Below, piece after piece: positions 1 to 64,000 of a stretch of 64,000 bases of DNA (positions within the stretch are counted from its first letter, which is position 1; each line of letters opens with the position of its first letter). The stretch is from Candidatus Nitrosopumilus sp. (lineage in GTDB: Archaea; Thermoproteota; Nitrososphaeria; Nitrososphaerales; Nitrosopumilaceae). The DNA is taken from NCBI GenBank assembly GCA_029863275.1, contig JAOTVS010000002.1:32996-96995 (forward strand). The letters run 5' to 3'. The notes beneath the pieces were generated by a model that was not told the origin of the DNA, searched no databases, and saw nothing but the letters and a program-made list of their open reading frames with translations. The position numbers and the translations under genes were made by a program.

Positions 1-105
1 ATATGTATTTGTAAAAAATGTAGTGATGAAAAAACCCCTTATGATTCCTATCAAAAATCAATTTTGAAAAAATTTAAACTGTTGAACTTAAATTCAAAAT
101 CCTAA
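1..105 (+). CDS. C-terminal part of a small CxC/CxxC putative zinc-binding protein (start outside window)
   Basis: Open frame from base 1: ICICKKCSDEKTPYDSYQKSILKKFKLLNLNSKS*, stop at 103-105. Confidence 0.3.
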   Translation: MCICKKCSDEKTPYDSYQKSILKKFKLLNLNSKS

Positions 106-183
106 CTAATTCTGGTAATTACCTTTGTTTGATCGAAAAAAATTCTAAAAGCTTAAAATCCTACTCAATTATTCTAATTTTTG

Positions 184-891
184 ATGTCTGAGGATAAAAA
201 AGAAGATGCCAGCATCACTAAAACTACAGCCGAAAATACCAAAACTGAAGTGGAAGTTGAGTCTTTTGAAACAAAAGAGGAAAAAAAGACCACTGAGACC
301 AATAAAAAACCCACTAAATCAGGTATCACTGCATCAGAATTGGCAGCAATAGCTGATACAGAAGCGGCTGCCGCTCTGGCAAGATCTAAAACCGCAAAAG
401 AGGCTGCAGAAAAAGCATTAGAAGAAGAATACAATGAAGCAGCAAAAGAGGTAGGGAAGGTTAAAGCTGTAGATTCATTTACTAATAAACGACTTAGCGA
501 GCAAATATTTAGAAGAGAGATGGGTGAACCCGAATTTTTTCTTCGTAAACACGAATTGGCCCCTCCTAGACCAATTCTTACACCAGAAGAAGAAGCTGAA
601 ATTTCAAGACGAGTGGAAATTCCTAGTGATCAAACTCCAAAATACATTCCGCAAAATGTTCTAAGTCCAGAATATCATGGAACATCAAATTATGAAAGTG
701 GAATTGCCTCTTTTAGAGATGAACTTGAAGAAAAATTATCAAAATTACAAAATGATCCTGATGCAAATCAACAAGATCTTTATCAAATCAAAGAAGATCT
801 AAAAACGGTGGACAATCTTTTTGAAAACTATAATCTTGGAATGAATATTTTTCGTACCGCAAAGGGAGGAAGAAACAAATTTGACAAATAG
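184..891 (+). CDS. Uncharacterised charged, Ala/Lys/Glu-rich protein upstream of hemA
   Basis: 236-aa ORF track entry; ATG at 184; runs directly into the hemA ribosome-binding site. Confidence 0.75.
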   Translation: MSEDKKEDASITKTTAENTKTEVEVESFETKEEKKTTETNKKPTKSGITASELAAIADTEAAAALARSKTAKEAAEKALEEEYNEAAKEVGKVKAVDSFTNKRLSEQIFRREMGEPEFFLRKHELAPPRPILTPEEEAEISRRVEIPSDQTPKYIPQNVLSPEYHGTSNYESGIASFRDELEEKLSKLQNDPDANQQDLYQIKEDLKTVDNLFENYNLGMNIFRTAKGGRNKFDK

Positions 892-903
892 AGGTAATTG
901 GTA

Positions 904-2163
904 ATGGCAGCAGGGAATTTTAGAATAATCAATGCAAAATTTACTCATAAAAATATTCCAATACATAAATTAGAAAAGTTTTCTTTCAAAGACATTCCTG
1001 CGGCTGCTGAAGAATTCAAAAAAATATCTGATGTTTCAGAATGTGTAATAGTTCAAACATCAAGTAGAGTTGAAATCTTTCTAATAATCACTCTTGAAAA
1101 AGGTGATTCTCCTGACGGAAGGAGACCTGAAGCAAAAGGTCTTGTGTTAAACCAAATTCAAGATACGTGGACCTCATTAACAGAACTTGATCAGTGGGAA
1201 ATTGATCATTTTGATCAAACTCTGGAAATTTATACTGGCACAGATGTTTACGAAAATTTACTTAGATTAGCTTGTGGATTAGATTCAGTTGTTGTGGGCA
1301 AAAATGAGATTATGACCGAATTAAAAACATCAATAGCCAAAGCTAAAGAATCTAAAACCTCTGGACGAGTTTTAGAAAAATTATTTGATACTTGCCTTCG
1401 AATTGCAACCAAAATCAGAGATTCATCCGGCATTGGTGAAAATGTAAAATCCCTAGGTGATGTAGTTGTAAAAATTGCAGAAGATAATGTAGGAATAGAC
1501 AAAAAGAAACACATTTTGTTAATAGGAACAGGGGAAGCTGCGGCAAGAGTTGCAAAAACCCTAAACAAAAAAGGATATCCATTTGATGTTACCAGCATGA
1601 CCTTGGAGCGTTCCACTGGATTTTCAAAAATATTAGGTGGAACTCCGATAGAATTTAACGGTATTTTCGAGAAATTTGATAAATTTGACATAGTTTTTGT
1701 CGCTACTACATCTGATTATTTCTTAATCACATATGAAAAAATAAAGAGAGTAATAGAAAATAAAAAAACGGGAGTATTGATTTTGGATATTTCTGAACCC
1801 AGGGCGATCGACGAAAAAGTCTCAACTATATCTGGTATAAAATTAATGTTCAAAGATCAAATTAGTGAATTGGTAGAAGAAAACGAAAGGATTAGAATGG
1901 ATAAAGTCCCCGAGGTTGAAAAATTAATTTCCAAGGAAGTTCCAATAATTGAAGCAACTATGAATAGAATTGATGCTGAGCCAATCATTAGTGATGTACT
2001 AGTAAATGTTGACGAAATAAGGAAAAAAGAATTAGAAAAAGCTTTAGAAAAATTAGGTGAAACAGATAAAAATAAAATAAAAATTATTGAAGAATTGACA
2101 AAGAACGTAGCTGAGAATATCATATCTGCACCTACAAAGAAAGTAACTAACCAAAAAAATTAA
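904..2163 (+). CDS. hemA: Glutamyl-tRNA reductase
   Basis: GluTR-like motifs (SSRVEIFL; LLRLACGLDSVVVGKNEI; LLIGTGEAAARVAKTL); GAGGT upstream of ATG 904. Confidence 0.93.
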   Translation: MAAGNFRIINAKFTHKNIPIHKLEKFSFKDIPAAAEEFKKISDVSECVIVQTSSRVEIFLIITLEKGDSPDGRRPEAKGLVLNQIQDTWTSLTELDQWEIDHFDQTLEIYTGTDVYENLLRLACGLDSVVVGKNEIMTELKTSIAKAKESKTSGRVLEKLFDTCLRIATKIRDSSGIGENVKSLGDVVVKIAEDNVGIDKKKHILLIGTGEAAARVAKTLNKKGYPFDVTSMTLERSTGFSKILGGTPIEFNGIFEKFDKFDIVFVATTSDYFLITYEKIKRVIENKKTGVLILDISEPRAIDEKVSTISGIKLMFKDQISELVEENERIRMDKVPEVEKLISKEVPIIEATMNRIDAEPIISDVLVNVDEIRKKELEKALEKLGETDKNKIKIIEELTKNVAENIISAPTKKVTNQKN

Positions 2164-2278
2164 GATCTAAATTCCAAATAATAGTTATTCGATACCTAAT
2201 TTTTGGTAATTGATAATTTTACATTTTTTAAGATAAAAAATATGATAGTTTTTATTGTACTCTTTCAGTCCACAGAAT

Positions 2279-2443
2279 ATGGCAAAACTAAGATGCTCAG
2301 ATTATGGTTTTGAATGTGATTTTGTAAGCGAAGGTGAAATGGAGGATGTTATTGTAGAATTTGGAGGTCATACTAATGAAGAACATGGTATTGATTACTC
2401 AAAAGAGGCTTTGATGCAGTTTATCATTCGACAAAAAAATTAG
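2279..2443 (+). CDS. DUF1059-like small protein
   Basis: MAKLRCSDYGFECDFVSEGEMEDVIVEFGGHTNEEHGID. Confidence 0.7.
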   Translation: MAKLRCSDYGFECDFVSEGEMEDVIVEFGGHTNEEHGIDYSKEALMQFIIRQKN

Positions 2444-2490
2444 ATAAATTATTAAGATTTATTATATTTGGAATTGTTTTTAAGATTTTT

Positions 2491-3333
2491 TTATCCGTAT
2501 GATTCGTATCTGATTTCATAACTCCCGTCGTCACGTTTGTCATCCTTTGTTACAAATCCACGTGCTTGTGTATTTTCAATAACACCATCTATGGTTCCTT
2601 GATATCCACAAATGTAGATATAGGTATTTTCAGGAGTGCACTTTTCACCTACAAGTTCGTCTAATGGCGACAAACCATTTTTACCTTCTTTGAAAAATGA
2701 TTCAACTCTACCTACATGACCACTCCACGAACGATTAAAAAATTCCTTGGGTCTACTAATTGCTGCTCGATATTTAAAGTTCCATTGATCTTTCCCTCTC
2801 CTTTTACTCTCATCCTCCAGATCTGTAAGCAATCTTCTATAGCTTAATTCATCCACATAGCTTGCTCCGTGCAAAACTATCAATTCACGTTTATCACCTA
2901 CATCATGCAAATGATTAGCATAAGCAATAAAGGGTGCAAGACCAGTACCTCCACCTACACAAACGATTCTCCTCATATCTTTTTCTCCATTGGGAAGCTT
3001 TTCATTAATCAACAAAGCATTTCCAGTAGGTAGACCTAATTTTACTTCATCACCAACACTTGCATGAAAAAGCATAGTTGTAACACGGCCCGGTAATGGA
3101 TTTCTCACCCATCTAATTACAAATTCAAAATATTCCTTGTTCTCAGGATGTGATGCAATTGAATATGCTCTTCTTACTAGTTTATAATTTTCAGTAGGAA
3201 CAATTACGCCAATTGTGAGAAATTGACCAGTTATGTAATTTGGCATACCTTCATCTGGAAGTATTCTGATTACTACAAGATCTTCTTTTAATAATTGAGT
3301 GTAAACTACTTTGGCTTTCATCTCAGAAACCAT
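2491..3333 (-). CDS. Ferredoxin/flavodoxin-NADP+ reductase-like FAD/NAD-binding oxidoreductase
   Basis: RRAYSIASHP FAD motif, GGGTGLAPFIAY nucleotide-binding motif, YICGYQGTIDGV. Confidence 0.85.
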   Translation of the reverse strand: MVSEMKAKVVYTQLLKEDLVVIRILPDEGMPNYITGQFLTIGVIVPTENYKLVRRAYSIASHPENKEYFEFVIRWVRNPLPGRVTTMLFHASVGDEVKLGLPTGNALLINEKLPNGEKDMRRIVCVGGGTGLAPFIAYANHLHDVGDKRELIVLHGASYVDELSYRRLLTDLEDESKRRGKDQWNFKYRAAISRPKEFFNRSWSGHVGRVESFFKEGKNGLSPLDELVGEKCTPENTYIYICGYQGTIDGVIENTQARGFVTKDDKRDDGSYEIRYESYG

Positions 3334-3493
3334 ATACTATAATTCGACGTTACTTTAGTTAAATGTATTTCTGTAACTTTAATCCCATTTTTTTAAAATC
3401 GATAAAATTACTAATTTTTTTAAATTTTAAATACAATAGTTTTTGCCAAATCTCAACTAAATTAATAAGTAGTTGGTATTCCTAGATAGGAAG

Positions 3494-5041
3494 ATGCACT
3501 CTGAAAAAATAGAGGGATTTTCGAAGAGAAAACAAACATCGTTACAGGGAGGAGGGCAGGATCGTATTCACGCTCAACATGAAAAGGGTAAACTTACCGC
3601 TCGAGAGAGAATAGATCTTCTATTAGATGAAGGAACTTTTACCGAAATAGATCCTCTAACTACTCACCATTATCATGAATATGATATGCAAAAAAAGAAA
3701 TTTTTTACCGATGGAGTAGTTGGAGGATATGGATTGGTAAATGGCAGACAAACTTTTGTGTTTGCATATGATTTCACAGTCCTTGGAGGTACACTAAGTA
3801 AGATGGGAGCTCAAAAAATTACTAAACTAACTGAACATGCCCTCAAAACCGGATGTCCAATTATTGGAATAATGGATTCGGGTGGTGCTAGAATTCAAGA
3901 AGGGATTATGAGTCTTGATGGATTTGCAGATATCTTTTATTACAATCAATTAGCTTCAGGAGTAATTCCTCAAATTACTGCAAGTATTGGTCCTTCGGCA
4001 GGCGGTGCAGTTTACTCTCCTGCGATGACAGACTTTGTAATTATGGTTGAAAAAATTGGAACTATGTTTGTTACAGGACCTGATGTGGTCAAAACTGTTT
4101 TAGGTGAAGAAATTTCATTTGAAGATCTTGGTGGAGCGATAACTCATGGTACAAAAAGCGGAGTTGCTCACTTTGTAGCAAAAAATGAGTACGAATGTAT
4201 GGATTACCTAAAAAAACTACTTTCATATCTACCCCAAAATAATACAGAAGAACCACCTAAAGTTACAACTGATGATGATCCAAATAGATTAGATCACAAT
4301 TTGATAAACATTATCCCTGAAAACCCTGTACAACCTTATGACATGAAAGAAATCATAAATTCAATTGTAGATAACCATGAATTCTTTGAAGTTCATGAAT
4401 TGTTTGCCCCAAACATTGTAGTTGGATATGGAAGAATGAATGGAAAAGTTGTTGGATTTATTGCAAACAATCCCATGTATCTTGCAGGGGCACTCGATAT
4501 TGATTCATCAAGTAAAGCCGCACGCTTTATCAGATTTTGTGATGCATTTAATATTCCACTTATAACTCTAGTAGACACTCCTGGATACATGCCAGGATCA
4601 AATCAAGAACATAATGGAATAATTAGACATGGAAGTAAACTACTTTATGCATATTGTGAAGCAACTGTTCCAAGAATTACTCTAGTTATCGGTAAAGCTT
4701 ATGGCGGGGCTTACATTGCAATGGGAAGTAAAAATCTTAGAACTGATATTAATTACGCATGGCCAACTGCCAGATGTGCAGTTTTGGGAGGAGAAGCTGC
4801 GGTAAAAATTATGTATAGAAAAGATCTGCAAGATTCCAAAGATTCAGAATCTCTCAAAAAACAATTAATCGATGAATTTGCAGAAAAATTTGAAAATCCC
4901 TACGTTGCAGCATCTCATGGAACTGTAGATAATGTAATTGATCCAGCTGAAACAAGACCTATGTTGATAAAAGCACTTGAAATGCTTGAAAACAAACGAG
5001 AAAAACAACTTCCAAGAAAACATGGAAACATCAATTTATGA
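3494..5041 (+). CDS. pccB: Acetyl/propionyl-CoA carboxylase, carboxyltransferase subunit
   Basis: Full-length carboxyltransferase with GPSAGGAVYSPAMTDF and GKAYGGAYIAMGSK motifs; followed by biotin carboxylase and BCCP genes. Confidence 0.93.
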   Translation: MHSEKIEGFSKRKQTSLQGGGQDRIHAQHEKGKLTARERIDLLLDEGTFTEIDPLTTHHYHEYDMQKKKFFTDGVVGGYGLVNGRQTFVFAYDFTVLGGTLSKMGAQKITKLTEHALKTGCPIIGIMDSGGARIQEGIMSLDGFADIFYYNQLASGVIPQITASIGPSAGGAVYSPAMTDFVIMVEKIGTMFVTGPDVVKTVLGEEISFEDLGGAITHGTKSGVAHFVAKNEYECMDYLKKLLSYLPQNNTEEPPKVTTDDDPNRLDHNLINIIPENPVQPYDMKEIINSIVDNHEFFEVHELFAPNIVVGYGRMNGKVVGFIANNPMYLAGALDIDSSSKAARFIRFCDAFNIPLITLVDTPGYMPGSNQEHNGIIRHGSKLLYAYCEATVPRITLVIGKAYGGAYIAMGSKNLRTDINYAWPTARCAVLGGEAAVKIMYRKDLQDSKDSESLKKQLIDEFAEKFENPYVAASHGTVDNVIDPAETRPMLIKALEMLENKREKQLPRKHGNINL

Positions 5042-5047
5042 TTTAAT

Positions 5048-6535
5048 ATGATTGAAAAAGTACTTATTGCAAACAGAGGAGAAATTGCTTTACGCGTAAT
5101 TAGAACATGTAAACGCCTTGGAATAAAAACAGTTGCAGTCTATTCTGATGAAGACAGAAATTCTTTACACGTAAAACAAGCTACTGAGGCATATTATATT
5201 GGAGAAGCAGCCCCCGCAAAATCATATCTAAACCAAGAAAAAATTCTTGATGTAATTTTATCCTCAGGTACTGATGCTGTTCATCCAGGTTATGGATTTC
5301 TTTCAGAAAATGATGACTTTGCAAGACTGTGTGAAAACAATAAAATCAATTTCATTGGCCCATCTGCAGATTCAATGAATCTTTGTGGAGATAAAATGAA
5401 ATGCAAAGATGCAATGTTGAAAGCTGATGTTCCTACGGTACCTGGCAGTCCTGGATTAGTAAAGGATGCTGATGATGCAGAAAAAATTGCAAACCAAATT
5501 GGGTATCCTGTAATGTTAAAATCAGTTTATGGTGGTGGCGGTCGTGGAATCCGAATAGTGACAAATGATAAAGAATTACGTGAAGGGTATGAATCAGTTA
5601 CAGGAGAATCAATTGCCGCTGTAGGAAAATCTGCAATTCTTGTAGAAAAATTCCTGGAAAAAACAAGACATATTGAATATCAAATGGCCAGAGATAAACA
5701 TGGAAATAGTCTTCACATTTTTGAAAGAGAATGTTCTATCCAAAGACGAAATCAAAAGTTAATTGAACAAACTCCTTCACCTGTAGTTGATGAAGAAACA
5801 AGGGCTCGTATAGGGGAAATAGTTTGTAGAGCTGCTGATGCCGTTGATTATACGAACCTAGGGACTGCTGAATTTCTCCGAGCTGATAATGGAGAATTTT
5901 ACTTTATTGAAATTAATGCAAGATTACAAGTTGAGCACCCAATTACAGAACTTGTTTCAGGGTTGGATTTGGTCAAATTACAGATAGATATTGCAAATGG
6001 AGAACCAATTCCATTCAAACAAAGCGACCTAAAAATGAACGGTTATGCCATAGAGTGTAGAATCAACGCAGAAGATACCTTTTTTGATTTTGCTCCTTCT
6101 ACAGGTCCTGTTCCAGATGTAACAATTCCTGCAGGACCAAGTGTTAGATGTGATACTTATCTATATTCTGGATGCACGGTTTCTCCATTTTATGATTCTC
6201 TAATGGCAAAACTTTGCACTTGGGGTCAAACATTTGAAGAATCCAGAACTCGAATGCTGACAGCTTTAAATGATTTTTACATTCAAGGAGTAGAAACTTC
6301 AATTCCTCTCTACAAAACAATTCTAAATTCAGATGAATACAAAAAGGGCGAACTATCAACTGATTTTCTTAAACGTTATGGTATGATTGATAGACTGACT
6401 GACGATCTTAAAAAAGAAAAAGAAGAGAAAAGTGAAGCTGCTTTAGCGGCTGCAATAATTTATTCTGAATATTTTAAGAGCCGAATACAAAACTCTTCAG
6501 ATAATTATTCCAATTGGAAAAATAAATTAGGTTGA
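5048..6535 (+). CDS. accC: Biotin carboxylase subunit of acyl-CoA carboxylase
   Basis: MIEKVLIANRGEIALRVIRTCKRLGI, GGGGRGIRIV, EINARLQVEHPITE. Confidence 0.95.
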   Translation: MIEKVLIANRGEIALRVIRTCKRLGIKTVAVYSDEDRNSLHVKQATEAYYIGEAAPAKSYLNQEKILDVILSSGTDAVHPGYGFLSENDDFARLCENNKINFIGPSADSMNLCGDKMKCKDAMLKADVPTVPGSPGLVKDADDAEKIANQIGYPVMLKSVYGGGGRGIRIVTNDKELREGYESVTGESIAAVGKSAILVEKFLEKTRHIEYQMARDKHGNSLHIFERECSIQRRNQKLIEQTPSPVVDEETRARIGEIVCRAADAVDYTNLGTAEFLRADNGEFYFIEINARLQVEHPITELVSGLDLVKLQIDIANGEPIPFKQSDLKMNGYAIECRINAEDTFFDFAPSTGPVPDVTIPAGPSVRCDTYLYSGCTVSPFYDSLMAKLCTWGQTFEESRTRMLTALNDFYIQGVETSIPLYKTILNSDEYKKGELSTDFLKRYGMIDRLTDDLKKEKEEKSEAALAAAIIYSEYFKSRIQNSSDNYSNWKNKLG

Positions 6536-6541
6536 TGATTT

Positions 6542-7054
6542 ATGAATTACAAAATACAAGACATTGAAAAATCCTTTGAGGGAAAAATTGTGGAAAATCT
6601 TGGCAATAATGAATATGTGATTAAAATTAATGATGATGACCACACATTGAAAATTCTAAATATGAACTCAAAAGGAATTGAATTTATTTTAGATCAAAAA
6701 TATCACAGAGCAAAATATCTTGAACAATCCACCAACGAAATGAGTCTTGTGATAGATAATACTCCAATTACGCTAAATACAAATACACATCTTGATGAAG
6801 TTGTATACAAAGTCACAGGAGGAGCAAGTGCTGGTGATTCACAATTATCTCTGAAAAGTCAAATTCCTGGAAAGGTGATATCAATTGCAGTAGTTGAAGG
6901 AGATTCTATAAAGAAAGGAGATGTCATTTGTACTTTAGAGTCCATGAAAATGCAAGTAGGGGTTAAAGCACACAAAGATGGTTCTGTAAAATCAATAAAA
7001 GTTAAAGAAGGCTCAACAGTGGCAAAAGGCGATATCGTAGCAGATATTGAATAA
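6542..7054 (+). CDS. Biotin carboxyl carrier protein
   Basis: C-terminal biotinyl domain with ESMKMQ. Confidence 0.93.
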   Translation: MNYKIQDIEKSFEGKIVENLGNNEYVIKINDDDHTLKILNMNSKGIEFILDQKYHRAKYLEQSTNEMSLVIDNTPITLNTNTHLDEVVYKVTGGASAGDSQLSLKSQIPGKVISIAVVEGDSIKKGDVICTLESMKMQVGVKAHKDGSVKSIKVKEGSTVAKGDIVADIE

Positions 7055-7060
7055 AATTTT

Positions 7061-7525
7061 TTATTTTAAGAAATTTTTAATTTCTTCATAATTTGGTTCT
7101 TTTAATGGATCCTCTGAAATCCATTTGTAACCAATTTTTCCATCTTCCATAATTACAAAAACAGATCGTTTTGCAGCGTTGTAATCTTTGATGTGAAGTA
7201 AATCTTGCATTAATACATCATAGTCACGAATTGTTTTACTATTGTAATCTGCTAATAACGGAAATTTGAAGTTGTGTTTTTCTGCAAATGCTTTATTGGC
7301 AAATGGACCATCATTACTAATTGATATGATTTGAGCACCTAGATCTGATATTTCTTGCCAAGAGTCTCTAAAGGTGCACAATTCAGCTTCACAAACCGGG
7401 GAACTTGCAGCAACTATGAAAGATAATACAATTTTCTTCCCTTTGAATTCATCCAAAGTACGCATCTTTAGATCAGTATCTGGAAGTTCAAAATTGGGAG
7501 CTGTATCTCCAATATTCAATGACAT
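7061..7525 (-). CDS. Peroxiredoxin (AhpC/TSA, Bcp-like)
   Basis: GDTAPNFELPDTDL, ASSPVCEAELCTFRDSW. Confidence 0.9.
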   Translation of the reverse strand: MSLNIGDTAPNFELPDTDLKMRTLDEFKGKKIVLSFIVAASSPVCEAELCTFRDSWQEISDLGAQIISISNDGPFANKAFAEKHNFKFPLLADYNSKTIRDYDVLMQDLLHIKDYNAAKRSVFVIMEDGKIGYKWISEDPLKEPNYEEIKNFLK

Positions 7526-7638
7526 AATCCATTTTGGAGGTTATCCTATAAAGTACTTTACCAAGACTTGAGTAAAAAAATCAGATCCAAAAAAAATGTG
7601 CATACCTTTTTATACAAAAACTTGGGTTCAAAGCTAAA

Positions 7639-8013
7639 TTGGTCGGGGAATTAGCGGGCAATTATAGTACCGTTGTGTTGATGTTTGGATTTGCAGTAGT
7701 TGCAATGGCACCTGCTCTGGTAATTTCAAGGATGATTTCTCCAAGAAAAAGAAGCAATCCAGTAAAATTTTTACCAATGGAATGTGGTCAAGTCCCAACA
7801 GGTGAAGGACGAACTCACTTTATGATGCAATATTATGCATACATTTTGATGTTTGTAGTTTTTGATGTAGTTGCAATTTTTCTTTATGCATGGGGAAGTA
7901 CTATTTTATACCTTCCAAAAGAGGCTACTCTCCCTATTATTGGATTTTTAGCTATAATATTTTCTGCAATGGCTTTCGCTTTATACCAGTCTGGGAGGAG
8001 AAACATTTGGTAG
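7639..8013 (+). CDS. nuoA: NADH-quinone oxidoreductase-like subunit A
   Basis: PMECGQVP, MQYYAYILMFVVFDVVAIFLYAW; heads the nuo cluster. Confidence 0.92.
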   Translation: MVGELAGNYSTVVLMFGFAVVAMAPALVISRMISPRKRSNPVKFLPMECGQVPTGEGRTHFMMQYYAYILMFVVFDVVAIFLYAWGSTILYLPKEATLPIIGFLAIIFSAMAFALYQSGRRNIW

Positions 8014-8053
8014 TTTTTTATACTAATCAGATTTATTGTCGTGAGGGATTAAA

Positions 8054-8578
8054 TTGCTAAAAGATCTGATAACTCCACAAAATGCTAATGTGTTTGTAGG
8101 AAAATTAGGGGATATTTTAGAGAAAGCAATTGACAAACCTTTAGGTTATGCAATCAATTGGGGAAGAATTTGGTCCCTATGGCCCGTACACATTGAAACA
8201 GCCTGTTGTAGTGTAGAGTTTGGAGCTGCATCTAGTCCAAGATATGACGTTGAGCGATTTGGTATCATTGAAGCATTTGGATCATTAAGACAATGTGATC
8301 TAGTTGTGGTTCAAGGAACCATCACCAGAAAGATGGCACCACGGTTACGTTTAGTTTATGATCAAATGCCAGAACCAAAATATGTAATTGCAATGGGGGC
8401 TTGTGCCATTACTGGCGGATTATATTTTGATTCATACAATGTTCTTCCAGGCATTGATGGCATCTTACCAGTAGATGTGTATGTTCCAGGTTGTCCACCT
8501 AGACCTGAAACTCTTATTCAAGGATGTATGTTACTACAAGAAAAAATCAAGAGGATGAAGGCTAGGAAGTTTGTATAA
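8054..8578 (+). CDS. nuoB: NADH-quinone oxidoreductase-like subunit B
   Basis: ETACCSVEFGAASSPRYDVERFG, YVPGCPPRPE 4Fe4S (N2) motifs. Confidence 0.95.
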   Translation: MLKDLITPQNANVFVGKLGDILEKAIDKPLGYAINWGRIWSLWPVHIETACCSVEFGAASSPRYDVERFGIIEAFGSLRQCDLVVVQGTITRKMAPRLRLVYDQMPEPKYVIAMGACAITGGLYFDSYNVLPGIDGILPVDVYVPGCPPRPETLIQGCMLLQEKIKRMKARKFV

Positions 8579-9204
8579 TGAGTTCAGAAAAAGAAACAGT
8601 TGAAAAAAAAACAGAAGACTCTAAACCAAGTAGCGCTCAAGCGCCTGAAAAACCAATTCCCACAAAAAAACCTACTCCTACAAAAACATCACCAAAGGAG
8701 GAAGTGGAATTACCTGCCTTTGAAAAAGGAATCGCAGATAAAATCATTGAAAATTTTGGCGAAAAAACCACTCTTACTTTTGTAAAACCAGATAGAGTAG
8801 GAATTAAAGTTACTCGAGAGGCAATTCATGAAGTTGCTGAATTTGCAAGAGATGTTCTAAATTATGATCATGTCGATTCTGTTGCAGGAGTGGATTATCC
8901 TGCAGACAAAGAAATTGAGGTAGTTTATCATTTGAGTTCTTATACTGATCCGACACTAGATAGACAAATTCTCGAATTGGCAACCCGAGCACAGAGAGAA
9001 GATGATCCAATTCCAGGTAATGATGCAACAAAATTACCTAGTCTTAGAGATATATTCTACAGCGTAGAATTTCACGAAAGGGAAGTTTTTGAAATGTTAG
9101 GTGTTTACTTTGAAGGTCATCCAGATAACAGACGATTACTTTTGCCTGAAGATTGGGCAGATTTACCACCATTAAGAAAAGACTTTAGGAATAAGGGTAG
9201 ATAG
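8578..9204 (+). CDS. nuoC: NADH-quinone oxidoreductase-like subunit C
   Basis: FHEREVFEMLGVYFEGHPDNRRLLLPEDW; Pro/Lys-rich N-terminal extension. Confidence 0.95.
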   Translation: MSSEKETVEKKTEDSKPSSAQAPEKPIPTKKPTPTKTSPKEEVELPAFEKGIADKIIENFGEKTTLTFVKPDRVGIKVTREAIHEVAEFARDVLNYDHVDSVAGVDYPADKEIEVVYHLSSYTDPTLDRQILELATRAQREDDPIPGNDATKLPSLRDIFYSVEFHEREVFEMLGVYFEGHPDNRRLLLPEDWADLPPLRKDFRNKGR

Positions 9205-9206
9205 AA

Positions 9207-10343
9207 ATGAGTACACCAACACTACCACCAGGATTGGCAATTCAAAAAGCTGATGAAAGAATTATGACTCTCAATGTTGGACCACAACATCCTGGTTCTG
9301 GCCATATGAGAATAGTTGTTCAAATCGATGGTGATTATATCGTTGCATGTGATCCTGATCCAGGTTATGTCCACCGTGGTGAAGAAAAGATGGCAGAGTA
9401 TAGAAATTATGTTCTAAACATACCTCACTTAGAAAGACCAGTAATCCATGATTCTTGTAATATCTTATATCCTTACGTTTTAGGTGTTGAGGAACTACTT
9501 GGTCTTGAAATTACCGAACGGGCAAAATATGTCCGAGTAATTGCAGCTGAATTGAATCGATGTGTTTACACAATGTATTGGCTTGCAATTTATGGAATAT
9601 TTCTGGGTCATTCTACAATGTTTATGTGGCCTGCAGGGGATCGTGAACTCTTAATTGATCTTTTAGAGAAAATGACTGGTGCAAGAGTTACCCACTCTTA
9701 TTTTATCCCAGGAGGTATTAGAAATGACTTGCCTGCAAACTTTGAAGATGTTTGTTTACGACAAGTAAATTACTTTGAAAAAAGAATAAAAGAGTATGCC
9801 GATGTTTTTTATGATAACCCAATTCTAATTTCAAGGACTGAAAAAACGGGAGTACTCTCAAGAGAAGATGCTATAAGATTAGGTACCACAGGCTCAGTGC
9901 TTAGAGCAAGTGGAGTTGATTATGATGTTAGAAAGAAAGAACCATATGATGTCTATGATGAATTAGATTTTCAAACTAATGTGATGAAAAGTGGAGATTC
10001 CTATGCTAGATCAAGAATTCCATGGCTTGACATGATGGAGAGTTGTAGGATAATCCGAGATGCATTGCAAAAAATGCCAAAATCAGGTTCTGTTAGAGTT
10101 AAACTAAAACCAAATCCTAAAGGAGGAATTGATTCAGTTTACAAACGAATAGAATCAGGTAGAGGTGCATTGGGGTGTTATATCGTTTCAGATAAAAAAC
10201 CCGAACCCTATAGAGTAAAACTAAGTGTCCCATCCTTTAGAAATCTAATTGCATTACCACATTTACTTATCGGAGAAAAACTTGGAAACATGCCTTCAAT
10301 ATATTGGAGTCTTAATTATTGGCCGGTGGAGGCAGACCGATAA
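9207..10343 (+). CDS. nuoD: NADH-quinone oxidoreductase-like subunit D
   Basis: LNVGPQHPGSGHMRIVVQIDGD, DPGYVHRGEEKMAEYRNY. Confidence 0.95.
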   Translation: MSTPTLPPGLAIQKADERIMTLNVGPQHPGSGHMRIVVQIDGDYIVACDPDPGYVHRGEEKMAEYRNYVLNIPHLERPVIHDSCNILYPYVLGVEELLGLEITERAKYVRVIAAELNRCVYTMYWLAIYGIFLGHSTMFMWPAGDRELLIDLLEKMTGARVTHSYFIPGGIRNDLPANFEDVCLRQVNYFEKRIKEYADVFYDNPILISRTEKTGVLSREDAIRLGTTGSVLRASGVDYDVRKKEPYDVYDELDFQTNVMKSGDSYARSRIPWLDMMESCRIIRDALQKMPKSGSVRVKLKPNPKGGIDSVYKRIESGRGALGCYIVSDKKPEPYRVKLSVPSFRNLIALPHLLIGEKLGNMPSIYWSLNYWPVEADR

Positions 10344-11642
10344 ATGTCAGTTATTGCACCAAATTTCAAACTAAGTGAATTTATCAAATCAATCCTAGAT
10401 GTCGGATTTTGGGGTCTTTTAATTTTCGTATTAATTGGATTTCCTGCAGCCTTTATTGTTCTTTTTTATATCGAAATGCCCGTAATCAACGGCGAATTAC
10501 TTACGCCATTTCTTGCATTAACCTGGTTAGCAGATCCTTCTAGAACACTTCCTATTATCAAGGCATTCATGACCACTGATCTTTTTAGAATCGCTGCTTT
10601 TCCAGGATTTGGATTTGCAGCCTTAATTGCTGCTGGTACAATTTTTGTTGAGAGAAAAATGCTGGCAAAACTCCAGCTAAGAGTTGGTCCTTTCTACTGT
10701 GGAAAAATAGAAGGTATCTTACAATTAATGGGTGATGGTTTAAAATTAATTTCAAAGGAAATTATTATCCCGGCAAAAGCTGATAAACCGATTTTTTGGG
10801 CAGCACCTGTTTTATTTGTTGCAACAGCTGCGGCGTTTGTTTCGTTAATACCTGTTACTCCTGGTTGGGTCGTAGCTGATGTAGATGTAGGACTTCTGGC
10901 AGTTTTTGCAGTCATTGGATTTTTCCCTATTATCACCATTTTGTCAGCCTGGGCTGCTAATAGCAAATTCCCATTCATTGGCGGAATTCGGGCCTTATTC
11001 CAAATGGTTTCATTTGAAATTCCTTTAATACTCTCATTTCTTGGTGTTGTTATTGTAACTGGAACTTTGAATTTATCTGAAATTGCTGCTAGTCAATCCA
11101 GTTTCCCTTGGATTATATTTTTCCCAATTGGAGCAATTGTTTTCTTTATTACAATGTTAGCTGAATTAGAAAGAATTCCATTTGATTTACCTGAAGCTGA
11201 AAGTGAAATTGTAGCAGGTTGGCTTACTGAATTATCTGGTATGATGTATGGCTTGGTTCAATTAGGAACTTATCTGAAACTATATGCCTTTGCAGGTCTT
11301 TTTGTTGTAGTATTTCTTGGTGGATGGAATGGACCAATGATATGGCCGCCATTCCCAGAAGAAATTATAACAAAGGGAATTGAATTGGGACCTGTAACTG
11401 CTCAAATCCCGGGATTACCTGTTTTCTCACAGGAGATGTTAAATGGTGCTGTCTGGTTTGTTCTTAAAACTGTTGGAGTGATATTCTTCATTCTTTTACC
11501 AAGAGGTGTATTTCCAAGAATTAGAATTGATTTGTTATTAGACTTGGGGTGGAAGAAACTAATTGGACTTGCATTCGTTAACATCTTTATAGCACTTGGC
11601 TTGCTGTATGCTGGAATCTTGGGACCTGGAGGAATATTCTAA
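10344..11642 (+). CDS. nuoH: NADH-quinone oxidoreductase-like subunit H
   Basis: ERKMLAKLQLRVGPFYCG, ELERIPFDLPEAESEIVAGW. Confidence 0.95.
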   Translation: MSVIAPNFKLSEFIKSILDVGFWGLLIFVLIGFPAAFIVLFYIEMPVINGELLTPFLALTWLADPSRTLPIIKAFMTTDLFRIAAFPGFGFAALIAAGTIFVERKMLAKLQLRVGPFYCGKIEGILQLMGDGLKLISKEIIIPAKADKPIFWAAPVLFVATAAAFVSLIPVTPGWVVADVDVGLLAVFAVIGFFPIITILSAWAANSKFPFIGGIRALFQMVSFEIPLILSFLGVVIVTGTLNLSEIAASQSSFPWIIFFPIGAIVFFITMLAELERIPFDLPEAESEIVAGWLTELSGMMYGLVQLGTYLKLYAFAGLFVVVFLGGWNGPMIWPPFPEEIITKGIELGPVTAQIPGLPVFSQEMLNGAVWFVLKTVGVIFFILLPRGVFPRIRIDLLLDLGWKKLIGLAFVNIFIALGLLYAGILGPGGIF

Positions 11643-12139
11643 TGGGAACTGCTACAGGAATAATCAAGGCACTAAATTCAGGAGTTAAACACCTTGCAGT
11701 TAAACGATTTACACTACGTTATCCTGAAGAGAAATTAAAATTTGTAGGGGATGGTTATCAATTTGACCCAAGCACAGGGGTAGGAATTGCAGGCCTTAAG
11801 GGACGACACATGTTATTTCATGATCACTGTACAGGATGTCAACTTTGCTCAATTGCTTGTGAAGGTGTTGCTGAAGCCATCGGTATGGTAAAAGTACCCG
11901 ACGAGTGGAAACAAAATAAAAAATCCATAATGCCGCAAATTGATTATGGAAAATGTGTATTTTGTGGATTATGTGTTGATGCATGTCCATTTTATGCATT
12001 GTACATGACAAACGACTATGAACTTTCTTCATTTAGCAAAGAAGGTTTGATTTACACACCTGCTCAATTACAGGTAAAACCATTTGTCTCTCAAGATTCT
12101 GAAATACAAATTTCTTCAAGAGGTGCAACACATGGCTGA
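11642..12139 (+). CDS. nuoI: NADH-quinone oxidoreductase-like subunit I (2x 4Fe-4S ferredoxin)
   Basis: CTGCQLCSIAC and CVFCGLCVDACP motifs. Confidence 0.93.
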   Translation: MGTATGIIKALNSGVKHLAVKRFTLRYPEEKLKFVGDGYQFDPSTGVGIAGLKGRHMLFHDHCTGCQLCSIACEGVAEAIGMVKVPDEWKQNKKSIMPQIDYGKCVFCGLCVDACPFYALYMTNDYELSSFSKEGLIYTPAQLQVKPFVSQDSEIQISSRGATHG

Positions 12140-12644
12140 CGCTGCCTTTCTTGCTTTATCTGTAATTACAATTGGAAGTGCGATTGCTGCCTTAGAACTA
12201 AGATCTTTAATTTATGGTTCTATTGCATTAATGGGTACTCTTGGTGGAATTGCAGGATTCTTTTTACTTTTGGATTCACCCTTTGTTGCAATGTTTCAGC
12301 TTGCAGTTTATGTCGGCTCAATTGCAGTATTGATCTTATTTACAGTAATGCTCGTAAAACGGGAACTAATCTTCAAAAAAGTTGAAGACAAGAGGAGAAA
12401 ATTTGTAGGAATTGCATTAATGTTAGTCTTGATGGTTTCTCTAGGTGCAGTCATTTTAGAATCTGGAATTAAAGAAATTACAACAGATGAACCTGCTGTC
12501 GACTTCAGGGAAATAGGTGAGGACTTTTTGACATATTATTGGCCAGCTTTGATTTTAATGGGATTAATTTTATCGGGTGCTGTAACTGCAGCACTAGTTT
12601 TAGCAAGGAGGGTAGATGAGGAAAATGACCAACGAGTTAACTGA
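12132..12644 (+). CDS. nuoJ: NADH-quinone oxidoreductase-like subunit J
   Basis: Multi-TM protein at nuoJ position; ATG at 12132 (MADAAFLALSVIT). Confidence 0.88.
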   Translation: MADAAFLALSVITIGSAIAALELRSLIYGSIALMGTLGGIAGFFLLLDSPFVAMFQLAVYVGSIAVLILFTVMLVKRELIFKKVEDKRRKFVGIALMLVLMVSLGAVILESGIKEITTDEPAVDFREIGEDFLTYYWPALILMGLILSGAVTAALVLARRVDEENDQRVN

Positions 12645-12930
12645 GTTTGTATTGGTATCTGTTGCCCTGCTAGGCATCGGAATTTACGGCCTTGCAGTAA
12701 AACGAAATTTTATCAGAATGCTGTTTGCAATTGAAATTGTAATTAATGCAGCAAACCTAAACATGGTAGCTTTTGGAAGATTCTTACCCCACAGCGGTGG
12801 TCAAACCTTGGCTTTGTTTTCAATTGCAATTGCTGCTGCTGAAGTAGCAGTTGGACTATCATTGATTATTGTTGCATACCGAATGTATCATAATATCGAT
12901 ATTGCTGACTTTAGGAGCTTGAAAGGGTAA
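12616..12930 (+). CDS. nuoK: NADH-quinone oxidoreductase-like subunit K
   Basis: GIYGLAVKRNFIRMLFAIEIVINAANLNMVAF, AAAEVAVGLSLIIV. Confidence 0.92.
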   Translation: MRKMTNELTEFVLVSVALLGIGIYGLAVKRNFIRMLFAIEIVINAANLNMVAFGRFLPHSGGQTLALFSIAIAAAEVAVGLSLIIVAYRMYHNIDIADFRSLKG

Positions 12931-14483
12931 TGGAATACGCACTATTACAGGCAGTTTTCTTACCTCTATTGTTATCACCTGTTGCCTATATTCTTGGAAG
13001 AAAAATGGGGCCAACTCCAGCAATGTGGTTCACATTTGCAATTTTACTTTACACAACAATTCTAGTAATTAATGCATCTTTAAGCGGACCTACAGAGGAA
13101 CATTATCCATGGACTGACTTGTTTGGCGAATTTGGATTCTTACTTGATGGTTTAGCTTCACCATTTGCAATCATGATTTACGTACTAAGTACAATTCTTG
13201 CACTTTATTCAAAACCATATATGATTCACAAATTCCATGAGCAATTCGAAGAAGAGCAAAAAACAATCCAATCAACTAGTGGCCAATCATCAATTGTAGA
13301 GTCTACATCCCTCACAAATTATGTGAATGCAAAATCAGGGCTTTACTTTGCACTGTATTTGGTCTTTGCGATGGGAATGCTCGGAACAGTACTCTCAACA
13401 AACCTAATTGAATTTTATGTTTTCTTTGAAGTTATGTTAATTCCAGGTTTCTTCCTAGTTGCACTATGGGGAGACGGTCCAAGAAGAAAGATTGGTTTGA
13501 TGTTCTTATTTTGGACACATGCAGGAGCCGTTGTTTTGTTATTGGGATTCTTGATGATCGGTCTTACAATCGGTAGCTTTGACTTTGCAGATATTCAGGA
13601 ATCTGAAATCCCACAAGATATTGTCTTGGCCTCAGCAGTTGCAATTTCAATTGGTCTGGGAGTTAAACTTGCAGTATTCATGTTCCATATTTGGTTACCC
13701 TATGTCCACGGTTCAGCACCTACTCCAATCAGTGCTTTATTGTCTCCAGCAATGATCGGGATTGGGGCTTATGGTATCTTCAGATTGATTGTAGAATTTT
13801 TGCCATCTACATTTGCAGAACTCTCAATTTGGTTCCATATCTGGGGTCTTGTTACAATGATTTATGGTGGTGCAATGGCGTTAATGCAAGATGATCTAAA
13901 ACGACTTCTTGCCTATTCTAGTATAAGTCAAATGGGTTATATTCTGTTTGGAATAGGTTCAATGTCTGCTTTGGGTTTGGCAGGAGCTGAGATGATGTAT
14001 GTTACACACGCCCTAGGAAAAGGAATACTCTTCATGATGGCGGGAATTATTATCGTTAAAGTCGGGACCAGAAGTATCACCAAACTTGGGGGACTAGCAG
14101 GCAAGATGCCAATTACTGCTGTTTGTGCAGTAATTGGAGCATTAACAATCATGGGAGTTCCTCCAACAAGTGGCTTTATGGGTGAATGGATTCTATTTTA
14201 TGGTGCATTAGAGACTGCAATTGAAGAGGGCTCTACAATACGGGCAGTTACTTTTGGTTTAGGTCTTGTTGCAACTGCACTTACAATGTCGTATATCTTG
14301 TGGATGCTAAAACGTGTATTCTTTGGAAAGACACCTGAGCATCTTGAGCATGTCAAAGAGGGAAGTTGGTACATGACTGCACCAATGATGGTCCTTGCTG
14401 GATTTACAGTTGTGCTTGGAATTTATCCTGATATTTTCTTAAAGACGATAATTCCATATATGAATGGGGTTTTGGGGGTTTAG
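12930..14483 (+). CDS. nuoM: NADH-quinone oxidoreductase-like subunit M
   Basis: Proton-translocating Mrp-type subunit; KRLLAYSSISQMGYILFG, PPTSGFMGEWILFYGA. Confidence 0.93.
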   Translation: MEYALLQAVFLPLLLSPVAYILGRKMGPTPAMWFTFAILLYTTILVINASLSGPTEEHYPWTDLFGEFGFLLDGLASPFAIMIYVLSTILALYSKPYMIHKFHEQFEEEQKTIQSTSGQSSIVESTSLTNYVNAKSGLYFALYLVFAMGMLGTVLSTNLIEFYVFFEVMLIPGFFLVALWGDGPRRKIGLMFLFWTHAGAVVLLLGFLMIGLTIGSFDFADIQESEIPQDIVLASAVAISIGLGVKLAVFMFHIWLPYVHGSAPTPISALLSPAMIGIGAYGIFRLIVEFLPSTFAELSIWFHIWGLVTMIYGGAMALMQDDLKRLLAYSSISQMGYILFGIGSMSALGLAGAEMMYVTHALGKGILFMMAGIIIVKVGTRSITKLGGLAGKMPITAVCAVIGALTIMGVPPTSGFMGEWILFYGALETAIEEGSTIRAVTFGLGLVATALTMSYILWMLKRVFFGKTPEHLEHVKEGSWYMTAPMMVLAGFTVVLGIYPDIFLKTIIPYMNGVLGV

Positions 14484-14486
14484 GAA

Positions 14487-16565
14487 ATGGCAACTGAGGC
14501 ACTCGGTTTACCATTTGAAGCAACTTCGGCTGCTGCATGGATGGTTTGGATTTTACCTTTTGCAGCTGCCTTGATAATGCCTGCAATTGGAAAAGCTTCA
14601 AAGAATACAACAGGATATGTTGCAGTTGGATTTGCATTAATGAGTGCACTTTCTGCAGCATCTCTTTTACCAGTAACATTGGATGCTAGCGAGGTTCACC
14701 ACCAAATAACTTGGATTGATTCAATTGGTCTTGAGGCCGGAGTATTAGCAGATCCACTTTCTGTAATTATGGCAAATGTTGTTGGATGGATTTCATTCTT
14801 GATTATGATTTACAGTACAGGTTACATGAAAGGCGATAAGGATATCACACGATTCTGGTTCTGGATGCTTTTCTTTATTGGCTCAATGCAGATTATTGTC
14901 TTATCGGATAATTTACTCCAAGTTTTCATTGGATGGGAAGGTGTGGGACTTGCATCTTATGCATTGATTAGCTTTTGGTATCGTGACAAAAAGAAGGATC
15001 ATGTTGGAGTAGAAGGAAGAACAGTCTTGGGTCTGTTAGATTATTATTCACCAACACATGCTGGTATGAAAGCTTTCATCATGACCAAGGTTGGCGATGT
15101 GATGATGATTGCAGGAATGCTGTTGATCTTTTTATTTGCTGGAACTTTTGGATTTAAAGAATTAATGGGAGACTTTGCCTGGGCAGAAACCATGTCTGCT
15201 CAAGGATTATTGGTTCCTGCATTTGTCCTGTTATTTGGAGGTGCAGTAGGAAAGTCAGCTCAATTCCCACTAAACGAGTGGCTTTTAGAAGCAATGACTG
15301 GTCCAACTGCTGTATCTGCATTAATTCACGCCGCAACTATGGTAAAAGCAGGGGTCTTTCTTGTAGCAAGAATAGGTCCAATAGTCTTTGCTTTGGGCGC
15401 AGCAGGAATACTTGCTGATCAATTCTTTGAAATTGTTGCATGGGTTGGCGCAATCACTGCACTATTGCTTGCCACTCAAGGCATGGTTAATCCTGAAATT
15501 AAAAAAGTTCTTGCATATTCTACAGGTTCTCAAATAGGGTATATGATGATGGCATTAGGGGTTGCAGGTCTCTCTCAACAATATGTAGATGGTTATACTG
15601 CAGGATTTTTCCATTTAATTTCTCATGCAATGTTTAAGGCATCTCTCTTTATGGCTGCAGGTTCTCTATTACATGTTGTAGGTTCTAGATTCATGACAGA
15701 TATGGGTGGCCTTAGAAAACATATGAAAAAAACATATGCATTCATGTGGGCTGCTGGACTTGGTTTGATGGGAGCACCATTTATCACAACTGGTTTCTGG
15801 AGTAAGGATGCAATCTTTGCAGCTGTGTTTGAATCTGGAAGTGAATGGGCAATGCCACTCTACGCAATTGCAGTGCTAACTGCAGTCATCACTGCATTTT
15901 ACACAACAAGAATGATTGGTCTAGTGTTTTATGGAAAACCAAGCAAACACATTGAAAAAATGGAACAAGAAGGGCATCATATACATGAGGCGCCACTTTC
16001 AATGTGGGTTCCATACGGAATTCTTGCAGTTCTTACTATTGGTGTTGGCATTATTGGATTATCTGCTGAGGAAGGAATACACCACCTATTCACTGATTTC
16101 CTTGAACATTCCTATGGCATTCATATGGTTCATCATGAATCTGGAGAATCAATTCTACCTGGATTCTTACAAGGACTTAATCCAATTGCATTAGGTTCAT
16201 CTTTGATAGCCTTTGCCACAGGAATTGGTCTAGGGTATGTTTTCTATATTGGAAGATGGGTCGATGCCACAAAATTTGTAAATTCAAATATCTTTTTTTA
16301 TGCTATTCATAAAACTATCCTAAACAGATGGTATCTTAATGCAATAATCTACTGGTGCTTTGTTGTAGCCCCACTTTGGCTTGCAAGAGCAGTATTCAGG
16401 TACTTTGAAAGGACTGCAATTGATTATGGAATGAATGATGGATTCCAAAAAGCTGTAGGCTGGAGTGCCAGAGTAGTTCAAGGAACTCAGACAGGTGTGT
16501 CTCAATCATACCTATTCGTATTTGGAGCAGGATTACTATTTGTAGTTCTGATATTGTTGATATAG
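14487..16565 (+). CDS. nuoL: NADH-quinone oxidoreductase-like subunit L
   Basis: FIGWEGVGLASYALISFWYRDK, MTGPTAVSALIHAATMVKAGVFLVAR. Confidence 0.95.
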   Translation: MATEALGLPFEATSAAAWMVWILPFAAALIMPAIGKASKNTTGYVAVGFALMSALSAASLLPVTLDASEVHHQITWIDSIGLEAGVLADPLSVIMANVVGWISFLIMIYSTGYMKGDKDITRFWFWMLFFIGSMQIIVLSDNLLQVFIGWEGVGLASYALISFWYRDKKKDHVGVEGRTVLGLLDYYSPTHAGMKAFIMTKVGDVMMIAGMLLIFLFAGTFGFKELMGDFAWAETMSAQGLLVPAFVLLFGGAVGKSAQFPLNEWLLEAMTGPTAVSALIHAATMVKAGVFLVARIGPIVFALGAAGILADQFFEIVAWVGAITALLLATQGMVNPEIKKVLAYSTGSQIGYMMMALGVAGLSQQYVDGYTAGFFHLISHAMFKASLFMAAGSLLHVVGSRFMTDMGGLRKHMKKTYAFMWAAGLGLMGAPFITTGFWSKDAIFAAVFESGSEWAMPLYAIAVLTAVITAFYTTRMIGLVFYGKPSKHIEKMEQEGHHIHEAPLSMWVPYGILAVLTIGVGIIGLSAEEGIHHLFTDFLEHSYGIHMVHHESGESILPGFLQGLNPIALGSSLIAFATGIGLGYVFYIGRWVDATKFVNSNIFFYAIHKTILNRWYLNAIIYWCFVVAPLWLARAVFRYFERTAIDYGMNDGFQKAVGWSARVVQGTQTGVSQSYLFVFGAGLLFVVLILLI

Positions 16566-16577
16566 GAGAATTATGAG

Positions 16578-18062
16578 ATGATAGAAATTAGTTCAACCCC
16601 AATTGTTATCATAGCAATTCTAGGCGCAGTTGGCATTATTTTACCTGTAATCAATGTAATTAGAAAAGAGACAGGATCAAATTCATTTTATGCCGTTATT
16701 GCATTTGCAGCATTAATCATTTCAATTGCATATGTAGGCTATCAATTCATCAATGAAAATATTCTTCCATCTGCATTATTTTCAGAGGATGTAATTGTTG
16801 ATGATGCCTTTGGAGGATTCTTTGCAATTGCAATGTTAATTGTTGCAATCTTCACAACAGTTGGTTCTTTCAATTACATGAGAAAGCAAAACTATCCTGC
16901 AATCTACTATTCGTTAATCTTACTTTCTACCATTGGTATGGTGCTAGTTGCATATTCTACTGACTTGATAATGTTATTTGTTGCATGGGAGTTAATGAGT
17001 ATTCCAACATATGCTCTAGTTGGATTTATCAAGAAAAATCCACAATCAAATGAAGCTGCATTGAAATACTTTTTGTTTGGAGCATTATCATCAGCAATAA
17101 TCGTATATGGAATTTCTATTACTTATGGGATTACTGGATCGACAAATATTGGCGAAGTCATCCAAGGATATTCCACTCTAGATCCTGGACTTCTTCCTCT
17201 GGCATTATTATCAGTTGGAATGTTTATTGCAGGATTTGGATTCAAAATGGGTTTAGTGCCATTTCATCAATGGTTACCTGATACATACGAAGGATCCCCA
17301 CCAACAATTACAACGTTATTAGCTGCAGGAACCAAAAAAGCAGGATTTGCAGCTACAATTCGTATTGTAGTTCTTGGAATGGTGGTTCTAAATCTTGATT
17401 GGACATTAGCCCTTGGAATTTTAGCTATCATGACTATGACAATTGGTAATGTTGCAGCAATCATGCAAAAGAGTCTATCACGAATGTTAGCCTATTCAAG
17501 TATTGCACATGCTGGATACATTCTCATTGGGCTTGCAGTATCGCCATATAGCTCACTTGGATTACAAGGCTCTCTTTACCAAATCTTAAACCATGCCGTA
17601 ATGAAAGGAATGGCATTCATCGCAGTAACGGGAATTATTACAACACTTGCAGTGACTAATTTGGATAAACTAAAGGGATTAGGTAGAAGAATGCCTATTA
17701 CTGCTCTTGGATTAACTATCTCTTTACTTGCACTTGCTGGAGTTCCTCCCCTTGCTGGTTTCTGGAGTAAAATTATGTTATTTGGCGGTGCATTAGATGC
17801 CGGCTCAGCTTTGTGGTGGGCTCCTTGGCTTGCAATAGCTGGAGTCCTAAACAGTGCGCTTTCATTAGCATACTATGGTTGGATAATACGACGAATGTAT
17901 TTCGAAGGGGAAACAGAGAAGAGAGTTTCTGAACCAAAATCGATAATTGCAGTAATGATATTCTCTATTATTTTCTTAGTAGGATTTGGTGTCTATCCCG
18001 ATCCAATAATTAAATTTGTAGAGTTTGCAACACCGGTTATTAGTTCAGGATTTATGCCTTAA
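16578..18062 (+). CDS. nuoN: NADH-quinone oxidoreductase-like subunit N
   Basis: VPFHQWLPDTYEGSPPTITTLLAAGTKKAGF; last gene of the nuo cluster. Confidence 0.93.
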   Translation: MIEISSTPIVIIAILGAVGIILPVINVIRKETGSNSFYAVIAFAALIISIAYVGYQFINENILPSALFSEDVIVDDAFGGFFAIAMLIVAIFTTVGSFNYMRKQNYPAIYYSLILLSTIGMVLVAYSTDLIMLFVAWELMSIPTYALVGFIKKNPQSNEAALKYFLFGALSSAIIVYGISITYGITGSTNIGEVIQGYSTLDPGLLPLALLSVGMFIAGFGFKMGLVPFHQWLPDTYEGSPPTITTLLAAGTKKAGFAATIRIVVLGMVVLNLDWTLALGILAIMTMTIGNVAAIMQKSLSRMLAYSSIAHAGYILIGLAVSPYSSLGLQGSLYQILNHAVMKGMAFIAVTGIITTLAVTNLDKLKGLGRRMPITALGLTISLLALAGVPPLAGFWSKIMLFGGALDAGSALWWAPWLAIAGVLNSALSLAYYGWIIRRMYFEGETEKRVSEPKSIIAVMIFSIIFLVGFGVYPDPIIKFVEFATPVISSGFMP

Positions 18063-18903
18063 ACGTTGTAAATTTTATTAAATTATCTAGATTGTTCTTT
18101 GCATCACTGTCAGGGATCTTACGTAACCCCTTTCTTGCTTTTTCAGAATAATTTTTTAAAAGTTCTTCCATTTTATTAAATACATCTCTGGGATCAGAAC
18201 TTTTTTTGATTAGCAAATTAAATAACTTGTCTTCATTTTTCCAATCCAGTAAATCATCTCTAATCTGATATGCTATCCCAATATTTTTTCCATACTCTGT
18301 TAATGATTCAATTTCTTCTTCACTACCCTTACCAATTATGGCCCCTATTCTTGATGCTGCTTGAAATGCAACTGCAGTCTTGTATTCAATTACTTTAAGA
18401 TAATCATCAAATGTAACATCCTCACTTGCCTCTAGTCTATTTTCAATCATCTCTCCTTCACTCATCAACATTGCCGTACTGGATAATTCTTTAGTTATTC
18501 TTGCATTATCCAATCTTGAGGAAATTCCAAGAATTAATCCTAAAACAAAATCTCCCGTCAAAACGCTTGTGTTATAGCCATATTTGATATGGAATGGATC
18601 CTTTTGTCTTCTCAATGTTTCATTATCAATAATATCATCATGAATTATCGACTCCATATGTAAGAATTCAACGGCACAGGATGCCACTAGTGTATTATCA
18701 TCAACATTTCCCACACTTTCAGCTGCTAAAACTAGTATTATTGGTCTAATTCGTTTCCCCCCATCTAAAGAATATTTTAAAGGTTCTATGAACTCTGATT
18801 CAGAATAAAGGTCAAGTTCCTTATCCAAAAAACGATTTATTTTATCAATATACTTTCCATATGTTTCAAGTAAAGGATTTATCTCTAAATTTTTCCTATC
18901 CAA
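18052..18903 (-). CDS. Polyprenyl synthetase family protein
   Basis: GGKRIRPIILVLAAE, HDDIIDNETLRR first Asp-rich motif, IRDDLLDW. Confidence 0.88.
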   Translation of the reverse strand: MDRKNLEINPLLETYGKYIDKINRFLDKELDLYSESEFIEPLKYSLDGGKRIRPIILVLAAESVGNVDDNTLVASCAVEFLHMESIIHDDIIDNETLRRQKDPFHIKYGYNTSVLTGDFVLGLILGISSRLDNARITKELSSTAMLMSEGEMIENRLEASEDVTFDDYLKVIEYKTAVAFQAASRIGAIIGKGSEEEIESLTEYGKNIGIAYQIRDDLLDWKNEDKLFNLLIKKSSDPRDVFNKMEELLKNYSEKARKGLRKIPDSDAKNNLDNLIKFTTFKA

Positions 18904-18945
18904 GACGACCTGATCAAAAATTTTTTATCATTACTAAATAAATCT

Positions 18946-19039
18946 TGGTGCTCCAGCCGGGACTTTCATCGTTAGATTTTGAACCCGGGATCACTGCCTT
19001 GAAAGGGCAGTATGCTTGACCGGTCTACACCACTGGAAC
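18946..19039 (-). tRNA. tRNA-Glu(UUC) with a 15-nt intron in the T-loop; CCA encoded
   Basis: Minus strand: acceptor GTTCCAG/CTGGAGC, anticodon arm CTGCC-CTTTCAA-GGCAG, T stem CCGGG/CCCGG enclosing a 22-nt rather than 7-nt loop, discriminator A then CCA. Confidence 0.93.
18963..18977 (-). other. Predicted tRNA intron (AUCUAACGAUGAAAG) spliced at a bulge-helix-bulge in the T-loop (about position 59/60)
   Basis: CCGGG-UUCA-AA|A-UCUAACGA-UGAA-AG|U-CCCGG: 4-bp central helix UUCA/UGAA with 3-nt bulges AAA and AGU; removal restores T-loop UUCAAAU. Confidence 0.88.
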
Positions 19040-19118
19040 CCAACAAAATTCAATATTTTATCCATAAAATCTTTTGTAAACAACAAAGATTTTTTACTGG
19101 TAAATTAGGAATTCTGGT

Positions 19119-19751
19119 ATGAGTTTGATTAAAAGAATAGATGAAAGAATTGAAAAACGAAGCTTACTAAAACATCCATTTTATGAGATGTGGTCTGATG
19201 GAAAATTAACAGTTGAGTCCTTAGCAGGATATTCAAAAGAATATTTTCAACTTGTAAAGGCAGTACCTTCCTTTATGACCCCTATTATAGAGAAGGCACC
19301 AGAATCAGAAATAAAGGAATTAATAGAAAATCAACAAGAAGAGGCAGATCATATTGGTCCTTGGATAAAATTTGCTGGTCAGCTAGGTATCTCACAAGAA
19401 GAATTGTTAAATTACAATGGCTTGGAAAAAACCCAAAAAGCAGTCTCAAATCTATCTGATTTGATGAATACCTATGAGGGCGGCGCGTGTGCAATGTATG
19501 CATTTGAAAAAGAAATTCCAAAAATTAGCCAAACAAAACTAGAGGGAATGGCAAAGTTCTATGGAATGACAAATGATGATGCCACTGAATATTTCCAACT
19601 TCATACAGAAGCTGATATTCGACATGCAGCTGCGTGGCAAAATATTCTTGAGAAGTCAACTACGAGCACTGATGACTTGATACAAATTGCAGAACAATCA
19701 ATCTCTGCGCAAAACTTGTTGCTTGATAGTTGTTATGAAGAATACTGTTAA
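19119..19751 (+). CDS. TenA/PqqC-like, CADD-family haem-oxygenase-fold diiron protein
   Basis: HPFYEMWSDGKLTVESLAGYSKEYFQLVKAVPSFM; EEADHIGPW and TEADIRHAAAW metal-ligand-like motifs. Confidence 0.8.
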   Translation: MSLIKRIDERIEKRSLLKHPFYEMWSDGKLTVESLAGYSKEYFQLVKAVPSFMTPIIEKAPESEIKELIENQQEEADHIGPWIKFAGQLGISQEELLNYNGLEKTQKAVSNLSDLMNTYEGGACAMYAFEKEIPKISQTKLEGMAKFYGMTNDDATEYFQLHTEADIRHAAAWQNILEKSTTSTDDLIQIAEQSISAQNLLLDSCYEEYC

Positions 19752-19791
19752 CTCATAACATTTTAAACTGAAGATTTATCCCATTTTTGTA

Positions 19792-19865
19792 GGGCCCGTA
19801 ACTCAGCTTGGTAGAGTAACCGGCTCATAACCGGTGAGCCAAGGGATCGAAGCCCTTCGGGCCCA
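19792..19865 (+). tRNA. tRNA-Met(CAU), probably elongator
   Basis: Acceptor GGGCCCG/CGGGCCC; anticodon arm ACCGG-CTCATAA-CCGGT; T arm AAGGG-ATCGAAG-CCCTT; discriminator A. Confidence 0.93.
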
Positions 19866-19973
19866 TATCCTAATTAATTCTTTATCTGGTCCCATGATCT
19901 ATGTAATATTATGAGCCATCAACCTAGAATAGATTTTCTTTTTAATTTTGAAATTAATTTTTGATTAAAGAAC

Positions 19974-20156
19974 TTAAATTCTAATTGGTTTTTTCCTTTC
20001 GCATTTACAATTTTCCTCAATTATTTTACAACCTGAACAAACTCTTAATGGCCTACCAAAAGATTGTAGTATTAACAATCCTCTGCCACATTTTGAACAT
20101 GGTTTTTTGGTTGGTATGGACAATAATTGATTTGAATATTTTTCAAACTTAAGCAT
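19974..20156 (-). CDS. Small zinc-ribbon protein
   Basis: 60 aa: KPCSKCGRGLLILQSFGRPLRVCSGCKIIEENCKCERK. Confidence 0.7.
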   Translation of the reverse strand: MLKFEKYSNQLLSIPTKKPCSKCGRGLLILQSFGRPLRVCSGCKIIEENCKCERKKPIRI

Positions 20157-20176
20157 ATTGAAATTTAGACTCTAGT

Positions 20177-20202
20177 AATATACTCCATATAGGGGGTATA
20201 TT
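20177..20202. promoter_or_regulatory. Near-perfect 26-bp inverted repeat (candidate operator)
   Basis: AATATACTCC-ATATAG-GGGGTATATT; 9/10 arm positions Watson-Crick, remaining pair T/G; directly upstream of the ORF at 20213. Confidence 0.55.
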
Positions 20203-20212
20203 GTTTGGAGGT

Positions 20213-20473
20213 ATGATTCGTGGAGCTCCAAAATACATAATGTTTACATTTTTTGCATTGGGTGTGTTGTTTATTGGTTTTTCAACATGGGCACTATTTC
20301 TTACTGATATTCCAAAAGAACAATTCATCGAAGATCCTAGATTTGAAGAAGAGTATGTGCAATATCATGAGTGGAATATTCTATTTGGTACTGGCTTGAT
20401 TGGAATTGGTTGGATTATTGCATTTTTAGGACGTAAAATGACACATGGGTCACACTTACAAACTAAAGATTAA
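20213..20473 (+). CDS. Small two-TM membrane protein
   Basis: MIRGAPKYIMFTFFALGVLFIGFSTWALF ... ILFGTGLIGIGWIIAFLG. Confidence 0.75.
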   Translation: MIRGAPKYIMFTFFALGVLFIGFSTWALFLTDIPKEQFIEDPRFEEEYVQYHEWNILFGTGLIGIGWIIAFLGRKMTHGSHLQTKD

Positions 20474-20554
20474 TTTTTTATCAACATTTATGATAAAGAC
20501 TAATGTAGATTTTGAAATTATCATATTTGATATTTAATCCTACTAATCAAATAC

Positions 20555-21367
20555 TTGGGCTGTTTAGTATTAATTATGACAATCAAGATTCAAACGTTGC
20601 CAATTACAAATTACATGACTGCATACCCAATTTCAGTGGAACCCCAAATTCCAATTACAAAAGCAATAGAGTTTATGGTCGAAAGAGATTTTGGAAATCT
20701 TGTTATAAGTGATGGAACAATGCCAAAAGGCATTCTGACAGAACGTGAAATTCTAAAAGCAATTGCTGATTCCCGAAATCTTGATGATTTAACAATTAAT
20801 GATGTAGGCGGGCAACCATTTACCAAATTGGAATTAGGGGATACTGTTTTAGATGCTGCCCATTTAATGAATAAAAACAAATCGCGGTTATTAGTTTTTG
20901 ATGATGACAAGCTAGTTGGAATTGTCACAGTATCTGATTTGTTGAGGGCATTTAGAAAGATAAAAACTGAGACCTCTCTGGACAAGATTATTAGTACAAA
21001 AATTGAAAAATGTAGTAAAACCGATTCTGTGTTTGATGCGGCAAGGATAATGCATGAAAAAAGAGTAGGGAGCATAATAATTCAAGATATGAAAGGATAT
21101 GGGATTTTTTCTGAAAGAGATCTTTTAACGTATCTCTATTCAAATAATTTTAAGTTAGATCAGGAGGTTGGGAAATATTCATCATCCCCTCTGATTGTAG
21201 CTGATGAGGAAATAACTACTAATCAAGCAGCAAGTATTATGGCTGCAAACAACATCAAAAGACTAGGTATTACAAAAAATGATTCTTTGATAGGGATTGT
21301 AACTGCTAGGGATTTACTTGATGCGTATCAAGATGTTTACCTAGCAACTAATCCTACCTTAGAATAA
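20555..21367 (+). CDS. CBS-domain protein with repeated CBS modules
   Basis: Repeats such as YMTAYPISVEPQIPITKAIEFM, GQPFTKLELGDTVLDAAHLM, GIVTVSDLLRAF, GIVTARDLLDAY. Confidence 0.88.
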   Translation: MGCLVLIMTIKIQTLPITNYMTAYPISVEPQIPITKAIEFMVERDFGNLVISDGTMPKGILTEREILKAIADSRNLDDLTINDVGGQPFTKLELGDTVLDAAHLMNKNKSRLLVFDDDKLVGIVTVSDLLRAFRKIKTETSLDKIISTKIEKCSKTDSVFDAARIMHEKRVGSIIIQDMKGYGIFSERDLLTYLYSNNFKLDQEVGKYSSSPLIVADEEITTNQAASIMAANNIKRLGITKNDSLIGIVTARDLLDAYQDVYLATNPTLE

Positions 21368-21595
21368 ACTAAATTCATAATCCCTTCGCTAGGAACTTTA
21401 TGAAGATCTTTGACTAGTAGGATAAAATCAGAACTATTTCAGTTAATTACTTTTACCTCATCATTGATTCAGAGAAAAATTTGATGGTTTTAAATTTTTA
21501 AACTTATTTCTTGAAGGACTTGTAGACGCTAAATTGTATCTGATAAAACTCAAAGAAAACAGATACCAGTTTTGTTTTCTAAAGTTATTCACTCA

Positions 21596-22060
21596 TCACT
21601 CACTGTCTATATCTTGAGGCATATCTTTAGATGAAATATAGTCAGTCATGGTCAAATCAACTAGTTTGAACATCCTTGAAAAAATCTCCTTGTCAAGCAT
21701 ACCAAAAAATATCAATGATTTAAAAAAAATCTTGTTTTCATCAATGCATTGTTGAAGTTTTGGCTTATCTTCTAATTTATACAGTTGAACCATTTGTCTC
21801 CATTTTTCTTTCAACTCTTGGATTTGGTTTTCTAAATTTTTTTCTCCTTTTTCTGTAATGTTGATTTCTATTTTTATGCCCAAAAATCCCTTTTTTTCAT
21901 TTACTACAATTAAATTTCTAGATTCTAATTTTTCCAAAACTTGCTCTAATTCTTTTGAAGGGACATTGGCAACTTTTGATATTTTATCAAAAGATTTTAT
22001 TCCTGCTTTGATAGTTGCTAAAACAATTGTCTCCTTTGGTCCCTCGTCCATATTCTTCAT
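21596..22060 (-). CDS. Winged-HTH (MarR-like) transcriptional regulator
   Basis: SFDKISKVANVPSKELEQVLEKLESRNLIVVNEKKGFLGIKIEINITEKG. Confidence 0.6.
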   Translation of the reverse strand: MKNMDEGPKETIVLATIKAGIKSFDKISKVANVPSKELEQVLEKLESRNLIVVNEKKGFLGIKIEINITEKGEKNLENQIQELKEKWRQMVQLYKLEDKPKLQQCIDENKIFFKSLIFFGMLDKEIFSRMFKLVDLTMTDYISSKDMPQDIDSE

Positions 22061-22215
22061 ATTTTGAGTACTGTTAAAACATTTTGCAAAAAAACAAATT
22101 ACTTTGTATTTGACATCTACTCTTTTTTATTTATTTTTTTATAATGTGAAAATTGTACAGATTTAGAACTAAACTATTAAGTTCTTATTTACCAGGTTCA
22201 TTTTATTAAAATGGA

Positions 22216-23202
22216 ATGAAATTACTGGCCACATCTCTTGGTATTCTCTGCATCTTGTCTTACGCCCCTTATATCCATGCTGAGGTTGATGGAGGACGTG
22301 TTAACTTTTCTGATCATGCATTTGAAAAAATGATACCTTTAGAAATTTGTAACTGTGTAGCATTTAGAATGGATGATATTCAAAATTATTGGTTACTAGA
22401 ACCTCAACTTGAAGTACTGGAGACATTCAGAGAATATAATGTTCCGATAACTATAGGTGTAATTGGAAACGATTTTGAGGAAGATATTGTCAAATACATT
22501 CGGAATGTCACCAACAGTGAAAATTCCAATATTGAAATTGCAAATCATAGTTGGGCCCATGAAGATTTTTCCCTTTTAGACAAAGACCATCAAAACCAGT
22601 CAATAAAAAATACTAACGACAGGATTTTTAATATGACTGGCCTATTACCAAAAATATTTTATCCTCCATTTGGTGTATCTAATAACAGTACGCTAGAAGT
22701 ATTGAGAGATCACAATTTTACTATTATGAGTTCAACCTTTGCCTCCAGTCCACCACCTTACCCTCTGGTAATTTCTGGAATTCATCATTTTCCCGCCACA
22801 GCCCTTACTGCTGACTATGTTGCAGAATCAAAAATGTTTGAAGGTCTTCCGTTTAATGAAACATTAAAAGACATTCAAAATAGTCAGGAAAAATTTGGAT
22901 TTTCAGTAGTTGCATTACATCCCCAAGAATTTGCAATGATTGAAAATGGGGAATATGTTGACAAGGTAAATCAGGAACAAATCCAAGAACTTGCCTTGTT
23001 AATTGAAGAAATTCAAAAATCAGATCTAAAAACAGTTTTCGTCAGCCAAATTAATGACAATTTAATAAAAAATCCAGAATACCTACAAACAGGATCATCC
23101 AATTCAGTATCATCTGGTGTATGGATGATTTGGGTGGTACCAGCAGTAGCAGGAATTGTCGGTGCTGGAGTTTATCTAGTAAAGTTTAGAGCAAGAAAAT
23201 AA
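22216..23202 (+). CDS. Secreted polysaccharide deacetylase-family protein with C-terminal TM anchor
   Basis: Signal peptide; VAFRMDDIQNYW, IEIANHSWAHEDF, FYPPFGVSN; C-term VWMIWVVPAVAGIVGAGVYLVKFRARK. Confidence 0.85.
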   Translation: MKLLATSLGILCILSYAPYIHAEVDGGRVNFSDHAFEKMIPLEICNCVAFRMDDIQNYWLLEPQLEVLETFREYNVPITIGVIGNDFEEDIVKYIRNVTNSENSNIEIANHSWAHEDFSLLDKDHQNQSIKNTNDRIFNMTGLLPKIFYPPFGVSNNSTLEVLRDHNFTIMSSTFASSPPPYPLVISGIHHFPATALTADYVAESKMFEGLPFNETLKDIQNSQEKFGFSVVALHPQEFAMIENGEYVDKVNQEQIQELALLIEEIQKSDLKTVFVSQINDNLIKNPEYLQTGSSNSVSSGVWMIWVVPAVAGIVGAGVYLVKFRARK

Positions 23203-23309
23203 TTTGAAATTATTTTTTGGAAAGGATGAATCTATTCTGTTTAAAAAAAATAAGAATAATTGAAAATAATCAAGTTTAAAATTAATCAAACGAAACTAAT
23301 CTAAATTTT

Positions 23310-23438
23310 CTATTTTTGGTGTTTTGGTAAACATTCTTTGCAATATACTGGTCTGCCTTCTTTTGGTTCAAAAGGAACTTCGGAATCTTTTCCGCAGTCA
23401 GCACAAACACATTTGTACATTTTTCTGTCTTGTGACAT
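23310..23438 (-). CDS. Small zinc-binding CxC/CxxC protein, 42 aa (below ORF-track cutoff)
   Basis: MSQDRKMYKCVCADCGKDSEVPFEPKEGRPVYCKECLPKHQK*. Confidence 0.8.
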   Translation of the reverse strand: MSQDRKMYKCVCADCGKDSEVPFEPKEGRPVYCKECLPKHQK

Positions 23439-23547
23439 ACTTCATATGAATCTCTTCCCTATAAGAACGGGTGTATTGACAATCCTTTGAAGGATCAGTT
23501 TTCATTTTTTAGGTACCAAAATGGCATGAATGATTTTAGGTTAGAAT

Positions 23548-23679
23548 CTAATACTTTGGTTTTCTCTTTTTCTTATCTTGTTGTTCCTTTTTGTATTTTT
23601 TTATCCGCAGTTTTTGTCTACCTTCCTTCTCCCCTTTTTGTAATCTACTATCTTTTTTCTTTGGTTTTCTCTTGGTCAT
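23548..23679 (-). CDS. Highly basic Lys/Arg-rich microprotein, 43 aa
   Basis: MTKRKPKKKDSRLQKGEKEGRQKLRIKKYKKEQQDKKKRKPKY*; ATG one base after the TAA of the upstream mini-ORF. Confidence 0.55.
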   Translation of the reverse strand: MTKRKPKKKDSRLQKGEKEGRQKLRIKKYKKEQQDKKKRKPKY

Positions 23680-23680
23680 A

Positions 23681-23803
23681 TTATTCATCTGAATCATCTA
23701 CCTTTTCTAAAATCATATCAGATCCTTGACATGACTCACATTTTTCCATTAGTCCAAATTCATTTCTATACTCACCTTTTCCATCACATCTAAGACAAGT
23801 CAT
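23681..23803 (-). CDS. Small CxxCxGxG (DnaJ-type) zinc-finger protein, 40 aa
   Basis: MTCLRCDGKGEYRNEFGLMEKCESCQGSDMILEKVDDSDE*. Confidence 0.72.
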   Translation of the reverse strand: MTCLRCDGKGEYRNEFGLMEKCESCQGSDMILEKVDDSDE

Positions 23804-23964
23804 TATGTTCTATTTCGCTTAGGTGAGCATTAAAGTTTCATGTCTCAAATTCTTTCCAAAAAAAAGCCTAAAATTGTTTGATACCCACAATTATTTTACC
23901 GACAAAAGGAAATTGTATATTTTAGACAAATACCGGCATGAAATTCTAAAACCGTTCAAGCTCA

Positions 23965-24648
23965 TCAACCAAAACTAAATGGAATGCTAACAAGAGAGGT
24001 AATAGTCCCAACCAAGATAATTAGTCCAAAGGCTTTTCCCGTACCAAATCCATGAACAACCTTTATGGCCTTTATTGTAACAATTAATCCCCAAATAGCA
24101 AAACTAATTCCCACAATTGCAAGCAAGAGTACATATCCGATAAAGGATCCCAACAATGAAAAAACTTCTTCATCGTCATTATTAGGATCTAAAAGGATTG
24201 AAGAGTCTATTGATGTAAAAGAACCCCACATTAGAAAAAGTAGCATTGCCATAATTATGGTAATTGGAATAACTATTGCATGAATGTGAAAAATTACAGA
24301 AAAAACTTTCTTCCAATTTGTATTTCCATCAAGCTTTTTTCCAATAAAATAATATAATATAGCTGAAACAAATCCACTCAATAAGCTTGAGATAATAGAT
24401 AATCCTACTGCAGAATCCTCCAGTGGAAATGTTTCATCGATATTTTCTGATTCTGGAATTTCAAAATATGCATCATCAAGAGGCATCATTACAAATGGCA
24501 ATACTGCCAAACCTCCAAGAACAGATGAAATAATTAACAATGCAATTGATTGTGAAAAATACTTCTCTTCATTGTCCCTTACTTGCAAAAACGCAGAGTT
24601 TGGAGAAATAAAAACTCGTAAAATTAAACTAAGATCAAAGTAGAACAA
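23965..24648 (-). CDS. Yip1-family integral membrane protein
   Basis: Multi-TM; SPNSAFLQVRDNEEKYFSQSIALLIISSVLGGL. Confidence 0.65.
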   Translation of the reverse strand: MFYFDLSLILRVFISPNSAFLQVRDNEEKYFSQSIALLIISSVLGGLAVLPFVMMPLDDAYFEIPESENIDETFPLEDSAVGLSIISSLLSGFVSAILYYFIGKKLDGNTNWKKVFSVIFHIHAIVIPITIIMAMLLFLMWGSFTSIDSSILLDPNNDDEEVFSLLGSFIGYVLLLAIVGISFAIWGLIVTIKAIKVVHGFGTGKAFGLIILVGTITSLVSIPFSFG

Positions 24649-25010
24649 ATATCAAATTCAATTGAAATTAAATATTGATAAATATTTAGAGCAAATTTAT
24701 CCAAGGAAACCTGTTGAAATTGTTTATACAGTGCATAAAAAGGAAATAATCTAAATTATATAAAACCCATTTTTCTTATAAAATATCCTTTTTCAGCTCT
24801 ATCCAATTTTTATTTTGTTTAGCATAAATCTCAAATATCTTTGAGAAAAAAATGAAAAACAAAATTCCAAGTTGTTTGTATAAATTGTATGCTCTAAAAT
24901 TAAAACTATCATGCCTGAATTGAATCAAACATTAAAAATAAAATATTCTGAATCCCTTCTAACTTGTTCTAATTCCATTAGTTTTAAAAAGACTATAGAT
25001 AAAGTCTGCT

Positions 25011-25073
25011 GGCTGCAATGAAGAATCAGAGTTATATCTGAATGGTGATTTGAAGGCATTTGTCTGAGCTGCC
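25011..25073 (+). ncRNA. Candidate C/D box sRNA
   Basis: GGCTGCA-ATGAAGA(C)-13nt-CTGA(D')-ATG-GTGATTT(C')-12nt-CTGA(D)-GCTGCC; terminal stem GGCTGC/GCTGCC pairs at 5 of 6 positions; TTTAAAAA about 25-30 nt upstream. Confidence 0.45.
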
Positions 25074-25078
25074 ACTAT

Positions 25079-25687
25079 TTACTTAATCTTAATTTGTTCT
25101 TGGACTTTTTGTAAAATTTTATCATCCACAAGGTTTTGCTCATGTAAATATTTTGTAATTTGTATAACAGTTGTAATAGAATGCAGATTAACTCCTTGGG
25201 CTTTAAGAGCTTCATCAGCTCCCTCCATTCTATTAACAATTACATAAGCATCTTCAACCTTGATTTTTTGCTCCTTTAATGAAACTATTCCATTTACAAC
25301 TGAACCACCAGTGGTTGCAACATCATCTATCATTACCACTTTCATACCATCCCATATTTTTCCTTCAACTGATTTTGATGTTCCATAGTCTTTTGGTTTA
25401 CTTCTAACATAGATTAACGGTTTTACAACTTCAATTGCCAATGCTGAGGCTATCACTAAACCCCCAGTTGGGACAGAAACTAGAGCATCAAATCTATCAA
25501 GACCAACATCTTTGATTATTTCATTTTGAAGATATTTTATCATCTTACGAAATTGTTGAGGATAGCTAGGAATTAGTCTCAAATCAACATAATATGAGCT
25601 TTTTTTACCACTTGCAAGAGTAAAATCCCCAAATCTAATTATTTTTTTTTCATGCAAAAAAGTTGAAAACTCTTTTACAAAATCCAT
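25079..25687 (-). CDS. pyrE: Orotate phosphoribosyltransferase
   Basis: FTLASGKKSSYYVDLRLIPSYP; VVMIDDVATTGGSVVNGI PRPP-binding motif. Confidence 0.92.
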   Translation of the reverse strand: MDFVKEFSTFLHEKKIIRFGDFTLASGKKSSYYVDLRLIPSYPQQFRKMIKYLQNEIIKDVGLDRFDALVSVPTGGLVIASALAIEVVKPLIYVRSKPKDYGTSKSVEGKIWDGMKVVMIDDVATTGGSVVNGIVSLKEQKIKVEDAYVIVNRMEGADEALKAQGVNLHSITTVIQITKYLHEQNLVDDKILQKVQEQIKIK

Positions 25688-25738
25688 ACCAAAATTAACT
25701 ACACTGGATTTATTTTGGTTTGTATTTGATGTAAAACC

Positions 25739-26821
25739 ATGCCTGAAATCTGGTTAAACTATGGGATTACTGATGTTGTTTTGGATATTCGAGCAGAGAA
25801 TTTAGATCAAAAAATAGAATCTGAAGGCACAATTTTAGAAGATTCTGCAATTAATGAAAAGCTAAGTTCCATAGATCTTTCAAAACCTATGGATTTGGTG
25901 GTTTTACATAATTCAAGATCTATTCAAAAAATCATTACTTCACTCTTTACAATTTGTGAGCAAAAATCATTTCCCTTCCCAAATGTTTTAGCTGAGAAAA
26001 AAATAATGAATCAGGTAAAAGCTGGGATGCCTGAAGGTAGTTCCATTAATGAATTTGATAACAATGAGCTTTCCAATTCTAACCTTGTCTTCATGGGGGA
26101 AATGGAATTTGATGGATTATTTGGATACGAAACAATATCCACTAGGCTAATAAAAAAATTCGGCCAAGATCACATGCTTTCAGCATATGCTAAACGAAAA
26201 GAAAATTTTCCAACCCCTGGACAACCAACTGATAGTTTTGAGGAGGCAAAAAAGTTTTCAAACAACTTTGAAATTCAAGGAATAGAAATTGTTGCAAATT
26301 CCAAAGGAATTGTAGATTTCTCGATTGATCACCCTTCAAAAACTCTCTTTTTAACTAAATCTTTGGAATCATTTGGTGTTCAAGATATTGAAAAACAAAA
26401 ATCAATGATAATCAGTACAGGAAAGGATTCTAGCAATTTTAACTTGAGTAAATCTCTTTCATCTCTTTGGAATTGTTCGAGGGCTATCCAAAATGGTGGT
26501 CTTGCAATATTAGTTGCAGAATGTAAAGGTGGTTTAGGATCAGATGCAATTCAGCAATACATTGAAGGACGATTTCCTCTTGAAAAACTCAAAAATCCTA
26601 CTAAATACATTGAAGGTATGGAGGATTTATTGTTCTTAACTGAAATTCAAAAAAATTTCCAAATTGGTCTGGTTTCTATTCTTCCTGAATTTTATGTAAA
26701 AAAACTAAACTTGATTACATTATCTGGTATAAAAGAGTCAATGGATTATATTCTTAAAACTCAAGGAGCTCGACAAAAAGTTTCCATAGTTTCTGATGGT
26801 GCAAGAACACTAATTCGTTAA
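25739..26821 (+). CDS. Divergent LarA-like (lactate racemase family) protein
   Basis: C-terminal WNCSRAIQNGGLAILVAECKGGLGSDAIQQYIEGR resembles LarA. Confidence 0.5.
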   Translation: MPEIWLNYGITDVVLDIRAENLDQKIESEGTILEDSAINEKLSSIDLSKPMDLVVLHNSRSIQKIITSLFTICEQKSFPFPNVLAEKKIMNQVKAGMPEGSSINEFDNNELSNSNLVFMGEMEFDGLFGYETISTRLIKKFGQDHMLSAYAKRKENFPTPGQPTDSFEEAKKFSNNFEIQGIEIVANSKGIVDFSIDHPSKTLFLTKSLESFGVQDIEKQKSMIISTGKDSSNFNLSKSLSSLWNCSRAIQNGGLAILVAECKGGLGSDAIQQYIEGRFPLEKLKNPTKYIEGMEDLLFLTEIQKNFQIGLVSILPEFYVKKLNLITLSGIKESMDYILKTQGARQKVSIVSDGARTLIR

Positions 26822-26827
26822 ACTGAT

Positions 26828-27958
26828 TTAGAAGATACAAAAACCTCTTGAAAATGGCATACAAATATTCTCAGGAATAGGAATACACAAAACAGCCAAA
26901 GCAACTATTCCAAGATAAGCTAATTTTCGATTTCTTGATATGGGTGACATATCATCTAAGGGATTTGCACTAATACCTCTCCTGCTCAAGAAGTAAATCA
27001 TTATTGCAGCAAACTCAAATCCGATTATTGCCAGAACTACAAGACTCGCATAAGTACTATATTTATGCCATTTTGCTCCAAAAAAAGTTCTTGCCATATG
27101 ACCTCCATCTAATTGCCAAGCTGGCATTAAGTTTAAAAAAGTTATAAAAAATCCAATCCATGATGCCCACAAGACAGGAGTAAGTATCACCTCATTTTCA
27201 GGACCTCCTTTACCAAATAGAGAAAGTGATCCTGTCATAAATAATGGCTCACCAAAAGAAAATTCTATTAAATTATTTTCTTCATGTAGTTGTAAAGCTA
27301 AATCTGATTCTATTACTGGAGCAGTATATGCTCCATATAATGAGACGACTACTGCAATAACTAATCCTGCAATAGGCCCAGCAATTGCAACATCAAATAA
27401 TATCTTCCTGTTAATCATCGGCCCTTTTGGTATGATCAGTGCGCCAAAAGTCGGAAGGAACCCAAACACCGGTATTCCAGGTATGAAATATGGCCAGGTT
27501 GTCTTTAAGCCATGTATTTTAGCTGCAATCATGTGACCCAACTCATGAATTCCAAGAATCCCCAAAAGAGATAATGTGTAAATTACCGCCATTTCTGAAG
27601 GTTTACCAATGTCTATGTTTGGTATTGCATTGACCCCGAGTGTCCTGTAAAACCCGTCAATCATCACAAAAATAACTACAACCGCAAACAATATCCTAGG
27701 AATCCATGGCGAGCTCAACCATTTTCGTTTCTTTCTGGGAGGAAATTTTTGAATTATAATGTAATTCTCATTACCCATTCGTTCAAGCTTTCCCAAATAA
27801 TCAAGATCTTGAAGTCGTCTTGCTAAATCTTCAAATTTTGATTTAAAGTCGTGATCCTCGATTTTAAATTCTAATGAATAGGTTTCTTTTGTAAATTTAC
27901 TAACATTAAACATTGAATTTACTAGGGATATGACAACCTCAGTTCTTGAATCATCCAT
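26828..27958 (-). CDS. Site-2-type (M50) intramembrane metalloprotease
   Basis: HELGHMIAA; NLMPAWQLDGGHMAR; multi-TM. Confidence 0.92.
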   Translation of the reverse strand: MDDSRTEVVISLVNSMFNVSKFTKETYSLEFKIEDHDFKSKFEDLARRLQDLDYLGKLERMGNENYIIIQKFPPRKKRKWLSSPWIPRILFAVVVIFVMIDGFYRTLGVNAIPNIDIGKPSEMAVIYTLSLLGILGIHELGHMIAAKIHGLKTTWPYFIPGIPVFGFLPTFGALIIPKGPMINRKILFDVAIAGPIAGLVIAVVVSLYGAYTAPVIESDLALQLHEENNLIEFSFGEPLFMTGSLSLFGKGGPENEVILTPVLWASWIGFFITFLNLMPAWQLDGGHMARTFFGAKWHKYSTYASLVVLAIIGFEFAAIMIYFLSRRGISANPLDDMSPISRNRKLAYLGIVALAVLCIPIPENICMPFSRGFCIF

Positions 27959-28218
27959 TCTAAATACTCTATATCTTTCTGATAAATGGCTTTGTGATAA
28001 ATAATTAGTTCTTTCAAATTATGCGTCCTCTAAAAAACACTTGAAAATCAATTCAGGGAATGAACAAATTTGAATATTTTTAGTTGAAAATAGTTTTTTC
28101 CTAGATTACAGTCTAAAATTCTACTAAAAATAGGCTGGAATTACAAGAGAAAACGTGAAATTTTGTAATATTTTAAATATAAAATAAAATTAAATATCAA
28201 CAGGAGATTCCAATAACT

Positions 28219-28719
28219 ATGCAGGTAATTCTTAGACAGTTAGATGATTGTATTATTCGTAGAGCCAGTCCAAGTGATTTGATACCTGTTATGGAAATTA
28301 ATCTAAAAACCTTGCCGGAGCATTATTCTGATTATTTTTATGAAAGCCTGCTTTCAGAAGTTCCTGAGGCATTTATTGTAGCAGAGATTAATGGAAAACA
28401 CGTGGGCTATATTATGTGCAAAACAGAATATGGGTTTTCTAATTTTAAGAAATTAGGATTTGTAAAAAAAGGCCACGTAGTATCGATTGCCGTACTTGAA
28501 GAATATCGAAAAAGAGGAATTGGAAAAGCTATAGTTGAAGAATCTACAAACGGTATTAAACTAAAAAAGTGTGATGAATTCTACCTTGAAGTAAGATGTA
28601 GCAATACTGAGGCTGTAAAATTATATGAAAAATTAGGATTCGAAATTAAACAACAACTTAACGCATACTATCGTGATGGTGAGGATGCATATCTAATGGC
28701 AATTGAATTGAACAAGTAG
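28219..28719 (+). CDS. rimI: GNAT acetyltransferase, RimI-like
   Basis: VVSIAVLEEYRKRGIGKAIVEESTNG; LYEKLGFEIKQQLNAYYRDGEDAYLM. Confidence 0.88.
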   Translation: MQVILRQLDDCIIRRASPSDLIPVMEINLKTLPEHYSDYFYESLLSEVPEAFIVAEINGKHVGYIMCKTEYGFSNFKKLGFVKKGHVVSIAVLEEYRKRGIGKAIVEESTNGIKLKKCDEFYLEVRCSNTEAVKLYEKLGFEIKQQLNAYYRDGEDAYLMAIELNK

Positions 28720-28757
28720 TTCAAACCAATAAATATATCACAACTAATTTTATCGCG

Positions 28758-28976
28758 ATGGACAAACGTAAAGGAACTGGACTTTTAATATTTTTTTTAT
28801 GTATTGTTGCATTTTTTATCTACGCATACTTGTTAATGTTATCTGAATGGAGTCCAATAGTTTTACAACTCTCTATTCTGATGATTACAGGAGGAATCCT
28901 TGGTGTAATTGCTTGGATTGGATACGTCATGGCCACTACAAAACCATCTTCTGCAACAATTTCTTCTGACGACTAG
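28758..28976 (+). CDS. Small two-TM membrane protein
   Basis: 72 aa, two hydrophobic segments, between convergent solid genes. Confidence 0.65.
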   Translation: MDKRKGTGLLIFFLCIVAFFIYAYLLMLSEWSPIVLQLSILMITGGILGVIAWIGYVMATTKPSSATISSDD

Positions 28977-28977
28977 A

Positions 28978-29814
28978 TTACTTTGAAATTTTTACATCTA
29001 CAACTGTTTGATAATATCTAGGCCCTACAGGTCTTACAATTTTTGATTTTAAAATCTCTGATTTAATTGAAGTCACCTCAAGGTAATGCTTTTCAGATAA
29101 AATTCCTGCTTCTGATTTTTTATCAGCGTGAATATGGGAATAATAGTGGATAATTCCACCATCTTTTGTGGTCTTTATTGCAGAATCCAGGAATTCATCA
29201 GATCTTTCAGGGAGAAGCATTAATGTTCTATCTGCTTTATCTCGTAAATCTGCATCAATTATTTTAGATGTTTCTCCGTTAATCGATATGACTTTTCCTA
29301 AAAGTTTGTTTAACTCTATATTTTTTTCACAAAGTTTTGATGCTATTGGATTAATATCAAGACTATAGACAATACATTTTTTCTTTTTTGCTGCCATAAT
29401 TGAAAACATTCCTATACCTGCAAACATGTTGACCATGGTTTCTCCTTCGTGAATTAAATCTGCAATTCTCTCTCTTTCAGTAGATAAACGAGGAGAAAAA
29501 AAAACATTTGCAACATCTACAATAAATCTACAGCCAAATTCTTTGTATTCAGTTTCTGTTTTATCTTCACCTGCAAGAATCTCCAGATTTCTGGTTCTAA
29601 AGTCACCTTCAACTGGTGATGCTTGATAAAAAACACTTTTTACAATTTTTACCTCATCAAGTAGAGTCTCACCTATCAATTTTTTTTTGGATAAAAGTGA
29701 ATCTGGAATTCTAACAATAATAATATCTCCAATCTGATCAAAAGCTGAGATCAACTCTTCGCTTTCTTGTGGCGTTAGAATACTTTCTAATGCTTTTTTT
29801 AGCATTCTTGTCAT
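28978..29814 (-). CDS. Trm5/Tyw2-like class I SAM tRNA methyltransferase
   Basis: ETMVNMFAGIGMFSIMAAKK, SLDINPIASKLCEKNIELNKL, ADRTLMLLPERSDEFLDSAI. Confidence 0.85.
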   Translation of the reverse strand: MTRMLKKALESILTPQESEELISAFDQIGDIIIVRIPDSLLSKKKLIGETLLDEVKIVKSVFYQASPVEGDFRTRNLEILAGEDKTETEYKEFGCRFIVDVANVFFSPRLSTERERIADLIHEGETMVNMFAGIGMFSIMAAKKKKCIVYSLDINPIASKLCEKNIELNKLLGKVISINGETSKIIDADLRDKADRTLMLLPERSDEFLDSAIKTTKDGGIIHYYSHIHADKKSEAGILSEKHYLEVTSIKSEILKSKIVRPVGPRYYQTVVDVKISK

Positions 29815-31598
29815 TTCTTATAATAAAAATTACCTGAAATCTTTTGATCTTTATCTAATCTACTTTCTAGTTTGTTTACGCGTGGTCTCAGGGTTCTCTC
29901 ATCTCTTCTAAATGTTATATCCAGTGATTTTAGGAATCGATTCATCGCATCAGATTTTGGCATTGGAGATGTAGCATGTCCTTTTAATCCAGATTCGCCC
30001 TCAAAGATAACCATGGAATCTGACACAAGATCCATTAATTGTATGTCGTGATCAATTACAATTGCTGATTTTCCATATGATCGTACAAATTTCTGCAAAA
30101 ATTTTGCTACTGCAATTCTATCTTCGACATCTAAAAATGCTGATGGTTCATCTAATGCATAAAGGTCTACTTTTTGTAAAAGGCAAGAAACTACAGCGAC
30201 TTTTTGCAATTCTCCCCCTGACAGATTTTTGATAGATTTGTTGTAAAGTTTTTTGATTTTTAATGGATCAACAATTTGTTCTTCTTCCTGACTTCCTTCT
30301 ATAGGAGATTCATTTGCCTTATCCAAGATTGCAATCACTTCTACGTCAATATCATTCTCCAGATATTGTGGTTTGAAGGCAATCCTTATTTTCTTGTCAA
30401 TTTCACCTGAATCTGGTTTTAGTGCACCGGCAATCATTTTCATCATGGTTGTTTTTCCAAGAGCGTTGGCACCCATTATGCCTAAGACTTCACCTTTTCG
30501 AACACTACCAGGTTCAATAGTTAAATCAAAGGAAGAAAATTTTTTCTCAAGTTTTGGATATGTTATAATTTCACTCCCAATTTGAAAATCATCAGTGGAT
30601 GAAGAAGAAACATCAAAGGAAAATTTTTTATCTCTAAACCTAACATTTTCAACAGGCAAATATCCTTCAAGAAAAACATTTATTCCAATTTTGGTGGATA
30701 ACACATTTGAAACAATTCCATATGCTGTTGGTTCACCATAAAGCACTTCGATAAAATCACTTAGAAAATCAAGAAGTGTTAGGTCATGTTCTACTACCAT
30801 TACACTTTTTCCTAACTTTGCCAAACTCTGAATTACTCGTGCAACACTAGCTCTTTGAAATACATCATTGTACGATGATGGCTCATCAAAAAAATAAAAA
30901 TCGGTATCTTTTGAGGCAACTGTTGCTATTGCTAATCTTTGTAATTCTCCACCACTAAGCTCTTTAAGATTTTTTTCCATGGAATTTTCTAATCCTAATT
31001 GTTTTACAAGTTGTCTTGAAACTCCACGTTCATCATATTTCTCGATTAATTCATTTCCCGTGCCATCAAATGATTGTGCTAAATGTTGGATTTGTTGAGG
31101 TTTAATAGATGCACGAATTTGATTTTCTTTAATTTTTTCAAAATGTGATTTTAATTCTGTTCCACTATAATATTTTAAAATTTCATCCCATTCAGGTGGA
31201 TTTTCATATCTTCCTAAATTTGGTTTTAGATTTCCTGATAGAATATTCACTACAGTACTTTTACCCATTCCATTTCTTCCAAGTAAACCCACCACTTGTC
31301 CTTTCTTTGGATTTGGTAACTTGTACAATCTAAAAGAATTAGGACCGTATTGATGAATTTTATCACTTGCTAACTCACTTGCTAAATTTACAATAGTAAT
31401 GGCATCAAATGGGCAAACCTTGACACATATTCCACAACCATTACAGATATCCTCATCAATTTGGGCTTTTTTTGATTCCTCATTGAGAACTATGCAATCG
31501 GCACCAGATTTGTTTACAGGACAATATTTGATACATTCTAATCCACATTTTTTTGGCTGGCAAAGGTCTTTGTCCAACACCGCAACTCTATGAGTCAT
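29811..31598 (-). CDS. ABCE1/RLI ribosome recycling ATPase
   Basis: N-terminal 4Fe-4S domains; two ABC domains (GRNGMGKST, GANALGKTT, LSGGELQR, LSGGELQK). Confidence 0.96.
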   Translation of the reverse strand: MTHRVAVLDKDLCQPKKCGLECIKYCPVNKSGADCIVLNEESKKAQIDEDICNGCGICVKVCPFDAITIVNLASELASDKIHQYGPNSFRLYKLPNPKKGQVVGLLGRNGMGKSTVVNILSGNLKPNLGRYENPPEWDEILKYYSGTELKSHFEKIKENQIRASIKPQQIQHLAQSFDGTGNELIEKYDERGVSRQLVKQLGLENSMEKNLKELSGGELQRLAIATVASKDTDFYFFDEPSSYNDVFQRASVARVIQSLAKLGKSVMVVEHDLTLLDFLSDFIEVLYGEPTAYGIVSNVLSTKIGINVFLEGYLPVENVRFRDKKFSFDVSSSSTDDFQIGSEIITYPKLEKKFSSFDLTIEPGSVRKGEVLGIMGANALGKTTMMKMIAGALKPDSGEIDKKIRIAFKPQYLENDIDVEVIAILDKANESPIEGSQEEEQIVDPLKIKKLYNKSIKNLSGGELQKVAVVSCLLQKVDLYALDEPSAFLDVEDRIAVAKFLQKFVRSYGKSAIVIDHDIQLMDLVSDSMVIFEGESGLKGHATSPMPKSDAMNRFLKSLDITFRRDERTLRPRVNKLESRLDKDQKISGNFYYKK

Positions 31599-31692
31599 GT
31601 CGTATTCCAGTAAATCTTTACTTTATACCTCTTTTGAACCTTCAAAAAGCAGGCGTTACCTTAATAGATAAGAATTTGATCAATTTAATCAA

Positions 31693-31806
31693 GCCGGCCA
31701 TAGCGTTAGGGTGCGACCCAATCCCGTTCCGAACTTGGAAGTCAAACCTAATGTCGCTGTTGTGCTACTAAGATGCGAGAGCTCTTGGGAAGCAACAGTG
31801 CTGGCA
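31693..31806 (+). rRNA. 5S ribosomal RNA
   Basis: GCCGGCCATAGCG...CCCAATCCCGTTCCGAACTTGGAAGTCAAACC...GCTGGC; matching terminal helix. Confidence 0.92.
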
Positions 31807-31855
31807 TTTTCAATTTAATCAATCTATTAATATTGAATTTTCTGCATTTATTCAA

Positions 31856-31984
31856 ATGGCAACCTGTAGTGTTTGTGGGGAAACATTTTCCGACGATATT
31901 CGATTTTTAAACCACATGATGGATAAACACGGTTTTAGAAATCCAAATATTGACAAACCTGACCGAAACAGTAGAGGCTACTAA
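31856..31984 (+). CDS. C2H2 zinc-finger microprotein, 42 aa
   Basis: MATCSVCGETFSDDIRFLNHMMDKHGFRNPNIDKPDRNSRGY*. Confidence 0.78.
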   Translation: MATCSVCGETFSDDIRFLNHMMDKHGFRNPNIDKPDRNSRGY

Positions 31985-32062
31985 TATTATAAATTTCAAT
32001 ATTTTACCTCGTATAGAATCATTAGTTGAAATATTAAAAATTGTATAATATAGGATTATTTC

Positions 32063-32215
32063 ATGTTATGTTGATTTTGTGAGTATGGCCATCAGGATGA
32101 ATGCATTGATCTCCGACATGCTTGTAATGTATGTAATCGTGACCCGGATGATGCACATCATTACAATCACATATTTTCTCTTCTACCACAATTGTTTACC
32201 TGTTTTTTTGTATAA
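32063..32215 (+). pseudogene. Cys/His-rich mini-ORF interrupted by an in-frame TGA (32072-32074)
   Basis: ATG TTA TGT TGA TTT TGT...: MLC*FCEYGHQDECIDLRHACNVCNRDPDDAHHYNHIFSLLPQLFTCFFV*. Confidence 0.5.
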
Positions 32216-32264
32216 TAATACCCCAATTAATTTTCATTATTGATAATAAATTCAAGACCAAAAT

Positions 32265-33743
32265 TTAGATTTTTTGAAGATAATCTAAAATTAATCTTAC
32301 TCCAAAACCAGTAGCTCCTTTTGGATTATATGGTTTAGATTTTGTTGCTCCTTGTGTCCATGCAACTCCGGCAATATCTATATGAACCCAAGGGGTTTTT
32401 TCAATCGCATTTCTTAAAAATGCAGCTGCTGTAATTGTTCCTGCTGCTCTTCCAATTCCAATATTTTTCATATCTGCCACATCTGATTTGATCATATCCA
32501 TATAATCGTCATTTAGAGGGAGTTCCCATATCTCTTCAGTTGTTCTCTTTGAAGATTCCTTAATTTTTTGTTTCAATTTTTCATCATTTGAAACTATTGC
32601 TGCCATATTGTTACCAAGTGCAACGATACATGCTCCAGTTAGAGTAGCAAAATCAATAATTACCTTTGGCGAATATCGTTTTTCTCCATACGCCAATGCA
32701 TCTGCTAAAATCAACCTTCCCTCTGCATCAGTGTTTAGAATTTCAGCAGTTTTTCCATTATACAATTTTATGATGTCTCCTGGTCGATAAGATTCTCCAC
32801 TTGGCATATTCTCAACGGACGGAATTACCCCAATGACATTTACTGGCAATTTTAATTCTGATAAAGCTTTCATTATTCCCAAAACCGTACATCCTCCACA
32901 CTTGTCAAATTTCATCTCATCCATTTTTTCACCAGGTTTCAAAGAAATTCCACCAGTATCAAAAGTAACAGCTTTTCCAACTAACACAATAGGTTTTTCA
33001 TTTTGTTTTCCACCATGATACTCCATAACTATGAGTTTGGGATCATTTTTACTACCTTGTCCAACGGCTATAATCCCACCAAATCCTTTTTTGTAAAGTT
33101 CATTTCGGGAGAAAACAATACATTTCATTTTATTCTTTTTTGAAATCATCTTTGCAAAATTTGCTAATGTTGTAGGTGTGCATTCATTAGGTGGAAGGTT
33201 AGAAATATTTCTTGCAAAAATAACTCCTTCTGAAATAATTTCTGAATTTTTAATATTTTTAGCAATCTTTTTTGAATCTGAAACAAGTATAGATAAATCT
33301 GGAACCGAGCATTCTTTTTTTGATTTAAATTTGTCAAATTTGTTTAATGTCATTTTACATCCTTCTGTTATTTGAGAAGTAGATGAAATATTTTCAGTTA
33401 GGAAACTTGGAGGGGTAATTATGGTGAATTCTTTTAATTTTAATTCACTAGCTTTTTGAGCAATTTTACCTGAAACAAATCTTATTGTATCATTAGATAT
33501 CTTTTCTTTTCTTCCAATCCCTGCTAACAGGATTCTTTTTGCGGTTATTTTATTATTAGTTGGAATTACTGTAACTCTACCGAATACACCGTTGTTGTCT
33601 CTAAGTGATTGTTTAACAGAATCAGTAATTTTAGAATTTATTTTATTAAACCCAAGTATTTTATCAGAATTTTCTAAAACAAAACCACATAACATTTCAG
33701 TTTTTTTCTTAATCGGATTAGTATTTTCAATTTTAATCTTCAT
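32265..33743 (-). CDS. pepA: Leucyl (cytosol) aminopeptidase, M17
   Basis: VGKAVTFDTGGISLKPGEKMDEMKFDKCGG; NTDAEGRLILADAL. Confidence 0.95.
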   Translation of the reverse strand: MKIKIENTNPIKKKTEMLCGFVLENSDKILGFNKINSKITDSVKQSLRDNNGVFGRVTVIPTNNKITAKRILLAGIGRKEKISNDTIRFVSGKIAQKASELKLKEFTIITPPSFLTENISSTSQITEGCKMTLNKFDKFKSKKECSVPDLSILVSDSKKIAKNIKNSEIISEGVIFARNISNLPPNECTPTTLANFAKMISKKNKMKCIVFSRNELYKKGFGGIIAVGQGSKNDPKLIVMEYHGGKQNEKPIVLVGKAVTFDTGGISLKPGEKMDEMKFDKCGGCTVLGIMKALSELKLPVNVIGVIPSVENMPSGESYRPGDIIKLYNGKTAEILNTDAEGRLILADALAYGEKRYSPKVIIDFATLTGACIVALGNNMAAIVSNDEKLKQKIKESSKRTTEEIWELPLNDDYMDMIKSDVADMKNIGIGRAAGTITAAAFLRNAIEKTPWVHIDIAGVAWTQGATKSKPYNPKGATGFGVRLILDYLQKI

Positions 33744-33777
33744 TACAAAAAACCACGTATTTCAGTATTATTTAGAT

Positions 33778-34173
33778 TTACGTTAATTTTATTTTTTTAC
33801 TATTTGATAACAGACTTGCAGATCTAATAAAAACGGATTTTATTGTTTTACATTCTTGCTTGCAATTGCTTTCAAATTTTACATTGTTGGAACTTTTCTT
33901 TTTGGATGTAATTATTGCCCGAATTAAAGGAAGAATGGCAGCCCTACCGCCATAAGCCATTTTTTTATCAATTAACCAAAACATTTCATAAGCAGAATCA
34001 CCCAAAATTTGATTTTTAATTTCTTCTCCTTGATTTGAATAATGACCAATAATTGTTAGATTTCCTCTTGCAAGAAAATTAACTGAATTTGCAAATTTTG
34101 TACAAAGGTAACACAAATCATCAAATACTATTATTGGAATTTTTTCTTTAATATCCATAATATTTGGTGTCAT
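33778..34173 (-). CDS. DCC-family (DUF393) thiol-disulfide oxidoreductase-like protein
   Basis: IIVFDDLCYLCTKFANSVNFLARGN. Confidence 0.72.
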   Translation of the reverse strand: MTPNIMDIKEKIPIIVFDDLCYLCTKFANSVNFLARGNLTIIGHYSNQGEEIKNQILGDSAYEMFWLIDKKMAYGGRAAILPLIRAIITSKKKSSNNVKFESNCKQECKTIKSVFIRSASLLSNSKKIKLT

Positions 34174-34235
34174 CGATCAAATTAAAATTTTACAGAAATA
34201 GATTTTTATTCAAATTGCCAAGAAACGAGGTACTA

Positions 34236-35903
34236 ATGGGTCTTAATTATTATCATATAAAGAAGAATATTCTACGAGCAAGAAAACTTGTCATCAAATC
34301 TACTAGTGTGGCAGGCTCTGGCCATCCAGGTGGTTCATTTTCAATGGCAGAAATTTTAGGTTGTCTATTTTACAAACATCTGAAATTTGATCCTAGTAAT
34401 CCTTCTTGGGAAAATAGAGATCGACTAGTTCTTTCAAAAGGACATGCATCACCTGGATTGTTTTCAAATATGGCAGTTGCTGGCTATTTTCCTGAATCGG
34501 AACTTGATACTTTGAGGAAATTTGGAAGTAGGCTACAAGGACACCCTGATTTGAAATGCCCAGGAGTAGAGTTTTGTGGAGGATCTTTGGGCACTGGATT
34601 ATCATATTCTATTGGAGTTGCACTTGCTGCTAAAATTGATAACAAAGATCATCATGTCTACACCATCATTGGAGATGGAGAATCAGACGAGGGACAAATT
34701 TGGGAAGCCGCAATGACTGCATCAAAATACAAATTAGATAATTTAACTGCATTCTTAGATAGAAATTTTATCCAACAAGACTCGTATACTGAACAAGTAA
34801 TGCCACTAGATGAGGAGCTAGTTGGCGATGATATTTCTGAAATGTGGAAAGATGCATCAAGATGGAAGACTGGAGACAAGTGGAGATCCTTTGGATGGAA
34901 TGTGCTTGAAATTGATGGTCATAGAATTGAACAAATAAGTGCAGCAATAGAAAAAGCAAATACCACAAAAGGAGTTCCTACAATTATTATTTGTAGAACC
35001 ATAAAAGGAAACGCAGTTGAACACATGGAAGATAATCCACAATGGCATGGAAAAGCTCCAGATTTAGATATAGTACCTTTGATAAATTTGGAACTTGATT
35101 CACAATTTATGATTGCACCATCAATAATTGCAGGTGATATGACCAATCTAGCAAATGAAGTTAAACGTTGTATCAATGGAAGGGCTGATTACATTCATCT
35201 TGATGTAATGGATGGTCAATTTGTTCCTGCAAAAACCTTTGATCATAATAAAATTAAAGAACTAAGATCCATAACTCCTATTCCATTTGATTCTCATCTA
35301 ATGATTTCTGAACCAGTTAAACATGTGAGAGATTATGCAGAAGCTGGAAGTGATATCATTACAGTTCATGCAGAGGTTTGTGATGAATCAAGTTTTGGGG
35401 AAATTCATGATTTGCTAAAACAACATCAAGTAAGTGTCGGGTTGGCAATAAATCCAGAAACTGACCTTCCTGAGTGGTCTTACAAATTTCTACCCACTCT
35501 TGATCAACTCATTGTAATGTCTGTCGTACCTGGAAAGTCAGGCCAAAAATATATTCCAGAAACACATAAAAAAATGAGTAGCCTAAGTCCTATCTTAAAG
35601 GAACATAATTTTATAGGATATGTAGAGGCTGATGGTGGTGTTACACTTGAGAATGTTGGGTCTTGTTTTGAGGATGGAGCAAGAGCATTTGTCGGTGGAA
35701 GTTCTATGATTGGACAAAATAATGTACGAGAAGCAATTAGGGAATTTAGACATGAAATTCTCAGAGCAAGAAGAAAGGTTTTACTTGAAAAAGCTCATCA
35801 ATTAGGAGGCTCAGATCTTGTCAACAAGTGGATTGGGTTGCATGTTGTTGGAAAAAAGAAAGAAAAAATCACAAAAATAGCAAAGGAGACAGGTTTGATT
35901 TGA
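34236..35903 (+). CDS. Fusion: transketolase N-terminal (TPP-binding) domain + ribulose-phosphate 3-epimerase
   Basis: Single ORF: VAGSGHPGGSFSMAEILGCLFY...GDGESDEGQIWEAAMTASKYKLDNL, then FMIAPSIIAGDMTNL...YIHLDVMDGQFVPAKTF...VEADGGVTLENV. Confidence 0.9.
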   Translation: MGLNYYHIKKNILRARKLVIKSTSVAGSGHPGGSFSMAEILGCLFYKHLKFDPSNPSWENRDRLVLSKGHASPGLFSNMAVAGYFPESELDTLRKFGSRLQGHPDLKCPGVEFCGGSLGTGLSYSIGVALAAKIDNKDHHVYTIIGDGESDEGQIWEAAMTASKYKLDNLTAFLDRNFIQQDSYTEQVMPLDEELVGDDISEMWKDASRWKTGDKWRSFGWNVLEIDGHRIEQISAAIEKANTTKGVPTIIICRTIKGNAVEHMEDNPQWHGKAPDLDIVPLINLELDSQFMIAPSIIAGDMTNLANEVKRCINGRADYIHLDVMDGQFVPAKTFDHNKIKELRSITPIPFDSHLMISEPVKHVRDYAEAGSDIITVHAEVCDESSFGEIHDLLKQHQVSVGLAINPETDLPEWSYKFLPTLDQLIVMSVVPGKSGQKYIPETHKKMSSLSPILKEHNFIGYVEADGGVTLENVGSCFEDGARAFVGGSSMIGQNNVREAIREFRHEILRARRKVLLEKAHQLGGSDLVNKWIGLHVVGKKKEKITKIAKETGLI

Positions 35904-35914
35904 ATCCACCTGAA

Positions 35915-36874
35915 ATGAGTGATATGAGAACAGAGTATTCAAAAACTCTGATTGAACTTGGTAGAGTTAATCAAAATATAGTGGTTTTAGGTGCTGACAC
36001 TACTGATTCTCTTAAAACAGCTGCCTTTGGAAAAGAATTTCCCAATCGATTCTTTAATGTCGGAATAGCTGAGGGAAACTTGGTATCAGTATCTGCAGGG
36101 TTGGCAGCTTCTGGGAAAATTTCATTTGCAAGTACTTATGCCATATTTTTGCCTGGACGGGCAGTTGACCAAATTAGAAATGGAATTGCATATCCCTCAC
36201 CACCTGGTAAAAAAGGACTTGATGTAAAATTAGTAGTATCTCATGGAGGTCTATCAGTTGGCCCAGATGGCGGTTCGCATCAACAAATAGAAGATATTGC
36301 AATAATGAGGGCAATTCCGAATTTTCGTGTCTTTATACCTGCTGATACTATTGCAGTCTCAAAACTAGTCTTGTTAATGGCAAATGAATATGGACCATTT
36401 TACATGAGGATGGCACGATCAAAAACACCTATAGTTCATTCTGAATCTCAAGAGTTCCAAATAGGTAAAGGAATTACTCTCCGAGATGGTTCTGATTGTA
36501 CTATTGCAGCTTGTGGTATTACAGTACGAATGGCACTTGAGGCAGCTGAGGAATTACAACAAGAGGGAATTTCCTGTCGAGTTTTGGATATGTTTTCTGT
36601 AAAGCCTATTGATGGTGATCTTTTAGAAAAGGCGGCTCGAGAGACTGGTGGAATAGTTACCTGTGAGGAGCATAATATTTTTGGCGGTTTAGGTTCGGCA
36701 GTTGCAGAATCTGTTTCAGAAAGATATCCAGTACTTGTAAAACGAATAGGTGTCCAAGATATGTTTGGAGAATCTGCACGCGATAATGAGATACAATTAC
36801 TTTTAGAAAAACACGGAATAACATCTTTTAATATGATAAAGCAAGTCAAAGAAATAAGGAGTAAAAAATTATGA
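35915..36874 (+). CDS. Transketolase C-terminal half
   Basis: NVGIAEGNLVSVSAGLAASGKISFASTYAIFLPGRAVDQIRN; GLSVGPDGGSHQQIEDIA. Confidence 0.92.
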   Translation: MSDMRTEYSKTLIELGRVNQNIVVLGADTTDSLKTAAFGKEFPNRFFNVGIAEGNLVSVSAGLAASGKISFASTYAIFLPGRAVDQIRNGIAYPSPPGKKGLDVKLVVSHGGLSVGPDGGSHQQIEDIAIMRAIPNFRVFIPADTIAVSKLVLLMANEYGPFYMRMARSKTPIVHSESQEFQIGKGITLRDGSDCTIAACGITVRMALEAAEELQQEGISCRVLDMFSVKPIDGDLLEKAARETGGIVTCEEHNIFGGLGSAVAESVSERYPVLVKRIGVQDMFGESARDNEIQLLLEKHGITSFNMIKQVKEIRSKKL

Positions 36875-37536
36875 AAATATTTCTTGATACTGCAAATTTA
36901 GAATCTATCCGAAAATTCAATGATATGGGATTGTTGGATGGGATAACTACGAATCCATCATTAATGTCAAAGGAAGGAGGTAATCCAAAAGATGGCATGG
37001 CTGAAATCACAAAAATTATCAAAGGTGATGTAAGTTTAGAGGTTTTAAGCACTGAATATTCTGGAATGTTGGATGAAGGTAGATCTTTACGTAACTATGG
37101 TGATAATGTTGTAGTTAAAGTTCCAATGACTCCAGATGGATTAAAAGCTTGTAAATCTCTCACTGCAGAAGGTATTCCAGTAAATGTAACCTTAATTTTT
37201 TCATCAAATCAAGCAATACTTGCAGCAAAAGCTGGTGCAAAATATGTTAGTCCCTTTATTGGCAGATTAGATGATATAGGACAAGATGGAATGCACTTGA
37301 TACAAGAAATTAAAACAATTTTTTCAAATTATAATTTTAAAACTCAAATTCTTGTTGCAAGTATAAGGCATCCATTACACGTAGTAGATGCAGCAAAGAT
37401 TGGTGCAGATGTTGTTACTTTGCCCCCTGCAGTTTTAGACAAAATGCTAAAACACCCACTAACTGATATTGGTCTTAAAAATTTTCTAACAGATTGGGAA
37501 AAACTCAAATCAGAAAATCCTGATATCAAAGTATAG
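36871..37536 (+). CDS. tal: Transaldolase (small TalC/FSA-like form)
   Basis: MKIFLDTANLESIRKFNDMGLLDGITTNPSL; VVVKVPMTPDGLKA; YVSPFIGRLDDIGQDG. Confidence 0.94.
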   Translation: MKIFLDTANLESIRKFNDMGLLDGITTNPSLMSKEGGNPKDGMAEITKIIKGDVSLEVLSTEYSGMLDEGRSLRNYGDNVVVKVPMTPDGLKACKSLTAEGIPVNVTLIFSSNQAILAAKAGAKYVSPFIGRLDDIGQDGMHLIQEIKTIFSNYNFKTQILVASIRHPLHVVDAAKIGADVVTLPPAVLDKMLKHPLTDIGLKNFLTDWEKLKSENPDIKV

Positions 37537-37600
37537 ATAATTAAATTATTTTTTAACTTATTTTTATTTTCAGAATTCTCTAAAATAAAAAATAAAAATT

Positions 37601-37870
37601 TTAAGATCCTTTGTTCTTGCTTTTTCTACTTCCTGTTCCTCTACCTGTAACTCTAGTCATACCTTCAGTAGATGGTCTCTCTTTTGGTTCAGGAATATCA
37701 CCAAGTCTCTTTGATCCAGTCCCTCTTCCAGTGTGGACCATTCTATTTGCAGACTTCTTTTTCTTTTCTGCCTGTTCTTTTCTGTAAGCATCTCCAGACC
37801 ACTTTTTTTCACCGTCTTCTACTTCAACTGTTCCAGTTCCTCTTCCAGATCTAACTTTAATTTTTCCCAT
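37601..37870 (-). CDS. Basic protein with three GRGTG motifs
   Basis: SGRGTGTVEVEDG..., HTGRGTGSKRLG..., VTGRGTGSRKSKNKGS. Confidence 0.75.
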   Translation of the reverse strand: MGKIKVRSGRGTGTVEVEDGEKKWSGDAYRKEQAEKKKKSANRMVHTGRGTGSKRLGDIPEPKERPSTEGMTRVTGRGTGSRKSKNKGS

Positions 37871-37983
37871 ATTTTTATGACAATTATCTAATATTTAATT
37901 AGGTCTATTTTAGCAAATTTTGGATATTTCACAACTATTTCTGGCAAAAATGAGATCAATGAATATGAAATATTACAAAAAAT

Positions 37984-39003
37984 CTAACCACTTACCCAAC
38001 CTAGTTTTCTAAAATATGAATACATCAAGACAACAGGAATTGCAGATGCTATGATTATTACTATAAATGAAGTATAGGGACCTAAGATACCTCCTTCCAA
38101 ATCTATTCCTCCTGGCAAATGTATATTCATTCCATAAAATGTCCCAATAACTGTGGCCGGAATTGCTAATGTGAAAATTATTGTCAATACTGCAAGTACT
38201 TTATTTGTTTTTTCAGTACTCAACACAAAATCTGTGTCTTTGTAAATCTCCATGGTCTCTCTTGATTCCTCCAAAGTTTCAATAACTTTGTCAATGTGGT
38301 CAATTACATCATCAAATAATAGTCCCAAGTTTTCACCTTCATCTGAGAATCGTTTAATGTTGTTTGCCATCTCTAGAACAAATCGTTTTAACGGATTTGC
38401 TATTCTCCTTAGTTTGTTAATTTCTCGTCGGAGTAGAGCGATACTTCTTGCAACAGATTTTGTTTCATCAAAAACTCCGTCCTCCATCTCATCTAAATTT
38501 GCAATAATTCTTCTTGAAGTATGTAAGAGGTCATCTACAAGAACATCTATTATTTCGTGAAGCAATAACCCAGATGATTTTCCAAAAAGTCTTTCTTTTC
38601 TTGATGGCTCAGAATTTGTTTTACACAAATCAACAAGATCTACTAAAGGCTTAAGATCTCCTTGATGTACAGTTACGAGAAAATTTTTTCCAAAAAATAT
38701 TGAAAGCTGACTATTTTTTGTAATTCCTACTTTTGGTGATATTGGTGGAAAATGAAGAATTACAAAAAAATGATCGCTATAACTATCTAGTTTTGGAAGC
38801 TCAAATTTGGTCATGCAATCTTCAATGTTTAATGAATTGAAATGATATTTTTTGGCCAGTTCTTCTACATCCGTTCTGTCAGGATTTTGTACATCAATCC
38901 ATGAAAATCTAGTTCCTTCTATGGTCTCAATTTTTCGTTGTAAAGAATCTCCTATCGATTTCTTGCCAGAACGTAATCGACTAGAAATAAAGCCTTTTTT
39001 CAT
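37984..39003 (-). CDS. corA: CorA-family Mg2+/Co2+ transporter
   Basis: C-terminal YGMNIHLPGG GMN signature and two TM helices. Confidence 0.92.
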   Translation of the reverse strand: MKKGFISSRLRSGKKSIGDSLQRKIETIEGTRFSWIDVQNPDRTDVEELAKKYHFNSLNIEDCMTKFELPKLDSYSDHFFVILHFPPISPKVGITKNSQLSIFFGKNFLVTVHQGDLKPLVDLVDLCKTNSEPSRKERLFGKSSGLLLHEIIDVLVDDLLHTSRRIIANLDEMEDGVFDETKSVARSIALLRREINKLRRIANPLKRFVLEMANNIKRFSDEGENLGLLFDDVIDHIDKVIETLEESRETMEIYKDTDFVLSTEKTNKVLAVLTIIFTLAIPATVIGTFYGMNIHLPGGIDLEGGILGPYTSFIVIIIASAIPVVLMYSYFRKLGWVSG

Positions 39004-39076
39004 GTTGAACCATTGCCTTGGACAGCAAATTTAAAGCGATCGCTAGAAATGACAAAAATTTGTCTTAAAAATTAGA

Positions 39077-39157
39077 CTAATGCCAAGGCATAAGATACAT
39101 TGCACCATAGTAGGTTAGTCCAACGGCAATCCCCATTGCTATCCACCAATATCTCAT
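39077..39157 (-). CDS. 26-aa single-TM microprotein
   Basis: MRYWWIAMGIAVGLTYYGAMYLMPWH*. Confidence 0.5.
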   Translation of the reverse strand: MRYWWIAMGIAVGLTYYGAMYLMPWH

Positions 39158-39255
39158 AGGTGAAAATTAATTTGCTTAATAATAAATCTACAGGCTAATT
39201 CTCATCTAGTTGAAATCAAAGATTATTACTGGATTAAGAATTTTTGATTTTTGTG

Positions 39256-39327
39256 GCCCTCGTAGTACAGTGGTTAGTATAGAGGATTGTGGATCCTCGG
39301 ACAGGAGTTCGATTCCCCTCGAGGGCC
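39256..39327 (+). tRNA. tRNA-His(GUG)
   Basis: GCCCTCG/CGAGGGC acceptor, anticodon arm GAGGA-TTGTGGA-TCCTC, discriminator C with genomic G at -1 (39255). Confidence 0.94.
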
Positions 39328-39348
39328 TTTCTTATATTCATACTATAA

Positions 39349-39408
39349 TATTTCTTGGGAAAAGTTGTTGGCGCTGGAGTATATCTGCTAAAGCTTAGAA
39401 AAAACTAG
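39349..39408 (+). pseudogene. Orphan C-terminal membrane-anchor remnant
   Basis: In-frame YFLGKVVGAGVYLLKLRKN* with no upstream ORF; matches the C-termini of the 22216 and 39470 proteins. Confidence 0.55.
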
Positions 39409-39469
39409 AGCAGGTAATCTAGACTTAATCCACACAACAATCTTAAGGTAAAAATCGATCCAATTATTA

Positions 39470-40183
39470 ATGACTTTAAATAATACTCAAAAACTACTAG
39501 CAGGCGCTTTGACTTTAGTTCTTGTTGCCGGAATGACTACTCCAGCATTTGCAGGATTGTCTCCTCTGGAACCTCCCTTTGATCAGAATTATGTGATTGC
39601 TGCATGGAATCTAGAGTCGGATATGCAGCAAGTAGGTGATACTGCAATCGACCCACCAGTTAGCTTTAACTGGGATAAATCTAGCCCATACCCATTGGCC
39701 CCTATTCCACCAGCGGGTGGATGTGACGGACCAAGTTGTAGTTTTATCATTCCGAATTTTGTAGATGATTTAGATACCAAAATCATTCGCATCCTAGTTG
39801 GGTTTGAAGGTCAACCACCTATTAATCCAACAGCTGAATGTTTTGATGATGTCGAACTTTCTGCGGATTCACTATCTTCTGGACAACTGGTAACTGACGA
39901 ATTGCTTGAACCTGGAACATGGTTATGGGAAATTGTATGTCATCCAAATCCTGACGTCGAATTGGTAACATTTACGCGAATTGATCCAGGAACAGATTCA
40001 GTTGTCTTTTTCACAGCATCATTTGATGAAGAAAAAGCAGTAGCAGGAGAACTATTGTTACTTGATTCATCTGCACTAGTAATTGGTGGATTAGCATCAA
40101 GTGCAGTTTGGATGGTACCAGCAGTTGTAGGTATCGCAGGCGCTGGATTGTACCTGGTAAAGTTTAGAACAAACAGAGATTAA
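39470..40183 (+). CDS. Secreted/exported protein with C-terminal TM anchor
   Basis: Signal peptide MTLNNTQKLLAGALTLVLVAGMTTPAFAG; C-term VWMVPAVVGIAGAGLYLVKFRTNRD. Confidence 0.85.
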   Translation: MTLNNTQKLLAGALTLVLVAGMTTPAFAGLSPLEPPFDQNYVIAAWNLESDMQQVGDTAIDPPVSFNWDKSSPYPLAPIPPAGGCDGPSCSFIIPNFVDDLDTKIIRILVGFEGQPPINPTAECFDDVELSADSLSSGQLVTDELLEPGTWLWEIVCHPNPDVELVTFTRIDPGTDSVVFFTASFDEEKAVAGELLLLDSSALVIGGLASSAVWMVPAVVGIAGAGLYLVKFRTNRD

Positions 40184-40211
40184 TTCTCTATTCTTTTTAT
40201 TTTCTAATTTG

Positions 40212-40257
40212 CTATGGCACGAGCAGCTCCGTAATCGGTGCTAGAGTAATTTTTTTT
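40212..40257 (+). terminator. GC-rich hairpin followed by T8
   Basis: CTA-TG-GCAC...GTGC-TAG stem then TTTTTTTT, 28 bp after the stop at 40183. Confidence 0.4.
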
Positions 40258-40403
40258 AAGTTTGATACGTGTCTAATAAAAAAGATAAAAAACTAAAAAT
40301 TCCTTCATATTTCCTTAGCTCTTTTTAATTAAAAACAAAAACTGTTGTTTGAAATGAACACCAATTTCATTAAATTAAACAAGTATGAGCATAGTATTAG
40401 AAT

Positions 40404-40496
40404 ATGAAATATGGCTGTTGTAGGGATTGTTCCTGCGGATCCGCCAAAATAAGAGATCCTGGATGTCCTTGTAAAAAACATGATCCATATGATTAG
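40404..40496 (+). CDS. 30-aa Cys-rich microprotein
   Basis: MKYGCCRDCSCGSAKIRDPGCPCKKHDPYD*; six Cys in 30 residues. Confidence 0.6.
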   Translation: MKYGCCRDCSCGSAKIRDPGCPCKKHDPYD

Positions 40497-40506
40497 TTTT
40501 AAAAAT

Positions 40507-40845
40507 TCAGAAAAACAAATTCGATAAACTAACAGTCAAAACTGCCCCTAGTGATACTATTCCAATAGCTGTAAAAATATTTTTTTTCCTTCTTTGTTTT
40601 TCTTGATATTTAGCCTGAATTCCTGAAATAAATTTGTGCGATATCCTTGAATTACCAAAAGGTATGAAATCACAAATCTCATTATAATGAGTTTGAAAAC
40701 CCGATTGATCATATTTGGGTTTATTACATTTTACACAAAAATCCAAAGAGACAAACTCATGAAAATTTGTACGATCTCTATGAGTATGATCACCCTGTTT
40801 ATCGTATTTCAAATTCCAACAAATACCGCACTGTTCATTTTCCAT
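40507..40845 (-). CDS. Cys/His zinc-binding protein with C-terminal TM helix
   Basis: NEQCGICWNLKYDKQGDHTHRD, LDFCVKCNKPKYDQSGFQTHYNEIC; C-term NIFTAIGIVSLGAVLTVSLSNLFF. Confidence 0.75.
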   Translation of the reverse strand: MENEQCGICWNLKYDKQGDHTHRDRTNFHEFVSLDFCVKCNKPKYDQSGFQTHYNEICDFIPFGNSRISHKFISGIQAKYQEKQRRKKNIFTAIGIVSLGAVLTVSLSNLFF

Positions 40846-40885
40846 ACTTGTTCAATTTTGCCAATTAATAAAAAACCCTAGAACC

Positions 40886-40904
40886 AAAACATTAGTAATG
40901 TTTT
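40886..40904. promoter_or_regulatory. Perfect 19-bp palindrome (candidate operator)
   Basis: AAAACATTA-G-TAATGTTTT, 41-59 nt upstream of the 40845 start. Confidence 0.55.
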
Positions 40905-41053
40905 AAAACTATCAAAAAAATCAACACGATCTATTATCTGTAACAAAAATATAATACACAAAGAAATTAGGCTTAAATTTTAGATCGATCAGTAAAAAAA
41001 AGATATTACAGAAGATCTACCTTAAGTAATATTTACCAATATGATTTTTAATC

Positions 41054-41194
41054 ATGAATTTTGTTCAACTAAAATTAAATAACAATCTCAAGTACCAAGA
41101 TCTTATTTTGTTTGCAGAAGATATGAAATTAATCAAAAATAATTTCAGTCAAATACCAACTCAAAATAAAGGAGAAATTTATTTTGAATACTAG
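41054..41194 (+). CDS. Small protein, 46 aa
   Basis: MNFVQLKLNNNLKYQDLILFAEDMKLIKNNFSQIPTQNKGEIYFEY*; overlaps the next mini-ORF start. Confidence 0.5.
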   Translation: MNFVQLKLNNNLKYQDLILFAEDMKLIKNNFSQIPTQNKGEIYFEY

Positions 41195-41342
41195 AACACG
41201 ATCTGCTTCAACAGAATTGATGCAGCAAGTAAAAAAAATACTCCATCACAATCCTAAACTATCTTTAAGATGTGTAAAATGTGATTCTATTTTTCCAAAA
41301 GAGTACAAGAAATGTCCTCATTGTCATAGTTATCAAACATAA
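41184..41342 (+). CDS. Zinc-ribbon microprotein, 52 aa, TTG start
   Basis: (M)NTRTRSASTELMQQVKKILHHNPKLSLRCVKCDSIFPKEYKKCPHCHSYQT*; AAAGGAG upstream. Confidence 0.65.
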   Translation: MNTRTRSASTELMQQVKKILHHNPKLSLRCVKCDSIFPKEYKKCPHCHSYQT

Positions 41343-41542
41343 TAAATTCTGAACTTTTTACTATAATTTTTTAATTTTATCCTATTTACAAAAATATACC
41401 AATTTTTAGGCTTTAACAAAGTAAAATTTTGGCCTGAAATTAATATTATTTGTATTTTACAGGCAAGACCTTGCTTTTCCTTGGATTTGTGCTTAAAATT
41501 GAGAAAAATATGACAATTAAACGACACAAATGGGCTGTAAGA

Positions 41543-41890
41543 TTAAAAAATCCCGTATTTGCTTGATTCCATCTCTTCTTTGATGGCAAGCTTGAATCGA
41601 TGTTCTTTACTTTCCATATTGTTGGCAACCCAAGTTAAAAATTTCTTCTCTATGCCTTTTCCTTTAAGATTATCAAAATCTGGCCCCATCTGTTCAGCCA
41701 ATTTTTCTACAAGGGATCTATTGATGCTTACAACAAAAAAATGCCACCCAAAAGCGAATTCAGAATCCGTCATTGCAAAATCATCTTTTCCATGAACCAT
41801 TTCTTCTAAAAGTGAGAGTTTTTGAGATATAGCCTTACTAGTATGCTCATAATTTATGGCTGATACATTGATATTTAATTTTCCATCCAT
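41543..41890 (-). CDS. Hypothetical protein
   Basis: 115-aa ORF, no recognised domain. Confidence 0.6.
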   Translation of the reverse strand: MDGKLNINVSAINYEHTSKAISQKLSLLEEMVHGKDDFAMTDSEFAFGWHFFVVSINRSLVEKLAEQMGPDFDNLKGKGIEKKFLTWVANNMESKEHRFKLAIKEEMESSKYGIF

Positions 41891-41928
41891 ATCTATTCTG
41901 GACTTTTACAAAATAAAAGGGTTAATGA

Positions 41929-42672
41929 CTAGTCTTTCAAAAGGTGTTGAAAATCTATATCAAAATGCATTTTCATAATGTCGATATAGGTCTGTATGGA
42001 TTCTGGAACCTCTTCTCTACATGCAACTCCTAAATTTTTTGCATTAATCCAGATTACAAGTGTTTGAATTATCGTGAGGAATCGGTCATTATTCACATTT
42101 GGGTCTCCAATTGCCTTTGTGTATCGTTCTGCAAATTCCCATGCAGTAACAAAATCAACACACTTTACTCCAAATACTGCCAATAGTTGTTCTTGTAAGG
42201 AATTGGCTTTTTTGAATGGAACAGTATTGATTATGTATGGAAAATTAGTTTTTTCAGGTAGACAATTTGGCAAAGGCCCCCAAATTGTAACAATTCTAAT
42301 TCCAGGCTTTAGATTTTCAAATTTTTCCATAATAGGAGCAATAATTTTTTCATCTGTAAACCAAAATAAAATTACCGTTGCATCTGAAAAATCAGCATTT
42401 TTTACATCCTCACACAAAAACTTCCCTGAAGTATTTTTAGCAAGATTAATTTTTTGTTCGTCATTGTCAATTCCTACACCCTTTTTAACATTGAATTCCT
42501 CTACTGCAATCTTTACTCCTTTTCCGTCTCCACATCCAAGATGATAAAAAATATCGTTTTGCCCCAAACCTACAAAATTAAAAATTTCTCTAAATGATTT
42601 ATCTGGTAGCTGAACATCGTCTCCACTAATGATATTTTGTGGAAGAGATTCTAAATATTCTTCAATTTTCAA
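41929..42672 (-). CDS. SAM-dependent methyltransferase-like protein
   Basis: IFYHLGCGDGKGVKIAVEEFNVKKGVGIDNDEQKI. Confidence 0.75.
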   Translation of the reverse strand: MKIEEYLESLPQNIISGDDVQLPDKSFREIFNFVGLGQNDIFYHLGCGDGKGVKIAVEEFNVKKGVGIDNDEQKINLAKNTSGKFLCEDVKNADFSDATVILFWFTDEKIIAPIMEKFENLKPGIRIVTIWGPLPNCLPEKTNFPYIINTVPFKKANSLQEQLLAVFGVKCVDFVTAWEFAERYTKAIGDPNVNNDRFLTIIQTLVIWINAKNLGVACREEVPESIQTYIDIMKMHFDIDFQHLLKD

Positions 42673-42697
42673 TAATGGAATTGAGATGATCAGGAAT

Positions 42698-42967
42698 TTA
42701 TTCTCTTATACTCTCAAGCTTTGATACTGCTTGCCATAATTGAGTTCTAACGTATGATGGAAGATTTGGATCTTGGGTAACATCATCTAGCAAGCTAATT
42801 GTATTAGCAGCTCTTACTGATAATCCAAATTCTTCATTTTTCAAATCAGTAATCAAATCTGATATTGATTTTTTTATTGTTTTTGGAGTAGATGAGCTTG
42901 CCACAATTTGATTAAGCGTATCTATTGCTTCTTTCATGGATTCTTGGTTTTCTTTCTTATCTGCCAT
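42698..42967 (-). CDS. UPF0147-family protein
   Basis: TLNQIVASSSTPKTIKKSI...VRAANTISLLDDVTQDPNLPSYVRTQLWQAVSKLE. Confidence 0.88.
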   Translation of the reverse strand: MADKKENQESMKEAIDTLNQIVASSSTPKTIKKSISDLITDLKNEEFGLSVRAANTISLLDDVTQDPNLPSYVRTQLWQAVSKLESIRE

Positions 42968-43003
42968 TTTTTACAACCTTATTGGGAAATTAGAGGTATA
43001 TAG

Positions 43004-43312
43004 TTACATCTCTACAAAAACGTTATCAGATTCTATAGTAACGGGGTATGATCCTAAATTGTTAATTTTTGCTGGAAATTTAACTAATTTCCCTGTTTTA
43101 CAATCAAATTCTGCCTTGTGCCATCCACAAGTAATTGTACATCCTTCTAAAGTTCCTTCAGACAGACTTGCGCCAGAATGAGTGCAAGAATCATCAACTG
43201 CAAAAAAATCTCCATCAATATTAGTGACTACTATTTCTCTTCCATCCACTGAAATTTTTTTCATTGTACCTGAAGATATGTCTGAAATCTTTCCTGCAAT
43301 AATTTTTCCCAT
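43004..43312 (-). CDS. Rieske-type 2Fe-2S ferredoxin
   Basis: CTHSGASLSEG ... CGWHKAEFD. Confidence 0.9.
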   Translation of the reverse strand: MGKIIAGKISDISSGTMKKISVDGREIVVTNIDGDFFAVDDSCTHSGASLSEGTLEGCTITCGWHKAEFDCKTGKLVKFPAKINNLGSYPVTIESDNVFVEM

Positions 43313-43345
43313 TGGACCTTTTAACTTATTATTCTTAATATTTTT

Positions 43346-44134
43346 TTGTATGATGTGTTAATAAGAAAAGCTAAATCTTCTGATAAATTAGATATTCTAA
43401 GATTTTGTCAAAATACATTCTCTTGGGGAGATTACATCAAAGATGTTTGGAATTATTGGTTATCTGAAGGACACTTGCTAGTTATTGAAAAAAATTTACC
43501 AATTGGTGTTTGCCATGCAGTATTTCTAAAAAAACACGTATGGATTGAAGGCATTCGAATTGATATTAATTTTAGGCGGCAAGGTTTAGCCTCAAATTTA
43601 ATTAATCATATAGAAAAAATGGCACTCAAAAAACAAATTCCAGTTTTACTGATGCTAATTGAAACTGAAAATTCTCAATCTCTTTTTATGGCACGTAATC
43701 TTGACTTCAAAATTAAACAAACTTGGAAATTTTATCTACTTTTACCTAAAAAAAATATTCCTCACGGTGTTTCTTTTGGAAATATCATATCAAATGATGA
43801 GTTTCCTTACTATGTAAAATCCTGGAGATGGTTACCCTTAAACAAAGAAACCATAGCAAAATTAAATTCCAAAAATCAAATTATTTTTTCAAAGATTAAA
43901 GGAAAAAAAGCTATTGCAATTCTTGAAGTTTCTGAACATTTTGAAAAAACTTTGATTGTTACTTTATCTGCAGGTTCTAAAATAAACACTTTGAATGTTA
44001 TCTCTTTTTTACAAAATTATGGATTTGAGAAAAATTATCATAGAATACAAATTTTAACCAAAGAAACTCTACCTGAATTTAAAAACTTGGAGCAAAAGAT
44101 CTCTTTTCATTTAATGCAAAAACTTCTATCCTGA
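43346..44134 (+). CDS. GNAT-family acetyltransferase
   Basis: WIEGIRIDINFRRQGLASNLINHIEKMA. Confidence 0.8.
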   Translation: MYDVLIRKAKSSDKLDILRFCQNTFSWGDYIKDVWNYWLSEGHLLVIEKNLPIGVCHAVFLKKHVWIEGIRIDINFRRQGLASNLINHIEKMALKKQIPVLLMLIETENSQSLFMARNLDFKIKQTWKFYLLLPKKNIPHGVSFGNIISNDEFPYYVKSWRWLPLNKETIAKLNSKNQIIFSKIKGKKAIAILEVSEHFEKTLIVTLSAGSKINTLNVISFLQNYGFEKNYHRIQILTKETLPEFKNLEQKISFHLMQKLLS

Positions 44135-44997
44135 CTATTAACAATTTTTACATTATTTCTCAATATACCAAGATTTTCAATTTCCATCTCTACTTTGTCG
44201 CCATCTTTAAGAAATACTGCATTTGGCTTGTTTAACATTACACCGGCAGGAGTACCAGTTGAGATGATATCTCCTTTCTCAAGAGTCATTACTCTGCTTA
44301 TTTTTGAAACAATTTCGGGAATTTTGATAAACATTTTTTCAGTAGAAGAGTTTTGCCTGATTTCTCCATTAATTTTGGTAATCATTTTAAGATTCTGAGG
44401 ATCTTTTATCTCATCTTTAGTTGTAATCCATGGGCCACATGGTGCAAATGAATCAAAACCTTTTCCCCGCGTGAATTGTTTATCTTTGAATTGAATATCT
44501 CTTGCTGAAACATCATTGAAGACCATATAGCCAAACACCGCTCCTTTAGCTTGCTCTTCGGAAATATTCTTGCATTTTTTACCAATTATCAGAGCTAATT
44601 CTATCTCATAGTCTAACTGGGAAACAAAATCTGGACATTCAATGTCTGAATCAGAACTATTTAGAGCCGTTCTAGGTTTTAGGACAATTGCAGGATCATC
44701 AGGAGCTAAAAGTCCTTGCTCTTCTGCATGGTCAATGTAATTAAATGCAAGACAAATTACTTTACTAGGATTTGGAATTGGAGTAAGTAATTTGAAGTTT
44801 GAAATATCTTCATTGTAGGGGAGTTCTGCTATCTTATCCTTAATTTCCTCATACCATCCATCAAACAAAAAGTCTTTGATACTTTGTGGGATGGGAACTC
44901 CTGTATGATAGGTGATATCATCTTTTGTAGCTACCTTATCTCCTTTTACAAACCCATATGTTTCACTATTATCATATGACAATCTTGCAATCTTCAT
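44107..44997 (-). CDS. Fumarylacetoacetate hydrolase-family protein
   Basis: DYEIELALIIGKK, FNDVSARDIQ, GDIISTGTPAGV. Confidence 0.9.
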   Translation of the reverse strand: MKIARLSYDNSETYGFVKGDKVATKDDITYHTGVPIPQSIKDFLFDGWYEEIKDKIAELPYNEDISNFKLLTPIPNPSKVICLAFNYIDHAEEQGLLAPDDPAIVLKPRTALNSSDSDIECPDFVSQLDYEIELALIIGKKCKNISEEQAKGAVFGYMVFNDVSARDIQFKDKQFTRGKGFDSFAPCGPWITTKDEIKDPQNLKMITKINGEIRQNSSTEKMFIKIPEIVSKISRVMTLEKGDIISTGTPAGVMLNKPNAVFLKDGDKVEMEIENLGILRNNVKIVNSQDRSFCIK

Positions 44998-45008
44998 TAT
45001 TCTTCCCC

Positions 45009-46718
45009 TCACTTGTGAGTAAATATTGCTTGGTTTTGAGAATCTTTTCTACAATATCCAAACCTAACAAATTGAATCTCTTCTCCTTCTTTTAATTTTA
45101 GATAATGTGGTTCGACATAAGCCTCGAATTCCTCGAGACTATTTTCATTAAATTCGTCATTTATGAACAATTGATTCGGGACAAGAATTTTAATTGAATG
45201 CAAATTTTTTTGTGGCACCCAATGAATTTTTTGAATGTTTGAGATGTCTCCATTTTCTACAAAATCTCCTTCCAATTCATTATTTATTGTTTTAATGGCA
45301 ACATTACCTAATCCTAATAATCTTAGACGGGATCCCTCTTTGAGGTTTTGAGCATCCTCCTCAGAGATTAAAAAATCTCCATCAATTTCAATTGTTCTTT
45401 TTCCCATATCTTTTACGGGATGATTAGGAATTTCAACTGATGAAAATGGAATATTGTTTACGTGCAATTTTTTTGGTTTTTGCACCATGAATAGTCGGAT
45501 ACTATCGGCATCTACAAATTTTCGGTTAAAAGATTCTAAAGCATCAAATGGTGCTAAGGTATTTGCTTTAGTCAATCCCAAGGATAAAATAAATTTTTTA
45601 ATTGCCTCGGCCTTTATCCCTCTTCTTCTTAGGGCTTCAAGCGTTGGCAGTCTTGGATCGTCATACCATGAAACCTTGCCTTCTTCAATCAATGGTTTTA
45701 GGATTCTTTTTGAAATCGGCATTCCTTTGAATTCAAGTCTTGAAAAAAAATCCTGATATGGTTTTCGCATACCTAAAGAATCTAAAATTTCATTAATCAA
45801 GTCTTTTCGCAATTCAAATTCTTTTGAACGAAATGCATGTGTAATTCCATCATTACTATCTTCAATGGCAACTGCAAAATCATAGCTTGGCCATACTCTA
45901 TATTTTTCTCCCAATGTGTAGTGCTTTTCATCTATGATTCTAAATAATACTGGATCTCGCATTACTGCGTTATCTGATTTCATATCGCCACGAAATCGAA
46001 CTATTGCCTCTCCTGGCTTGAACTTTTCAAACATTTTCTTCCACCCTTGATTGTTTTGTTTGATATCTCCCAAACTACATTTACAGGCTCTCCGTTCTCT
46101 TCGGTTTTTACTGATGGTATCTCTTTTACAAGTGCAAATGTATGCTTTTCCTGAATTAATTAACTCCATTCCTTTCTCATAGAATAATTCCATATCATCT
46201 GAAGTATTTTTTATAACATCAAATTTTACCCCTAGCCAATCCAACCCAACTTTAATTGCTGCATGATATTCCATTCTTTCTGCTTCTGGATTTGTGTCAT
46301 CCATTCTCAAAATACATTTTCCACCATACATCTTGGCATATTCTGAATTAATGATGGCAGCTTTTCCGTGTCCAATATGCGGATATCCATTTGGTTCTGG
46401 TGGAAATCTGGTTACAACTTTGCCCTGTATTGCGCCTTCGAGGGGAGGCAAACCCTCTCTTTGTACTATTTTCTCTTTTGGTTTTAATATCTCTGGGAAA
46501 TTCTCTTCAATTTCTTTTCTTTGATCCTCAATTGAAATTTGGTTGATTGAGGCAACTATTTCAGAAATATCTCCAATAATCTCTTTTACCTTAGTTCGAT
46601 ATTCAGGTTTAGTCCCAAGAATTTTTGACAAAACAATTTTATCTTGAGTTTGCCCTTCGTGTTCAAAAGCATTTTGTAAAGCAAATTTTCTAATATCTTT
46701 TCTCAAATCATCATTCAA
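45009..46718 (-). CDS. gltX: Glutamyl-tRNA synthetase (archaeal type)
   Basis: TRFPPEPNGYPHIGHGKAA, GMPISKRILK. Confidence 0.94.
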   Translation of the reverse strand: MNDDLRKDIRKFALQNAFEHEGQTQDKIVLSKILGTKPEYRTKVKEIIGDISEIVASINQISIEDQRKEIEENFPEILKPKEKIVQREGLPPLEGAIQGKVVTRFPPEPNGYPHIGHGKAAIINSEYAKMYGGKCILRMDDTNPEAERMEYHAAIKVGLDWLGVKFDVIKNTSDDMELFYEKGMELINSGKAYICTCKRDTISKNRRERRACKCSLGDIKQNNQGWKKMFEKFKPGEAIVRFRGDMKSDNAVMRDPVLFRIIDEKHYTLGEKYRVWPSYDFAVAIEDSNDGITHAFRSKEFELRKDLINEILDSLGMRKPYQDFFSRLEFKGMPISKRILKPLIEEGKVSWYDDPRLPTLEALRRRGIKAEAIKKFILSLGLTKANTLAPFDALESFNRKFVDADSIRLFMVQKPKKLHVNNIPFSSVEIPNHPVKDMGKRTIEIDGDFLISEEDAQNLKEGSRLRLLGLGNVAIKTINNELEGDFVENGDISNIQKIHWVPQKNLHSIKILVPNQLFINDEFNENSLEEFEAYVEPHYLKLKEGEEIQFVRFGYCRKDSQNQAIFTHK

Positions 46719-46903
46719 ATTATTGTCTCCTTAAAGGAATTCTGTCTACGGCTTTTTTATACTAATGGACAATTTAGGGTCTAAAAAACTCCAAAAACTA
46801 GAGATTTTCCTATATTTATTTTTCAAAATTTTATCCTAAAATACAGATTTCTAAGAAGAAAATATGTCTTCTTTTGGAATTAGAGATACTTTGCAGTATC
46901 TTT

Positions 46904-47110
46904 TCAATTCCAATTATATTGTTTTGATAAAATTTTCTTGGTTCTTGATTTTGTTCTGAGGATTGCACCACAACAAGGGCACCTTACACTGGCAATAGTT
47001 AGGAACAAACTACACATTGAACATCTTTTTTGACCAATCTCGTATCTTGAACCGTTTGGGACTTTTTCTCCTTTAAATTCTACACAAATTCCTTTACAGC
47101 AATATCCCAT
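46904..47110 (-). CDS. Zinc-ribbon miniprotein (third of overlapping operon)
   Basis: MGYCCKGICVEFKGEKVPNGSRYEIGQKRCSMCSLFLTIASVRCPCCGAILRTKSR. Confidence 0.8.
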   Translation of the reverse strand: MGYCCKGICVEFKGEKVPNGSRYEIGQKRCSMCSLFLTIASVRCPCCGAILRTKSRTKKILSKQYNWN

Positions 47111-47283
47111 TAATAATCACCAACTCCAAATGTATCGTGACAGCATGGACATCGGCTATACTTTGACACCAATGTCAAATTACATGTCGGACAATGTTTT
47201 CTAAAAATATCTACTTTAGAATCCCTAAATGAGGAGTCAGCATCATAATACTTGCAAACACTTCTACAAGCATTCTCGATCAA
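47110..47283 (-). CDS. Zinc-ribbon miniprotein (second of overlapping operon), TTG start
   Basis: (M)IENACRSVCKYYDADSSFRDSKVDIFRKHCPTCNLTLVSKYSRCPCCHDTFGVGDY*; AAGGAGA upstream; TTGA and TAATG overlaps with neighbours. Confidence 0.72.
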   Translation of the reverse strand: MIENACRSVCKYYDADSSFRDSKVDIFRKHCPTCNLTLVSKYSRCPCCHDTFGVGDY

Positions 47284-47447
47284 TTTCGATTCTCCTTTAC
47301 ATCAAAAAACATGTTGCATTCTTTACAAAAAATACCATAGTTTTCAATATTTACTGACAGACTTCCACAATTTACACAAATTCGTATAGCCCTGTTTACA
47401 GTTTGTTTTTTTTCTTCAAACTTTGAGTGAACTAACTTTGTCTCCAT
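47280..47447 (-). CDS. Zinc-ribbon miniprotein (first of overlapping operon)
   Basis: METKLVHSKFEEKKQTVNRAIRICVNCGSLSVNIENYGIFCKECNMFFDVKENRN*. Confidence 0.72.
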   Translation of the reverse strand: METKLVHSKFEEKKQTVNRAIRICVNCGSLSVNIENYGIFCKECNMFFDVKENRN

Positions 47448-47454
47448 GGGTATT

Positions 47455-47514
47455 ATTAGGAATCAATCCTAATTAAGTGTTATTATCAATTAGGAATTAT
47501 TATCAACTAATAAT
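47455..47514. promoter_or_regulatory. Three tandem Fur-box-like palindromes in the divergent fur/zinc-ribbon promoter
   Basis: 47455-47473 ATTAGGA-ATCAA-TCCTAAT; 47480-47496 TTATTA-TCAAT-TAGGAA; 47496-47514 ATTATTA-TCAAC-TAATAAT; TATAAATA at 47518-47525. Confidence 0.72.
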
Positions 47515-47546
47515 AGATATAAATATGATAAATTTTTATAAATACC

Positions 47547-47972
47547 ATGCAACAGTTGGAGCAATTAGTGTCATCCTTAAGAGAGGAGGGCTTTAGAATT
47601 ACTCCTCAAAGAGTAGCTATTTTGGATTATCTTTTAAGGACAGACGATCATCCAAGTGCAGAGTATATTCATAAAATTATCAAGAAAAAATACCCCATGG
47701 TCAGCCTCTCTACAGTCTATAAAACACTCAATCTTCTCAAAGAAAAAAAACTAGTTAACGAAATTGAAGTTAATGGGGAATCTAGATTTGATGCCGATAC
47801 TGATGCGCATATCAATTTAGTCTGTATGAAATGTGGAAAAATAGATGACGTCGATGAAGATACTCTAAAAGAAATTCAGAATCGAGCTGCAAAAAAATCA
47901 AAATATCTCATTTTAAAAGGAAATTTTGAACTAATTGGTTATTGCGATAGTTGTAAATCTAAATCCATCTAA
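47547..47972 (+). CDS. Fur-family metalloregulator (Fur/PerR/Zur)
   Basis: FRITPQRVAILDYLLRTDDHPSAEYIHKIIKKKYPMVSLSTVYKTLNLLKE; CMKCGKI, CDSCK. Confidence 0.94.
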   Translation: MQQLEQLVSSLREEGFRITPQRVAILDYLLRTDDHPSAEYIHKIIKKKYPMVSLSTVYKTLNLLKEKKLVNEIEVNGESRFDADTDAHINLVCMKCGKIDDVDEDTLKEIQNRAAKKSKYLILKGNFELIGYCDSCKSKSI

Positions 47973-48052
47973 AGTTAATAAAACTTGTATATTCAAATTT
48001 TAAAAAAAAATTTCAATTTTGTATTTTGACAAAAGTGAATAAATAATATTAC

Positions 48053-49048
48053 TTAGAGACTTCGCTTAACCACAAAATCTAATAACTCAATTAATTCCTT
48101 TTTAGCAGATCCAGAGTATTTTGATAGCGATTTCTCTGCTCTTTCAGCATATTTCAGTGATTGATTTCTAACAGTTTTCTCTATTCCTAGTGCTCGGATA
48201 ACATCAACTGCTTTTTTGAGTTCAATTTTGGATGCTTTTTGGTTCCCAAATGCCCTTAAGATTATCTTTTTGTTTTTGCCTTTTGCCAATTTTATTGCCA
48301 TTAGAATCGGTAGTGATTTTTTTCCTTCTCTAAGATCATTTCCAACTGGTTTTTTGGTAATTTTAGGATCTCCCATTACTCCAATCAGATCATCGGTAAT
48401 TTGAAAAGCTATTCCTAAATTTTTCCCAAAAGAGGATAAATTTTTAATATCTTTTATTTTGTTAGTTGCACAAATTGCCCCCATTGCACATGACACATCA
48501 AATAACGCAGCAGTTTTTTTACCAATCATATTAATGTACTCCGATTGGGATGGAATTCTTTTTTCTTCAGCCATTTTAATATCTAATAATTGACCTTCAC
48601 ATACATCTACACAACCTTTTGCAAGTTGAGAAATTAATTGGGTCATAGCATTACCAGATAATTTTGAATTTGAAATTATTTGAAAAGCTTTAGAAAATAA
48701 TACATCTCCTGCCAGTATTGCTATAGGCATACCAAATTTTTTATGAACCGTTGGTACACCATGACGCATCTCATCGTTATCCATAATGTCATCGTGAACC
48801 AAAGTAAAATTATGAACCATTTCAACTGCACTTGCTGCGGGTGTTGCATTTGATGTCTTACCGCCCAAAATTTGACAGCTTTTAATTACCATATATGGTC
48901 TTAATCGTTTTCCTCCATTCACAATAAGATGACCAGCAGCATCATAGAGCATTTTGGGGTTTCCTTTTAATTTTGTCTTAAGATACTTGTTTACGATTCT
49001 TGCATTTTTTTCAATTGGAGAGGTTTTTTTCATTTTATCAACCTCCAA
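48053..49048 (-). CDS. Polyprenyl (geranylgeranyl) diphosphate synthase
   Basis: GGKRLRPYMVIKSCQ, LVHDDIMDNDEMRHGVPTVH, ITDDLIGVMGD. Confidence 0.92.
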   Translation of the reverse strand: MEVDKMKKTSPIEKNARIVNKYLKTKLKGNPKMLYDAAGHLIVNGGKRLRPYMVIKSCQILGGKTSNATPAASAVEMVHNFTLVHDDIMDNDEMRHGVPTVHKKFGMPIAILAGDVLFSKAFQIISNSKLSGNAMTQLISQLAKGCVDVCEGQLLDIKMAEEKRIPSQSEYINMIGKKTAALFDVSCAMGAICATNKIKDIKNLSSFGKNLGIAFQITDDLIGVMGDPKITKKPVGNDLREGKKSLPILMAIKLAKGKNKKIILRAFGNQKASKIELKKAVDVIRALGIEKTVRNQSLKYAERAEKSLSKYSGSAKKELIELLDFVVKRSL

Positions 49049-49671
49049 TTATTATCTGGGAGGTGGATTTTAATTGCTTGCTGATATACTTCATGCATTT
49101 CATCACTCATCCATGAAGATAAGATATTTTCATATTTTTCTAACATTAGCGTTTTTGATTTGTCTAGCAATTCTAATGCTATTAGCATCCAAGGACAATA
49201 AATTTCGGGATTTGCTTTCAATTCAGTAAGCAACTCCTCGGCTGAAATCCATTTTATTTCATCAATTTCTCCTTCTATTTTTGTGAATTTTGTAGATTCA
49301 TCAACAATTCCTATTAGGGTTCCACAAATTTCGTTTTCAGATCCTACATCCTTGTAAGGAACATGATATTCAAATTTGAACAAGTAGTCTAGACTACATT
49401 GAATTCCTAACTCTTCAGGCATTCGTCTTTCTCCAGAGGATACATAGGTTTCAGATTCTCTTGGGTGACTTGCAACAGTTCCATCCCAGTCATTTGGCCA
49501 TAGCATCTTCTCTTTGGATCTTCGTGTTAAAACTAACTTTCCACTCTTATCAAATAATAATGCCGTAAATGCCCTATGCAGAATACCTTTTGGTAAATGG
49601 CATTTTACTTTTTCCTCTGTCCCAATTGGATTATCTTTTTCATCTACTAAAATTAGATTTTCTTCAGCCAT
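49030..49671 (-). CDS. idi: Isopentenyl-diphosphate delta-isomerase, type 1 (Nudix)
   Basis: LPKGILHRAFTALLFDKSGKLVLTRRSKEKMLWPNDWDGTVASHPRESETYVSSGERRMPEELGI. Confidence 0.93.
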   Translation of the reverse strand: MAEENLILVDEKDNPIGTEEKVKCHLPKGILHRAFTALLFDKSGKLVLTRRSKEKMLWPNDWDGTVASHPRESETYVSSGERRMPEELGIQCSLDYLFKFEYHVPYKDVGSENEICGTLIGIVDESTKFTKIEGEIDEIKWISAEELLTELKANPEIYCPWMLIALELLDKSKTLMLEKYENILSSWMSDEMHEVYQQAIKIHLPDNNWRLIK

Positions 49672-50416
49672 TTCTTTTTCCTCTAAACAAGGTTCCTTCA
49701 AATTTCCTATTTTTAACCGCTTTTACAATTCGTTCAGATTTGTTACCATTTACAAAAAAAACATTCACTCCCATTTTGGAAATTTTTAAAGCCTCCTCAA
49801 CTTTTCTAGTCATACCTCCGGTCACATCCATTGTGTTTTTGGAAATTGTGGGTTTTTCATTTTTTAATTCATAAATCAATTCTTTTGTTTTCAGATTAGC
49901 GTATAAACCATCTTCATTTAGAGCAAAAATACTTAATCTTGGTTTTAGAATTTTGGAAAAATGGGTCATTATTTTATCTCCTGATAAAATGTATGTCTTA
50001 TTTTGTCCATACCATAGTGCATCACCAAAAGTAACAGGGATGAAACCTGATTTGGCAATTTTTTCAATCTCTTTTATTTTTCGTAATATTGGTCTATTTC
50101 CTGTCATAAAATCAGTAGGTGGTAAACAATAGGGATTTAATCGATTTTTTAAAAACGAATCTAAAATTATTTTATTAAGATCAATCATAGAATTTTTTAT
50201 TATTGATACTCCTTTTACACTATATTTTCTTGGTTTAGTATGCATATCATATTTAACAGACCAATAATGTCCATATGATCCCCCTCCATGAACAATAATC
50301 ATAGGTTCATTAATTTTTTTTAAATTCTTGACAATATTTTCTATAGTTTTTTTCCTAGGGGAAAGGGGTTTTTCCTTGTTAGTAATAATTGAACCTCCAA
50401 GTTTGATTAGGATCAT
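49664..50416 (-). CDS. Isopentenyl phosphate kinase
   Basis: MILIKLGGSIITNKEKPLSPRK; IIVHGGGSYGHYW; DVTGGMTRKVEEAL; beside mevalonate kinase. Confidence 0.92.
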   Translation of the reverse strand: MILIKLGGSIITNKEKPLSPRKKTIENIVKNLKKINEPMIIVHGGGSYGHYWSVKYDMHTKPRKYSVKGVSIIKNSMIDLNKIILDSFLKNRLNPYCLPPTDFMTGNRPILRKIKEIEKIAKSGFIPVTFGDALWYGQNKTYILSGDKIMTHFSKILKPRLSIFALNEDGLYANLKTKELIYELKNEKPTISKNTMDVTGGMTRKVEEALKISKMGVNVFFVNGNKSERIVKAVKNRKFEGTLFRGKRNG

Positions 50417-50439
50417 GCTGTCACCAAATTCCTAGTCAA

Positions 50440-51387
50440 TTAAAAAGTATCCAATCCTCGAAAATCAATCTTTACAGAAAAGCAGTCATATTCGTTTTCT
50501 TTTAATTGATGAATAGTTTTTTCTCTATTATTCTCATCAGTCAAAGCAAAAATACATCCTCCTCCACCAGCTCCAGTAATCTTTGCACCAAATGAATATT
50601 TTGTTGCAATCTCAATCATGTTTCTTAATTTTTCATTAGACACCCCAATGATTTCAAGATATTTTTGATTTTTTATCAAATTGCGTCCAATACATTTCAA
50701 ATCATTATTTTTTAGGCATACTAAAACATCCTCTATCAATTCATTTTCTTGAGTACACATCTTGGAAAATCTCTCTTCATTTTTTTCTTTGAATTGTTTT
50801 ACATTAGAAACTACCTCTTTTGTAGAGTGTTCTATTTTTGAATTTGCAATAACTAGTTCAAAATTTGGTTCAGAATCAATTCTTGAATAACCATTTTTTT
50901 TATCGTACTGAATTAGACCTCCATAAAGGCAAACAGTACAATCAGCACCTGAAGTATTTGGAAAAATGGTTTTTTCAGCTTCAATTGCCATTTGTAAAAT
51001 TTCTTCTTTAGATTTCTTTTCGAAAATTCCAGAAATAGCAGCTGCACCTGCAACACAACAAGCTGATGATGAACCTAATCCTACCCCCAAAGGAATTTCA
51101 GAATCTACTGTGATCTTCAGTCCTGATTTTTCCTCCTGTTTTCTAATTATCATATCTGCCAAAAAATAAAATGGTCTTAGGGGAGAATCTATTTTATTTA
51201 TTGGAGTTTTGGGATCAGCCACCAAATTTCCAATATTTGATTCTATCGTTATTTTATTATCAAAAGTTTTCTCTGCCGTGACTGTAATCCTTTTGTCAAT
51301 AGCACATAAGATCGCTTTAATTCCAAAAACTACAAAATGCTCCCCGAAAAGAATGATTTTTCCAGGTGCAGAAGCTTTTGATTTCAA
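50440..51387 (-). CDS. mvk: Mevalonate kinase
   Basis: APGKIILFGEHFVVFG; GVGLGSSSACCVA; KITGAGGGGCIFAL. Confidence 0.93.
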   Translation of the reverse strand: MKSKASAPGKIILFGEHFVVFGIKAILCAIDKRITVTAEKTFDNKITIESNIGNLVADPKTPINKIDSPLRPFYFLADMIIRKQEEKSGLKITVDSEIPLGVGLGSSSACCVAGAAAISGIFEKKSKEEILQMAIEAEKTIFPNTSGADCTVCLYGGLIQYDKKNGYSRIDSEPNFELVIANSKIEHSTKEVVSNVKQFKEKNEERFSKMCTQENELIEDVLVCLKNNDLKCIGRNLIKNQKYLEIIGVSNEKLRNMIEIATKYSFGAKITGAGGGGCIFALTDENNREKTIHQLKENEYDCFSVKIDFRGLDTF

Positions 51388-52217
51388 GTGAACGCTATTG
51401 ATCCATATCCAACTACAGAACTCATATCTCCAGTCACGTCTCCGCTAGTAGCATATTTGAGTAATTCTCCTTTTGTTGCACCGAGTTCTTTGCACGCAAT
51501 GATTGTGGATGCAATTGCACCATATCCACAAGCTGTAACTTTTCTTTTTTCTAAGACCTCATAAAATCGATCAACATCCATCTCCAAAATCGGTTTAATC
51601 AAAGCAGAATCTTGTTCATGTGCAAACTCATTTGGTTCGTAATGTGTAAAATCTGATGATCCGATAATGATGGTTTTTTTCTTTTTTGCAATTTGTGCAA
51701 TCGCTAATCCTACATCCTGAGCTACTTCTTTACTCTGATTAATGAGTGATATTGGTAAAATTTTAAAATTTGAAAAATTCTTTTGCAAAAAAGGGATTTG
51801 TACTTCTAGACTATGTTCTCTAGTATGAGAAAAAAAATCTAACTCTACATTTTGTGATATTTGAGAAATCTCCTCTGCAACCTCAGAATCTACTTCTACT
51901 TTTCCAAGTGGAGTTTCCCATTGACAATTCTTCATTGTTGCAATACTTCTACCAATCCCCCAATGATTGGGTCCAATAATTATGAATAATTCAGGCGATT
52001 CTGATGATATTGAATAAAAAGAGTGACATGCTATTGGTCCAGAATATACAAAACCGGCATGTGGACATATCACTCCAAAAATTTTTTTTCCATTTTCTTT
52101 TTGAAAATTTTTCCCGGGTCCAAGTTGATGTACAAAACAATCATCTATTAATTTAATTAATTTGTTTTTTTCACTGGGATAGAACATTCCGGCTACTGCC
52201 GGTGTTCTAATTTGCAT
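51384..52217 (-). CDS. MEMO1-family (AmmeMemoRadiSam system protein B) protein
   Basis: RTPAVAGMFYPSEKNKL; GVICPHAGFVYSGPIACHSF; GPNHWG. Confidence 0.92.
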   Translation of the reverse strand: MQIRTPAVAGMFYPSEKNKLIKLIDDCFVHQLGPGKNFQKENGKKIFGVICPHAGFVYSGPIACHSFYSISSESPELFIIIGPNHWGIGRSIATMKNCQWETPLGKVEVDSEVAEEISQISQNVELDFFSHTREHSLEVQIPFLQKNFSNFKILPISLINQSKEVAQDVGLAIAQIAKKKKTIIIGSSDFTHYEPNEFAHEQDSALIKPILEMDVDRFYEVLEKRKVTACGYGAIASTIIACKELGATKGELLKYATSGDVTGDMSSVVGYGSIAFT

Positions 52218-52840
52218 TACTCGATTTCCTCTTCCGTGATTTTTGTTTCGAAATCATCTATTTCATATTTCATTGATTCATCTTCTTTTAATTCTCCTCG
52301 TTCTATGAGAATTTGGCGGACCAATAACCAATATACTGTAGCAAGTGCTTTTCTACCTCTATTATTTGCAGGTATTATTACATCTAATTTTGAGGTAATG
52401 TTATCTGTATTTGAGATTCCGATGATTGGTATTCCTGCATTAGTTGCCTCAATTATGGCCTGTTCATCAACTTGTGGATCTGAAATTAAAACTAATTTTG
52501 GTTCAATATAGTAAGGTAACGATGGATTTGTCAGGGTTCCGGGCAAAAACCTCCCAAGTAATTTTTTAGTACCTAGCATTTCACAAAATTTCTCAATCGG
52601 TGTATTGGCATACTGTCGTCCAGAACAAACTATGAGCTTATCTGTTCCAAGCCTGTTAATGAATTTCGCAGCTGTTTTAATTTTTTCAAGAGTGATATCA
52701 AGATCTAGCATATAGAGGCCCTCCGGACTTGCTTTTGTTATGAATGGAGTCATGAATTTTGTTTTAACTTGTGTTCCAACTCTAATGCCTGTTGAGAGCA
52801 CCTTCTTTTTTAGATCTGTAGACTCTGATTGTTGACTCAT
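52217..52840 (-). CDS. rpsB: 30S ribosomal protein S2
   Basis: VGTQVKTKFMTPFI, DLDITLEKIKTAAKFI, NRGRKALATVYWLLVRQIL. Confidence 0.94.
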   Translation of the reverse strand: MSQQSESTDLKKKVLSTGIRVGTQVKTKFMTPFITKASPEGLYMLDLDITLEKIKTAAKFINRLGTDKLIVCSGRQYANTPIEKFCEMLGTKKLLGRFLPGTLTNPSLPYYIEPKLVLISDPQVDEQAIIEATNAGIPIIGISNTDNITSKLDVIIPANNRGRKALATVYWLLVRQILIERGELKEDESMKYEIDDFETKITEEEIE

Positions 52841-52847
52841 GACGATT

Positions 52848-54086
52848 TTAAATCTCAACCATACCGCGTATTAAATCATGCTCTGACAGGCGTAAAAGCT
52901 CATTTAATTTAGATACTCTTTCTCCACCAACTATACCTACTTTGAGCATTTTAGATTTGGTTGCTAAACCAATATGTGCTATATGTGAATCCGTGGATTC
53001 GCCAGATCTATGTGATGTGATAAGTTTTACATTGTTATGGTTTGCTTCATTGGCAAATTCTAAAGCGTCATAGAGACTTCCTGCTTGATTGACTTTGAGA
53101 ATGGCTGCATTACAAGATTTTATTTCAATCGCTTTACGTAAAATGTCTTTATTTGTAACAGTGAGGTCATCTCCTGTTACCAAAGTATTTGGAAATTTTT
53201 TCGTCAATTCTGCCATGTCTTCAAAAGCTTCTTCATGGACTGCATCTTCAGCATAGATCAACTTGTATTTTTCAATGATGTTTGCAGCAAATTCAATTTG
53301 TTGTTCAGAAGAATTCTCAAATCCCGCTCTTTCGTAAAGATATTTTTTCTTTTCCTCATTCCATTGAGTTGAAGAAGCAAAGTCTACTCCTAAAGAAACC
53401 TCTTTTCCTAAAGTGTAACCTAAATTTTCAATGGCCAGTGCAGAAACCTCTAGGGCTTTTTCATTGTCTAATTTTGGAGCCCATCCTCCTTCATCTCCCC
53501 TTCCATTGGTAAAATTGGGATCTTTTTTTTCTAAAACTTTACGTAATTCCTTGTGTACCAAAAGATTAGTTTCTATCGCATCTCTAATATTATCTGCTCC
53601 TGTTGCACAGATTAAAATTTCTTGTATGTCAGGAGTTCCAGGACCTGCATGAGCACCACCACCTAAAATATTTCCTAAAGGATACGGAAACTTGAATGTA
53701 GCATCAGAAGATAAGGTTTGGAACAATGGCTGATCCAATGACTTTGATGCAGATTCCATCGATGCAATTGTAACTGCAAAGGCCAAAGCGCCCCCAATTT
53801 TTGAATAATTTGACGAACCATCCAAACTTTTTAGGGTATCATGAATGGATTTTAAATCTAAAACATCAAGCCCAATAAATTTCTGAGAGTTATTATTTAG
53901 GATTTGAAGACTATCTTCTGGTTTTTCATTTGGAAAACTTATTGCTTCATATTTGCCTACACTAGCTCCCGAGGGTGCGCACACTCTTCCAAAAAATTTG
54001 TTATCTGCAATAATGTCAACTTCGATAGTTTTACTTCCTCTACTATTGTAGATGATTCGTCCTTCAATTGATGTGATTTTTGCCAA
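52848..54086 (-). CDS. eno: Enolase
   Basis: SGASVGKYEA, GDDLTVTN, LKVNQAGSL, SHRSGESTDSHIAH. Confidence 0.95.
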   Translation of the reverse strand: MAKITSIEGRIIYNSRGSKTIEVDIIADNKFFGRVCAPSGASVGKYEAISFPNEKPEDSLQILNNNSQKFIGLDVLDLKSIHDTLKSLDGSSNYSKIGGALAFAVTIASMESASKSLDQPLFQTLSSDATFKFPYPLGNILGGGAHAGPGTPDIQEILICATGADNIRDAIETNLLVHKELRKVLEKKDPNFTNGRGDEGGWAPKLDNEKALEVSALAIENLGYTLGKEVSLGVDFASSTQWNEEKKKYLYERAGFENSSEQQIEFAANIIEKYKLIYAEDAVHEEAFEDMAELTKKFPNTLVTGDDLTVTNKDILRKAIEIKSCNAAILKVNQAGSLYDALEFANEANHNNVKLITSHRSGESTDSHIAHIGLATKSKMLKVGIVGGERVSKLNELLRLSEHDLIRGMVEI

Positions 54087-54087
54087 T

Positions 54088-54324
54088 CTATTCTAACTCA
54101 GATTGAACTTCTTGGTGTCTTCTCTGAATGGCTTCATAAAAAGGAATTACTTGCTGAATGGTCTCAACTGTGGTTAAAAGCATCCTTCTACAACAATATC
54201 TACTAATTCCCAAAGAATCTAAAACTTTACCTGGATTTTCTCCTGATTTTACCTTATTTTGATAGTCTTCAAATTTATCTGCAACTAGATTTCCACATGT
54301 GAAACATCTTACAGGAACTAACAT
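54088..54324 (-). CDS. rpoN: DNA-directed RNA polymerase subunit N
   Basis: MLVPVRCFTCGNLVADKFEDY...LGISRYCCRRMLL. Confidence 0.94.
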   Translation of the reverse strand: MLVPVRCFTCGNLVADKFEDYQNKVKSGENPGKVLDSLGISRYCCRRMLLTTVETIQQVIPFYEAIQRRHQEVQSELE

Positions 54325-54376
54325 ACGAACGAAAAAGTAATCAAGGATTATAAAAACCATACAAGCAATTTTTCCT

Positions 54377-54461
54377 GCGGGCGTCGCCCAGCCTGGCCAA
54401 AGGCGCTAGCTTGAGGGGCTAGTCTCTCAGGAGTTCATGGGTTCAAATCCCATCGCCCGCA
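54377..54461 (+). tRNA. tRNA-Leu(GAG)
   Basis: GCGGGCG/CGCCCGC acceptor; anticodon arm CTAGC-TTGAGGG-GCTAG; long variable arm; discriminator A. Confidence 0.93.
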
Positions 54462-54488
54462 TACAAATTTGTTATTTTGGGAAGTAAA

Positions 54489-55103
54489 TTATTTCTGTAG
54501 TTTGTTTAATGCTTTAATCAATTCAGATCGCCTTTTTTCCTCTGTAATTGCACCTCTTACATCATCGACCAAAATCCTATTTACGTCAATTTTTCTTCTA
54601 GCTTCTTTAACAACTTTATCGTACATTGAAAATGGGTATAAATTCAGATACAAATTCTCCATAATTTCAAATATTTTCAAAGCTTTCTCAGTTTCGCCGA
54701 TTCGAATTTTGTCAAAAACCATTCGCTTCAATTCTCCAACACAGTCTAATAGTCCTAAAACGTATGATTCCTCCATTACTTTTAATTTTTCATTAGAAGG
54801 GATCTCCTTGTTTTCAACTACTGCTAGTAAACATGCAGCCTCTACATACTCTTGCTCTGATGTAATTAAATAGCGTCGTAAATTTGATGTTGCTTTTTTC
54901 CTATATTTTGTTAATAACAAATCAACTCCTAACAGATTTTTCTTCGCTGTTTTTAAATCTCCTTTGTGTATGGAAATTATTGCACGACTACAGAGAATAA
55001 CTATTTCACGAGTATTTTTTAGTAAAAATTCTCTATCGTCTTGAGTATTTGCTAATGATTTTGAAATTTTATCTAAAGATGATTTTACATTTTTTAAGGT
55101 CAT
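54489..55103 (-). CDS. Translin-family protein
   Basis: DDREFLLKNTREIVILCSRAIISIHKGDL...EEYVEAACLLAVVENKEIPS...YVLGLLDCVGELKRMVFDKIRIGE. Confidence 0.85.
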   Translation of the reverse strand: MTLKNVKSSLDKISKSLANTQDDREFLLKNTREIVILCSRAIISIHKGDLKTAKKNLLGVDLLLTKYRKKATSNLRRYLITSEQEYVEAACLLAVVENKEIPSNEKLKVMEESYVLGLLDCVGELKRMVFDKIRIGETEKALKIFEIMENLYLNLYPFSMYDKVVKEARRKIDVNRILVDDVRGAITEEKRRSELIKALNKLQK

Positions 55104-55316
55104 TCTAGATTTGTGTAAAAACTAGGATAAAGCCGTTTGTAAATGAATAATATGTCCTCCCTTGGAATAATTATGTAAGTACCAGAACAGGCATAATAAT
55201 TTTTAAAAAAAATCAAATTTTTCATTTTTTATAACCCTTACTCTAAATTTCTACTGATTATTGATTAGAATAAATCCTGCTTTTTCCTTATTAGTAAAAA
55301 ATTATTTAACATAACC

Positions 55317-56204
55317 ATGATGAATAACATCACGCGACCAAATTTGTTATCAGCGATACTCATAATTGTTGCAGGCGTGATGATAATTTCTTTCACAAAT
55401 AATGGCGAAACAGCTTTTGCAGAATCTGAATCAACATCTACAATTCTAGTTTCTGAAAAATTGAAAAATGATCCAATTGCAATGAAAATAATTGCTGAAA
55501 TGGAAGCACAAAAATTAAGATACAAACAAATTTCAGAAGGGAAAGTACCGGCAATTCCACTAACTCAAGAACAAATTGAGGTTGAGAAAACCAGAAAAAT
55601 TGTAGATAATCGACTACAAGAAGATCTTAAATCAATGAATAAAAAATATTTGGACTTTACCCCAAGAAATGCATTTGCAAAATTTGTAGAGACTGTAAAT
55701 GAGACGTATCATGGAATTTTCTGGGACCAATTTGATTATTTGGAAGCAAAGGTTCAACTTGCAATTGCTGCAAAGAATGTAGTTTTAGAAAATGGAGGAT
55801 CATTTTATGATGCTCAGCGAGAATATTTCAAATACGCATCAATGCCAAGGGTTGATATGATAAATTATATCGAAGAGCTCAATATCAAGTATGGATTTGC
55901 AAATGAGGATATTCAATCACACTTTGATTCAAATGGAAAACTTCCAAGATTTGAAGATGACAAAGATGCACCATGTTATGGATGTGAAAACATTGATTCC
56001 AATCCTGAGTCACAAACTGAAGGCGAAATTACTAATGTAATTAATAATGTCAAGGTTAAACCAAAAAGCGAACTTACCCTCCTTCAAGAACATCTATCTG
56101 GACTCAGACAACAATTTTTAGATGCAACTGATCTTGACCAGAAAAAATCACTTGTTGATTCCCTTAATGAAACCGTTAAAAAAATACAAAACCTTACCTA
56201 TTAA
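55317..56204 (+). CDS. Secreted hypothetical protein
   Basis: N-terminal signal/TM segment (LLSAILIIVAGVMIISFTNNGETAFA); no recognised domain. Confidence 0.75.
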   Translation: MMNNITRPNLLSAILIIVAGVMIISFTNNGETAFAESESTSTILVSEKLKNDPIAMKIIAEMEAQKLRYKQISEGKVPAIPLTQEQIEVEKTRKIVDNRLQEDLKSMNKKYLDFTPRNAFAKFVETVNETYHGIFWDQFDYLEAKVQLAIAAKNVVLENGGSFYDAQREYFKYASMPRVDMINYIEELNIKYGFANEDIQSHFDSNGKLPRFEDDKDAPCYGCENIDSNPESQTEGEITNVINNVKVKPKSELTLLQEHLSGLRQQFLDATDLDQKKSLVDSLNETVKKIQNLTY

Positions 56205-56303
56205 CAAATATTCTGATACATGATTGTATCTTATTCTAACTTAGGTTTTCACTACCTTATATTTCATAATAAAATACCTGAATGATTTAATATTTGAAAC
56301 AAA

Positions 56304-56978
56304 CTAATGACGATTCTTGGGTAAAAATGGAATTATGGCTCTTACAAATTCCATAAGGTTCTTTGTTTGCATGTATACAATTCCAGGTCCTATGATCTCC
56401 ATTACCAAGGCTTCTCCGCCAAATATAGTGGTCTTGAATCCTCCATGTTTAGTTACCCTGTAATTTGCAGTACTGCTTAATGCAACTAGTTGATAATTAT
56501 CTAAAGTCATTTTTTCTCCCACTTTTAATTCTGTCTTTAAAATACCTCCCCATCCATTAACAAACATGTCTCCTGTACCGACTGTTTTTAACATGAACAT
56601 ATTGGTGCCAAAAATTCCCTTTGTGAATCCTTGCCATTTAGTATCTAATGTTAGATCACTAGTAGATCCTACAAATGCTCCGGAGTTTATAATGAATTCT
56701 TGGTCTATCTTAATAACCTCGATGTCTCCAAGCATGTTTCCAGTAAGACCTAATCTACAGTGATCTTCTTGAGCGATAAATTCATTTACAAAAAAGGACT
56801 CACCTCCCAAGGCGGCTGTCTTGAGTGATTTTAAAAAACCACCTTTCCTCATTTTAGTTTCAGTTTTAATATTGCCTCGAATATACACCAATGCAGCTGC
56901 TTCAGATATGATTTTCTCTCCTTCACTCATTGTAAATTCAATTAATCCCATTGGATTTTTTACAATTTTATATTCCAA
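56304..56978 (-). CDS. AIM24/TIGR00266-family protein
   Basis: GGESFFVNEFIA, VNGWGGI, HGGFKTTIFGGEALVMEIIGPGIVYMQTKN. Confidence 0.9.
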   Translation of the reverse strand: MEYKIVKNPMGLIEFTMSEGEKIISEAAALVYIRGNIKTETKMRKGGFLKSLKTAALGGESFFVNEFIAQEDHCRLGLTGNMLGDIEVIKIDQEFIINSGAFVGSTSDLTLDTKWQGFTKGIFGTNMFMLKTVGTGDMFVNGWGGILKTELKVGEKMTLDNYQLVALSSTANYRVTKHGGFKTTIFGGEALVMEIIGPGIVYMQTKNLMEFVRAIIPFLPKNRH

Positions 56979-57296
56979 TAATAAAACTACGATATTAGTA
57001 GAAAATAAGAGTTTGCGGAACTCAAGATGCTAAATCTCTACAAATGTCTGGAATCGTCAAAATTATGAATAAACTATAATTTCAAAATATAACCAAATTA
57101 TTGATACAATTTTTACCAACGTTAAAAATAAAAAATAAGATTAAAGACAAAAAATTTCTAAATAATTTTCCACTTGAGTGGATGTTTAGGACAGACCTCT
57201 TAAGAAATCCTAAATTTTACTACGTCAATATTGTTTTAGTGGCAATTGTTAAAATTAACATAAAACAGTGAGAATTTGTTAAAGGAATGATAATAA

Positions 57297-57590
57297 TTGG
57301 CAGCGGGGTATAGGGATCGTACTTACATTAGAAAAGACATTATCTTAATTTTATCAGAATATGGGGAAATGAATCAAACAAAACTGTTGAGTTATTGCGG
57401 ATTAAACATTGCAAAACATAAAGAAATACTAGTAGATATGGAGCAAAAAGGATTAATTGAAAGAAAAGAGGAACCTTGGGGAAAAAAAACGATAATAAAA
57501 TTCAAGGTTAGTACTAAAGGATATGAATTTTGTAAATTAATTTTAGAACCCTATGAAGATATGTTTCCACGAGGGAAAGGAGAAGAGTAA
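57297..57590 (+). CDS. Winged-helix transcriptional regulator
   Basis: YRDRTYIRKDIILILSEYGEMNQTKLLSYCGLNIAKHKEILVDMEQKGLIERKEE; TTG start. Confidence 0.78.
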   Translation: MAAGYRDRTYIRKDIILILSEYGEMNQTKLLSYCGLNIAKHKEILVDMEQKGLIERKEEPWGKKTIIKFKVSTKGYEFCKLILEPYEDMFPRGKGEE

Positions 57591-57635
57591 CAATGTTATC
57601 TAAAGGTTTTAAGCCAAACTTGGAGGTTTTATTCT

Positions 57636-58094
57636 GTGGGTAATTCAAGCAGGGACAAGAAACATGATAGCATCTTTGAGATAATGGATGGAATGATGTT
57701 CCAATTAAGCAAAACAAAAAAAATGTTCATGATAATGATATTGACTACATTAATCATTCCCCCCATCGCTTTAGTGGCAATGACTAGCGCTCTAGATTCT
57801 CCGTTTACTGATAAATTTGACCAAAGGTTAGAACAGCGAATAAACGAACGCTGCAGACAAAGTGATATACCACAAAGAGATTGCGCCATCCTAAAAGATA
57901 GACTCTTAAATACAAATAGTGATAGAGTGCTTCTACAACCTGCTCAGTTGTTGATTTTTGCGATTTCATTAATATGGTTAGGTATTGGAATAAAGCAGTG
58001 GCTTTCTCTATCAAAATGGGATAAAAAATACCAGAAATTTAGAGAAAGACAAGAAAGCGTTGACAAAAAATTAGATGAATATTTTGAAGATTAA
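57636..58094 (+). CDS. Membrane protein with coiled C-terminus
   Basis: Two hydrophobic segments; GTG start. Confidence 0.65.
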   Translation: MGNSSRDKKHDSIFEIMDGMMFQLSKTKKMFMIMILTTLIIPPIALVAMTSALDSPFTDKFDQRLEQRINERCRQSDIPQRDCAILKDRLLNTNSDRVLLQPAQLLIFAISLIWLGIGIKQWLSLSKWDKKYQKFRERQESVDKKLDEYFED

Positions 58095-58204
58095 TGGATT
58101 AAATCTCCTTTAGGACTAACAGATCCAACAATTGATAAAAAAATTTGTTTTAGTCTCAAAATGTATTCTCAAAGCTCATATTTTACATCCATTTTTATCA
58201 TATT

Positions 58205-58849
58205 ATGGAAATATCTGTGGATCAAATGTATCAAATAGAAAATAACGGACATGATATGGGATTTTTAAAAAAATTCATGATGGAAAACGCTGGGGCAGCA
58301 GCAGTAAAAAGATTAGCAGATAAATTAGATCTTAAAAAAAAAGAGATTTTGATTTTTGTTGGAATGGGAAATAATGGCGGAGATGGTTTAGTAATGGCAA
58401 GGCATCTTTCAGGTTATGGCTCAAAGGTAACTGTAGTTTTACTAGGACTCCCTGAAAAAATTAAAACTGAAGAGAGTAGTTGGAACTGGTCCATCTTGAA
58501 GAAAATGCCTTCTGTAAAATTAATTTCAGGCAATGAAATTAATTTTGATTTTACTCCTGATATTGTCATTGACGGAATTTTAGGTACCGGGATTTCAGGT
58601 GAAATTAAAGAACCATATGCATCTGCAATAAATTACATAAATGAACTAAACTGCTTCAAGTTGGCAGTAGATGTTCCATCTGGATTAAATCCTGATAATG
58701 GAGAAACTGCAAATATTTTTGTAAAATCCAATATGACAGTTACATTTCATAAAATGAAAAGAGGTATACCAAAAAGAACGGACCTTACAGGAGAACTATA
58801 TGTTGAAAAAATAGGAATACCACCAGAAGCTGAAGAGGATGTGTTATGA
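58205..58849 (+). CDS. nnrE: NAD(P)H-hydrate epimerase (YjeF N-terminal domain)
   Basis: VGMGNNGGDGLVMARHLSGYG; DGILGTGISGEI; AVDVPSGLNPDNG. Confidence 0.93.
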   Translation: MEISVDQMYQIENNGHDMGFLKKFMMENAGAAAVKRLADKLDLKKKEILIFVGMGNNGGDGLVMARHLSGYGSKVTVVLLGLPEKIKTEESSWNWSILKKMPSVKLISGNEINFDFTPDIVIDGILGTGISGEIKEPYASAINYINELNCFKLAVDVPSGLNPDNGETANIFVKSNMTVTFHKMKRGIPKRTDLTGELYVEKIGIPPEAEEDVL

Positions 58850-59454
58850 AAGTTCATCAAATCCAAGTCGGAAGTATGGCAAATTTTACTTACGTAGTTG
58901 AAGACAATGAAACAAATGAAGGAATTGTAATTGATCCTTCTTGGGATCTGGATCAAATTGAGCAGGTTATTACCAGAAATGGTTTGAAAATAAAATACAT
59001 TGTAAATACTCACCATCATTTTGATCACACACTTGGAAATGAAGCATTGGCAAAATCCACAGGTGCTAAAATAATTCAACATGAAGAATCTACACTCCAA
59101 AACGATGTTACAGTCAAAGATGGAGATGTTATTACTTTTGGAAATTCTAAGTTGCAAGTATTACATACACCTGGACACTCTAGGGATAGCATTTGTTTGA
59201 TTGGCGACGGGAAAATTTTTTCAGGTGACACACTTTTTGTGGGCAACTGTGGGAGAATTGATTTACCGGGGGGAAGTGCGAAAGATCTTTATCATAGTCT
59301 TTTTGATGTTTTATACTCTTTAGATGATGATCTGACTTTATATTCTGGGCACAATTATGGCCCATCTTCAGTATCTACAATTGGAAAAGAGAAAACCACA
59401 AATCTTGTAATGCAAAGAAAAACTGAGCAAGAATTTCTTGATATGATGGGATAG
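58846..59454 (+). CDS. Metallo-beta-lactamase-fold hydrolase (glyoxalase II-like)
   Basis: VNTHHHFDHTLGN, HTPGHSRDSI, SGDTLFVGNCGRIDLPGG, YSGHNYG. Confidence 0.93.
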   Translation: MKVHQIQVGSMANFTYVVEDNETNEGIVIDPSWDLDQIEQVITRNGLKIKYIVNTHHHFDHTLGNEALAKSTGAKIIQHEESTLQNDVTVKDGDVITFGNSKLQVLHTPGHSRDSICLIGDGKIFSGDTLFVGNCGRIDLPGGSAKDLYHSLFDVLYSLDDDLTLYSGHNYGPSSVSTIGKEKTTNLVMQRKTEQEFLDMMG

Positions 59455-60527
59455 TGAAGTTGTTGGATGATTTTGAATTATTTGGAAATATAGCCAAGGC
59501 TGAAAATTTCATAAATAGAATCAAAGACGGAAAATTTTTGTTTTCATTGGTTATTTCTTATACTGAAACATGTGAAATTCCAGGGATAACTTTTGCCGGT
59601 GCTGATAAGGAATCAATACAATATACGCCACCTGCTGATGCAGAATATCTTCACTATGGTAATTGTAAGACAATCGATAAAATTCCAATGACTCCTGATG
59701 GAAAGCCTACTCCTGCACTACTCACTAAAACAGCCCTTGAATCCTCCAGTATTCCTCATATTGTAATTAATGCTGGAAGCAAAATCTCTCCTCAATTACC
59801 ATTTATACAAACAGGTTTATCTCCAGGAAAAAATATCTCTATAAATCCTGCAATGACTGACCTGCAGGTTTCTCAAGCAGTCAATTATGGAAGAATTATT
59901 GGACGAACTTTGGCTTCAATTACTGATTGTTTGATAATTGGAGAAAGTATTCCGGGAGGTACAACTACTGCACTTGCTGTGATGAAAGCTTTGGGGTATA
60001 AAGCAAAGGTAAGTTCTAGTATTCCAAACAATCCAGTTGTTTTAAAAAATCAAATTGCAAGTATGGCTTTGGATAGAATAAATTCTGATAACCCATATGA
60101 TGTGATTGCAAAGGTTGGTGATCCTATGATCCCTTTTGTGACCGGAATGTTGAGTGCAGCGTCTGAAATAAATCCTATAATGTTGGCAGGAGGGACACAA
60201 ATGACGGCAGTTTTAGCTTTTGCATCGAAAATTGGATTTAATGAAAAAAACACTGCTATTGGAACAACTAGTTATATTTCAGATGATGAGAGTGCAAATT
60301 TCAAAAATCTAGTATCGGAGATTGCAGATGTCCCAGCGATCGCAGTAAATCCACTTCTAAAGAATTCAAAATTTCCAGGATTAAGGGCCTTTTCGGAAGG
60401 ATTCGCAAAGGAGGGAGTTGGTGCTGGGGGAACGATAATTGCTTCTTTGTTAAAAAATAGAAATAACTCTTCAAAATTTTTAGAGTTGGCTGAAAAAGAA
60501 TATGGTAGAATATTTACTTCACAGTAA
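59454..60527 (+). CDS. Nicotinate-nucleotide-DMB phosphoribosyltransferase (CobT)-related protein, TIGR00303 type
   Basis: CLIIGESIPGGTTTALAVMKALGY, PIMLAGGTQMTAVLAFA; GTG start overlapping upstream stop. Confidence 0.8.
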   Translation: MKLLDDFELFGNIAKAENFINRIKDGKFLFSLVISYTETCEIPGITFAGADKESIQYTPPADAEYLHYGNCKTIDKIPMTPDGKPTPALLTKTALESSSIPHIVINAGSKISPQLPFIQTGLSPGKNISINPAMTDLQVSQAVNYGRIIGRTLASITDCLIIGESIPGGTTTALAVMKALGYKAKVSSSIPNNPVVLKNQIASMALDRINSDNPYDVIAKVGDPMIPFVTGMLSAASEINPIMLAGGTQMTAVLAFASKIGFNEKNTAIGTTSYISDDESANFKNLVSEIADVPAIAVNPLLKNSKFPGLRAFSEGFAKEGVGAGGTIIASLLKNRNNSSKFLELAEKEYGRIFTSQ

Positions 60528-62274
60528 CTGATTTTGCCAAGTTTCTTGGATAATCAGGATCAGTATCTTTTTCAAGTGCAGCATAATATGATAGCAATTG
60601 AATTGGAATAGTTTCTGAAATAGGAAATGTCAATTCATGTGTCTTTGGAATTTGAATCCAATAGTCATAAACATCACTGCTTTTATCTGAGATTCCAATA
60701 ATTTTTGCTCCTCTAGCCTTGATTTCCCTTGCACTCATCAAAGTATCTTGATATGTTGAATCTCCTGGATTGATAATAATTACAAAAACACTAGAATCCA
60801 TTAATGCAAGAGGGCCATGCTTTAATTCTCCTCCTGCGATTCCTTCTGCATGAATATAGGTAAGTTCCTTAATTTTTAGAGCCGATTCTATAGCTATCGG
60901 ATAATGAATTCCCCTCCCAAGTACATAGATATCCGATATATCTTTAATCTCATTAGCAAGTTTTTTTATTTTGTTGTGTTCCATAAGGATTTGTGAAATT
61001 GAAGATGAAATTTCTTGAAAATCTATTACCATTTTCTCATCACTTAATTCCTGAATGATTTTATACAAAATAATTAACTGTGATGTAAAACTTTTGGTGG
61101 CTGCAACCCCAATTTCAGGTCCACAATTCATCCCAATTACACAATCTGATTCTCTGGCTAAAGTTGAGGTAAGCGAATTAAGTATTGCTATTATTTTACA
61201 ATTGGATTTTTTGGCAATATTCACTGCTTCTAAAACATCTGCGCTTTCTCCACTTTGGGATAGTGCAATTAGAAGCGAATTTGGTTCTATAATGTTCTCC
61301 GAAAATGGCATTTCACTTGCTATGATGGATTCTGATTTTATTTTTGCATATTTTGATAAAAGGTATTTTCCCACCAGTGAAGCATTATGACTTGTTCCAC
61401 TACCGGTTAGATAGATGTTTTTTGCGTTCTTGAGATAGTCTGAAGATTTTTTTATTGAATCTTTTGTAGTTTCACCTGCTTTAAAAATTGTTTCTGACTG
61501 TTCAGAGATTTCCTTGAGTGTAAAATGAGCATAATCGCCTTTGTAAACATCTGCAAATTCTTTAGATACCTTGGTTATCTGAGGTTTTATTTCATTTCCA
61601 TCAAAATCTAAAATTTGCATTTTTTCTTGATCAATTAAAACAAAATTTCCATTGTCTATGTAAATAACATCATCAGTTTGTTCAATAAACCCCAATACGT
61701 CACTTGACAGAAAATATTTTTCCTTCCCTATTCCTATAATTAACGGTTCATGATATCTAGCTGCTGCTAATTGACCGTTTTCAAACATTGCAATAAAAGA
61801 ATAATGTCCCCTTAATTCAGAAACAGTTTTTATCATTGTATTTTTTACATCATTTAAGTTTTCATAATTTTTTTGTAAAAGATTAGCAATAACTTCACTG
61901 TCAGTTTCACTTTGAAAACTATACCCATCTTTTTTCAAATTTTCCTTTAATTCATCAAAGTTTTCAATGATGCCGTTATGCACGATGGCAATTTTTCCTG
62001 AATTACTAGGATGTGGATGAGCATTTGCGTCTGTAACTTTTCCATGAGTAGCCCACCTAGTATGACCTATTCCAATTGATCCAGGTAAATCATCAAGTTG
62101 AAATTTGGAATTAACTACTTCGACCTTCCCTACTCCTTTCTTTAATTCAATATGGTTATTTGATTCAGTTGCAACTCCAACACTATCATATCCCCTATAC
62201 TCCATTCTCCTTAGTCCTTTGACTATAACTGGAGCTGCATTTTCATTTCCTGAATAACCAATAATTGAACACAT
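60514..62274 (-). CDS. glmS: Glutamine-fructose-6-phosphate aminotransferase
   Basis: MCSIIGYSGNENAAP, RMEYRGYDSVG, GHTRWATHGKV, CLTGSGTSHNASL-type SIS domains. Confidence 0.95.
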   Translation of the reverse strand: MCSIIGYSGNENAAPVIVKGLRRMEYRGYDSVGVATESNNHIELKKGVGKVEVVNSKFQLDDLPGSIGIGHTRWATHGKVTDANAHPHPSNSGKIAIVHNGIIENFDELKENLKKDGYSFQSETDSEVIANLLQKNYENLNDVKNTMIKTVSELRGHYSFIAMFENGQLAAARYHEPLIIGIGKEKYFLSSDVLGFIEQTDDVIYIDNGNFVLIDQEKMQILDFDGNEIKPQITKVSKEFADVYKGDYAHFTLKEISEQSETIFKAGETTKDSIKKSSDYLKNAKNIYLTGSGTSHNASLVGKYLLSKYAKIKSESIIASEMPFSENIIEPNSLLIALSQSGESADVLEAVNIAKKSNCKIIAILNSLTSTLARESDCVIGMNCGPEIGVAATKSFTSQLIILYKIIQELSDEKMVIDFQEISSSISQILMEHNKIKKLANEIKDISDIYVLGRGIHYPIAIESALKIKELTYIHAEGIAGGELKHGPLALMDSSVFVIIINPGDSTYQDTLMSAREIKARGAKIIGISDKSSDVYDYWIQIPKTHELTFPISETIPIQLLSYYAALEKDTDPDYPRNLAKSVTVK

Positions 62275-62346
62275 TATTGATTTTTTGTACTTATTGGGGT
62301 ATTTTATTGATTAGTTTATTTTTATAAGCAAATTATTGAAGGACTA

Positions 62347-62997
62347 TCATTTTGTCTCAGCGGTCTGTGAAACTGATTCAGCCTGGACTTTTTTTTGCTC
62401 CTTGGTAGGATTTTCAATTTCTGCCTTAGTGCTATCAGATGGACCTTCGGCCTGATTCTCAGGTATGTTTTCTATAATTGGTTCAGATTTTGCTTTACTT
62501 TTTTCTAAAATTTCTGGAAATTTTGATTCTGGTGTAAATTGAATTTGTTCTTCTTCATCTGTTGTTACTGTATATGATGGAATGTTGATTACCCTGTCTC
62601 CAATCATTATGTGACCATGAACCACTGCTTGTCTTGCCTGATAAGGTGTTTGGAATCCAAATTTTTTATGCACCATGGTTTGCAATCTTCTAGTAAGTAA
62701 ATCATTAACTTCAAGATTTAGTACATCATCTAAAGTTGCCTCACTGCTTACTAATCCAACTCTAGCTAATGATTTCATCAATATTGGTTCTTTCTCTTCT
62801 CGAATATCTTGTTGTAAGGCAAGTAATGATCTTGCTTGATGCCTTACACTTGATAGTTTTGTATGTGCTTTCCATAATTCTTTTTTTGTCCTTAATCCGA
62901 ATGTACCAAGAGTCTTCAACTCTTCCATTTTCAAATCATAATTTAGTGGTCGTTTTGGTTTTCTCCAAGCTTTGCGAGGATATTTAGGATCTCCCAT
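62347..62997 (-). CDS. rpsD: 30S ribosomal protein S4 with acidic C-terminal extension
   Basis: MGDPKYPRKAWRKPKRP; RRLQTMVHKKFGFQTPYQARQAVVHGHIMIGDRVINIPSY. Confidence 0.95.
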   Translation of the reverse strand: MGDPKYPRKAWRKPKRPLNYDLKMEELKTLGTFGLRTKKELWKAHTKLSSVRHQARSLLALQQDIREEKEPILMKSLARVGLVSSEATLDDVLNLEVNDLLTRRLQTMVHKKFGFQTPYQARQAVVHGHIMIGDRVINIPSYTVTTDEEEQIQFTPESKFPEILEKSKAKSEPIIENIPENQAEGPSDSTKAEIENPTKEQKKVQAESVSQTAETK

Positions 62998-63006
62998 TTA
63001 TTTCAC

Positions 63007-63573
63007 CTATTCTTTTTTCCCTACAGGTTCTGCCTTTGCAGGAGTTGCAGCAGCTGTTTTTGGTGCAGCCTCGCCAGTTGGTGCTGCTATTGCTTGTGTT
63101 CCAGCTGATTTTACTGGGGCTGCTTTTCCTCCTTTAGCAACGCCAACAGCTCCGCCTTTTCTACCTGTACATCTAGTTCTTTGTCCTCTAACTTTCAATC
63201 CATACATGTGACGGTAACCCCTCCAACTACTAGTAATCCTTTCTCTTTCAACATCATTTCTTAGGGTAAAATCAATATCTGAAGTTAAAATGTGAACATC
63301 TTTTCCGGTTTCTACATCCTTTCTTCTGTTTAAGAACCATCGAGGAAAGTTTGATGAAGAAGGATCAGTAATTAACTTCTCAATTTCTTGAACATCTGAC
63401 TCGCTCAAATATCCGACATTTGAGTTTGGATTAATTTTTAATGTATCTAAAATGGCTGTGGCAAAATTGTATCCTATTCCCTTAATCTGAGTTAACCCTA
63501 TAGTTATCTTCTTTTCTCCTGGAATATCGTTTCCTACTATCCTTACAATGTGATTATATTCTTGAGCGCTCAA
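63007..63573 (-). CDS. rpsM: 30S ribosomal protein S13 with Ala/Lys/Pro-rich C-terminal extension
   Basis: [63 protein letters not shown]. Confidence 0.95.
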
Positions 63574-63788
63574 GTATTCAAAAATTCTGAATTTCCCCGA
63601 TAAAAACCATGCTAGGAGTTATTTTATGGTAATTACAATAACATTAAACAGAAACTTTTGATGGTCTCCAAATCTCCTTTATGATGTGTCAACCCCTGAT
63701 TATTTCAAAGAGATTTGCTAGGTATGTGTTCTAAAATCTTAGAAATTATAGATGATTTTCCTCAAATTTCTCCAAAAATAATGATTAT

Positions 63789-63941
63789 TTATCTAAAGTC
63801 AACCTTTTTAGTCCAATTTGTGCCTTGAATATTCCATTGGTTACACTTACAACATTTCTTTATACCCATTCTGACATCTACATCTATGCAAAAACAATGA
63901 ATTCCTTTTCCAGTAGGGTCCTTGATACATAATTTTTGCAT
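63789..63941 (-). CDS. Cys-rich microprotein, 50 aa
   Basis: MQKLCIKDPTGKGIHCFCIDVDVRMGIKKCCKCNQWNIQGTNWTKKVDFR*. Confidence 0.62.
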   Translation of the reverse strand: MQKLCIKDPTGKGIHCFCIDVDVRMGIKKCCKCNQWNIQGTNWTKKVDFR

Positions 63942-64000
63942 TAATCTGATTAGAATGATTTTCTTAATATGTTATTTGTAATATTTTTTTAAATTTGAAT

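Follow-up and report, generated by a model that had tools for sequence, protein, structure and literature searches.

We describe here what is probably a small, self-contained and self-regulating stress switch, marked by two conserved palindromes, in the draft genome (1.76 Mb) of an archaeon of the Nitrosopumilaceae. Its regulator is best read as PerR-like, an autoregulated repressor of mostly local reach that acts on an iron/peroxide-response operon; to this reading we give a probability of roughly 0.6. In the window, by which we mean the whole stretch of 64,000 nucleotides that was analysed, a fur/perR-like gene on the plus strand and three mini-genes, A, B and C, on the minus strand diverge across an intergenic region of 99 bp. 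The first-pass annotation was right about this length, about the Fur regulator itself and about the TATA-like box in front of it. The features of the locus are as follows.

46904..47110, minus strand: mini-gene C, 68 aa, ATG start, Cys spacing like that of B; from alignments, dN/dS 0.078.
47110..47283, minus strand: mini-gene B, 57 aa, 7 Cys (CX3C...CX2C...CXCC), TTG start; co-occurs with Fur, dN/dS 0.085.
47280..47447, minus strand: mini-gene A, 55 aa, single CX2C...CX2C zinc ribbon; conserved beside fur, dN/dS 0.14.
47455..47473, no strand: putative operator site A, ATTAGGAATCAATCCTAAT, with the TATA-like box on one side and the ATG of A on the other; dyad 7.5/9 over 32 loci.
47472..47490, no strand: AT-rich conserved middle element, from the alignment; dyad not above neighbouring AT-rich offsets.
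47480-47487, minus strand: putative TATA-like box of the A-B-C operon, GATAATAA, within the middle element; promoter role suggested by its position.
47489..47507, no strand: putative operator site B, ATTAGGAATTATTATCAAC, just upstream of the fur TATA box; dyad 6.2/9.
47518..47525, plus strand: TATA-like box of fur, TATAAATA, about 25 nt before the ATG; aligned in relatives.
47547..47972, plus strand: fur/perR-like regulator, 141 aa, Pfam FUR E 6e-32; residues tallied over 32 archaeal loci.

Sequence comparison indicates that this locus is real and strongly conserved. The minus-strand open frames of 55, 57 and 68 aa overlap as had been proposed: the TTG start of B overlaps the stop of A (4 nt, TTGA), and the ATG of C overlaps the stop of B (1 nt, TAATG). 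Most relatives retain the 1-nt B/C overlap, in the form of TAATG, TGATG or TAGTG, and in many A and B also overlap by a few nucleotides. Fur, A, B and C are all under purifying selection, with dN/dS values of 0.05-0.14 (0.047 for Fur) that are medians over seven same-genus loci and come from unsaturated pairs only, because synonymous changes are near saturation; the mini-ORFs are thus conserved as coding sequences. In a first panel of 121 relatives' genomes, 17 had Fur and 15 of these belong to the Nitrosopumilaceae; strong matches to A (E <= 1e-20; 13 genomes) and to B (14 genomes) all fell among those 15. Extending the count to 250 genomes of the family gave Fur in 37, B in 36 and both in 35 (Fisher P = 4e-39, a value that ignores shared ancestry). 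Wherever both are present, the listed coordinates place B within ~1.1 kb of fur, and these 35 genomes with B adjoining fur bear out the conservation of the trio's neighbourhood. The pair is patchy, being absent from three same-genus genomes (G006, G008 and G009). Fur occurs without B in G064, where dps is present and the trio has decayed, and in G288, where fur lies at a contig end; B occurs without Fur in one draft genome (G190). Close relatives of this Fur come from Nitrosopumilaceae MAGs, including Candidatus Nitrosomaritimum.

Two dyads of consensus ATTAGGAATNATTCCTAAT are present in the intergenic alignment of relatives, paired beside fur in about 30 loci, and their starts lie exactly 34 bp apart wherever both sites are recognizable. 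Dyad symmetry was scored at about 600 offsets in 32 loci, and mean complementarity over nine pairs was highest at site A (offset 0, 7.5) and second-highest at site B (offset +34, 6.2); the background elsewhere was 2.5 (sd 0.66), and only these two offsets stand out. Three tandem palindromes had originally been reported here. Two perfect repeats with 6-7-bp arms and a 5-nt spacer do exist in the 99 bp, at 47455-47473 and 47496-47514 (shuffle mean 0.09; P = 0.004 for at least two with 7-bp arms), but there is no further one. The first repeat is exactly the conserved site A. The repeat at 47496-47514 is present as described, but the dyad kept in evolution lies 7 bp upstream, at 47489-47507, and we take the repeat for local variation adjoining site B. 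The supposed middle palindrome (offset +17) scores 4.8, no better than neighbouring AT-rich offsets, and at this background level it was discarded as a separate operator. Conservation in relatives, on which the case for a regulatory role had been made to depend, was therefore found for two dyads.

Site A is recognizable even in Nitrososphaera, and the right arm of site B, decayed in this genome, is near-perfect in relatives. The arms have changed together in several relatives (AATAGG..CCTATT; ATTAAG..CTTATT in Nitrososphaera). The core is a 7-1-7 inverted repeat of 15 bp, TAGGAAT-N-ATTCCTA, with its own outer bases; it is exact at the fur loci of several relatives and has one mismatch in this window. 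The 7-1-7 arrangement is the general form of Fur-family boxes (PMC11353095). From its position, each putative operator is at one of two divergent core promoters, and the fur mRNA may well have a leaderless start. A dimer at either site could block initiation, so that repression of both genes, through binding of this Fur to sites A and B, appears plausible.

In the mechanism that we favour, a dimer of the PerR-like Fur protein, carrying Fe(II) or some other divalent metal, would bind the two 7-1-7 operators, with half-site TAGGAAT and 34 bp apart, site A overlapping the core promoter of the divergent operon and site B abutting the TATA box that precedes fur itself. The bound dimer would stand in the way of TBP/TFB or RNA polymerase at the two promoters. 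On losing its iron or being oxidized by peroxide, it would leave the DNA and the operon would be switched on; in this genome the operon is A-B-C, and in some relatives it combines dps with A, B and/or C. The co-produced zinc-ribbon mini-proteins would then most likely act on the transcription/translation machinery during stress.

The nature of these mini-proteins bears on that last step. A, B and C are probably small zinc-ribbon proteins that bind Zn via four to seven conserved Cys; the cysteines that are invariant in alignments number four in A, seven in B and seven in C. B and C look like paralogues, given their common spacing of CX3C, CX2C and CXCC. The C family has the pattern CX3C-X20-CX2C-X10-CXCC, with seven Cys and an LRT..R tail, and C-like proteins are found in 1-16 copies per genome in 85 of the 121 relatives' genomes. 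No Pfam or NCBIfam family matched A, B or C above its cut-off, and the viral contigs searched held no relative of B. AlphaFold models of A and C are of modest confidence (that of A has three short strands and a mean pLDDT of 69); a fold-match search with them returned nothing significant, and searches of solved structures with A and C gave only weak zinc-ribbon or ribosomal-protein matches. Measured against the C(P)XCG micro-proteins, which have two knuckles of that type in <70 aa, all three agree in length and cysteines; CX2CG and CX2C stand together in A only, and B and C carry CX2C and CXCC.

A possible context for their action comes from paralogues elsewhere, where an A-like gene, a TFB gene and a C-like gene stand in a row in this genome and in the matching loci of relatives, with part of the components read in some loci. 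The TFB-linked mini-gene clusters, with A and/or C paralogues, are as follows.

L148:2454-3696 (C41 of this genome, G000).
L149:2585-3827.
L155:2839-4000.
L156:2455-3517.

Ammonia-oxidizing archaea (AOA) carry extra TFB copies (PMC7554672), and roles in stress and regulation are known for small zinc-finger proteins of archaea (PMC6562870, PMC2253796). The TFB-adjacent cluster suggests that proteins of these families operate together with the basal transcription machinery, and with low confidence we favour a role of A, B and C in transcription or translation over metal buffering. The strongest of the alternative readings, which we consider possible though not probable, concerns this output and is compatible with our explanation of the switch. 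It holds that the mini-proteins are regulators of, or adaptors to, RNA polymerase or TFB whose dose is set by Fur, making the locus a regulatory hub and not a detoxification unit. Such a role would fit the A' and C' paralogues that flank the TFB gene in this genome and relatives, the presence of the TFIIB N-terminal ribbon and TFS4 among the fold matches of A, and the precedent of Halobacterium Brz, a small zinc-finger protein that regulates the genes next to it (PMC2253796). However, all of these fold matches are non-significant, and the other support is gene neighbourhood.

The regulator belongs to the Fur superfamily, PF01475 scoring 110.9 bits against a cut-off of 23.1. In a profile search its nearest solved chain is Bacillus subtilis PerR (E 2e-30), followed by Streptococcus pyogenes PerR (E 8e-27), and its best NCBIfam model is the PerR model NF052545, at 137.8 bits and below the equivalog cut-off of 180. 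The structural Zn site, formed by two CXXC motifs (C93/C96 and C133/C136), is conserved in the loci read, one of which is truncated at its C-terminus. Of the PerR ligand set (His37, Asp85, His91, His93 and Asp104), four of five are kept in 32/32 loci, as H35, D82, H88 and D101, and the set is incomplete because His93 is replaced by Asn90 in all 32. D101, equivalent to PerR Asp104, is Asp and not Glu throughout these loci, and Asp at this position makes Fur-family proteins peroxide-sensitive (PMC8638851). At the DNA-specificity position (PerR Asn61, in helix H4) all 32 loci have Lys59, neither the Asn of PerR nor the Arg of Fur, which is in keeping with a distinct operator. With four ligands and the Asp104 type kept, but with Asn90 and Lys59 in place of the PerR residues, we call the regulator PerR-like and do not file it as PerR, and these same two substitutions make peroxide sensing uncertain. 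Asn likewise stands in for His93 in S. pyogenes PerR (N101), an N101A mutant of which retains DNA binding (PMC3931707).

Two further Fur-like sequences were encountered. One in this genome (L002) reaches 22.2 bits against the cut-off of 23.1 and was rejected as a second Fur; it reads as an ArsR-like protein. The other (L053:5992-6378), from a Nitrosopumilus MAG, is an additional copy of fur that appears frameshifted; neither a recognizable operator nor mini-genes were found there.

The signal to which the switch responds is suggested mainly by partner genes. At four loci the divergent operon opens with dps, the gene of an iron-storage protein, followed by B and C in L017, by a remnant of A in L016, and by the A, B and C genes in L049 and L055. 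Three soil Nitrososphaera MAGs have fur with dps, and the models used detected no mini-gene at these fur-dps loci. In most trio-bearing genomes, including this one, the operon has no dps. Distant archaeal Fur homologues (37% identity) are, from the translations read, divergent from a peroxiredoxin gene in L018 and from a ferritin-like gene in L019. Partners of these kinds are the main argument for a signal that would most plausibly be iron or peroxide. The residues point the same way, as Asp82, His35 and Asp101, with no S-donor of the Zur type, together with dps in several relatives, argue for iron/peroxide and not zinc. A Zn- or Fe-responsive cassette had been proposed; the PerR-like ligands and the dps genes in relatives' operons favour its iron side and leave zinc unlikely.

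It might be asked whether iron alone is sensed. In such an arrangement iron-loaded Fur would repress, starvation would induce, peroxide would not be directly sensed, and the mini-proteins would serve metal sparing or buffering. The overall fold is of the Fur type, the residue at the position that separates Fur from PerR in specificity is basic (Lys59), peroxide chemistry could be weakened by the Asn that replaces the second regulatory His, and Dps is compatible with iron control too. However, position 101 is Asp and not Glu, and the best matches are PerRs. Dps, moreover, is normally not induced by iron starvation; on balance we regard an iron-only switch as unlikely. Less likely again is a Zur-like cassette, in which Cys-rich Zn-binding proteins would act as buffers or chaperones under the control of zinc status. 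Its products, with four to seven conserved Cys, are probably Zn-binding, but a Zur that induces zinc-demanding proteins during zinc starvation would be odd, and the alternate partner gene is dps, not a zinc uptake gene. In addition, the His37 and Asp85 equivalents are lost or changed to Cys in Zur (PMC4866751), whereas the regulator here retains both His35 and Asp82.

A mainly local regulon is likely, if not proven, from scans for the operator. Allowing at most one mismatch, TTAGGAATNATTCCTAA has a single match in this genome, at the fur locus, and two in the complete genome G038, both beside fur, and a reversed-pattern control at the same threshold gave zero matches in either genome. A variant pattern gave one further one-mismatch match here, inside an open frame. 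At two mismatches, 18 carrier genomes had 6-23 matches per genome among the matches listed; these were treated as background because, in a sample of 20 places in three genomes, ~15 fell inside long open frames and the rest look weak; secondary targets may nevertheless exist. The two ferritin-family genes of this genome have no operator in the flanks read. Of the 81 genomes scanned, four carry a one-mismatch site although this Fur was not found in them (G023, G040, G015 and G043; loci L108-L110, L114 and L116), so the motif alone is not proof. That Fur is a mere neighbour, with the palindromes serving a different regulator or being an oddity of the promoter, is very improbable: these four genomes and an operator sequence unlike known Fur, PerR and Zur boxes are in its favour, but site and fur travel together, the 7-1-7 form is that of the Fur family, the dyad changes on both arms, and the placement is autoregulatory.

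Our preferred reading, the PerR-like local repressor, has its closest solved relative in B. subtilis PerR. Common to both are the structural Zn(Cys)4 site and the equivalents of His37, Asp85, His91 and Asp104. The B. subtilis regulon includes mrgA/Dps and an autoregulated perR; Dps is a partner gene in relatives of the present locus, and self-control is suggested here by site B. Unlike B. subtilis PerR, the regulator has Asn for His93 and Lys for Asn61, its operator is TAGGAATNATTCCTA and not the PerR box, its strong sites lie only at its own divergent promoter, and its setting is one of archaeal TATA promoters and a zinc-ribbon operon. Group A Streptococcus PerR, the second-best solved match, shares the Asn (N101) at the His93 position, but its N-terminal ligands His4/His6/His19 are absent here. 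The mini-proteins resemble the Haloferax C(P)XCG proteins and Halobacterium Brz in being <70 aa with one or two cysteine knuckles (PMC6562870, PMC2253796). They differ from such archaeal zinc-finger micro-proteins in that A, B and C have no match above cut-off among the family models, in the CX3C-X20-CX2C-X10-CXCC pattern of B and C, and in belonging to a Fur-linked operon.

Marine ammonia-oxidizing archaea are mostly without catalase, and their peroxide tolerance varies (PMC6593220). The literature found names no archaeal peroxide regulator for them, and the literature searched describes no Fur, PerR or zinc-ribbon system in AOA; subscription journals were mostly outside this coverage, so novelty is provisional. 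A bolder and rather unlikely view would make the locus a largely single-target archaeal PerR-like switch whose co-translated zinc-ribbon trio, under stress from peroxide or iron, retunes either basal transcription (TFB/RNA polymerase) or translation. If true, this would be a metal-sensor-to-general-transcription-factor circuit, not described before. The locus provides a specific DNA site and uncharacterized miniprotein families, of which the C family is multicopy across the group, and, for ~15% of the Nitrosopumilaceae genomes examined, it supplies candidates for the sensor, the operator and the target operon.
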